A DNA stretch of 40,010 bases from Gammaproteobacteria bacterium (lineage in GTDB: Bacteria; Pseudomonadota; Gammaproteobacteria; Ga0077536), in assembly GCA_016209015.1 (NCBI GenBank), contig JACQWY010000059.1:1-40010 (forward strand), written 5' to 3'. The stretch's first letter is position 1; the number at the start of each line of letters is the position of its first letter. Positions 1-40,010 of this stretch are shown here, one piece after another. The notes below the pieces were generated by a model that saw nothing but the letters and a program-made list of their open reading frames with translations, ran no database searches and was not told where the DNA came from. The position numbers and the translations under genes are program-made.

Positions 1-34
1 ACCCCGAGGTTCCACCACGGCGCCGCGGTGAGAG

Positions 35-65
35 GACTGGGTCCCGGCCTTCGCCGGGATGACGA
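35..65 (+). repeat. REP-like palindrome, CCCGGC/GCCGGG family
   Basis: A short hairpin with arms CCCGGC and GCCGGG around a CTTC loop, preceded by GACTGGGT and followed by ATGACGA. The same element recurs at 23594-23622 (opposite orientation) and 23729-23757, so it is a dispersed extragenic palindrome and not a terminator specific to one gene. Confidence 0.75.
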
Positions 66-124
66 GGCTGTGGTGCGCTCGCCGCTTTCATCACTCCGGG
101 CGACGGCATGTCTTCATGACCGAT

Positions 125-146
125 GGGCTGACGAAGGAAGCCCGAC
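125..146 (-). repeat. REP-like palindrome, GTCGGGCT family (reverse copy)
   Basis: Read on the minus strand this matches 22 bases of the unit repeated three times at 28670-28798: GTCGGGCT, a TCCTTCGTC loop, then AGCCC. The terminal bases of the right arm have diverged. Confidence 0.75.
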
Positions 147-227
147 ATCGAGCATGTCGATGATGGTCATTCTTTTCGCACCTCGCTTTCGCATCTCGAA
201 TCTTCCGCATCGGAACGGTGGCAGAAC

Positions 228-252
228 GTTGGGCTTCCTTCGTCTGCCCAAG
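228..252 (+). repeat. REP-like palindrome, diverged GTCGGGCT family copy
   Basis: A diverged copy of the element at 28670-28798. The loop TTCCTTCGTC is conserved. The arms read TTGGGCT and TGCCCAA, so the two arms have changed together and pairing is kept. It is about 80 bases from the reverse copy at 125-146. Confidence 0.65.
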
Positions 253-348
253 CTACGGCCCCTGGGATGACTCAGGATGCAGGCGAGGACTTCTCGAACG
301 TCCGATTACGCCTGCGGCTAATCGGATCTACGAACACGAGGGGGAAAA

Positions 349-424
349 GGGGTCAGGTTCGATTTCGCGGCCGGCGAGAGCGACCCATGCCCGCGCGCGT
401 GCCCGCGAATTCGAACCTGACCCC
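349..424. repeat. 76-bp inverted repeat (GGGGTCAGGTTCGA arms)
   Basis: The left arm at 349-370 begins GGGGTCAGGTTCGATTTCGC. The right arm at 403-424 is its reverse complement with one mismatch in 22 positions. The arms enclose a 32-base GC-rich centre. An extra copy of the right-arm motif GAACCTGACCCC follows at 438-449. The size and GGGGTC ends resemble MITE-like or REP-type elements mobilised in trans. No transposase is in the window, so mobility is inferred. Confidence 0.75.
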
Positions 425-460
425 ATTTCCCGCCCCCGAACCTGACCCCAATTCCCGCCC
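412..460 (+). repeat. Two-copy tandem repeat, 25-base period
   Basis: CGAACCTGACCCCA followed by TTTCCCGCCC (412-435) is repeated at 437-460 with one substitution. The first copy includes the right arm of the 349-424 hairpin, so the tandem copy probably arose by local duplication of the element's end. Confidence 0.7.
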
Positions 461-478
461 GGCACCCGGCGCCACCAG

Positions 479-501
479 AAAAACGGCGCCCGGAGGCGCC
501 G
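479..501 (-). terminator. Intrinsic terminator of norCB
   Basis: On the minus strand, CGGCGCC-TCCG-GGCGCCG forms a 7-bp GC-only stem with a 4-base loop, followed directly by TTTTTCT. It lies 33 bases beyond the norB stop codon. This is a good rho-independent terminator, and it indicates that the nor transcript ends after norB. Confidence 0.85.
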
Positions 502-533
502 CAGGGAGGGCAGGACGTCGATTCCCGCGGGGC

Positions 534-1937
<1,404 letters not shown>

Positions 1938-2366
1938 TCAGCCCTGGTCGTTCGGCGGCCAGTTCGAGGTGTTGATTTCCGACACGTATTTGAAGAACGC
2001 GACGAGTTCGTCGAGCTGCTCCTCGCTCAGGTTGAACTGCGGCATCTGCCGGCGGCCGGGAACGTGGGTCGGCTGGGCCTTGATCCAGGCCTTGATGAAA
2101 TCGCCGCCGCGGCGCTTGTAGACATTGCCGAGCTCGGGCGCGAAATAGGCGCCTTCGCCGAGCAGCGTGTGGCAGCCGATGCACTGGTGCGTCTCCCACA
2201 CGCGCTTGCCGGCCGTCACCGCCGGATTGGCGAGCGCCGCGCGGTTGTCGCGCTTCGGGATCGCCCGTTCGCTCTGGAACGTGAGCGCGAGAAACAACAG
2301 CAGGAAGAACACCGTTCCGCCGAAGAACATGTTCCGCGCCGTCGCAGTGGTGAAGGTTCCGGCCAT
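1938..2366 (-). CDS. norC: Nitric oxide reductase, cytochrome c subunit NorC
   Basis: Membrane-anchored monohaem cytochrome c that passes electrons from periplasmic donors to NorB. The 142-residue protein has an N-terminal anchor helix (about residues 13-31, FFGGTVFFLLLFLAL), then a single haem site CIGCH (about residue 63) and a methionine in RQMPQFNLSEEQ that is the likely distal ligand. The length is normal for NorC. I chose the ATG at 2366 because AGGGGGG lies just upstream. The open frame extends 28 codons further upstream to 2450, but that stretch has no protein character and would include the regulatory box. norC and norB form one operon, driven from the DNR/NnrR-like site at 2437-2450. 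Confidence 0.95.
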   Translation of the reverse strand: MAGTFTTATARNMFFGGTVFFLLLFLALTFQSERAIPKRDNRAALANPAVTAGKRVWETHQCIGCHTLLGEGAYFAPELGNVYKRRGGDFIKAWIKAQPTHVPGRRQMPQFNLSEEQLDELVAFFKYVSEINTSNWPPNDQG

Positions 2367-2436
2367 AGCCCCCCCTGGTAATGGGCTGCAGGAGTGCAGC
2401 GAGGGCGAATGTACGGGTCGCGGGATCGCGCGCGCC

Positions 2437-2450
2437 TTGACTCTCATCAA
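2437..2450 (-). promoter_or_regulatory. DNR/NnrR (FNR-family) binding site upstream of norC
   Basis: Read on the minus strand the site is TTGATGAGAGTCAA. It fits the TTGAT-N4-GTCAA form typical of DNR/NnrR nitric-oxide-responsive activators of the CRP/FNR family. It lies 70 bases upstream of the norC ATG, which suits an activator centred near -41 with a 5' leader of about 35 bases. The match is seen directly; the identity of the bound regulator is inferred. Confidence 0.8.
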
Positions 2451-2803
2451 GACGCGCCGGCCGGCGCGTCGGGCGAGAATACGGCCATTTCCCCGAGGAA
2501 GCCGGGGTCTCCGGCAGGCCTCAGTGGGCGCCGAAGCCGCGGCGCGCGGCGAGCGTCGAGGATGAAGCCGAGGATCCGGATGTCGCTGGGCGCCGGTCTG
2601 CCGATGTTCGGAATCCGGCTCACGATGTCCGCGGACAGGACCGAGATCGTGATGGGGAGCGTGCTGCGGCGGCTGTCGAGGATCTGCGCCTCGGAGAGCC
2701 CGGTGCCGGACAACGAGGGCAGCGGCTGTGGCGCAGCGGCCGGCTGGGGCATGATCCGTGCTGCCGACTCGCGAAGTTCCGCGAGCAGGCGAAGGAGTCC
2801 GCG
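2451..2803. other. 353-bp gap between the nor promoter and trmO
   Basis: No recognisable gene. A minus-strand frame (ATG at 2752, stop at 2447) could encode 101 residues starting MPQPAAAPQPLPSLSG with fairly GC-rich third positions. It has no good ribosome site, resembles no family I know, and would run into the DNR/NnrR box. The plus-strand promoter for the TrmO-like gene must also lie here, but no clear -35/-10 pair is seen. Confidence 0.5.
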
Positions 2804-3274
2804 ATGACCGAGACGAACGCCCTCACCGTGCACCCGATCGGGGTGCTGCACACGCCGTTCCGCACCCGCGAGGCGTGTCCGCGCAACGGACGCCAGCTCG
2901 ATCCCGCCCCGCTCTGCCGCGCCGAAGTGTTCGCGGAGTATCGCGCGGGCCTCACCTCGCTCGAGGGCTTCACGCACCTCATCCTGCTCTATTGGATGCA
3001 CGACATCGCCGAACCCGCGCTCGTGTTCACGCCACCGTTCGACGCCACGCCGCGCGGCATCTTCGCGACGCGCGCGCCCTGGCGGCCGAATCCAATCGCG
3101 CTGTCCGTGGTGCGCTTCGAGGGCTTCGACGAGACCGGCGCGCTGCTGGTCCGCAACCTCGACTGCCTGGACGGGACGCCGCTCGTCGACATCAAGCCCT
3201 ATCTGCCGAGTGTGGATGCCGAGCCCGGGGCGGCCATGGGCTGGCTCACGCCCTACGCGACGCGCCAGGTCTGA
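2804..3274 (+). CDS. TrmO/TsaA-family protein (tRNA m6t6A37 methyltransferase-like)
   Basis: This belongs to the TrmO (YaeB, VirR/TsaA-like, UPF0066) family. Members use S-adenosylmethionine to methylate N6 of threonylcarbamoyl-adenosine at position 37 of some tRNAs. Family signatures are the opening VHPIGVLHTPF, the segment LEGFTHLILLYWMHD, and the core RGIFATRAPWRPNPIALSVV followed by DCLDGTPLVDIKPYLP. It has 156 residues, so only the N-terminal catalytic beta-barrel is present. The C-terminal domain of the roughly 235-residue E. coli TrmO is missing. AAGGAG lies six bases before the ATG. Short versions are common and may act on other substrates, so I do not assign the exact tRNA reaction. 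It is convergent with the small gene at 3305-3622. Confidence 0.88.
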   Translation: MTETNALTVHPIGVLHTPFRTREACPRNGRQLDPAPLCRAEVFAEYRAGLTSLEGFTHLILLYWMHDIAEPALVFTPPFDATPRGIFATRAPWRPNPIALSVVRFEGFDETGALLVRNLDCLDGTPLVDIKPYLPSVDAEPGAAMGWLTPYATRQV

Positions 3275-3304
3275 GCCGCCGGGCGTGGAAGCGGAGAATG
3301 GCTT

Positions 3305-3622
3305 TCAGTCTGCCCCGAAATGCATCTGGCAGGCGCTGCAGGACATCGCGCCGAGCGTGCCGTTATTACGGTTCGTGCAGGTGAATTGCGAGGTCAGGGG
3401 CACGATCCGGCACAGTGTCGTGCCGGCCTGATGCGCGCTCAGCGCGCTGGCGGCGGCGCCCATGTTGCCGCTCAGGGAGATCATGCAGAACGCGTCCCCG
3501 GGGTACTCCGCGTGGCAGAAGAGCTTGAGACCCGTGACCTTGCCGTAAAGGCCGCAGGCCTCGGCATAGTAGGCCATCAGCGCTTCGGGGCTCGCGTGGA
3601 CCCGTGTTTCCTGCTCCGTCAT
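3305..3622 (-). CDS. Small cysteine-rich protein, function unknown
   Basis: I do not recognise this 105-residue protein. It has seven cysteines (in ACGLYG, LFCHAEY, AFCMISL, TTLCRIV, FTCTNRN and the closing SCSACQMHFG), no signal peptide and no membrane helix. The first residues (MTEQETRVHASPEALMAYYA) look like a soluble helical start. The end MSCSACQMHF is a CxxC pair and could bind metal or be redox active, but that is inference. The frame opens 22 codons earlier at 3688; I prefer the internal ATG at 3622 because the upstream part looks non-coding. It sits between the TrmO-like gene and the two-component pair, with no operon link to either. Confidence 0.6.
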   Translation of the reverse strand: MTEQETRVHASPEALMAYYAEACGLYGKVTGLKLFCHAEYPGDAFCMISLSGNMGAAASALSAHQAGTTLCRIVPLTSQFTCTNRNNGTLGAMSCSACQMHFGAD

Positions 3623-3818
3623 CGTCGTGTGCACCTGCCCTTGGAACGGTGGACATTTCGTCAGAGATGGTGCCGCAAGGTACTTCATCGCGCGCCGGAG
3701 GGCATACCCTTAAATCGGTAACGGGATTTACTTGACGGTACCAGGTTCGGACGCCGACAGACGCCGTCCCGGACTTTCGAGCCCGCAGTGGGAGCGGCTC
3801 GGAAGCCGCGGAGGCGCC

Positions 3819-4463
3819 TCAGGGGGCGACCAGTCCCTCGCGGATCGCGTAGCGCGTGAGGTCGGCCGTGGTGCGCAGGCCGAGCTTGTCCTTGATGTTG
3901 CGGCGATGGACCTCGACGGTCGCGACCGAGATCCCGAGCTCGCCCGCGATCGCCGCCGCGCGCCGACCGTCGGCGAGCAGGCGGAGCACGTCCTGCTCGC
4001 GTCGCGAGAGGACGGTCACCGGCGGCGCGATCTTGTTCTCGTTCGCACCGACCCGGCGCAGCATGAGACCCGTGACCTCGGCGCTCAGGAAACTCTTGCC
4101 CTTCGCGACCGCGCGGATGCCGTTCAGCAGATCGCTCATGCCCGCGGACTTCACGACATACGCTTTCGCGCCCGCCTTCAGCATCTCCTCGACGAACATG
4201 CGCTCGGCATAGCCCGAGAGCGCGACGATGCCGATCTGCGGATACTCGCGCGTCACGCGCTTCGCGAGCTCGATGCCGTTCATGTCCGGCAGCCCGATGT
4301 CGAGCACGAAGACGTCGGGCGCCTCGCCTTGCAGCGCCTCGAGCGCTTCCGCGCCCGTGTTCGCCTCGCCGATGATCGCGACGTCCGGCTCGGCGGCGAG
4401 CTGGCTGCACAGCGCTTCGCGGAACATGCGGTGATCGTCGGCGAGAAGGATGCGGATCGTCAT
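3819..4463 (-). CDS. NarL/FixJ-family response regulator
   Basis: DNA-binding response regulator of 214 residues. The receiver domain (about 1-120) has the acidic pair D9-D10, the phospho-acceptor D55 in VFVLDIGLPDMNG and the lysine in AYVVKSAG. A LuxR-type helix-turn-helix follows (about 145-208, LSRREQDVLRLLADGRRAAA through VATVEVHRRNIKDKL). Its start overlaps the stop of the upstream kinase gene by four bases (ATGA), with GGGAGGA upstream, so the two are translationally coupled and are almost certainly cognate partners. Targets are unknown. Being next to norCB makes a role in respiratory control possible, but nothing in the sequence proves it. Confidence 0.94.
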   Translation of the reverse strand: MTIRILLADDHRMFREALCSQLAAEPDVAIIGEANTGAEALEALQGEAPDVFVLDIGLPDMNGIELAKRVTREYPQIGIVALSGYAERMFVEEMLKAGAKAYVVKSAGMSDLLNGIRAVAKGKSFLSAEVTGLMLRRVGANENKIAPPVTVLSRREQDVLRLLADGRRAAAIAGELGISVATVEVHRRNIKDKLGLRTTADLTRYAIREGLVAP

Positions 4464-7048
4464 GCGACGTCCTCCCTGGGAAAGTCGTGAACCATGGCGA
4501 GCGGCAGGCGCAGCACGACGCGCGTGCCCTCGCCCGGCGCGGACTCGACGCGCATGCTGCCGTTGAGATAACCGATGCGCTCGCGGACGCTGGCAAGGCC
4601 GAAGCCGCGTTCGCCGCCGGCCGCTGCCTCGGGATCGTCGATGCCGGCCCCTTCGTCGGTCACGCGCAGTTCGAGCTCGCCGTCGTCGTAGCGCGTCTCG
4701 ACGACGGCATACGGCGATTTCGCGTGCTTGAAGACGTTGATGAGCAGCTCGCGCGCGGCGCGGAACACGATGATCGCCTGCGCCGGCGTCACCGGCTTCG
4801 GCAGACCGTCGTCCTCCACCTCGACGACGAGACCGTAGGCGCGCTCCATCTCCTCGGCGAGCCAGCCGAGCGCCGGGATGAGCCCGAGATTTTCGAGTAC
4901 CGGCGGACAGAGCTGCGCGGTCAGCGAACGGACGCGGGCGCTCGCGTCGCCGACGAGATCGTCGACCTCGCGGGCGAGCAGCCGCGTGCGGTTGTCGACG
5001 ACCATGCGTGCGAGCGTGTCGAGCTTGATCTTCGCGACGTGCAGGAGCTGGCCGAGATCGTCGTGCAGATCGCGGGCGATCGCCTGGCGCTCGCGCTCCT
5101 CGGCGAGCGCCGTGTCGACCGTCAGCTCGCGCAGCTCGCGCGTGCGTTCGAGCACGCGCGCCTCGAGCTCGACGTTCGAGCTCAGCAGCGCCTCCTCCAT
5201 GTGCTTGCGCTCGGTCACGTCGGCCGAGGCGCACATGAGGCCCGTGAGATTGCCGGCGGCGTCGCGCGTCGGCTCGGCGAGCAGATCGAAACACTCCATC
5301 CGGCCGCAGCGCCACACCCGGAACTCGTGCCGCCCCGGCTGACCGCTCGCGAGCACGCCGCGCTTGAACGCGGTCAGCTCCGCGGCGGATTCCGGCGCGA
5401 AGAGATCCTCGTCCCGGCGGCCGAGCACGGTCTCCGCGGTGAGGTCGAACGCGGGATTCGCGATCCAGCTATAGCGCAGATCGACCCCCTGGTGGAACAC
5501 CACGAGACGCGTGACCTTGAGCGCGAGCGCGAGCTGCGCCGTGGTCGCGCGCACCGCCTCGTCGGCACGCCGCCGCTCGGTGTTGTCGACGACGACCGTG
5601 CGCGAATAGAGGAACGTGCCGTCCGGCGCGCACACGGCATTCGTGCCGACGATGACCGGCAGCACGCTGCCGTCCTTGCGCAGGAAATCGAGCTCCTCGT
5701 CGCGCATCTCGCCCAGGCGCTGCAGGCGCGCGAAGCGCTCCTCGAACGCCGCGAGCGAATCCGGCGCGAGGATGTCGCGGATGTTCCTGCGGCCGACGAT
5801 CTCCTCGCGCGTATAGCCGAGCATCGCGAGCTCGGTGTCATTGATCGAGACGATCGTGCCGGCGGGGTCGAGCGAGTGGTAACCGCAGGGCGCGCGGTGA
5901 TAGAGATCGGCGATCTCCGCGTTCTGGCGCTCGATCTGCGCGGTACGCTCCGCGGCGAGCTCCTCGAGGTGCTCGCGATAACGCTGCAATGCGGCCATGA
6001 GCTCGACCTGTTCGGAGATGATTTCCGAGAACAGCAGCACGCCGCCGATGCGCCCGTCCGCCTCGTGCCACGGCCGGAGCTCCCAGCGCACCCAGTCCGA
6101 GCTGCCGTCAGCGCGCTGGAAGTGATCGCGCTCGCCGCGCTCCACCGCACCGTCGAGCGCGCGGCGATGCGCCTCGCGCCAGTGCGCCGGCATTTCGGGG
6201 AAGATCTCATAGTGGTTGCGGCCGACGACGTCGACCCCGCTCAGGCGGTAGTTCGCGAGCCAGCGGCTGCTCGCCGCGAGGTAGTTCATGTGCCGGTCGA
6301 ACATCGCGATCGCGGCCGGCGCGTGCTGGATGAAGATCCGGAGCTGTTCCTCGCGCACGCGCAGGCGCCGCTCGCCGTCGAGGCGGTGCTCGTGCATGCG
6401 CGCGACGATGAGCAGCGGCAGCAGCACGTTCAGCCAGCACTGCATGCCGAAGATGAGGACTTCCGTCGCGCCGTGCAGCGGTCCGCCGACGTCGAGGAAG
6501 CGCCCGTCCGGATGCCATTTCAGGGCGGCGAGCGCACGCACGGCATAGATCGCACCCCAGGCCGCCGCGAGGCCGGCCGCCACCCGGCGCAGCTCGTCGC
6601 GGATCCGCCACGGACCGCGCCACAGCGTCCAGGCGTTCGCCCAGGCCATGGCCGCGCTCGCGACGGACACGACGATGATCTGCGCCGGCAGGTTCGGCGC
6701 GAGGACGGCCGTCTGCACGAGCGCGAGCGCGGTCACCGCCAGTAACGCGGCTTCGGCACCGGGCACGGTCGGCAAGCCGACGAAGCGTCGCACACCCTGA
6801 AAGTACCGCCCGTAGCCCGAGAGCACGACGAAGTTCGCGGCCGCCATCCACCATCCCGAGCTCTCGGGATCGCGCAGCGGCATGAGCCCGTAGCCTATCG
6901 CGAGCAGCACCGACCCGGCGATCCACTCGTCGAGCACCGGCTCCCGCTTCACCACGCGCCGCACGAGCACCAGACCGATCGCGAGCAGCAGGCTGCCGAG
7001 GCTGATCACGTACAGGAGCGTGCGGATGTGGAGATCGGTGGAATGCAT
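4460..7048 (-). CDS. Membrane-bound multi-PAS sensor histidine kinase (NarX/DegS-type)
   Basis: Sensor kinase of 862 residues. In order: a membrane region of several helices (about 8-225), three PAS domains (roughly 240-360, 390-510 and 520-640), a HisKA_3 dimerisation domain with the phospho-accepting histidine in ERQAIARDLHDDLGQLLH, and a HATPase domain with ELLINVFKHAKSP (N box) and GAGIDD plus GFGLASVRERIGYL (G boxes). Short coiled segments link the PAS domains. The first PAS is followed by a clear PAC block. The ligand is unknown; no haem-binding or cysteine motif that would mark an NO or O2 sensor was seen in the PAS repeats. I chose the ATG at 7048 (MHSTDLHIRT), directly before the first helix. 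The frame extends to 7222, but that part is arginine-rich and non-coding in character. Confidence 0.93.
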   Translation of the reverse strand: MHSTDLHIRTLLYVISLGSLLLAIGLVLVRRVVKREPVLDEWIAGSVLLAIGYGLMPLRDPESSGWWMAAANFVVLSGYGRYFQGVRRFVGLPTVPGAEAALLAVTALALVQTAVLAPNLPAQIIVVSVASAAMAWANAWTLWRGPWRIRDELRRVAAGLAAAWGAIYAVRALAALKWHPDGRFLDVGGPLHGATEVLIFGMQCWLNVLLPLLIVARMHEHRLDGERRLRVREEQLRIFIQHAPAAIAMFDRHMNYLAASSRWLANYRLSGVDVVGRNHYEIFPEMPAHWREAHRRALDGAVERGERDHFQRADGSSDWVRWELRPWHEADGRIGGVLLFSEIISEQVELMAALQRYREHLEELAAERTAQIERQNAEIADLYHRAPCGYHSLDPAGTIVSINDTELAMLGYTREEIVGRRNIRDILAPDSLAAFEERFARLQRLGEMRDEELDFLRKDGSVLPVIVGTNAVCAPDGTFLYSRTVVVDNTERRRADEAVRATTAQLALALKVTRLVVFHQGVDLRYSWIANPAFDLTAETVLGRRDEDLFAPESAAELTAFKRGVLASGQPGRHEFRVWRCGRMECFDLLAEPTRDAAGNLTGLMCASADVTERKHMEEALLSSNVELEARVLERTRELRELTVDTALAEERERQAIARDLHDDLGQLLHVAKIKLDTLARMVVDNRTRLLAREVDDLVGDASARVRSLTAQLCPPVLENLGLIPALGWLAEEMERAYGLVVEVEDDGLPKPVTPAQAIIVFRAARELLINVFKHAKSPYAVVETRYDDGELELRVTDEGAGIDDPEAAAGGERGFGLASVRERIGYLNGSMRVESAPGEGTRVVLRLPLAMVHDFPREDVA

Positions 7049-7347
7049 CGTGACGGCGCCGATGCGCGGCTGAAGGGGGATGCATGCACCATAACTGAAG
7101 CGCCGTCGGGCGTCACCCGGCATCCGGAACGGTCTACCCGGCTCCGGGTGGCGAGGCCGCCTCCTCGTCGGCATGGTGCCCGGCGGCCGGTTCACCGAGA
7201 CCTGCAGCCGGCGTCCGCTCACGCCTGTTATAGTGTCCCCGCGCCACCGGTCTCACCGGGGCGCCGAACCGTCCCTCACAGCGTTGCCCCCGCCGCGTGG
7301 CGCCGCCGCCCGTCGGGAGCCCATGGCACACCGGCTAGGAGGCGAAC

Positions 7348-7953
7348 ATGACCGATGACGCCCGTATCTGCGGCCTCGATATCCCCGACCGCGACAACCT
7401 CGACCCCGAAATGCAGGCCTTCGTGAAAGGCGTGACGAAGAAGTACGGCTTCGTGCCGAACTTCGTGAAGGCCTATGCGACGGACAATCAGCGTCTGCGT
7501 GCCTTCCTCGGCGCGTATCTCGAGCTGCAGCGTCCCGACTCCGGGCTCACGCACTACGAGCACGAGCTGATTGCGCTCGTCAGCGCCGCGACGAACGGCT
7601 GTCTCTACTGCACGGCGCACCACGGCGCGCTGCTGCGGGGCGAGACGGGCGACGCGCTGTTCACGGAAATCATCTCGCGGAACTACCGCCACGCCGAGCT
7701 CTCGCCGCGGCATCGCGCGATGCTCGACTTCGCGGTGAAGGTCAACGCCGACGCCGAGCACATCACGGACGAGGATCGCGACGCGCTGCGCGAGGCCGGC
7801 TTCACGGACGAGACGATCTGGAACATCGCGGCGACGGCCTCGTTCTACGCCGGCGCGAACCGCATGGCGCAGGCCGTCGGACTCAAGCCCGCGCGGGCGT
7901 ATCTGGAGATGAACCGCGAGCCGCGCCCCGCGCGGCGCGCCAAAGCAGGTTGA
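7348..7953 (+). CDS. AhpD-like peroxidase-related protein (CMD family)
   Basis: Carboxymuconolactone-decarboxylase-fold protein of 201 residues, in the group usually annotated 'peroxidase-related enzyme'. The AhpD-type redox motif is CLYCTAHH (CxxCxxxH). It lies in the helix pair beginning HYEHELIALVSAATNG, followed by LSPRHRAMLDFAVKVNADAEHI and the second half FTDETIWNIAATASFYAGANRMAQAVGL. In AhpD these cysteines carry thiol-dependent peroxidase activity; activity here is inferred. AGGAGG precedes the ATG. It is the first gene of a four-gene plus-strand unit, with 20 bases to gnd. Grouping with NADPH-producing pentose phosphate enzymes suits an antioxidant role. Confidence 0.88.
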   Translation: MTDDARICGLDIPDRDNLDPEMQAFVKGVTKKYGFVPNFVKAYATDNQRLRAFLGAYLELQRPDSGLTHYEHELIALVSAATNGCLYCTAHHGALLRGETGDALFTEIISRNYRHAELSPRHRAMLDFAVKVNADAEHITDEDRDALREAGFTDETIWNIAATASFYAGANRMAQAVGLKPARAYLEMNREPRPARRAKAG

Positions 7954-7973
7954 ACGTCGACGGAGGACGCACG

Positions 7974-8960
7974 ATGCAGATCGGCATGGTGGGGCTCGGG
8001 CGCATGGGCGCGAACATGGCGCGACGGCTCCTCGCGCGCGGCCATGCCTGTACGGTGTGGGATGCGAACCCCGCGGCGGTCGAGGCGCTCGTCGCGGAGG
8101 GCGCGACGGGCGCGGCCTCGCTCGCGGACCTCGTCGGGAAGCTCGCGCCGCCGCGCGCCGTGTGGATCATGCTGCCGGTGCCGGCGGTGGAATCGATCGT
8201 CGAGGCGCTCGCCGCGCTGCTCGCGCCGGGTGACTGCGCCATCGACGGCGGCAATTCGCCGTTCGAAGCGGCGATCCGCCGCGCCGCGCTGCTCGCGCCG
8301 CGCGGCATCGACTTCCTCGATGCCGGGACGAGCGGCGGGGTGTGGGGTCGCGAGCGCGGCTACTGCCTGATGATCGGCGGCGCGCGTGCGGCCTTCGATC
8401 GTCTCGAACCGATCTTCGCGAGCCTCGCCCCGGGTCGCGGCGAAGTCGCGCCGATCGGCACGGGCACGGCGACGGAAGGCTATCTGCATTGCGGCCCGCC
8501 CGGCGCCGGCCATTTCGCGAAAATGATCCACAACGGCATCGAATACGGTCTCATGGCCGCGTATGCCGAAGGTTTCAACGTGCTCGCGCACGCCGGCCGC
8601 GGCCGCGATGCGGCGAGCGGCACGGAGCACGCCGAGCGCTACGCCTACGATTTCGATCTCGGTGCGATCGCCGAGCTGTGGCGGCGCGGCAGCGTGGTCT
8701 CGTCCTGGCTGCTCGATCTGACGGCCGCCGCGCTCGCGAAGGATCCCGCGCTCGAGCACTTCACCGGCCACGTCGCCGATTCCGGTGAAGGCCGCTGGAC
8801 GCTGAAGGCCGCGATCGATACCGCCGTGCCCGCGCCCGTGCTCTCCGCCGCGCTCTACGCGCGCTTCGGCTCGCGCGGCGAAGGCGCGTTCGCGGATCGC
8901 CTGCTCTCGGCGCTGCGTTTCGAATTCGGCGGCCATCGCGAACCGGGAAGCGGCACGTGA
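7974..8960 (+). CDS. gnd: 6-phosphogluconate dehydrogenase, short decarboxylating type
   Basis: Oxidatively decarboxylates 6-phosphogluconate to ribulose 5-phosphate. The 328-residue protein begins with the Rossmann motif [16 protein letters not shown]. It then shows the substrate-binding DGGNSPFEA, the block [12 protein letters not shown] and the catalytic segment [12 protein letters not shown] (Lys and His-Asn). At about 330 residues it is the short GndA/YqeC type rather than the roughly 470-residue type. Short members are often NAD-preferring, so the cofactor cannot be assumed to be NADP. The frame extends back to 7950, but the ATG at 7974 has GGAGGA ten bases upstream. The stop codon overlaps the GTG start of zwf by four bases. 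Confidence 0.93.
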
Positions 8961-10360
8961 GCGAGCGCTCGGGCGCGCTCGTCCTGTTCGGCGCGACCGG
9001 CGATCTCGCGCATCGCAAGATCTATCCCGCGCTCGTCTCCATGGTCGCGCGCGGCCACCTCGACGTGCCCGTGATCGGCGTCGGCCGCTCGGGCTTCGAT
9101 CTCGCGGCATTCCGCGACCGCGTGCGCGACAGCCTCGCGACGCGCGCAGGCCCTTACGCGGCAACGCCCGCCGCGGAGAAGCTGCTCGCGTTGCTGCGCT
9201 ACGTCGACGGCGACTACCGCGATCCTGCGACGTTCGCGCGGCTGCGCGCGACGATCGGCGAGGCGCCGCGGCCGCTCTTCTATCTCGCGATTCCGCCGAG
9301 CCTGTTCGCGCAGGTCGTGGAATCGCTCGCTGCTTCGGGTGCGGCGGCAGGCGGACGCGTCGTGCTCGAAAAGCCTTTCGGGCGCGATCTCGCCTCGGCC
9401 CGGGCCCTGAACGTGACCGTGAGCCGGCACTTCCCCGAGGACGCCGTGTTCCGCATCGATCACTTCCTCGGCAAGGAGCCCGTGCAGAACCTGCTGTACT
9501 TCCGCTTCGCGAATTCCTTCCTCGAGCCGATCTGGAACCGCAACTTCGTCGACAGCGTGCAGATCACGATGGCGGAGACGTTCGGCGTCGAGGGCCGCGG
9601 CAGGTTCTACGAGGAGGTCGGCGCGATCCGCGACGTCGTGCAGAACCATCTGCTCGAAGTCGTGGCGAGCCTCGCCATGGATCCGCCCGTCGGCTACTGG
9701 GGCGAGGCGCAGCGCGACGAGCGCATCAAGGTGCTGCGCGCGGTGAGCCCGTTCACCGGCACGAGCCTCGTGCGCGGTCAGTACAAGGGCTACCGCCGGG
9801 AGCCGGGCGTCGCGACGGACTCGGAGACCGAGACCTACGCCGCGATGCAGCTCCATCTGAACTCGTGGCGCTGGCAGGGCGTGCCGTTCTTCATCCGCAC
9901 CGGCAAATGCCTGCCGGTCACGGCGACGGAAGTGATGGCAATCCTGAAAGCGCCGCCGCAGCAGGTGTTCGACGAGCCCGTGCCGCCGCAGTCGAACTAC
10001 GTGCGCTTCCGCCTCGGCCCGGACAAGGTCGCGATCGCGATCGGCGCACGCACGAAGTCGCCGGGCGAGCGCATGGCGGGCGAGGAAGTGGAGCTCTACG
10101 TCTGCGATCTCGGCACCGAGGTGCGCGAGGCCTACGAGCGGCTGATCGGCGATGCGATGGAAGGCGACGCGACGCTCTTCGCGCGCCGCGACAGCGTCGA
10201 AGCCGCGTGGCGCATCGTCGATCCCATCATCGATCACGGCGGTGCCGCTTATCGTTACGAGCCCGGGTCCTGGGGGCCGCGCGAAGCGGATCGCATGGTC
10301 GCGCCCTACGGCGGCTGGTACAACCCGGCGGCGCACGGGAATGGGCCGGCGGGTTCTTGA
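8957..10360 (+). CDS. zwf: Glucose-6-phosphate dehydrogenase
   Basis: First enzyme of the oxidative pentose phosphate pathway: oxidises glucose 6-phosphate to 6-phosphogluconolactone with NAD(P)+. At 467 residues it is of normal length. The N-terminal dinucleotide motif is [17 protein letters not shown]. The active-site signature [15 protein letters not shown] carries the catalytic histidine and substrate lysine, and [11 protein letters not shown] precedes it. The start is a GTG overlapping the gnd stop (GTGA), which implies coupled translation. The C-terminus overlaps the start of pgl by 20 bases. The order gnd-zwf-pgl places the whole oxidative branch in one transcript. Confidence 0.96.
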
Positions 10361-11042
10361 GCTCCCGCTCGACGTCGCACCCGATGCCGCGGTCGCCGCG
10401 GCGCGCGCCGCCTCGCACATCGCCGAGCGGCTGCGCGACGGCCTCGCGTCGCGCGGCCTCGCGACGCTCGCGCTGAGCGGCGGCAGCTCGCCCCTGCCGC
10501 TGTACGCGGCGCTCGCCGAAGCGACGCTCGACTGGCGGCACGTCCACGTCTTCCAGGTCGACGAGCGCGTCGTGCCGCGCGGCGATCCGGCGCGCAATCT
10601 CGAGGCGATCGCGCGCGCCTTCGTGGCCGGCGGTCCGCTGCCCGCGGCGAACCTGCACGCGATGCCGGTGGAGTCGAGCGACGGCTGCGCGGCCTATGCC
10701 GGCGAGCTCGCGCGTCTCGCCGGAGATCCGCCGCGGCTCGACGTCATCCAGCTCGGCCTCGGCACCGACGGTCACACCGCCTCGCTGTTTCCCGGCGACG
10801 AGGCGCTCGCGGTCGGCGGGCGCGACGTCGCGTTCACCGGCACGCTGGCCGGCTACCGGCGCATGACGCTCACCTATCCCGCGCTCGAGCGCGCCCGCGC
10901 CCTCGTCTGGTTCGCGCCCGGCGCGGCGAAGGCCACGCCGATCGCCGCGCTCGTGAAGGGCGATCGCGCCATCCCGGCCGGGCGCGTCGCCCGCGCCCGG
11001 GCCCGGGCGTTCGTCGACGCCGCGGCCGCGCCGCGGTCCTGA
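10341..11042 (+). CDS. pgl: 6-phosphogluconolactonase
   Basis: Hydrolyses 6-phosphogluconolactone to 6-phosphogluconate, between the Zwf and Gnd steps. The 233-residue protein has the DevB/Pgl blocks [32 protein letters not shown] and [16 protein letters not shown], the last containing the catalytic histidine. The ATG at 10341 gives the normal family length and lies inside the 3' end of zwf. The frame is open further upstream only because of the zwf coding sequence. The stop is four bases from the convergent end of the exporter gene on the other strand, leaving no room for a conventional terminator. Confidence 0.93.
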
Positions 11043-11046
11043 ACGT

Positions 11047-13821
11047 TCACACCCGCACCGCGAGCTCGGCGATGCGCCGGGCCATGATCGCGCTGAGATT
11101 GCGGTACAGCGGCGCGGCAATCCAGGGATAGAACCTGCGCAGACGATCGAGCGCCGCCTCGCCGAGACGCAGCGCGCGCACGGCGGAGACCGCGTCGAGG
11201 TTCGCGAAATGCCGGCCGTGGAACAGCGTCGCCGCGCCGATCAGCTCGCCGCGGCCGAAGCGGCGGATCGTCGCATCGCCCTCCGCACGCGGGATCGTCG
11301 CGAGGATCTCGCCTTCCAGCACGACGATGATCTCGTGCGCCGGATCGCCCTCGGCGGCGATGCGCGCGCCGGCCGGATACGCTTCGATCGCACCGTGCAG
11401 CGCGGCCGTCCGCGCCTGGCGCTCCGTCAGCCCCTCGAACAGCGGAATCGTGCGATGCGGCGCGCGGCAGCCGAGATCGATCGTCAGCGCCTCCCACAGC
11501 GTCACGAAGCGCATGTGGCTCGTCAGCGCCGGCGTGAACACGAGATCGAGCCCCCAGGCGATCAACATCGTCGCCGCCGCGAGCATGCCGAACTGCACCT
11601 GGTTCCTGAGCTCCGAGACGCCGAGCGCGAGGAAGCCGACGGTGAGCCCCACGGTCGCGAACGCGACGGGCCGGATGGTGGAGGCCATCGCGCGCTCCGC
11701 CCCGCGCTGCTCGTCGGCGGCGCGCCGCGCCTCGAGATTGAAGCGCGACAGGAAGTGCACGGTGTCGTCCATGACGATGCCGAGCACGATCGGCGCGACG
11801 AGGCTCGTCGTGAAATCGAGCGGGATGCCGGTCAGGCCCAGGATGCCGAAGAACATGACGATCGGCAGCACGTTCGGCAGGAGCGCGAGCGCGCCGGCCC
11901 GCAGCGACCCGAACAGCAGTGCGAGCACGACATAGATCGTCAGCGCCGTCGTCGCGAAGCTCGCGATCTGGCCGGCGGAGATCGCGTCGATCGAGCGCGC
12001 GAGCATCACCGCGCTGCCCGTGACGTGGCCGCGCAGGTGGCCGGGCAGCGTCGCGAGATGGGCCTCGATGCGCTCGACGAGCGCGGCGAGCTCGCGCGTC
12101 GCGACCGCCGTCGAACGCACGCGCAGCACCGTCGTGCGGAAGCGCGGATCGGCGAAGCGATCGACGTCGTTGCCGGCGCCGAGCAGCAGCAGTTGATCGA
12201 CGAGCTGTTTCGATTTCGGCACGAGCCGGGCGGCGGGCGCGTCGGGCACGAGCGCGTGGTGCAGCACGCCGAGGTAGTCGGCGAGCGTGACGACACCGCC
12301 GACGCCGGGCTGCGCGCGCAGCCAGTCCGCGAGTCCCGCGACGAGCTCGAGCTGCGCCGGATCGCGGAAGTTCGCGGGCACGTCCGTCTCGAGCACGATC
12401 TCGACCGGCACCGCGCCCTGGAAGGTCGCCGAGAGGCGCTCGAAATCCCCCGGGATCGGGCTCGAGGCCGGCAGCACGCGCAGATAGTCCGTGCCGACGT
12501 CGATGCGCGTCGCGGCGAGCGCGGCGGCCAGCGTGAGCACCGCGACGGCGGCGAGGATCGCCCGGCGGTGACCGAGGTCGAAGCGCGCGAGCTTCGGCGC
12601 GAGCGCGACGAGCGAGAGCCGCGGCGGCCCGGACAGGCGGCGCACCGGCAGGAGCTGCAGGCCGGCCGGCACGAGCACCATCGCGCTCGCCCACGAGGCG
12701 ACGACGCCGAGCGCCGAGAAATAACCGAACGCGCGGATCGCCGGCACCGCGGAGAGGCCGAGCGAGGCGAAGCCGATCGCTTCGAGCAGCGCGTTCAGCG
12801 TCACCGGGCCGAGCGCCTCGAGCAGCGCGGCTTCCGCCGCGGCCGCCTTGTCGAGGCCGCGGGCGATCGCCTCGTCGAAGCTCGTGACGAGATGGATGGC
12901 ATACGCGAAACCGACGATGAAGATGACGGGCGGCACGATCACCGTGACGAAATTGAACGAGTAGCCGAGCGCGAGGAAGAGCGTCACCGCGACGAGCACC
13001 GCGCCGCCGGTCGCGACGAGCGGCAGCACGAGCGCGCGCAGCGTGCGCATGCCGAGGAAGGCGACGAGCAGCGTGACGGCGACCGCGACCGGCATCACGA
13101 CCATGAGATCGCGCGACAGCAGGCTCGCGATCGCGACGCGCGCATAAGCCGGGCCCGTGACGTAATGCGCGATGTCGCCGGCGTGTTCGGCGGTGAGCCG
13201 TTCGACCGCCGTGACGAGCGCCTGCTGCGCGGCAGGCAGGAGCCCGGGCTCGGTCGCGATGGCGACGAGCGTGCTCGATTTGTCCGCGGCGACGAGCGTG
13301 CCGCGGTAGAGCGGATTCGCGAGCGCCGCGTCGGCGAGCGCGGCGGCGGCCGCGTCGCTCTTCGGCACGCGCCGCAGGAAGGGATCGACGTCGATCACGC
13401 CGTCGGCCGTGCGCACGTTCGGCGCACTCGCGAGGCTGTCGACGCGCGTCACGCCCGGCAGGTGCTCGAGCCCGGCCGTGTAGCGCTTGAGCCGCGCGAG
13501 GCCGTCGGCGGTGAAGAGCCGCGGCGAGGACCACACCACGAGCAGCACGTCATCGTCGCCGAAGCGCTGCTTCACGCGTTCGTAGACTTCGCGATCCGCG
13601 CCGTCGCGCGGCAGCAGCGCCGCGATCGAGGCGTCGATTGCGAGCACGCGCGGGCCGGCGTGGCGGGCGAGCGCGAGGACGCTGCCCGCGAACAGCAGGG
13701 CGGAGAGCAGCAGGCACCAGCCGGGATGTGCGGCGACGAACAGGAACACGCGCGTGACGCGCGCGAAGCCCGGCTCCGCGTCCGCGAGCTCCTCGCAGAT
13801 GCGATGGCCGGGCACGCTCAT
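11047..13821 (-). CDS. MMPL/RND-family exporter with C-terminal cyclic-nucleotide-binding-like domain
   Basis: Large inner-membrane transporter of 924 residues, with the two-fold RND layout: one helix near residues 33-53, a periplasmic loop, a helix cluster (about 220-400), a second periplasmic loop and a second cluster (about 590-770). The second cluster holds LGIVMDDTVHFLSRFNLEAR, typical of MMPL/SSD exporters. The family exports lipids, hopanoids or other hydrophobic cargo by proton exchange; the substrate is unknown. Residues about 800-924 form a cNMP-binding-like beta-roll: YPAGARIAAEGDPAHEIIVV, then GEILATI, RFGRGELIGAATLF and a closing helix. No helix-turn-helix follows. The usual PRxA phosphate-binding cassette is not obvious, so ligand binding is uncertain. 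The start ATG overlaps the stop of the LolA-like gene (ATGA), so the two are coupled. Confidence 0.9.
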   Translation of the reverse strand: MSVPGHRICEELADAEPGFARVTRVFLFVAAHPGWCLLLSALLFAGSVLALARHAGPRVLAIDASIAALLPRDGADREVYERVKQRFGDDDVLLVVWSSPRLFTADGLARLKRYTAGLEHLPGVTRVDSLASAPNVRTADGVIDVDPFLRRVPKSDAAAAALADAALANPLYRGTLVAADKSSTLVAIATEPGLLPAAQQALVTAVERLTAEHAGDIAHYVTGPAYARVAIASLLSRDLMVVMPVAVAVTLLVAFLGMRTLRALVLPLVATGGAVLVAVTLFLALGYSFNFVTVIVPPVIFIVGFAYAIHLVTSFDEAIARGLDKAAAAEAALLEALGPVTLNALLEAIGFASLGLSAVPAIRAFGYFSALGVVASWASAMVLVPAGLQLLPVRRLSGPPRLSLVALAPKLARFDLGHRRAILAAVAVLTLAAALAATRIDVGTDYLRVLPASSPIPGDFERLSATFQGAVPVEIVLETDVPANFRDPAQLELVAGLADWLRAQPGVGGVVTLADYLGVLHHALVPDAPAARLVPKSKQLVDQLLLLGAGNDVDRFADPRFRTTVLRVRSTAVATRELAALVERIEAHLATLPGHLRGHVTGSAVMLARSIDAISAGQIASFATTALTIYVVLALLFGSLRAGALALLPNVLPIVMFFGILGLTGIPLDFTTSLVAPIVLGIVMDDTVHFLSRFNLEARRAADEQRGAERAMASTIRPVAFATVGLTVGFLALGVSELRNQVQFGMLAAATMLIAWGLDLVFTPALTSHMRFVTLWEALTIDLGCRAPHRTIPLFEGLTERQARTAALHGAIEAYPAGARIAAEGDPAHEIIVVLEGEILATIPRAEGDATIRRFGRGELIGAATLFHGRHFANLDAVSAVRALRLGEAALDRLRRFYPWIAAPLYRNLSAIMARRIAELAVRV

Positions 13822-14606
13822 CGCGCGAGCGAAGCCGGCGAGAACTCGCTGTCCGCAATCTCGGGATCGATCCGCACCTCGTCGAGCTCGAGCTCGGTGT
13901 GCGTGCCGTGCCGCTTGTCCTCCATCACCACGCGATACGGCAGTTTGCGGCCGGCGAGCGTGCGGATGCTCGCGAGGTCGACGTGCAATTCCTTCTGGAT
14001 GCCGCCGGCACGCGCCTCGAACTCCGTGCGCAGCGGCAGGCAGTCGGCCTGATCGATGTAGTTCACGATCCGCGAATACGCCGAGCCCTCGAGCTGCGGC
14101 ACGATCTCGACGACGTAGACCTTGCGCCCCTCGAGCATGCCGTCGGCGCGGCGTTTGATGTCGCTCGCCGCGACGAGGCCGTGGATTTCCGTGAAGTCCT
14201 CGTAGCTGAAGTCCGTGCCGAGCATGGAGCCGGCGAAGGTCTGACCGGAAACGCGCCGCGTCTGCTTCAGCTCGGGCATGTAGAGGAAGAGGTCGGGATC
14301 CTCGTCCGCGCGTTCGATCGCGAGCAGCGCGATGCCGTCGCGCATCGGCGGCGCGGTCAGGCGCACGACGAGGCGCGAGCGGCCGTCCGTGCCGCGCTTC
14401 CACAGCATCGAAGCGCGCGATTCCTCGATCGAGCCCGTCTGATCGAAGACGTGGATGGACAGCCGCTGCTCGAGGCCGTGCGCGGGCAGCATGCGATCGA
14501 GGCAGGCCTGCAGCGCGGGATCGTCGAGCTTGGGCGCTGCTGCAGCGGACACGCCTGCGGCGGTCAGCGAAGCGGCGAGCAGAACGCCGTGGATGAATCG
14601 TGTCAC
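13818..14606 (-). CDS. LolA-like outer-membrane lipoprotein-sorting family protein
   Basis: Periplasmic protein of 262 residues with a signal peptide (FIHGVLLAASLTAAGVSAAAA). Its mature domain resembles the LolA-like family commonly encoded beside MMPL/RND exporters: MLWKRGTDGRSRLVVRLTAP, LYMPELKQTRRVSGQTFAGS, MLGTDFSYEDF and a closing TELELDEVRIDPEIADSEFS. The fold is a half-barrel that carries acyl chains. The likely role is to take the hydrophobic cargo of the partner exporter across the periplasm; this is inference from family pairing. I chose the GTG at 14606, with GGAGGAGG upstream and the signal peptide directly after it. The ATG at 14678 would add an unlikely pre-sequence. It ends with a 4-base overlap with the exporter gene. 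Confidence 0.85.
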   Translation of the reverse strand: MTRFIHGVLLAASLTAAGVSAAAAPKLDDPALQACLDRMLPAHGLEQRLSIHVFDQTGSIEESRASMLWKRGTDGRSRLVVRLTAPPMRDGIALLAIERADEDPDLFLYMPELKQTRRVSGQTFAGSMLGTDFSYEDFTEIHGLVAASDIKRRADGMLEGRKVYVVEIVPQLEGSAYSRIVNYIDQADCLPLRTEFEARAGGIQKELHVDLASIRTLAGRKLPYRVVMEDKRHGTHTELELDEVRIDPEIADSEFSPASLAR

Positions 14607-14902
14607 GCCCGCCTCCTCCGATCGCGGCGCAGCGACGCGCCCCGCAACGGGCGACACGCACTCGCACCGTGCTGTCATGTGCGGGTCTTTATAGCCGGGC
14701 CACCGGCCGTACTCAAGCGCCGGCCGTGCTCAGCCGGTCGCAGCGTCGAGACCGGCGCGGCAGGCGGATACCGGCTCCCCGCGGTCGATCATGACGGTGA
14801 CTGCGCTCGCGGGGATCGCGACGAGCAGCGCGACGTCGAACGTCCGCCCGGCGCGAGTGTCGGATTCGAAGATCACCCGGAACAGCCAAGGGAGAACCGA
14901 CC

Positions 14903-15331
14903 ATGAACCCTCGCCGCGGATTTCGCACGCTCGCCGTGCTCGGGATCGGGATGGGAATCGGCGTCGCGGGCGCACGCGTCGCGCTCGGCCACCCGGACGC
15001 GGGCGCCGCGATCGAACCCGTGCTCGCCGAGAAGCTCGCGAACGTGCCGGGCAGCTCGCTCTCGGCGCTCGTCGTCACGTATGCGCCGGGCGGCAAGTCG
15101 CCCGTCCACCATCACGCCGGCAGCGTCTTCGCCTACGTGCTCTCGGGCGCGATCCGATCGCAGAGCGCCGCGACCGGCCCGGCGCGCGTGTACGAGACGG
15201 GCGAAGCGTTCTTCGAGCCCGTGGGCAGCGCGCATCTCGTCAGCGAGAACGCGAGCGACCGCGAGCCGGCGAAGCTGCTCGCCGTGTTCGTCGCGGAGGA
15301 CGGCGCCACGCTGACGACGTTCGAGAAGTGA
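14903..15331 (+). CDS. Exported cupin-domain protein
   Basis: A single-domain cupin of 142 residues with an N-terminal signal peptide or anchor (about 1-30, LAVLGIGMGIGVAGARVALG). Cupin motif 1 is PGGKSPVHHHAGSVFAYVLSG, with three histidines and a downstream residue able to hold a metal. Motif 2 is GEAFFEPVGSAHLVSEN, with the fourth ligand histidine. The metal site is therefore intact. Export to the periplasm is predicted. The substrate is unknown. GGGAGAA precedes the ATG. It is convergent with the amidohydrolase gene and divergent from the LolA-like gene, so it is probably a single transcription unit. Confidence 0.85.
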   Translation: MNPRRGFRTLAVLGIGMGIGVAGARVALGHPDAGAAIEPVLAEKLANVPGSSLSALVVTYAPGGKSPVHHHAGSVFAYVLSGAIRSQSAATGPARVYETGEAFFEPVGSAHLVSENASDREPAKLLAVFVAEDGATLTTFEK

Positions 15332-15416
15332 GCTGATTTTTCGCAGGGCGCGGGCGGCTCGCAGCGGCGCTTGGCCGAACCCGATGGCGCCGGCGCCCTT
15401 CGAGACAACGGGAGCC

Positions 15417-16811
15417 TCACCGCCGCTGCGCATCCTCCACGCGCGGATACTTCGTCACCATCGGGTTGAGCGGGAGCTTCCCGAAGTCGACGGGCACGCC
15501 GTCCTTCACGACCGCCGAGAGCTTGCGCACGTTCGTCACGTCGGCGAGCGGGTCCGCGCGCACGACGACGAGGTCGGCGACCTTGCCCGGCACGAGCGTG
15601 CCGTAGTCCGCGTCCTGGTGATACGCCTTCGCGACGTTCGCGGTGCAGGCGAGGATCGCGTTCATCGGCGTCATGCCCTTCTCGACCATGGCCTTCATCC
15701 ACACCACGTGATCGTCGCCGAGCGTCCACGGCCGATCGACGAGCTCGGCTTCCGGCAGCTCGTGCAGGATGTCGGGATCGGTGCAGCCGGCGTCCGTGCC
15801 GAGGATGATCTTCACGCCGGAGGCGATCATGCGCACGGTGTTCTGCTCGTGCGCGCCGCCCGCGTAGCCGGACCAGGGATGATTCGTGTCGTCGAGATGG
15901 CACTGGTAGTCGTGCGTCGTCGGCTGGATCTCGCACCAGCCGGGACCGGCGGCGATGCGCTTCATGAGCTCCTCGGGGATCGGATGCTGGCTCGTGATCG
16001 TCGCGTGGATCATGACGTCGGCCGCATGCTCGACGGCGAGATTGAGACTCTCGACGGAGAGCGTGTGCGTGAGGAGCGGCACGCCGGCGCGGCGCGTCTC
16101 TTCGACGATCACCCGCAGCACGCGCTCGGAGAACGTGAGATACGGCGACTTCCAGCCGAGCAGCCCGAGCAGGTGATCGCTCACCGCGACCTTCAGCATG
16201 TCGACACCCCGGGCGAGATAGTCGCGGATGATCGGCCGCACTTCCTCCGGCGGCAGCGTGCTCAGCCAGCGGCCGACGCCCGCGTCGAACAGCGCGTCCA
16301 TGCGATCCGCGAACGTGCTGCTGATCACCGCGCGCGACTGCATGGAGAAATCCGCGCTGAACGGCCCGCCCATGCCGATGATGTTGCCGGCGGCGAAGAT
16401 GCGCGCGCCCTGCGCTCTACCGGCATTGATGCGATCGCGGGCGTTCAGTACGGGCACGAGCGCGTTCCAGGTGTCGAAGACCGTCGTGCAGCCGCCGCGC
16501 AAGGCGATCTGCGCGGCCTCCTCGATCACTTCGTGCAGCCGGCCCTCGAAGCGCGCGAGATATTCCGCGCCGCCCTTGCCCATCATCATGATGCCGTCGA
16601 GGAGGTGCACGTTGCCGCTCATGAAGCCGGGCAGCAGATACTGGCCCTGCGCGTCGATCACCGTTGCGCCCGCCGGCACCGGCACTTCCGCGCGGCGGCC
16701 GGCGGCCGTGATGCGCCCGCGCTCCGCGAGGACGACCGCGTCCGCGAGCGGCGTGCCACCCTGGCCGTCGATCAGCGTTCCACCCACCACCGCCAGTGTC
16801 GTCGTAGTCAT
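15417..16811 (-). CDS. Amidohydrolase-family protein, altered HxH motif
   Basis: Metal-dependent hydrolase of 464 residues from the imidazolonepropionase/prolidase-like branch of the amidohydrolase superfamily. It opens with the small beta-domain (VVGGTLIDGQGGTPLADAVV), then the barrel. Likely metal or catalytic residues are the lysine in VDMLKVAVSDH, histidines in LLTHTLSVESLNLAVEHAAD and MIHATITS, and the aspartate in IILGTDAGCTDPD. The family's first strand normally reads D-x-H-x-H; here PGFMSGNVHLL has Asn67 in place of the first histidine, leaving only His69. The start has AGAGGAGC upstream. It lies 173 bases downstream of the aminotransferase gene, behind a hairpin. The substrate is unknown. 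Confidence 0.85.
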   Translation of the reverse strand: MTTTTLAVVGGTLIDGQGGTPLADAVVLAERGRITAAGRRAEVPVPAGATVIDAQGQYLLPGFMSGNVHLLDGIMMMGKGGAEYLARFEGRLHEVIEEAAQIALRGGCTTVFDTWNALVPVLNARDRINAGRAQGARIFAAGNIIGMGGPFSADFSMQSRAVISSTFADRMDALFDAGVGRWLSTLPPEEVRPIIRDYLARGVDMLKVAVSDHLLGLLGWKSPYLTFSERVLRVIVEETRRAGVPLLTHTLSVESLNLAVEHAADVMIHATITSQHPIPEELMKRIAAGPGWCEIQPTTHDYQCHLDDTNHPWSGYAGGAHEQNTVRMIASGVKIILGTDAGCTDPDILHELPEAELVDRPWTLGDDHVVWMKAMVEKGMTPMNAILACTANVAKAYHQDADYGTLVPGKVADLVVVRADPLADVTNVRKLSAVVKDGVPVDFGKLPLNPMVTKYPRVEDAQRR

Positions 16812-16944
16812 CGCCTGCTCCTCTGCGTTCGCGTATCGGGATCGGGAAGACGGCGGCCGGACGGCCGTCGCCGCGTCTCGAGGAGCACGGAGTATGCCAG
16901 GGGCCGCTGTCGGAAAAACGGGGCGGAACGCGCCTCCGGCGTTT

Positions 16945-16982
16945 CGAAAACGCGCGTCCTGCTGCAATCCTGCAGCAGACGC
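16945..16982 (-). terminator. Probable terminator after the aminotransferase gene
   Basis: On the minus strand, GCGTCTGCTGCA pairs with TGCAGCAGGACGC across a 4-base loop (one bulged C), and the run GCGTTTTCG follows. It begins within three bases of the aminotransferase stop codon. The T-run is short, so it may be only partly efficient and could act as an attenuator before the amidohydrolase gene. Confidence 0.6.
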
Positions 16983-16984
16983 GT

Positions 16985-18343
16985 TCAGCCGCCGACGGCG
17001 TCGAGCGCCGCGGCGAGCCGGGCGCCGATGTCGTCGATCTCCCCGGGCGAGACGATGAGCGGCGGCGCGATCACGAGACCACGGCCGGCGGCGCGGCCGA
17101 CGACGCCGCGGTCGAACAGCGCCGCGTTCACCGCGCGGCACGTCTCCTCGGCAGCGGCTGCGGTGTCGCGCGGCCGGTCGTCCGCATCGCGGCGCAGGAA
17201 GTCGAGGCAGCCGGCGAGCCCGAGCGTGCGGACGTCGCCGACGAGCGGATGGCCGCGCAGCCGCTCGAGGACCGCCGCGAGCCGTTCGCCCATCCGCGCC
17301 CCGTGCGCGACGAGGCCGTCGCGCTCGATGATTTCGAGCACCTTGAGCGCCGCCGCCGCGCCGACCGGATGCGCGGCATACGTCGAGGCGTGCGCGAACG
17401 TGCCGACAGCGGTCGAGCCGCTCTCGAGATCCGCATAGAGCTCCGGGCCGATCGCGATCGCCGAGAGCGGGAAGTAGCCGCCGGTGAGCGCCTTGCCCAG
17501 CGTGAGGTGGGCGGGCGCGAGACCGAGCGCCTGCGTGCCGAACCAGTCGCCGAGCCGGCCGATGCCGGTCACGACCTCGTCCGCGACGAGTGCGATGCCG
17601 TGCGCATCGAGCACCGCGGTGAGCGCGGGGAAGTATTCCGCGGGCGGCAGCATGAAGCCCGCCGAGAAGCTCACGGGCTCGGCGACGAAGGCCGCGATCG
17701 TGTCCGGCGGTTCCTGGGCGATCCGGCTCTCGAGCTCGCGGGCGAGGCGCGCGGCGTAGTCGCGCGGCGCTTCGCCGGGCAGGCGCGCGCCGTGGTAATC
17801 GGGCTGCGCGACGTGACGGAAGCCCGGCAGCGGCAGCGCGAACTCCGCGTGGTGGCCGCCGGTCAGGCTCGCCGCGGCGAGCGTCGCGCCGTGATAACTG
17901 CCGTGGCGGCTGAAGATCGTCGTGCGTTCGGGCCTCCCGCGCGCGACGGCCTGGGCGCGCAGCAGCTTCGTCAGGAAATCGAGCGCCTCCGAGCCCGTCG
18001 TCCCGAACAGCAGATGGGCATCCGCGATCGGCACGAGCTCGCGCAGGCGATCCGCGAGCTCGAGCGACGTGCGTCCGGTGCGGTTCATGGCCGAGACGAA
18101 GAACGGAAGCTGGCGGTACTGCGCGGTGATCGCCTCGATCAGCTCTTCATGCTGGTAACCGAGTGCCGCGACATAGAACGTCGCAGTCGCTTCGAGATAT
18201 TCGCGGCCGTCCGTATCGTAGACGTAGACGCCCTTGCCGTAGTCCATGAAGCGCGTCGCGCCGACGGTGTTCGCGGTGACGGGCTGGAAGCCCAGGATCA
18301 GCGGCAGTCGCTCGTCCTGCTCGGGGGTGAACTCGCTCGGCAT
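16985..18343 (-). CDS. Class III PLP-dependent aminotransferase
   Basis: PLP enzyme of 452 residues in the 'aspartate aminotransferase family' group of class III (omega-amino acid:pyruvate type). Cofactor residues: the GTTGSEALDFLTKLLR phosphate-binding loop, the aspartate in VADEVVTGIGRLGDWFG, and the Schiff-base lysine in LTLGKALTGGYFPLSA. The block TFAHASTYAAHPVGAAAALK is also typical. These enzymes usually move an amino group between an omega-amine or beta-amino acid and pyruvate or 2-oxoglutarate; the substrate is not predictable here. It shares strand with the downstream amidohydrolase and the upstream pirin gene (103-base gap). GAGGAT lies upstream of the ATG. Confidence 0.92.
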   Translation of the reverse strand: MPSEFTPEQDERLPLILGFQPVTANTVGATRFMDYGKGVYVYDTDGREYLEATATFYVAALGYQHEELIEAITAQYRQLPFFVSAMNRTGRTSLELADRLRELVPIADAHLLFGTTGSEALDFLTKLLRAQAVARGRPERTTIFSRHGSYHGATLAAASLTGGHHAEFALPLPGFRHVAQPDYHGARLPGEAPRDYAARLARELESRIAQEPPDTIAAFVAEPVSFSAGFMLPPAEYFPALTAVLDAHGIALVADEVVTGIGRLGDWFGTQALGLAPAHLTLGKALTGGYFPLSAIAIGPELYADLESGSTAVGTFAHASTYAAHPVGAAAALKVLEIIERDGLVAHGARMGERLAAVLERLRGHPLVGDVRTLGLAGCLDFLRRDADDRPRDTAAAAEETCRAVNAALFDRGVVGRAAGRGLVIAPPLIVSPGEIDDIGARLAAALDAVGG

Positions 18344-18446
18344 GGGTGCGATCCTCGTGTGGGTCGTTCAATTGTGCGGCGGGTCCGGGACGCTGCCAAG
18401 GCACCGGGTCGACGGCGCCATCCCCCAGCGCACTCGACACGCCGGG

Positions 18447-19307
18447 TCAATCCGGCATCCTGCCGAAACGTCCCGCCGCGGCATCGGCGAACGCCTGCTC
18501 GAGCTCCGCCGGCGTATTCATCACGAACGGCCCACGCCCGGCGAGCGCTTCGTCGATCGGCTCTCCGCTGAGCAGCAGCGCGTGCAGTCGCGGCGCGGCA
18601 GCGATGCGCACCACGTTACCCTCGCGTTCGAAGATCGCCGTCTGCCGCGCACCGAGGCGCGTGCCGTCCGCGAGCGCGGCCGCGCCGTGCAGCGCGACGA
18701 GCAGCGCGCTCCATCCTTCCGGCATCCGCCACTCGAACGGCTCGCCACCCTCGAGCACGAGCTCCCACACCGCCATCGGCGTGCGCGGCCGCGCCGGCGC
18801 ACGCACCGCATCGCAGTCGCCGGCCACGAGGCGCAGACGGCCACCGGGTATCTCGATGCAGGGAATGTTTGCCCCGGCGATCGGTTGATACGCGGGCGCC
18901 GTCCACTTCAGGGCGGCTGGCAGATTGATCCAGAGCTGCAGCGCTTCGAGCGTGCCGCCGCGCTGCGTGAATGCCGGGGAATGCAGCTCCTCGTGCAGGA
19001 GCCCCGCGCCCGCCGTCATCCACTGCACGTCGCCGGGCAGGAGCAGGCCGCCCTGCCCCGCGGAATCACGGTGCGCGATCCCGCCCTGAACGCAGAACGT
19101 CACGGTCTCGATGCCGCGATGCGGATGGGCCGCGATGCCGCGCGGCGTCGCGGCCGGCGCGAACTCGTGCGGGCCCGCGTAATCGAGTTGGAGGAACGGG
19201 CTCACGCGCGCGCCGTGGCGCTGGTAGGAGAACAGCGAGACGACCGGGAAGCCGTCGCCGATCCAGTGCGGATCCGCCGCGTCGTATACGCCGAGCACTC
19301 GTTTCAT
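18447..19307 (-). CDS. Pirin-family bicupin
   Basis: Pirin homologue of 286 residues. The first cupin domain keeps the iron-site block GIAAHPHRGIETVTFCVQGG (two His plus Glu) and the later GAGLLHEELHSP histidine. The second domain (about 160-260) is more diverged, as usual. Bacterial pirins such as YhhW have quercetinase activity or act as regulators; neither can be told from sequence. The ATG at 19307 has GGAGG eight bases upstream. A 25-bp palindrome at 19361-19385, about 55 bases upstream, is a candidate operator. The neighbouring aminotransferase is co-oriented. Confidence 0.92.
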   Translation of the reverse strand: MKRVLGVYDAADPHWIGDGFPVVSLFSYQRHGARVSPFLQLDYAGPHEFAPAATPRGIAAHPHRGIETVTFCVQGGIAHRDSAGQGGLLLPGDVQWMTAGAGLLHEELHSPAFTQRGGTLEALQLWINLPAALKWTAPAYQPIAGANIPCIEIPGGRLRLVAGDCDAVRAPARPRTPMAVWELVLEGGEPFEWRMPEGWSALLVALHGAAALADGTRLGARQTAIFEREGNVVRIAAAPRLHALLLSGEPIDEALAGRGPFVMNTPAELEQAFADAAAGRFGRMPD

Positions 19308-19360
19308 CGCCGCCTCCGGGGTAGTCGCAGGCGAAAAGCTTAACGCGGCGCGAGGGGGCG

Positions 19361-19385
19361 ATTACCCGAAAAGCTTTGAGGTAAT
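19361..19385. promoter_or_regulatory. 25-bp palindrome between the HD-GYP and pirin genes
   Basis: ATTACC at the left end and GGTAAT at the right end are exact reverse complements, and the centre AAAGCTTT is itself palindromic. Only a few positions between them break the symmetry. The site is AT-rich against a GC-rich background. It lies 54 bases upstream of the pirin start codon and 12 bases past the HD-GYP stop codon. That suits a repressor or activator site for pirin, or less likely a weak terminator. The factor is unknown. Confidence 0.5.
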
Positions 19386-19396
19386 GAAGGACGCGC

Positions 19397-20494
19397 TCAG
19401 CCCTGCCGATCGCGGGTGCGCGTCGCGTCCTCCGCGGCGCTCAGATCGAGCCGGCCCTTGCGCGCGACCTCGGCCGCGGCATCGACGATGTCGCGATCGT
19501 AGGCCCCGCCGACCCGCTCGATCTGGCGGAACGCCATGTCCGGCGTCATCGCGATCCGATAGGGACGGTGGCTCACCATCGCGTCGATGGTGTCGGCGAC
19601 GGCGAGCACGCGGGCCTCGATGCCGATCTCCTCGCCCGCCACGGCGAGCGGATAGCCGCTGCCGTCGAGACGCTCGTGATGCTGATGCACTGCGGTCGGC
19701 ACGGGCCAGTCGAATTCGATGTTGCGCAGGAGCTCGTAGCCGATCTGCGAATGCTGACGCACGATGCTGAGCTCGGCGGGATTGAGCGGTCCGGGTCGCA
19801 ACAGGAACTCGACCGGCACGTAGTGCTTGCCGAGATCGTGCACGAGGCCCGCGAGCTCGAGGCAGCGGCGCACGGCCTGGGTCGTGCCGAGCTCGTCGGC
19901 GATCGCGAGCGCGACGGAGACGACGCGCGTCTGATGCGCGGCGGTGTAGGGATCGCGCACCTGCATCGTGCCGGCGAGCGCCTTCACGGCGTTCACGAGC
20001 GTCTGCTCGAGACGGCTGTTCGCCACCGCGAGCGCGCCTTTCGCGAGCGCCATGCGACCGGCAATCGTGCACACCTCGAGATCCGCCGAGACGTCGATGA
20101 AGCGATAGAGGTATTCCGTCGTGCGCCGTTTCGGCGCGTGCAGCACCGAGCCGAGCACTTCGTAGGTGACACCGCCGCCGAGCGCGACCGTCTCGGAGCC
20201 TGCGGGATAATCGGGCGAGAGGCGCAGGCTCAGATCGAGCGGGCCGGCGCGCCTGGGAAAGACTTCCCAGTAGAACAATCCTTCGAGTGTCGCGGCCTGC
20301 CTGCCCGCGAGCTCGGCGAAGAGCGGATTCGCGCGCAGGATGCGGCCGTCCTGCGTCGCGAGGATCGCCGGCCGGCTCAGGCTGTCGATCGTCGCCCGCC
20401 ACGCGCCGCGCTTCGTCGTCGCGTCGTCCCTGACGGCACTGTCGTGCGCGGCGATTACGGGCGTCCTTCCCGAGCGATGTTCCGGTGTAGTCAT
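19397..20494 (-). CDS. PAS-HD-GYP phosphodiesterase (cyclic-di-GMP)
   Basis: Predicted cytoplasmic cyclic-di-GMP phosphodiesterase of 365 residues. The N-terminal PAS domain (about 30-150, SLSRPAILATQDGRILRANP then FYWEVFPRRAGP) may sense a small signal. The HD-GYP domain (about 165-345) has the metal-binding HD in LAGLVHDLGKHYVP, the histidines in VRQHSQIGYELL and the signature HQHHERLDGSGYPLA. All hallmark residues are kept, so activity is likely. The ATG at 20494 has GGAGGGA upstream; the frame extends to 20530 but that adds only basic residues. It is divergent from hsp20-lon and upstream of the pirin gene on the same strand. Confidence 0.92.
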   Translation of the reverse strand: MTTPEHRSGRTPVIAAHDSAVRDDATTKRGAWRATIDSLSRPAILATQDGRILRANPLFAELAGRQAATLEGLFYWEVFPRRAGPLDLSLRLSPDYPAGSETVALGGGVTYEVLGSVLHAPKRRTTEYLYRFIDVSADLEVCTIAGRMALAKGALAVANSRLEQTLVNAVKALAGTMQVRDPYTAAHQTRVVSVALAIADELGTTQAVRRCLELAGLVHDLGKHYVPVEFLLRPGPLNPAELSIVRQHSQIGYELLRNIEFDWPVPTAVHQHHERLDGSGYPLAVAGEEIGIEARVLAVADTIDAMVSHRPYRIAMTPDMAFRQIERVGGAYDRDIVDAAAEVARKGRLDLSAAEDATRTRDRQG

Positions 20495-20621
20495 TCGTTC
20501 CCTCCGACGTGGGCGTATCGGCCGCGTCACGGTGCGCCTTAAGCACAGGCCAATGCGGTATCAGTACGACGACGACGCCGCGGCGCCGACGCGATCGCGC
20601 CGCGCCGTCCCACACCGCGTG

Positions 20622-20652
20622 CCCTTGAATCCACGCACGCCGCCTCCATCTA
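20622..20652 (+). promoter_or_regulatory. Sigma-32 (RpoH)-type heat-shock promoter of hsp20-lon
   Basis: CCCTTGAAT (-35) and CTCCATCT (-10) are separated by 13 bases. The sigma-32 consensus is CTTGAAA and CCCCATNT with 11-16 bases between. The -35 differs at the last base and the -10 at one base. The site lies 25 bases before the hsp20 ATG, giving a short leader with GGAGA as ribosome site. The position directly before a small heat-shock protein and Lon strongly supports the call. Confidence 0.8.
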
Positions 20653-20676
20653 AGGGCTCATGACGGAGATGAAACC

Positions 20677-21090
20677 ATGCGCCATCTATCACAGTTGATG
20701 TGGGGCGAAGCGCTGTCGCTGCTCGACCGCGCCGATCGCCTGCATCGCATGTTCGCGCGTCCCGCGGCGAGCCGCGTCGCGGCCTGGGAGCCGCCTGTCG
20801 ACGTGGTGGAGACTGCGGACGTCGTGCTGGTCCAGATCGCCCTGCCGGGCGTGGAGCCAGCATCGATATCCCTGACACTCGATGCCACGGCGATCGCCGT
20901 GAGCGCCGAACGGCGCTTCCCGCTCGGCCGTGAAACGTGCGCGGGCGGCGTGCGGATTCACGCGATTGAAATTCCCTACGGCCGCTTCGAGCGCAGCGTG
21001 CCGCTGCCGCCGCAGGCAGCGACGCTCGTCGAGCGCCGCTTCGAGAACGGTTGCCTCACACTGCTCTTCAGCAGGAAGGACAGACTATGA
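20677..21090 (+). CDS. Hsp20/alpha-crystallin-family small heat-shock protein
   Basis: Small heat-shock protein of 137 residues with one alpha-crystallin domain (about 38-130). Recognisable strands are WEPPVDVVETADVVLVQIAL, PGVEPASISLTLDATAIAVS, IHAIEIPYGRFERSVPLP and RFENGCLTLLFSRK. Family members hold unfolding clients for refolding or degradation. The short C-terminus (LFSRKDRL) has no I-x-I motif, which most Hsp20 proteins use to form large oligomers, so this one may remain small. The stop codon overlaps the lon ATG (ATGA), making the two translationally coupled. A sigma-32-like promoter at 20622-20652 drives the pair. Confidence 0.92.
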   Translation: MRHLSQLMWGEALSLLDRADRLHRMFARPAASRVAAWEPPVDVVETADVVLVQIALPGVEPASISLTLDATAIAVSAERRFPLGRETCAGGVRIHAIEIPYGRFERSVPLPPQAATLVERRFENGCLTLLFSRKDRL

Positions 21091-23519
21091 ACCCTACGCC
21101 GAGCCAGGAAGACATGTTGTCCGCCGACGATCACGCGGCGCGCCCGCCCGCCGCTGCGCCCGCCCGTGAGCCTGGCGCGACGAAGCCGCTGCCCGAGGAC
21201 GCGCTGATCCTCATCCCGCTGCGCAATGCCGTGCTGTTCCCGGGCGCGATCTCGCCCTTGTCCGTCGGTCGCGCGAGCTCGGTCGCGGCCGCGCAGGAAG
21301 CCGCGCGCAACGATCGCCCGATCGGTTTCCTGCTGCAGCGCGATCCGGTGCAGAGCGAGGTCGGTGCCGACGACGTGTACTGGGTCGGCACGGCCGGTCA
21401 GATCGTCCGCTACGTCACGGGCGCCGAGGGCGCGCACCATCTCGTCGTGCAGGGCCAGGCGCGTTTTCGCGTGCTCGAATTCCTCGAAGGCTGGCCGTAT
21501 CTCGTCGCGCGCGTCGCGATGGTCGAGAGCGCCGAGGAGAGCGGTGCGGAAATCGAAGCCCGCTTCCTGCAATTGAAGCAGCTCGCCGTCGAGGCGATCT
21601 CGCTCCTGCCGACCATGCCGGACGAGCTCGCGGGCGTGGTGCAGACCATGGAATCCCCGGCCCAGCTCGCCGACATGGTCGCGAACCTCCTCGACGTGAA
21701 GAACGAGGACAAGCAGGGCGTGCTCGAGACGTTCGACGTCAAGCGCCGGCTCGATCGCGTGCTCGAGCTGCTCGGGCGGCGCGTGGAAGTGCTGCGCCTC
21801 TCGAAGGAGATCGGCGACAAGACGAAGAAGGAATTCGACGAACGCCAGCGCGAGCACGTGCTGCGCGAACAGTTGCGCCAGATCCAGAAGGAGCTCGGCG
21901 AAGACGAGGAAGCGGCGGCGGAGCTCGACGAGCTCAATCGCGCGATAGATGATTCCGGCATGCCGGAGGAGACGCTGCGCCACGCGAAGAAGGAGTTCAA
22001 GCGCCTCGAACGCATGAACGAGAGCAGCGGCGAGTACCCGATGCTGCGCACGTATCTCGAGTGGCTGACGGAGCTGCCTTGGAAGCTCGCGGCTCAGGAG
22101 CCGATCGATCTCGCGGTGGCGCGGCGCGTGCTCGACGAGGACCACTACGGGCTCGCGAAAATCAAGCGGCGCATCCTCGAGTACCTCGCGGTGCGGAAGC
22201 TCAATCCCGAGGGCAAGAGCCCGATCCTGTGCTTCGTCGGTCCGCCCGGCGTCGGCAAGACCTCGCTCGGCCAGTCGATCGCGCGCGCAACGAATCGCAA
22301 GTTCCAGCGCGTGGCGCTCGGCGGCACGCACGACGAGGCGGAGATCCGCGGCCATCGCCGCACCTACGTCGGCGCGTTGCCCGGCAACATCATCCAGGCC
22401 ATACGCCGCGCGGAATCGCGCACGCCGGTCGTGATGCTCGACGAGATCGACAAGCTCGGCGCGGGCGGCTTTCACGGCGATCCGTCGAGCGCGCTGCTCG
22501 AGGTGCTCGATCCGGAGCAGAACTCGAAGTTCCGCGACAACTACCTCGGCGTCGACTACGACCTGTCGAAGGTGTTGTTCGTCGCGACCGCGAACGTGCT
22601 CGACGCGATCCCGGGGCCGCTGCGCGACCGCATGGAGGTGATCCAGCTTCCAGGTTACACGGAAGAGGAGAAGCTCGAGATCGCACGGCGTTATCTCGTG
22701 CGGCGTCAGCTCGAGTCGTGCGGGCTCACCGCGGAGCAGGTGTCGATCAGCGACGCGGCGCTCCGCGCCGTGGTCGGGGGTTACACGCGCGAAGCGGGCG
22801 TGCGCAATCTCGAACGCGAGATCGGCAGCGTGCTGCGCGCCCTCGCGATGCGGATCGCGGAAGGCGAAGTCGCGCACGTCGACGTCGACGCGCCGGACCT
22901 GCAGGCGATCCTCGGCCCCGTGCACTTCGACAACGAGGTGGCGCTGCGCACGGCGGTGCCGGGCGTGGCGACGGGTCTCGCCTGGACGCCGGTCGGCGGC
23001 GACATCCTGTTCATCGAGGCGACGCAAGTGCCGGGCTCGGGCAAGTTGACGTTGACCGGCCAGCTCGGGGAAGTGATGCGCGAGTCCGCACAGGCCGCGG
23101 TCACGCTCGCGAAGCTCTACACGGCGGAAGCGCTCGATAAGATCGACCTGCACGTCCACGTGCCGGCGGGGGCCACGCCGAAGGACGGGCCGAGCGCGGG
23201 TGTCGCGATGTTCCTCGCGCTCATCTCCCTGCTCTCCGGGCACCCGGTGCGGCCGGACGTCGCGATGACGGGCGAGATCTCGCTGCGCGGGCTCGTCATG
23301 CCGATCGGCGGCGTGAAGGAGAAAGTGCTCGCGGCACTGCGCAGCGGGGTGACGACCGTGATGCTGCCGCGTCGCAATCAGAAGGACCTCGAGGACGTGC
23401 CCGCCGAAGCGCGCGAGAAGCTCGAATTCGTGTGGCTCGATCGCGTCGAGGACGCCGTGCGGCACGGCATCGGGATCGAGGTCGCGGAGTTGTTCAAGAC
23501 GGACAAGCGGGCGGCGTGA
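21087..23519 (+). CDS. lon: ATP-dependent Lon protease (LonA)
   Basis: AAA+ serine protease of 810 residues that degrades misfolded and regulatory proteins in the cytoplasm. The N-terminal substrate domain starts near residue 40 (LIPLRNAVLFPGAISPLSVG) and ends in a coiled coil (about 215-300). The ATPase has Walker A GPPGVGKT and Walker B VVMLDEID. The protease domain has the catalytic Ser in PKDGPSAGVAMF and Lys in GGVKEKVLAAL, so it is intact. The first 35 residues are a Pro/Ala-rich extension. The ATG at 21087 overlaps the hsp20 stop. Lon downstream of Hsp20 under heat-shock control suggests a hold-and-degrade unit. Some genomes carry a second lon elsewhere; this cannot be judged here. Confidence 0.97.
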   Translation: MNPTPSQEDMLSADDHAARPPAAAPAREPGATKPLPEDALILIPLRNAVLFPGAISPLSVGRASSVAAAQEAARNDRPIGFLLQRDPVQSEVGADDVYWVGTAGQIVRYVTGAEGAHHLVVQGQARFRVLEFLEGWPYLVARVAMVESAEESGAEIEARFLQLKQLAVEAISLLPTMPDELAGVVQTMESPAQLADMVANLLDVKNEDKQGVLETFDVKRRLDRVLELLGRRVEVLRLSKEIGDKTKKEFDERQREHVLREQLRQIQKELGEDEEAAAELDELNRAIDDSGMPEETLRHAKKEFKRLERMNESSGEYPMLRTYLEWLTELPWKLAAQEPIDLAVARRVLDEDHYGLAKIKRRILEYLAVRKLNPEGKSPILCFVGPPGVGKTSLGQSIARATNRKFQRVALGGTHDEAEIRGHRRTYVGALPGNIIQAIRRAESRTPVVMLDEIDKLGAGGFHGDPSSALLEVLDPEQNSKFRDNYLGVDYDLSKVLFVATANVLDAIPGPLRDRMEVIQLPGYTEEEKLEIARRYLVRRQLESCGLTAEQVSISDAALRAVVGGYTREAGVRNLEREIGSVLRALAMRIAEGEVAHVDVDAPDLQAILGPVHFDNEVALRTAVPGVATGLAWTPVGGDILFIEATQVPGSGKLTLTGQLGEVMRESAQAAVTLAKLYTAEALDKIDLHVHVPAGATPKDGPSAGVAMFLALISLLSGHPVRPDVAMTGEISLRGLVMPIGGVKEKVLAALRSGVTTVMLPRRNQKDLEDVPAEAREKLEFVWLDRVEDAVRHGIGIEVAELFKTDKRAA

Positions 23520-23593
23520 CGCGTCGCGGCTCTCGCCATGAACACGCGATCGATGCGCCTCCTGCGTCGGCACATCCTTCTATGAACTTCGAC

Positions 23594-23622
23594 GTCGTCC
23601 CGGCGAAGGCCGGGACCCAGTC
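23594..23622 (-). repeat. REP-like palindrome, CCCGGC/GCCGGG family
   Basis: Minus-oriented copy of the element at 35-65, with arms CCCGGC and GCCGGG. The following bases (TCGGCGACCCGCGGCA and on to GTGAACC) also resemble 39683-39714 near the right end, showing that the repeat has a longer conserved flank. Confidence 0.75.
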
Positions 23623-23728
23623 GGCGACCCGCGGCAGACGCAGTGAACCCCGGGATTCCGGAACCTCGGCCGTGGCGCCGTAGATCGAGGTAGGGACGCG
23701 TGGTTCATCGATAGTGACGGGGAGACAT

Positions 23729-23757
23729 GACTGGGTCCCGGCCTGCGCCGGGACGAC
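23729..23757 (+). repeat. REP-like palindrome, CCCGGC/GCCGGG family
   Basis: Plus-oriented copy, with GACTGGGT before the stem and GACGAC after it. It forms an inverted pair with the copy at 23594-23622. Confidence 0.75.
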
Positions 23758-23857
23758 ACCGTGAGAGCCGATCCCCCGTGCTGCCTCAGACACTTCGCGA
23801 GGAATTCGTCCGACTACGCCTTCGGCCAATCCGACCTGCTGCATGCCACGGACATGC

Positions 23858-24541
23858 TCACCTGATCGCCCACCCTCCGCACACGGGGAACACCTGGCCG
23901 ACGAAGCACGCGGCGGCATCGCTGCACAGATACGCCGCGAACTCCGCGTCCTCGCGCGCGCCGACGAGGCGGCCGAGCGGCACTTCGCGTTTGAGGCGCT
24001 CCTGGAAGCGCGGATTCGCCTGCACCTCGGGCGGGAAGTACGTCGGGTTCTCGACGAAGTTCTGGGCGATCGCGTTGACCTGGATGCCGAGCGGCGCGAC
24101 CTCGACACCGAGCGCCTGTACGTAGGCGAGCTGCGCGCCGCGCGCGGCGCTGTAGGTCGTCGTGCGCTTCATGCCGCGCAGCGCCGAGGCGCTGCCCATG
24201 ACGAGAATGCGGCCGCTGCCGCGCTCGCTCATCTGCGGCAGCACCGCGCGGCACAGCCGCGGCAGCGGATCGACGAGCGCCGCGAAGACTTCGCGCCATT
24301 CTGCTTCCTGGACTTCGACGGCCGGCGTCGCAGGCGCCGGGATGGCGAGATTCGCGAGCAGCACGTCGACGCGGCCGGCGTTCTCGACCGCACGTTCCGC
24401 GGCATCGACTTCGACGAGCGCACCCTCGTCCGCGATCACCGTGGCGCCATGCGTCGCGAGCACCTCGCAGAGCATCGGCCCCATGAAGTCGTGCGCCTGG
24501 GTGACGAGTATCCGTTTGCCCGCGAGCATGCCTGTCGTCAT
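23858..24541 (-). CDS. Predicted halohydrin dehalogenase (SDR-derived)
   Basis: A 227-residue protein with the short-chain dehydrogenase fold but altered key sites. The glycine-rich cofactor loop is replaced by T14-QAHD-F19-M-G21, the T-x4-F/Y-x-G halide-site signature of halohydrin dehalogenases. The catalytic set is S117, Y130 and R134, in the spacing S-x12-Y-x3-R; Arg replaces the SDR lysine. NFVENPTYFPPEV and GQVFPVCGGW sit where HheC has its halide-pocket and C-terminal segments. Such enzymes interconvert vicinal halohydrins and epoxides, releasing halide, and open epoxides with azide, cyanide or nitrite; no NAD(P) is used. The ATG at 24541 was chosen over an upstream extension. It lies downstream of the LLM oxidoreductase on the same strand. 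The physiological substrate is unknown. Confidence 0.85.
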   Translation of the reverse strand: MTTGMLAGKRILVTQAHDFMGPMLCEVLATHGATVIADEGALVEVDAAERAVENAGRVDVLLANLAIPAPATPAVEVQEAEWREVFAALVDPLPRLCRAVLPQMSERGSGRILVMGSASALRGMKRTTTYSAARGAQLAYVQALGVEVAPLGIQVNAIAQNFVENPTYFPPEVQANPRFQERLKREVPLGRLVGAREDAEFAAYLCSDAAACFVGQVFPVCGGWAIR

Positions 24542-24580
24542 GGTCACTCCTCGAAAGTCACGACGACGTACCGACTTGTG

Positions 24581-24678
24581 CACCGGGGTCGGAGGGACTT
24601 TTCGTTGACCACAGGGAAAGCGGCCCGCGCGCCTCGGCGTTTACCTCCGGTCAAGAAAAAGTCCCTCCGACCCCGGTG
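24581..24678. repeat. 98-bp perfect-arm palindrome between LLM and dehalogenase genes
   Basis: Left arm 24581-24602 (CACCGGGGTCGGAGGGACTT then TT) is the exact reverse complement of 24657-24678. A second inner pair, TTGACC (24605-24610) and GGTCAA (24649-24654), extends the stem. The element begins 6 bases after the LLM stop codon and ends 39 bases before the dehalogenase ATG. Its GGGGTC end recalls the hairpin at 349-424, which has a different arm sequence. It may be a MITE/REP-type insertion, and as RNA could limit read-through. Confidence 0.85.
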
Positions 24679-24684
24679 GATAAC

Positions 24685-25545
24685 TCAGATCGCGCCGATG
24701 CGCCGGCCGATGTCGGCGTAGCGGTCGAGCCAGCGCAGCACCGTGTCGCGGTCCTCCGTCGGGCAGCGCGGGATGGCGCGCGTGACGAAGCCGAGATCGG
24801 CGAAGCGCCGGAGATCGTCCTCGGGCGTCTCGAAGATGTCGAACATCGAGATCGAAACCGCTTCCGGGTCGCGGCCGTTCTCCTTCAGGCGCCGGTGGAG
24901 ATCTTCGACGTCTGCCTTCAGATCGCCGTGGAAGAGATCGATCGGGATCCAGCCGTCGCCGAAATCCGCGACGCGCTTCCTGCCCCACACCGAGCCGAAC
25001 GTGCCGAGGATGACGGGCGGATGCGGCCGCTGGATCGGTTTCGGATAAGACCACACGCGTTCGAAGTTCACGTACTCGCCATGGAAGCTCGCCTCTTCCT
25101 CCGTCCACAGCGCCTTCATCGCCTTCACGCGCTCCTCGAGCACTTTCCAGCGCTTGTCGAAAGGCGTGCCGTGATTCTCCATCTCCTCGCGATTCCAGCC
25201 CGCGCCGACGCCGAACAGGAATCTGCCGTTGGAGAGGCGATCGACCGTCGCGACCGTCTTCGCGAGCGCGAGCGGATCGTGCTCGACGACGAGACAGATC
25301 CCGGTGCCGAGCTTGATCGTCTTCGTCACGACCGCGGCCGCCGCGGCGCTCGCGAACGGATCGGACATGTGGATGTATTCCTTCGGCAGCGGCCCGTTGC
25401 CCGGCCACGGCGAGAGCCGCGAGGCCGGGATGTGCGTGTGCTCCGGAAACCAGATCGATTCGAAGCCGCGCTCCTCGGCCGCGACCGCGAGCTCGTCGGC
25501 GCGCATCGTATATTCGGTATTGAAACTGAAGACACCGAGCTTCAT
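24685..25545 (-). CDS. LLM-class flavin/F420-dependent oxidoreductase
   Basis: Luciferase-like TIM-barrel oxidoreductase of 286 residues. Family features: the opening MKLGVFSFNTEYTM, the substrate-proximal WFPEHTHIP, the block TIKLGTGICLVVEHDPLALA followed by TVDRLSNGRFLFGVGAGWN, and the later PVILGTFGSVWGRKRVADF. It groups with LLM proteins annotated as F420-dependent, but FMN use cannot be excluded, and no F420 biosynthesis gene is in the window. The ATG at 25545 has GGGGAGG upstream; a longer frame to 25626 looks non-coding. The cupin gene lies 91 bases upstream and the dehalogenase gene 143 bases downstream on the same strand, suggesting a small catabolic cluster. Confidence 0.9.
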   Translation of the reverse strand: MKLGVFSFNTEYTMRADELAVAAEERGFESIWFPEHTHIPASRLSPWPGNGPLPKEYIHMSDPFASAAAAAVVTKTIKLGTGICLVVEHDPLALAKTVATVDRLSNGRFLFGVGAGWNREEMENHGTPFDKRWKVLEERVKAMKALWTEEEASFHGEYVNFERVWSYPKPIQRPHPPVILGTFGSVWGRKRVADFGDGWIPIDLFHGDLKADVEDLHRRLKENGRDPEAVSISMFDIFETPEDDLRRFADLGFVTRAIPRCPTEDRDTVLRWLDRYADIGRRIGAI

Positions 25546-25636
25546 GAGGACCTCCCCTCGCATTGATGACACGGCGCTCTCACGGCGCCTGCGTGCAACC
25601 ATGCCCGATTCGTGAAGCGCGCGCAAACGACGCCGG

Positions 25637-26164
25637 TCAGGGTTTCAGGCTTGCTCCGACGAGCACCCCGATCACGCGGCACGGCACGGCGTGCGGATTC
25701 TTCCAGCGATGCATCGTGCCGCTCTGGACGACGACGTCGCCGGCCGCGAGCGGCGTGGCGGAACCGTCGTCGAGCTCGAGCACGCAGCGGCCGCTCAACA
25801 CGTAGAGCATGTCGCAGGTCGCGGAGCGGTGCATGCCGGGCGCGTGCTCGTCGAAGTGCGAGAGCAGGCCGGGCGCGTGCGCTTCGATGTTCTCGACGCC
25901 TGCGCCGCTCGCACGCTCGGGATCGCTGCCCGGCGGCAGCACGAACTCGACGAAGCGCGCGCCGCCGACGGGTGGGAAGAATTCGGCATGCGGCGGCTCG
26001 GCGCCGGCATCCGGATAGACGAACGTCGCATCCGTGCCCCAGATCGTCCCGAGCTCGATGCCGTCGAGGCCCGGCACCGCGACGCTGCTCACGCTCGAAT
26101 CGGAAGCGACGATCGATTTGCCGTCGGCGCGATGGCCGGTGACGACGCGGCGGAAAGTGCCCAT
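25637..26164 (-). CDS. Cupin-domain protein
   Basis: A 175-residue protein with a cupin fold. The C-terminal half contains the barrel: GLLSHFDEHAPGMHRSATCD (ligand histidines), MLYVLSGRCVLELDDG, LAAGDVVVQSGTMHRWKNP (last ligand His) and a closing RVIGVLVGASL. The N-terminal half (FRRVVTGHRADGKSIVASDS, then ELGTIWGTDATFVYPDAGAE) is typical of cupin proteins found in aromatic or dehalogenation gene clusters; their role is unclear. AGAGGAGTT precedes the ATG. A decayed copy of its ribosome site and first codons lies 1.8 kb away at 27825-27938, in the same orientation. Probably the first gene of the cupin-LLM-dehalogenase group. Confidence 0.87.
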   Translation of the reverse strand: MGTFRRVVTGHRADGKSIVASDSSVSSVAVPGLDGIELGTIWGTDATFVYPDAGAEPPHAEFFPPVGGARFVEFVLPPGSDPERASGAGVENIEAHAPGLLSHFDEHAPGMHRSATCDMLYVLSGRCVLELDDGSATPLAAGDVVVQSGTMHRWKNPHAVPCRVIGVLVGASLKP

Positions 26165-26444
26165 CGACGAACTCCTCTCGTTGGCGAGGCCCGACTATCG
26201 GATGGCTGTGCGCCGGGTGTCAATCGGCCGGGTTGCGACGCGCGGAATTTTAGGGCGCAGGCCCTCGGAGGATATGCCGACGGAGGAGACGCAGCGTTCG
26301 GGGGCGGTAAGCGCGTACGCTGCAATGTCTGTTATCAGGCCCGATGCGGACGCTCGCGAGCTGTAGTCGATTGTCTGCTTCGCCGGGAACAGACTTTTTA
26401 CCCTCGGACCCTGGCCCGATTCGCGGGGCGATGCGCTGGGCTAG

Positions 26445-26948
26445 TTACCAGCGTCCAGACGACGTTGTATCTGGCGATCTATTCGGCTTCGGCGCTGCGT
26501 TTCTAAGTGAGTTCCACAGATAAAGCGAGGCAAGCATGGTCGCAAGACCGATCAGCGCCATGAGGCCGATGGCCGCCTTCAGGGCATTCTGCATGCCGTT
26601 CACTATTCCGCTTGTCGCGGCCGCATTTGTATCCCGCTCGCTTGCTAGGAATCGGCACACCTTCTTTAGGCTTGGCAGGTCCGTGGCGTTCTCGACGCCG
26701 TCCAGCATACTGGGCATAACAACTTCACTTCTCGGGGAGATGGGCGTACCAACACCGACGCTTGTCACGTAGTAGATGAACGCGATCAGCCCCAGGAACA
26801 CGAACCACGCGAGGCACAAACTTGCGGCGACATGGGCCATCCGTGAAGTTTCATTCGACGTTCCCATGGGCTTACGAAGAGGTCTCAGTTGGCTTTGAGT
26901 GTCGCTGTTGGGTCTCGACCTTTTCCATGCACCGATGATAAGTCCCAT
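26445..26948 (-). CDS. Hypothetical membrane protein
   Basis: I do not recognise this protein. It has up to 167 residues and two hydrophobic helices: AASLCLAWFVFLGLIAFIYY (about 41-60) and LKAAIGLMALIGLATMLASL (about 123-142). The roughly 60 residues between them are polar and probably face the periplasm; a short basic Arg/Ser tail follows. Two starts are possible, 26948 and the ATG at 26867, and neither has a strong ribosome site. By eye the base composition is less GC-rich and the codon choice less biased than in the neighbours, so it may be acquired. It lies between the intact cupin gene and the decayed cupin copy. Confidence 0.6.
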   Translation of the reverse strand: MGLIIGAWKRSRPNSDTQSQLRPLRKPMGTSNETSRMAHVAASLCLAWFVFLGLIAFIYYVTSVGVGTPISPRSEVVMPSMLDGVENATDLPSLKKVCRFLASERDTNAAATSGIVNGMQNALKAAIGLMALIGLATMLASLYLWNSLRNAAPKPNRSPDTTSSGRW

Positions 26949-27115
26949 TAGCGGCCGTTTGCGACCCTAGGAATTTCTGATGCTGGCGCCGTGTCTGGCC
27001 AGGAGCGGCCCCGCGCCCACCGTATAGGATGCGCCTCCTTCATCGGCACACCGCATACGGCTCTCCGTCAGAAGCGACGCGACCCCGATCCGCAACGTAC
27101 GTACCGCTTCCAGGG

Positions 27116-27607
27116 CTAGCTCCCGTTGGCGGCAGGCGCTGCGAAATAGGTCGGCGCAATATTCAAGAACGTAAGATACATATTGCCGCCCTTCTCAGTA
27201 ACGTTCATGGTCAGGACGGCGCTTCCATTCTCGAATATCGCTTTGGTCGAGTACACGACCACTTTGTAGGTCCCAAGTACCGGGTCCATTCCCGTTTCGA
27301 CGCGTTCGAAGACCGGTGCCTCGAAGTCCTTCAATTTGCCAAGGTGCGAATATAAGGCGAGCGCTGCGACGCTCTCCGGCGAAAGCACGTTGGGGCGGGC
27401 TTTTTCAACGAACAGCGACGCCACCCGTTTGGGGTCCCAAGTGCTTATCGACGGGATCGTGGAGTTGAGAAACGGCACGTAGGTTTGCCGATAAACATCC
27501 TCCTGACGCTGTAGATACCCGTAGAGGAGATAAATACAGAGGAGGATCGCGAGGGCCGCCGATACAGCCCACTTGAATATCCTTTGAAGAAATCGACGAA
27601 CTTCCAT
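27116..27607 (-). CDS. Hypothetical single-pass membrane protein
   Basis: Not recognised. A 163-residue protein with a basic start (MEVRRFLQRIFK), one membrane anchor (about 13-31, WAVSAALAILLCIYLLYGYL) and a soluble, probably periplasmic domain. That domain has a helical first part (DVYRQTYVPFLNSTIPSIS to SPESVAALALYSHLGKL) and a beta-rich second part (YKVVVYSTKAIFENGSAVLT, NMYLTFLNIAPTYF). The pattern is like small lipid- or protein-binding periplasmic domains, but no family is assigned. AAGGAAGG lies about 12 bases before the ATG. Composition is again less GC-rich than average for the window. Confidence 0.65.
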   Translation of the reverse strand: MEVRRFLQRIFKWAVSAALAILLCIYLLYGYLQRQEDVYRQTYVPFLNSTIPSISTWDPKRVASLFVEKARPNVLSPESVAALALYSHLGKLKDFEAPVFERVETGMDPVLGTYKVVVYSTKAIFENGSAVLTMNVTEKGGNMYLTFLNIAPTYFAAPAANGS

Positions 27608-28107
27608 ACCCCAATTGCCTTCCTTGCGAATTTGGCGCTTTTTTTCTTTGCTAGCCGCGATTCGATCGCCCTAAGAGAGACGCACGCGATATAGATCGAT
27701 GTCGCCTGCGGGTCGAACCGTCCCGCCGCCCAAAGTCTATTCGGTCCGCTGATCGCCGTATAGCCGCCCTCGGACCGTGCGGAATACGCAGGCGCTTCGG
27801 GCCATTCCCGGACTGACGCCAAGCTCACGAACGAAGGGGCTCGGTTGGATCTCCGACGCCGCCGGTCTCCGTATCGGACGTAGCGATCGATGCGCCGTCG
27901 CGCCAGGGCCGTTGACGACGCGACGGAACGGCACCCATTGGGGAGTTCCTCTCGAGGGAGAGCGGCGGCCGTCCGCCGACCGTCTCTAGGAATCCGCCGA
28001 TGTTCGACGCTGCCGGCGGCGTGCAAAATGGCGGAGCGAACGACACACACGTGAAGGGAGTCACAGGGCGGCCGGCCTGCGGCGCTTCGGGGCCAGAGGG
28101 ATCGATC
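27608..28107. other. 500-bp gap holding only the cupin remnant
   Basis: Apart from the cupin-start remnant at 27825-27938, I see no gene. Bases 27610-27740 show short open frames without protein character. Bases 27950-28107 form the leader of the PQQ-propeller gene and include GTGAAGGGAG near 28051, which is too far from that gene's ATG to be its ribosome site. Confidence 0.5.
27825..27938 (-). pseudogene. Decayed second copy of the cupin gene start
   Basis: On the minus strand, the ribosome site (CGAGAGGAACT), the ATG at 27938 and about 80 bases of coding sequence match the start of the intact cupin gene at 26164. An extra base a few positions after the ATG and a lost base about 35 positions later shift codons 4 to about 13 out of frame. 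The restored frame then reads DGASIATSDTETGG, against DGKSIVASDSSVSS in the intact gene, and stops at 27825. Out-of-frame translation of the middle gives FRRVVNG, matching FRRVVTG of the intact protein. Beyond this, similarity fades. Called a pseudogene because the rest of the cupin barrel is missing. Confidence 0.75.
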
Positions 28108-28608
28108 ATGAAAATCTGCTTCCGCATGCTCGGCGTGCTCGCCGCCGCATTCTCCGCCGGCGCTGTCGCGTTCGACTGGCCCGGCTATCAGTTCGACGCG
28201 GCACACAGCGGCTATGTCCCGGTCACCCTGGACACGAGTCAGTTCGCGCTGCGCTGGCAGGTCGACGCGGGCGGCGGGCAACCGCTCAATCCCGTCGCGT
28301 CGGGCGACGGCAAGGTGTTCGTCACCGCGATCGGCTATTTCAGCAACGGCTTGATCAAGGCGCTCGACGCAGCGAGTGGTGCGGAGGTGTGGCAGGTCGG
28401 CGTCGGCAACACATTCTCGGTCAACCCGCCCGCCTATGCGAAAGGCAAGGTGTATCTGCAGACCGGTGCGTCGACAGGTGCAGCGGCACCCTTGGTGCGC
28501 GCCTTCGATTCCGCCACCGGCCGGCTCACGTTCCAGAGCAAGTTCGCCGCGCAGTGGGAACGCTATTACGCGCCCACGGTGCCGGGGCCCTCCGCGCTGC
28601 ATCCGTGA
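28108..28608 (+). CDS. Truncated PQQ-like beta-propeller protein, exported
   Basis: A 166-residue protein with a signal peptide (MKICFRMLGVLAAAFSAGAV, cleavage near AFDWPG). It is followed by two or three PQQ-type propeller blades: FALRWQVDAGGGQPLNPVAS, GKVFVTAIGYFSNGLIKALD and ASGAEVWQVGVGNTFSVNPP, then GKVYLQTGAST. Complete propellers need six to eight blades (about 350-450 residues). This one stops after ERYYAPTVPGPSALHP, in mid-fold. Sixty bases later the REP array begins. It is therefore likely to be the 5' remnant of a longer exported protein, cut by a deletion or repeat insertion. It could still be expressed. The ATG at 28108 directly precedes the signal peptide. Confidence 0.65.
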   Translation: MKICFRMLGVLAAAFSAGAVAFDWPGYQFDAAHSGYVPVTLDTSQFALRWQVDAGGGQPLNPVASGDGKVFVTAIGYFSNGLIKALDAASGAEVWQVGVGNTFSVNPPAYAKGKVYLQTGASTGAAAPLVRAFDSATGRLTFQSKFAAQWERYYAPTVPGPSALHP

Positions 28609-28663
28609 GAGGGCGCGGTCGGGGCGGGATTGCGGGGGCGGGTGCATCGGCCTGTCGCGGAGC

Positions 28664-28806
28664 GGGGACGTCGGGCTTCCTTCGTCAGCCCGACCTACGA
28701 GGGGCGATCTGAACTGGGGACGTCGGGCTTTCTTCGTCAGCCCGACCTGCGAGGAGCACTCTGAACTGGGGACGTCGGGCTTCCTTCGTCGGCCCGACCT
28801 ACGATC
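28664..28806 (+). repeat. Three-unit REP array, 52-base period
   Basis: Three near-identical units, with palindromes at 28670-28694, 28722-28746 and 28774-28798. Each has arm GTCGGGCT, a nine-base loop ending TTCGTC, then AGCCCGAC (GGCCCGAC in the third). The linkers (ACCTACGAGGGGCGATCTGA and variants, then ACTGGGGAC) are also conserved, giving an exact 52-base spacing. The array lies between the converging PQQ-propeller remnant and pitA. Single relatives are at 125-146 and 228-252. Confidence 0.9.
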
Positions 28807-28847
28807 GGCGAGCGGGCGGGCGCGGGCTCGAAAGGGGCCGGCGCGGT

Positions 28848-30452
28848 TCAGATCAACTGCGAGAACAACCAGTACAGCGAGCCGGAAAGGATGATCGCCG
28901 CCGGCAGGGTGAGCACCCAGGTCGTGGCGAGATTGCGGATGGTGAGCCAGCGCACGCCGGAGCCGTTGCCGGCCATCGTGCCCGCGATGCCGGAGGACAG
29001 CACGTGCGTCGTCGAGACCGGCAGTCCGAACGTGTCGGCCGCGCCGATCGTCGCCATCGCGACGAACGCCGCCGACGCGCCCTGCGCATAGTTCATGTGC
29101 GTCTTGCCGATCTTCTCGCCGACCGTGACGACGATGCGCTTCCAGCCGACCATCGTGCCGAGTCCGAGCGCGATCGCGACGACGACCTTCACCCACAGCG
29201 GAATGAACTTCGTCGCGACGTCCGTCTCCTGGCGATAGGCCGCGAGATCGGCGTGCGTCTTCGCGCTCAGCAGCACGCTCTTCTCCTTCGCCACGTAGCG
29301 GATCGTCTCGGCGGCGAGATACATGTCGTTGCGGACGTTCGCCACCGCCTCGGTCGGAAAGCGCGCGAGCGAGCCGTACTGCCGCACCTGCTCGCCGGTC
29401 TCGCCGATGATGGTCGCGAGCGAGGTCAGGACCACGTCTTTCATGTGATGCATGCGCACGTACTCGGAGAGCACGGCGCGCGGTTCGGCGGGTTCCGCCC
29501 GGCGCACGTCGGCGGACAGCGATTTCTTCGCCGCCTCCGCGACCTGGACGAAGGCCGCGACGTGATCTGCGGGCATCGCACGGTTCAGCGCATACGCCGT
29601 CGGCACCGCGCCGACGAGGATCAGCATGATGAGCCCCATGCCCTTCTGGCCGTCGTTCGAGCCGTGCGCGAACGACACGCCCGTGCAGGAGAGTATCAGC
29701 AGGCTCCGGATCCACCACGGCGGCGGCTGTCGTCCGACGGGCTCGCGGTAGAGATCCTCGCGCTTCACGAGCGCGCGCAGCACGACGATCAGCAGCGCCG
29801 CGCAGCCGAAGCCGATCATCGGCGAGAGCAGCAGCGACCAGCCCACCTTCGTCGCCTGCGCCCAGTCGACCCCGCTCGTGCCGTCGCGGCCGTGCATGAG
29901 TGCGTTCGCGACACCGACGCCGATGATCGAGCCGATGAGCGTGTGCGAGGAGGACGCCGGAAGACCGAGCCACCACGTGCCGAGATTCCAGACGATCGCC
30001 GCGATCAGCAGCGCGAACACCATCGCGAAGCCGGCGCTCGATCCAACCTGGAGGATGAGCTCGACCGGCAGCAGCGAGATGATGCCGAACGCGACCGCGC
30101 CGCTCGAGACGAGCACGCCGAGGAAATTGAACGCGCCCGACCACAGCACGGCGAAGTTCGCCGGCATCGAATGCGTGTAGATGACGGTCGCGACGGCGTT
30201 CGCGGTGTCGTGGAAGCCATTCACGAATTCGAAGCCGAGCGCAATGACGAGCGCGACGCCGAGCAGTATGTAAGGCAGCCAGGTGACGGGCGCGGCGCCG
30301 GCGTGCGAGATGTCGCTGACGAGGCTGAAGACGGTGTAGGCGAGTCCGAGTGAGAGCAGGCCGAGGAAGAGCGCGGCCGTGGCGAGACCGGCGCGGCGGT
30401 CGAGAGACGCCACCCGCGTCTGGTCAACGGGTGTGGCGAAAGCGTCCGGCAT
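28848..30452 (-). CDS. pitA: PitA-type low-affinity inorganic phosphate transporter
   Basis: Inner-membrane phosphate (metal-phosphate):proton symporter of 534 residues, slightly longer than E. coli PitA (499). The two inverted family signatures are intact: GFEFVNGFHDTANAVATVIY near residue 73 and GLPVSTTHVLSSGIAGTMAG near 480. Between them are GLPASSSHTLIGSIIGVG, SFAHGSNDGQKGMGLIMLIL and a cytoplasmic helical loop of about 110 residues, as in PitA. About ten helices are visible. GGAGA precedes the ATG. The extra N-terminus (first 50 residues) adds one helix. No PhoU-like partner gene is adjacent. The 268-base gap to the adaptor gene upstream suggests its own promoter. Confidence 0.95.
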   Translation of the reverse strand: MPDAFATPVDQTRVASLDRRAGLATAALFLGLLSLGLAYTVFSLVSDISHAGAAPVTWLPYILLGVALVIALGFEFVNGFHDTANAVATVIYTHSMPANFAVLWSGAFNFLGVLVSSGAVAFGIISLLPVELILQVGSSAGFAMVFALLIAAIVWNLGTWWLGLPASSSHTLIGSIIGVGVANALMHGRDGTSGVDWAQATKVGWSLLLSPMIGFGCAALLIVVLRALVKREDLYREPVGRQPPPWWIRSLLILSCTGVSFAHGSNDGQKGMGLIMLILVGAVPTAYALNRAMPADHVAAFVQVAEAAKKSLSADVRRAEPAEPRAVLSEYVRMHHMKDVVLTSLATIIGETGEQVRQYGSLARFPTEAVANVRNDMYLAAETIRYVAKEKSVLLSAKTHADLAAYRQETDVATKFIPLWVKVVVAIALGLGTMVGWKRIVVTVGEKIGKTHMNYAQGASAAFVAMATIGAADTFGLPVSTTHVLSSGIAGTMAGNGSGVRWLTIRNLATTWVLTLPAAIILSGSLYWLFSQLI

Positions 30453-30720
30453 GCAGCGGTCTCCAGGGAACTGACGGCGCCCACGTTACGGGAACCGCGT
30501 CGCGACGACTTGTTGCAGCGCAAGCGCGACCGTCATTCAGCGTGAGCGGGCCGCAGCCTGGCCGGAAAAGCGGCCCTCGGGAAGCGGGTCCGGAGGGCTC
30601 GCGAGGCGGTCGGGGCCGGCTCGGCGCGGCACCCTCGAAAACTCCAGGGGCGGCGGTGGCGGGAGGCGGGTTCTGCACCACCCGCGGACTCCTCTCACGG
30701 CAAAGCGCAGGCCGACTCCC

Positions 30721-31533
30721 CTACTCCTTCCCGAAGAACACGTCGACCCGGAGCCCCACCGGCAGGTGGCTGCCCGGGTCGAGCTCGACGATCACCGGCA
30801 GGACCTTGCTGTCCTCGCGTTCGGATGATCGATCCGTCAGCGCCTTGCGCACGCCGAGCCTCTCGTTCACGCGGATGACTGTGCCTGCGAACGTCTTGCC
30901 GGGAATGCCGTCCGCTTTGACGATCACGTGCTGGCCCCGCTTCACGCGGCCGATGTCGATCTCGTCGATCTCGGCGCGCACGCGCAGGTGCGCGATGTCG
31001 CCGATGGAGCAGATCGGCGTCGGCGGCTGGTTCGTCACGGCTTCGCCCGCGACCGCGTAGCGGCGCAGAATCGTGCCGTCGATCGGCGAGGTGACGATCG
31101 TCTTGTCGAGGTTCGCCTGGGCGAGTGCGACGCTGGCGCGGGCGCGATCGCGCTCGGCGCGCGCCATGTCGCGTTCGGCGAGCGCCTGGTCGTATTCGGA
31201 GACGGCGATCTGTTTGCGGTCGACGAGCTCTTTCTTCCGCGCGAGATTGATCTCGGCGAGACGCAGCGCCGCCGCGGCGCTGTCGGCGGCGGCTTTCGAC
31301 TGCGCGAGCAGCGCGGTCTGATCGTCGTTGTCGATGATGGCGACGACGTCGCCCGTCTTCACGACGTCGTTCTCCTCGACCTTCACGTGCCTCAACGTGC
31401 CGATGACCTCGCTGCCGATGAGGCGTTCCTCGCTCGCCGGCTCGACGAGGCCGGGCGCGGCGAAATCGTGCTCCGCGGCGTGCGCCGTCGCGCCGAGCAC
31501 GGTGAGCAGGAGCAACGCGCGTGTTCTTTTCAT
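30721..31533 (-). CDS. HlyD-type periplasmic adaptor of an ABC exporter
   Basis: Membrane-fusion (adaptor) protein of 270 residues. It has a signal peptide (RALLLLTVLGATAHAAEHDF), a lipoyl-like half-motif (VIGTLRHVKVEENDVVKTGD), an alpha-helical hairpin (about 75-135, AKAAADSAAAALRLAEINLA onward), the second lipoyl half (IVTSPIDGTILRRYAVAGEA) and a beta-barrel (LRVRAEIDEIDIGRVKRGQH). It links the inner-membrane ABC transporter to an outer-membrane channel. The start overlaps the ATPase gene stop by four bases, so the adaptor is the last gene of the permease-ATPase-adaptor operon. It lacks a typical long C-terminal domain. No TolC-like gene is nearby. Confidence 0.9.
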   Translation of the reverse strand: MKRTRALLLLTVLGATAHAAEHDFAAPGLVEPASEERLIGSEVIGTLRHVKVEENDVVKTGDVVAIIDNDDQTALLAQSKAAADSAAAALRLAEINLARKKELVDRKQIAVSEYDQALAERDMARAERDRARASVALAQANLDKTIVTSPIDGTILRRYAVAGEAVTNQPPTPICSIGDIAHLRVRAEIDEIDIGRVKRGQHVIVKADGIPGKTFAGTVIRVNERLGVRKALTDRSSEREDSKVLPVIVELDPGSHLPVGLRVDVFFGKE

Positions 31534-32225
31534 GTTCCGTTCTTCCGGCCGTCGACGGCGATCTGGCCGTCCTCGATGTGGACGATGCGATCCGCGAGAT
31601 CCTCGATGCGCGGATCATGGGTGACGATGACGACGGCCCGGCCCTTCTCGTGCGCGAGATCGCGGAGCAGCGTCACGACGCGATGGCCGTTCAGCGCGTC
31701 GAGCGCGGCGGTGGGCTCGTCGGCGAGGATGATGCGCGGATCGCCGGCGAGCGCGCGCGCGATGCCGACGCGCTGGCGCTGGCCGCCGCTCATGTTCGCG
31801 GGGAAAGCCGTCAGACGTTCGCCGAGGCCGACCGCCGCGAGCAGTTCCGCCGCGCGTTCTTTCGCCCGCGCTTTCGTCTCCCGGCCGACGACGTCGAGCG
31901 CGACCATCACGTTCTCGATCGCGGTGAGCATCGGGAAGAGATTGTTCGCCTGGAAGATGAAGCCGAAGTTCTCGCGCCGCGTACGGTTGCGCTTCTTCTC
32001 GCTCTCGCGGCTGATGTCGTGCCCGTCTAGCATCACCCGGCCCGCGCTCGGACGCAGCAGGCAGCCCATGATCTGGATGAGCGTCGTCTTGCCGCTGCCG
32101 GAAGGACCGGTGAGCAGCGTGACCTCGCCGGGCTGGATGCCGAGATCGATTTCGTGCAGTGCCGGGATCGCGAGATCACCGCTGCCGTAGGTGTGCGAGA
32201 GCGCTTCGGCGACGAGCAGGCTCAT
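31530..32225 (-). CDS. ABC transporter ATP-binding protein (MacB/LolD/DevA type)
   Basis: ATPase of 231 residues powering the adjacent permease. Walker A GPSGSGKT, Q-loop FIFQANNLFP, signature MSGGQRQRVGIARAL, Walker B IILADEPTAALD and the switch histidine in VIVTHDPRI are all present. The family works with FtsX-like permeases in exporters that use mechanical coupling across the periplasm. The ATG at 32225 overlaps the permease stop, and the ATPase stop overlaps the adaptor start; all three genes are translationally coupled. The substrate is unknown. Confidence 0.95.
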   Translation of the reverse strand: MSLLVAEALSHTYGSGDLAIPALHEIDLGIQPGEVTLLTGPSGSGKTTLIQIMGCLLRPSAGRVMLDGHDISRESEKKRNRTRRENFGFIFQANNLFPMLTAIENVMVALDVVGRETKARAKERAAELLAAVGLGERLTAFPANMSGGQRQRVGIARALAGDPRIILADEPTAALDALNGHRVVTLLRDLAHEKGRAVVIVTHDPRIEDLADRIVHIEDGQIAVDGRKNGT

Positions 32226-33352
32226 TTGAACACCTGCGCGGGATCGATGCGGTTCAGCCTGCCGAGGGAGACGGTCGCCGCGATCAGGCACACGGCGAAC
32301 GTATTCACCGCGAGCGCGCCCATGAGCCACGGCGGCATGACGGGCGAGGCGCTCGCGTCGCGACCGAGATAGACGAGCACGAGCACGATCGCGATCCCGA
32401 TGAGATAGCCGATGAGCGCCGCGAGCGCGGCCTGGCCGATGACGATGCTGTAGAGATAACCCGGACCGCCGCCGATCGCCCGCAGCGTCGCGTATTCCGG
32501 CAGGCGATCGATCGTGTTCGCGTAGAGCGTCTGCGTCACGACGACGCAGCCGACGAGAATGCCGAGCACGGCCGAGATGATCAGCGAGGCGCCGGCGCCC
32601 GTCGTGAACAGCCAGTAATAGGAAGATCCGTGGGCGAAGTCCCGCGTCGTGCGCACCGTGCTGTCCGGGATGTGGGCCTGGATGTCGGCGACGAGCTTCG
32701 CGATCGCGACACCGGGCTCGGCCTTCACGAGCACATAGGAGATGTGCTTGTCACCCATGCCCATCATGCGCCGCGCGTTCGCGAGGCTCGTGAAGATGTA
32801 GGGCGACTGCACGAACGTGCGCACCCCTTTCGTGAAGCCGACCACGCGCGCGCGCACGCCGTTGATTTCGAACATCTCGCCGGTGCCCGTCACGCCGAGC
32901 TTCTCGAAGTAGAGGCGATCGACGATGACGCCGTCCGGAAATTCGAGCAGCCTGCGGCCGTCGACGTCGCCCTCGAGCAGCCACGGCAGGCCCATGCTCG
33001 CACCGGGCGCGACGCCGATGAGGATGACGCTTTCGCGCACGCCGTTCGGCCGCTTCCAGAACGTGAAGTCCACGATGTAGCTCTCGGCGACCGCGACCCC
33101 CGGCACACCGAGCACCTGATAGCGGCGCCGCTCGTTCTGCGGCGTGCTGATCTCGGCCGAGCTCACGCCGGGCGCGGTGACGAAGATGTCGGCCTGCGAG
33201 GAGGTCGGAATGATCGAGGTCGTGTTGATGAAATTCAGCAGGAGCCCGACCTGCATGCCGACGAGGACGACGGAGAAGACGATGCCGATCAGCGTCACGG
33301 CGAAACGCGTGCGATCGTGCGTGAGAGTACGCCAGGCGATGAGGGCGATCAT
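32222..33352 (-). CDS. FtsX-like ABC exporter permease (DevC/MacB-type)
   Basis: Permease of 376 residues with four membrane helices: one near the N-terminus (RFAVTLIGIVFSVVLVGMQV, about 16-35), then a large periplasmic domain (about 45-255), then three helices at the C-terminus (SLIISAVLGILVGCVVVTQT, YSIVIGQAALAALIGYLIGI and LMGALAVNTFAVCLIAATVS). This 1+3 layout is typical of the MacB/DevC family. The periplasmic part includes ADIFVTAPGVSSAEIS and DVDGRRLLEFPDGVIVDRLY. It forms a complex with the ATPase and the HlyD adaptor encoded directly downstream. In cyanobacteria the related DevBCA exports glycolipids; here the cargo is unknown. No strong ribosome site precedes the ATG at 33352. Confidence 0.92.
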   Translation of the reverse strand: MIALIAWRTLTHDRTRFAVTLIGIVFSVVLVGMQVGLLLNFINTTSIIPTSSQADIFVTAPGVSSAEISTPQNERRRYQVLGVPGVAVAESYIVDFTFWKRPNGVRESVILIGVAPGASMGLPWLLEGDVDGRRLLEFPDGVIVDRLYFEKLGVTGTGEMFEINGVRARVVGFTKGVRTFVQSPYIFTSLANARRMMGMGDKHISYVLVKAEPGVAIAKLVADIQAHIPDSTVRTTRDFAHGSSYYWLFTTGAGASLIISAVLGILVGCVVVTQTLYANTIDRLPEYATLRAIGGGPGYLYSIVIGQAALAALIGYLIGIAIVLVLVYLGRDASASPVMPPWLMGALAVNTFAVCLIAATVSLGRLNRIDPAQVFK

Positions 33353-33442
33353 GGGATTCGGATGCGGTCGACCGGACCGGGCGTGAGCATAGACCCGCCG
33401 GCGGCGCGACGCCAGCGCGGCGGGCGGGAACGCGTCCCGGGC

Positions 33443-36400
33443 TCAGGCCATGCCGAGCGCCAGCGCGCGCAGCCGCCAGCGCTCGGCGCGGTAACGCTCG
33501 ATCGCGGCGAGCTTGATGTCCTCGAAGCCGCGGACTTCGAGCGACAGACGGGCGAGCGCGATGGCGGCGTCGAGACGTTCCGCGTTCAGCCGGGCGACGA
33601 TCTCGTGGACCCCCATTTCGTATTCGTAGGGGAGATCGCGTTCGATGATGCGCAGCTTCTGCCGGCCGAAGACGTCGAAGCGGGTGCCGCGCACGCCGCG
33701 CAGCGTGTGCAACAGCCGGAACAGCGGCCGCGCGAGCCAGCCGGGCACGCCGACTTTCCGCTTCAGTCCGAAGCGTCTCAGCCACGGCGGCTGCAGCCAG
33801 TAGCGGACCTCGCCGCGGCCGTTCGCCGCGAGCAGCGCCTCGAAATCCGCGAGCAGATGCAGGCGTGCGATCTCGTATTCGTCCTTGACCGCGAGCAGAT
33901 GGAAGAAGCCTTCCGCGACCGCGAAGCCGAGCGCTTCGCCCGCGCCGAGCTTTCTTTCCGCCGTGTGCGCGAGGGCGACGACCTCGAGATAACGCCGCGC
34001 GAGCGCCGCGTCCTGGTAGTCGGTGAGCTCGGCGGCGCGGCGGATCGCGAGCGCCCCCACCCCGGTGCGATGCTCGAACCCGAATTCGTTCGCGAGCGCC
34101 TTTGCGGCCTCGAGCTTCGTGATGTGCAGATGGCGGTGGAAATTCAGCTCGCGCCGCTCGGCCGGCAGACGCAGCGGATCGGCGACGGCCCAGCGGCCGG
34201 CGCGGAACGCCGCGAGATTGCGTTCGACGGCGACGCCGTTGATCGCTATCGCGCGTTCGAGCGCGTCCGCGCTCACGGGCAGCACGCCCGCCTGGCAGGC
34301 CGCGCCGAGCGCGAAGACGTTCGCGCACACCGCGTCGCCGAGCACGGCCTCGGTACGCGCGAGCATGTCGAGCGCGACGAAGCCGGCGGGCCGCGTCTGC
34401 GCGCGCAGCACCGCGAGCAGGGGCTCCGCTGTCGCGAGCGGCGTCTTGCCGCGCACCATGTCCGCCGTCGGCACCAGCGAGGTCGAGACGATTGCCGTCG
34501 TGCGTTCCGCGCTCGCGCGCTGCAGGTGACGCGGATCGGTCGCGACGAGGAGATCGAGCGCGAGCAGCACGTCCGCCGCGCGCTCGGCGACGAGGTTCGA
34601 GCCCTGCGGCGTCTCGCGCGCGACGACGAGATGCGAGACGACCGGCCCGCCCTTCTGGCTCAAGCCCGTCTGGTCGAGACCCGTGAGCGCATAGCCTTCC
34701 ATGAAGCAGGCCGTGGCGAGCAATTGGTTGAGGGTGACGATGCCGGTGCCGCCGATGCCGGTGATGACGAGCCGCCAGCCTTCCTCCGGCACCGGGGCGC
34801 GCGCCGCCTCGGGGATGTCGGCCGGGATCGGCACCGCAGGCAGCGGCGCGATGCCGCCTTCGACGCTCACGAACGACGGGCACTCGCCTTCGAGGCAACT
34901 GTAGTCGGTGTTGCACGAGGCCTGGTGGATGCGCGTCTTGCGGCCGTATTCCGTCGCGACCGGCTGCACCGAGAGACAGTTGCTCTTCGTGCCGCAATCC
35001 CCGCAGCCCTCGCAGACCGCCTCGTTGATGAAGAGGCGGCGCGGCCGTTCCGGCGCGCGGCCGCGCTTGCGCAGCCGCCTGAGCTCCGCCGCGCAACCCT
35101 GATCGTAGATGAGCACGCTCACGCCGCGCGTCGCGGCGAGCACGCGCTCGGCCTCGTGCAGACGCTCGCGGTCCCAGGCTTCCACGTTCGACGGCAGCAG
35201 GGCGCGATGGCGCTCGGGATCGTCGCTCACCACGATCACGCGGGCGACACCCTCGGCGAGCAGCAGCGAGGCGGTCCGGGCGACGGAAAGCTGGCCGGCG
35301 GGATCCTGGCCGCCGGTCATCGCGACGACGCCGTTGTAGAGCAGCTTGAACGTCATCGTCGCGCCGGCCGCGACGGCGGCGCGCACGGCGAGACTCGCGG
35401 AATGGAAGAACGTACCGTCGCCGACGTCCTGCACATAGTGCTGCACGTCGGTGAACGGCGCGCGGCCGAGCCACTGTGCACCCTCGCCGCCCATGTGCGT
35501 GTAACCGACGGCGCCGCGATCGAGCCACAGCATCATCGCGTGACAGCCCACGCCTCCGCCGACCGGCGAGCCCGAGACCTCGAGCGTCGAACGGTTGTGC
35601 GGACAGCCGCTGCAGAACGAGGCCGAGCGCGGCGGGCCGCTGAGCGTCGCCGGCAATGCGTTCGCACGCGGCGGCGCTTCGACGAGCGCGGTGAGCCGGG
35701 GCTTCAGGCGCGCCGCGAGGACCGGCCGCAGACGTTCCGCGACGAGCTCGCCGTCGCGCGGCAGCAGCGGCCTGCCCGCTTCGTCGCGCTTGCCGGTGAC
35801 GCGCGGGCGGACGTCCGCGGCGTACAACAGATCGCGCAGCAGCGGCTCGATGAACGGCCGCTTGTCCTCGACGACGAGCACCTCTTCCACGCCGCGCGCG
35901 GCGCGTTCGAGGATCGTGGGGTCGAGCGGATGGATCACGCCGAGGCGGACGAGCCGGATGCCGGCGTCGCGGATCGCCGCGTCGCTCGCGAGGCCGAGCA
36001 TCGCGAGCGCCTCGCGGAGCTCGCGATAGGGATGACCGTAGGAGACGATCGCGAGCCAGGCCGCGGGCGGATCGACGGCGACGACGTCGAGACCGTTCTC
36101 GCGCGTGTAGGCGCGCACGGCCTCGAAACGCTTCTGGTAGAGCTCCGCCTCGAGCGCGATCGTGTCGGGCAGGAAGAGGCGCGGCACCTGCGTGAAACGC
36201 CAGGGCACACCATCGAATTCGAGCCCGGGCTCGCGCGGCGCGATGCGCCCGGGATGAACCTCCGCGATACCGAAACCGTCGGCGACGGAGGAGACGATCT
36301 TCAGCGCCGTCCAGCAGCCGGCGTAACGCGACAGCGCGTAGGCGTGGAAGCCGAGATCGAGCACTTCCTGGGGCGTGCCCGGCGCGAGAATCGCCATGCC

Positions 36401-36898
36401 GGCGTCGGCGAGTGCGAGCTCGCTCGCGCTCGGCAGCGTGGAGGATTTCGACTGCGGATCGTCGCCGACCGCGCACACCACGCCGCCGTTGCGGCCGGGC
36501 CCGTGCAGGTTCGCATGACGGAACACGTCGCCGCTGCGATCCACACCCGGCGCCTTGCCGTACCAGAGGCCGATCACGCCGTCGTGGCGCGCGAGCGGCG
36601 CGAGATTGTCCTGCTGACTGCCCCACACGGAGGCCGCGGCGAGGTCCTCGTTCACGCCCGGCACCCACTCGACGCCGAGCTCGGCCCGGAGCGTCGCGGT
36701 CCGTTCGAAGACGAAGTCGAGGCCGCCGAGCGGCGAGCCCGGATAGCCGCTCGCGAACGCCGCGGTGTGCAGTCCGCGCGCGCGATCCGCGCGCAGGCGA
36801 TCGAACAGCACGCGAACCAGGGCCTGCGTGCCGTTCAGCAGTATTTCGCCTTCCGTCAGGCGGTATCTCGACTCGAGATCGAATTCACGCTGCGGCAT
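33443..36898 (-). CDS. Fused indolepyruvate:ferredoxin oxidoreductase-family protein
   Basis: A 1151-residue thiamine-diphosphate enzyme in which the IorA-like and IorB-like parts are fused. In order: pyrimidine-binding and transferase domains (about 1-400, FASGYPGSPLGGLD at the start), ThDP-binding domain (about 430-600, FCSGCPHNRST, YTHMGGEGAQW and VGDGTFFHSASLA), a cysteine cluster (about 625-670, CEGCGDCGTKSNC then CNTDYSCLEGEC), a gamma-type domain (about 715-905, VITGIGGTGIVTLNQLLA and GLSQKGGPVVSHLVV), and a C-terminal DUF6537-type region (to 1151). The family decarboxylates aryl 2-oxoacids to acyl-CoA. It occurs in aerobic proteobacteria, and the partner electron acceptor is unknown. 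GAGGGGCGG precedes the ATG. It lies between TusA and the ABC exporter on the same strand. Confidence 0.93.
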   Translation of the reverse strand: MPQREFDLESRYRLTEGEILLNGTQALVRVLFDRLRADRARGLHTAAFASGYPGSPLGGLDFVFERTATLRAELGVEWVPGVNEDLAAASVWGSQQDNLAPLARHDGVIGLWYGKAPGVDRSGDVFRHANLHGPGRNGGVVCAVGDDPQSKSSTLPSASELALADAGMAILAPGTPQEVLDLGFHAYALSRYAGCWTALKIVSSVADGFGIAEVHPGRIAPREPGLEFDGVPWRFTQVPRLFLPDTIALEAELYQKRFEAVRAYTRENGLDVVAVDPPAAWLAIVSYGHPYRELREALAMLGLASDAAIRDAGIRLVRLGVIHPLDPTILERAARGVEEVLVVEDKRPFIEPLLRDLLYAADVRPRVTGKRDEAGRPLLPRDGELVAERLRPVLAARLKPRLTALVEAPPRANALPATLSGPPRSASFCSGCPHNRSTLEVSGSPVGGGVGCHAMMLWLDRGAVGYTHMGGEGAQWLGRAPFTDVQHYVQDVGDGTFFHSASLAVRAAVAAGATMTFKLLYNGVVAMTGGQDPAGQLSVARTASLLLAEGVARVIVVSDDPERHRALLPSNVEAWDRERLHEAERVLAATRGVSVLIYDQGCAAELRRLRKRGRAPERPRRLFINEAVCEGCGDCGTKSNCLSVQPVATEYGRKTRIHQASCNTDYSCLEGECPSFVSVEGGIAPLPAVPIPADIPEAARAPVPEEGWRLVITGIGGTGIVTLNQLLATACFMEGYALTGLDQTGLSQKGGPVVSHLVVARETPQGSNLVAERAADVLLALDLLVATDPRHLQRASAERTTAIVSTSLVPTADMVRGKTPLATAEPLLAVLRAQTRPAGFVALDMLARTEAVLGDAVCANVFALGAACQAGVLPVSADALERAIAINGVAVERNLAAFRAGRWAVADPLRLPAERRELNFHRHLHITKLEAAKALANEFGFEHRTGVGALAIRRAAELTDYQDAALARRYLEVVALAHTAERKLGAGEALGFAVAEGFFHLLAVKDEYEIARLHLLADFEALLAANGRGEVRYWLQPPWLRRFGLKRKVGVPGWLARPLFRLLHTLRGVRGTRFDVFGRQKLRIIERDLPYEYEMGVHEIVARLNAERLDAAIALARLSLEVRGFEDIKLAAIERYRAERWRLRALALGMA

Positions 36899-37011
36899 CG
36901 TCGCATCCGCCCCTCATAGGATTACCGCGCTCGCGGCTCGCGGACTATACCCGCAAGGCCGCGCGCGGCGCCACGGCGCGGGGCTCGTCCGGCGTCCCGC
37001 GGCGAGCTCCC

Positions 37012-37236
37012 CTACTTCTTGCGGATGAGGAAGCGGAACACGCCGGTCTCCTCGCCCTGCGCGACGAGCTCGTGGCCCGTGGTGCGGCAGAACGCCTCGA
37101 AGTCCTTCACCGCGCCCTTGTCGGTGGCGAGGACTTCGAGCGTGCCGCCGTCGGGAACGCCGAGCAGCGCCTTCTTCGCTTTCAGGATGGGCAGCGGGCA
37201 GTTCAGCCCTTTCGCGTCGAGCAGCACGTCGGCCAT
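37012..37236 (-). CDS. TusA-family sulfur carrier protein
   Basis: A 74-residue TusA/SirA/YeeD-type protein. The active cysteine is in the signature LDAKGLNCPLPILKAKKAL, followed by GGTLEVLATDKGAVKDFEAF and a second cysteine in FCRTTGH. TusA carries persulfide sulfur to partner proteins for tRNA thiolation, molybdenum cofactor biosynthesis or oxidation of sulfur compounds. It lies nine bases downstream of the DsrE2-type gene, an association typical of sulfur-transfer modules, and GAGGATC lies upstream of the ATG. TusA here is more likely a dissimilatory or trafficking member than the tRNA-specific one, by context only. Confidence 0.93.
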   Translation of the reverse strand: MADVLLDAKGLNCPLPILKAKKALLGVPDGGTLEVLATDKGAVKDFEAFCRTTGHELVAQGEETGVFRFLIRKK

Positions 37237-37245
37237 GGCGGATCC

Positions 37246-37734
37246 TCAGATGAACAGATTGATGTCGGCGTTCGAGGCGACTTCGATGTAAGTCGCCGCA
37301 CCGCCGGGCTCGGGGCCGCTGATCATGTCCTCGAGCGTGTACTCGAAGAGATCCATCGTCATCTGGCAGGCGATCAGGCGCACCCCCGACTCGACCGCGA
37401 TCTCACGCAGCGCCTCGATCGTCGGCACGTTCTTCTTCTTCATCAGGTTCTTCATCATCGCCGAGGCCGCGGCGTCGACGCCGGGCAGCGCCGCCATCAG
37501 GTTCGGCAGCGCCATGTGCATTCCGGCCATCGGCATCTTCATCGCGGGATTGCCGAGCGTGGAGAGCTCGAGATCGAGCTTCTTCAGGAGCAGCGGCAGG
37601 CCGTAGAACGTGAAGAACATCGTCACGTCGAGTCCCATCGCGGCCGCGGTCGTCGCGAGGATGAACGGCGGATAGGCCCAGTCGAGCGTACCCTTCGTCA
37701 CGATCATCGACATGCGTTTCGGGTTCTCGGCCAT
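37246..37734 (-). CDS. DsrE/DsrF-like protein (DsrE2 type)
   Basis: A 162-residue protein of the DsrE/F/H-like family, DsrE2 branch. It opens with KRMSMIVTKGTLDWAYPPFI and has a hydrophobic first half (AMGLDVTMFFTFYGLPLLLK), a methionine-rich middle (AMKMPMAGMHMALPNLMAAL) and the conserved cysteine in GVRLIACQMTMDLF, the expected persulfide site. DsrE2 proteins interact with TusA and are often membrane-associated. It is the first gene of a dsrE2-tusA pair. A rhodanese, the third usual member, is absent. GGAGCAC lies upstream of the ATG. Confidence 0.9.
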   Translation of the reverse strand: MAENPKRMSMIVTKGTLDWAYPPFILATTAAAMGLDVTMFFTFYGLPLLLKKLDLELSTLGNPAMKMPMAGMHMALPNLMAALPGVDAAASAMMKNLMKKKNVPTIEALREIAVESGVRLIACQMTMDLFEYTLEDMISGPEPGGAATYIEVASNADINLFI

Positions 37735-37934
37735 CGTCGCGTGCTCCGTCGGGCGGTGATACGCCCCGGACGATAGCGCAATATTCCGAAGCGGGGCAAT
37801 CGCCTATACTCGGCCGCCATGCGTCCCCTCACCGCCGTCATCGCAGCGCCACGCACCACGCACGCCGGGCGTGCCGACGCTGCCGTGGAGGGTGCGTGCA
37901 TGCCCCACCGTGCGGCGGCGGGACGCGCGCGGAC

Positions 37935-38306
37935 GTGAGTCAGCTCGGCCACTACGACGATGAGCTCTACGCGCTGGACCAGCGCATCGGGCGGCTCGCG
38001 ATCGCCTGCGGCATCGACATCTCGGACGACCGCGTGATCGTCGCGTTGATCCAGAGTCACTACGTGCTGTTCCATCATCAAGAGCAGCCCGAGCGCACGA
38101 GCTGGCACGCGCAGTTGCGCGAGCTGCTCATGCTGAAATACCGCGTCAAATCGAACTGTCTCGAATACCTCGGTGCCGAGGCCTGCCGGACGCTGCTCGC
38201 GGCCGAGCACGAGCGACTGCGCCGGCACGGCCTCACGCCGCCCGGTGAACCGAAGGAAGCACCGCCCGATCCCGCGACCGGACGAGGGAGCAACGACCAT
38301 GGCTGA
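37935..38306 (+). CDS. Small unrecognised protein upstream of an SDR
   Basis: Not recognised. About 123 residues if started at the GTG at 37935 (MSQLGHYDDELYALDQ); the frame opens further upstream at 37896 and neither start has a strong ribosome site. The body is mostly helical and charged (RIGRLAIACGIDISDDRVIV, then HYVLFHHQEQPERTSWHAQL and LRELLMLKYRVKSNCLEYLG), with two cysteines and a His pair, then a Pro-rich tail. No signal peptide or membrane segment. The 3' end overlaps the SDR start by eight bases, so the two are probably co-translated. Confidence 0.6.
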   Translation: MSQLGHYDDELYALDQRIGRLAIACGIDISDDRVIVALIQSHYVLFHHQEQPERTSWHAQLRELLMLKYRVKSNCLEYLGAEACRTLLAAEHERLRRHGLTPPGEPKEAPPDPATGRGSNDHG

Positions 38307-39075
38307 TTCGAAACTCTTCGCCATCGCCGGCAAGACCGCGCTCGTCACGGGCGGCTCGCGCGGCGTCGGCTTCATGATCGCGAAGGCCTATGCCGAGCAC
38401 GGCGCGAAGGTCTACATCAGCTCGCGCAAGGCGCAGGCCTGCGAGGAGGCGGTCGCGGCGATCGCGCCGTTCGGGGAGTGCATCGCGCTGCCGGCGGATC
38501 TCGCGCAGATGAGCGAAGTCGAACGCCTCGCCGCGGAGCTCGCCGCGCGCGAGACGCGGCTCGACATCCTCGTCAACAACGCGGGCGCGACCTGGGGTGC
38601 TTCGATCGACGACTTCCCGGAAGCGGGCTGGGACAAGGTGATGGATCTGAACGTGAAGTCGATCTTCTTCCTCACGCAGAAGCTCCTGCCGCTGCTCGAA
38701 CGCAGCGCGACGGCCGAGGATCCGGCGCGCGTCATCAACATCGGATCGGTCGACGGCATGCACGTGCCGATTTTCGAGAACTTCTCGTACACCGCCTCGA
38801 AGGCCGCGCTGCACCAGCTCTCGCGCATGCTCGCGCACCGCCTCGCGCCGCGAAAGATCACGGTCAATACCATCGCCCCCGGCCCGTTCCCCTCGCAGAT
38901 GATGGCGCCCATGATCGACAGGATGGGGGAGGCGTTGCTCGCGAACGTGCCCTTGAAGCGCTTCGGCACGCCGGACGACATCGCCGGGCTCGCGATCTTC
39001 CTCGCGGCACGCGCCAGTGCCTATATGACGGGCACGTTGATCCCGCTCGACGGCGGCATCACGGGCGGCATGTAA
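38299..39075 (+). CDS. Short-chain dehydrogenase/reductase (classical SDR)
   Basis: Classical SDR of 258 residues. The cofactor loop is TALVTGGSRGVGFMIAKAYA. The structural motif NNAG is in DILVNNAGATWG, the catalytic serine in INIGSVDGMHV, and the Tyr-Lys pair in FSYTASKAALHQLS. The closing block is YMTGTLIPLDGGITGGM. Arg in SSRKAQACEE after strand 2 suggests NADPH preference. It resembles FabG- and RhlG-like 3-oxoacyl reductases; the substrate is not predictable. GAGGGAG lies upstream of the ATG at 38299. It overlaps the preceding small gene by eight bases and ends before a perfect hairpin at 39101-39130. In contrast to the protein at 23858-24541, all SDR catalytic residues are kept. Confidence 0.92.
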   Translation: MADSKLFAIAGKTALVTGGSRGVGFMIAKAYAEHGAKVYISSRKAQACEEAVAAIAPFGECIALPADLAQMSEVERLAAELAARETRLDILVNNAGATWGASIDDFPEAGWDKVMDLNVKSIFFLTQKLLPLLERSATAEDPARVINIGSVDGMHVPIFENFSYTASKAALHQLSRMLAHRLAPRKITVNTIAPGPFPSQMMAPMIDRMGEALLANVPLKRFGTPDDIAGLAIFLAARASAYMTGTLIPLDGGITGGM

Positions 39076-39100
39076 GGCAGTCCCCGCAGAGCGAGGAGGA

Positions 39101-39130
39101 GCCCGGACCGTCAGCGGCGACGGTCCGGGC
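39101..39130. terminator. Perfect 12-bp hairpin between converging genes
   Basis: GCCCGGACCGTC (39101-39112) pairs exactly with GACGGTCCGGGC (39119-39130) around a 6-base loop. It lies 26 bases after the SDR stop codon and 26 bases from the stop of the converging dockerin gene. There is no long T-run on either side, so it is probably a bidirectional structural terminator of lower efficiency. Confidence 0.7.
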
Positions 39131-39155
39131 CCGGATCAGCAGCGCGGGTCCGGCC

Positions 39156-39620
39156 TCACTTGAAGGCCGACGGTCCCGGCGCCTTGCCGAAGAGCTGCTT
39201 GAAGCGGCCGAGGTCGAGCGAATTGACGCGGCCGTCGCCGTTCAGATCGCCAGCCTGCTCGAGGTCGGGCGAGTCGGCACCCGCGGTTCCGAAGACCTTC
39301 TTGAAGAGCCCCAGATTGAGCGAGTTCGTCTTGCCGTCGTTGTTGAAATCACCGTCGCAGGCATTGCCGTAGCCGTCACCGTCGCTGTCGAGCTGGCCGG
39401 GATTCGGCACGAGCGTGCAGTTGTCGCGATAGTCCTCCACGCCGTCCTTGTCCGTGTCGAGGTTGTCGCCGAACGGCGTGAAGCCGCTGGACGCGCTCGC
39501 GAGCATGTCGGTACCGGCGAACAGACACGTGAACTGCTTCGAGCTCTTGTTCGAATCGCGGAACTGCCCGCTGAACGCGCCGCTCGTCTCGACGCGCGCG
39601 AGCGCGGAGTACGGCACCAT
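39156..39620 (-). pseudogene. C-terminal part of a TSP3/dockerin extracellular protein, 5' end broken
   Basis: Readable coding sequence for the C-terminal 150 or so residues of an exported protein. It contains acidic calcium-binding repeats of the thrombospondin type 3 kind ([17 protein letters not shown] and [16 protein letters not shown]) followed by a type I dockerin with its two calcium loops ([20 protein letters not shown] and [20 protein letters not shown]). Upstream (minus sense), recognisable protein ends around [16 protein letters not shown]. The frame stays open to 39920, but that stretch is composed of palindromic repeats (39627-39822), not protein sequence. No signal peptide is found. 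So the gene is either truncated by the repeat-bounded segment or interrupted by it, with the rest beyond the window. Its dockerin partner (cohesin) is unknown. Confidence 0.7.
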
Positions 39621-39626
39621 CTTGCC

Positions 39627-39682
39627 GTCGACGCACTCCGCCTCTGCTGATCTTCGTCGCCCTCGCGCAGGCGAGGGCCCAG
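39627..39682 (+). repeat. 56-base direct repeat, copy 1
   Basis: Starts GTCGACGCACTCCGCCTC, continues through CTGATCTTCGTC and a hairpin with arms CCCTCGC and GCGAGGG, ending GCCCAG. Identical to 39955-40010 except at two positions. The bases that follow (TCGGCGACCCACGGCA) resemble the flank of the REP at 23594-23622. Confidence 0.85.
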
Positions 39683-39793
39683 TCGGCGACCCACGGCACG
39701 CGCAGTGAACCTCGGACTTTCCAAAGCGCCGTTCCGCACCGCGCTCGTCTTCAGCGCTGCCCCCGCGGTTCGATCTCGGCGCCGAGGCTGAAC

Positions 39794-39822
39794 GACTGGG
39801 CCCTCGCCTGCGCGAGGGCGAC
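39794..39822 (-). repeat. Inverted internal copy of the CCCTCGC palindrome
   Basis: GACTGGG, then CCCTCGC, a short loop and GCGAGGG, then CGAC. This is the hairpin part of the 56-base repeats in opposite orientation, located between the two direct copies. Confidence 0.75.
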
Positions 39823-39954
39823 ACGTGGGAAATCCGCGCCGCGGTGTACCGAGGAACAGTCCCGCAGTTCGGAGAAGAACCAAAGTTTTCCCCGCCGGGA
39901 AAATTAAGGGGACACGACACCTGATTTTTGGTACTTCTCCAGACTGCGGGGTCA

Positions 39955-40010
39955 GTCGACGCATTCCGCCTCGGCTGATCTTCGTCGCCCTCGCGCAGGC
40001 GAGGGCCCAG
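39955..40010 (+). repeat. 56-base direct repeat, copy 2 (at window edge)
   Basis: Same sequence as 39627-39682 with two mismatches, 328 bases downstream in the same orientation. It reaches the window end, so its true length is unknown. The minus strand next to it contains a stop after the shared AEAECVD codons, unlike copy 1. Confidence 0.8.

Follow-up and report, generated by a model that had tools for sequence, protein, structure and literature searches.

The signature motifs of halohydrin dehalogenases (HHDHs) were reportedly defined in a 2014 paper. Two motifs, T-x4-F/Y-x-G and S-x12-Y-x3-R, are described in two publications as fingerprints that separate HHDHs from ordinary SDRs (PMC11976700; PMC4989007). 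The D-type enzymes were already numerous in 2016, with dozens of members, and the D-type entries of a review catalogue HheD19 to HheD38, report 57-95% identity to tested enzymes for these proteins and call HheD to HheD6 experimentally verified (PMC4989007). Among the D-type enzymes, HheD2 comes from a gammaproteobacterium and is given as an HHDH of 230 residues (PMC5892878); it corresponds to entry 7b73 (PMC9629495), while 8xxb is, by its entry title, the HheD8 triple mutant with chloride. HheB (4zd6) and HheC (1pwx) belong to the B and C types. We describe here a gene, hheD, from the window (the whole stretch of 40,010 nucleotides that was analysed), which almost certainly encodes a D-type HHDH (EC 4.5.1.-); independently of NAD(P), this enzyme would convert vicinal halohydrins to epoxides and back. 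Membership of the HHDH family and the D subtype are established at the level of sequence comparison, and the reaction would be that of the characterised relatives. The gene is thus a real but ordinary addition to a known, well-populated family, relatives of which have already been crystallised and tested.

The closest described system is HheD2, which is like the hheD protein in length (227 versus 230 amino acids), in both motifs and in the pocket residues; 156 of 225 aligned residues are identical (69.3%) and 31% differ. The HheD8 triple mutant (141/221, 64%) has the same motifs, and the wild-type residues A69 and M124 named in its entry title are also those of the hheD protein, whereas R127 of HheD8 is replaced by T127. 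HheB (107/225, 48%) shares with the hheD protein the short form that lacks the stretch after beta-2, but it carries Tyr instead of Phe in motif 1 and falls into a separate clade of the tree. HheC contains both motifs and aligns without gaps around the catalytic residues, with 19 of 60 residues identical, as had been stated in the first-pass annotation for the segment around S117. However, HheC differs in its overall identity of 31% (69/220), in a C-terminal extension with Trp249 and in Pro175 at the place of Gln160. Entries 6a41 (82/220) and HheA2 (79/216) are similarly far off, the identities of these three lying between 31 and 37%.

According to the ORF list, hheD is an intact gene of 227 amino acids on the minus strand, running from its ATG at 24541 to the end of the stop codon at 23858 (23858..24541, stop codon included). 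A GAGGAG ribosome-binding site (24547..24552, minus strand) lies 5 nt before the ATG; a longer, GTG-started frame opens at 24583. With coordinates computed from the ATG at 24541, motif 1 spans 24479..24502 (minus strand; T14 to G21, TQAHDFMG, T14-x4-F19-x-G21) and would form a nucleophile-pocket loop in place of the glycine-rich loop of SDRs. Motif 2 spans 24140..24193 (minus strand; S117-x12-Y130-x3-R134, reading SASALRGMKRTTTYSAAR from S117) and contains the predicted catalytic residues Ser117, Tyr130 and Arg134. These are the residues and positions named in the first-pass annotation, which had given no strand; all of them are found in the intact minus-strand frame. Among the stop-free frames of at least 200 codons in the window, six match motif 1 and two match motif 2, while a single frame contains both; in addition, of 102 sequences compared, a set to which the window and three duplicate contigs belong, 101 retain both motifs. 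Judged from these sequence patterns, the co-occurrence of the two motifs in hheD is therefore far beyond chance. The sole exception among the 102 comes from Plasticicumulans acidivorans (L034:8001-8669), a close D-type relative (77% identity) with Leu for the Thr of motif 1, which offers a natural test of this residue.

Placement among the known enzymes gives the same picture. A search of PDB sequences returns HheD2 and 8xxb at the top, followed by HheB, 6a41 and HheA types, and the first NAD(P)-dependent SDR appears later. In a tree of 47 proteins, which includes HheB, HheA2 and HheC but contains no E-, F- or G-type HHDH references, the hheD protein groups in a D clade with HheD2, the HheD8 mutant 8xxb and other close relatives (support 97/97); HheB lies in an adjoining group, and HheA2, HheC and 6a41 are more distant. 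Within the D clade most of the branching order lacks resolution, and the branches of the SDRs, HheA2 and HheC are long. The identity to HheD2, the only one compared of the verified enzymes HheD to HheD6, falls within the 57-95% range. The phylogenetic placement proposed as a check in the first-pass annotation, which had not specified a type among HheA to HheG, now fixes the subtype as D.

The genes next to hheD are less informative. On its 5' side lie genes for an LLM-class protein (TIGR03619, over cut-off) and a cupin (Pfam match), and all three genes are co-directional. A cluster of these genes had been highlighted earlier, and it would be conceivable that the HHDH acts in one pathway with the LLM oxidoreductase and the cupin, for example with an oxygenation as the first step and the processing of an epoxide or halohydrin as the next. 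We consider such a joint pathway improbable, although, besides the common direction, LLM-class genes about 46% identical to that of the window stand directly downstream of an HHDH in three of 20 family loci (L123, L124 and L129, all with more distant HHDHs). Against it, not one of the 80 loci of HHDHs with 70-79% identity, many of which are short contigs, has an LLM gene next to the HHDH; among these loci, L101 has one weak LLM match about 5 kb away and L080 has only a cupin match, about 7 kb away. Conversely, the nearest homologues of the LLM protein (65-86% identity) are not accompanied by matches to HHDH, cupin or Lon in the 13 genomes looked at among the 16 family genomes with a homologue of at least 64% identity, and a weak match beside one of them (L160) is an ordinary SDR by its motifs. 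Moreover, at E 1e-40 LLM genes are present in 35 of the 36 genomes of the family, a single genome having as many as 17, and the gap of 143 bp between the LLM gene and hheD is mostly occupied by a dispersed inverted repeat. The cluster is thus not conserved and probably reflects chance proximity; with LLM genes so abundant in the family, an accidental adjacency of one of them to hheD is likely. An operon of hheD with the LLM and cupin genes was set aside because LLM adjacency is not conserved in relatives. Neither a scan for terminators nor Rfam at gathering thresholds gave matches in the region, and a sigma-70-like match, by consensus only, is located 5' of the cupin gene (26223-26194).

The repeat between the two genes (24573..24686) consists of 47-nt arms that are 83% complementary; it lies outside the enzyme gene, and the longer GTG-started frame of hheD opens within one arm. 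With 0-1 mismatch allowed, its 16-base core, GGTCGGAGGGACTTTT, occurs 95 times in the own genome, compared to 0 for the reversed control. At G000:C20:62773-65074, a Y1_Tnp match (64605-64937) is flanked on both sides by copies of this repeat. Y1_Tnp is the type of REP-associated transposases, and from the position of these copies the element may represent a REP system that includes a dedicated transposase. Another copy lies about 40 bp from the end of a Pfam match to an EHN-type epoxide hydrolase (G000:C28:12912-13223).

A wider survey covered 95 of the 102 loci, after removal of the three duplicate contigs and of L029, L046, L062 and L070, in which the hhe frame was not placed by the simple gene caller. 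Among 68 co-directional upstream neighbours DUF6172 was the commonest Pfam family (9 cases, all others at most 3), and among 38 downstream neighbours HMGL-like proteins came first (5), followed by luciferase-like proteins and glycosyltransferase families (3 each). No shared pathway and no widely conserved neighbour was found among the 95 HHDH loci, a negative result that is weakened by the many short contigs and the crude gene caller. The own genome also encodes, over cut-off and all on other contigs, two EHN-type epoxide hydrolases, one protein of the limonene-epoxide-hydrolase type and two type II haloacid dehalogenases. An epoxide hydrolase was considered as the enzyme downstream of the HHDH and dropped: EHN proteins are encoded by 32 of the 36 genomes of the family, whether or not an HHDH is present, and are therefore not a specific indication.

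A more basic alternative would be that the hheD product is an NAD(P)-dependent SDR oxidoreductase in which the HHDH-like residues occur by coincidence, a reading that we regard as very unlikely. It can draw on the general libraries, which recognise the protein as SDR only (Pfam adh_short and adh_short_C2, NCBIfam SDR models), and on its overall fold, which is that of SDRs. However, of the 187 NCBIfam matches, each of the 25 listed stays below half of its cut-off, and the classical signature, TG-x3-G-x-G together with Ser-Tyr-Lys, is absent from the protein. With the SDR L005 as contrast, the alignment places Phe19 where L005 has a glycine of the dinucleotide-binding motif and Arg134 where SDRs have the Lys of the triad, and a stretch of about 28 residues, which follows beta-2 in L005, is missing, as it is in HheB and HheD2. 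All seven SDRs of the own genome that were compared carry T-[GA]-x3-[GA]-x-G and Y-x3-K and none has the HHDH motif; in the tree they are split from the HHDHs with support of 100/99, the hheD protein being placed with HheD2. Among the SDR rows, L002 begins late in tree and alignment, its frame being read from the first Met, and L007 is cut in the alignment.

Structural comparison is in line with an HHDH, yet it is less specific. The predicted model, which was built with 32 relatives, has a mean pLDDT of 83.7. Foldseek rows 1-9 are HheD2, HheD8 and HheB entries, and so are rows 1-4 of VIA-align (Z 30.4 to 28.5), whereas row 5 of the latter is already an ordinary SDR (Z 27.1). Thus, the modelled fold is consistent with an HHDH but does not by itself separate HHDHs from SDRs. 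Two loops of the model, 163-167 (the presumed halide-pocket loop) and 187-192, have pLDDT values below 50, and since the model is poor exactly at the pocket loops, halide pocket and closed NAD site are putative features of the structure. In the alignment the pocket columns are HHDH-like: Asn161, Tyr168 and Phe169 are found as in HheD2 and HheA2, while L005 has Gly, Leu and Asn, and in an alignment of 33 sequences the positions 160-162 and 168-170 show either no variation or a conservation of at least 90%. The motifs, the identity to HheD2 and the tree hence back the view of the first-pass annotation that the protein belongs to the halohydrin dehalogenases rather than to the NAD(P)-dependent SDRs; the fold search agrees with less specificity. 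Just as remote is an HHDH paralogue that has lost its catalytic activity or taken on another function, for which we found no supporting evidence and against which stand the intact catalytic and pocket residues, their conservation in relatives, the intact frame and the good ribosome-binding site.

For the active D-type HHDH, the reaction and the roles of Ser, Tyr and Arg can be proposed along the lines given in the mechanistic part of a review (PMC4989007). Ser117 would hold the hydroxyl group of a vicinal haloalcohol, and Tyr130, its pKa lowered by Arg134, would accept the substrate proton. The resulting alkoxide would displace the neighbouring halide to form the epoxide, and the halide would leave via a pocket composed of two loops, T14-G21 and 160-169 (QNFVENPTYF). 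The reverse direction might proceed with halide, azide, cyanide or nitrite, and no NAD(P) would be used in the reaction.

HHDHs are frequent in the bacterial family of the window and patchy and rare across the class. At E 1e-40, homologues were found in 22 of 58 genomes searched, all of them among the 36 genomes of the window's family and none among the 22 of other families; in a class-wide sample at the stricter E 1e-60, five of 369 genomes have an HHDH, two of these outside the family. In GTDB species genomes, 428 stretches match a peptide pattern, and at E 1e-3 a relative is encoded by 213; the best 80 of the 213 are 70-79% identical and, by record title, come mostly from Beta- and Gammaproteobacteria and from some other groups. 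Judged by such titles, the genomes of Zoogloea oleivorans and Curvibacter lanceolatus also contain close relatives. For the D type, the earlier description of a small family therefore no longer holds, given its numbers in 2016 and at least 80 loci at 70-79% identity. Among 72,556 records of a plasmid collection, one has a match to the hheD protein at E 1e-30. Several single cases deserve mention. Nine genomes of the window's family (L122-L129 and L029) carry another group of HHDHs, 46-56% identical to the hheD protein and about equally near to HheB (45-55%), with which they group (93/64); possibly they represent another subtype. Plasmid pSA2 of Novosphingobium resinovorum, predicted to be conjugative, encodes an HHDH-like protein (L130:7989-8666) with 54.5% identity to HheB and Ser for the Thr of motif 1, directly 3' of an epoxide hydrolase family gene. 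Contigs with D-type HHDHs are also present in two public bins from metagenomes that bear the titles 'Rickettsia typhi' and 'Klebsiella pneumoniae' (L072 and L101); at least the title of L101 looks wrong, as its contig agrees in number and in length (10438) with G003:C116 from a genome of the window's family.

For biocatalysis, hheD adds one D-type enzyme to a family in which many are already available. What HHDHs do naturally is left open where a 2016 review discusses it (PMC4989007), and among the matches listed in a search of the literature on D-type gene clusters and physiology there was no HHDH paper by title. The hheD locus itself gives no handle on their natural role. Of modest value is the frequency of HHDH genes in one bacterial family in which no conserved neighbourhood was found, and this bears on the question of what HHDHs do in nature. 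Tentatively, HHDHs might be a normal accessory gene of this family, present in 22 of 36 genomes, apparently in two groups and with no fixed neighbours. Being a normal accessory gene would speak for a native job other than the degradation of industrial haloalcohols; the substrate might rather be a common natural halohydrin or epoxide, and the reaction perhaps one in which anions of the cell open the ring of endogenous epoxides.
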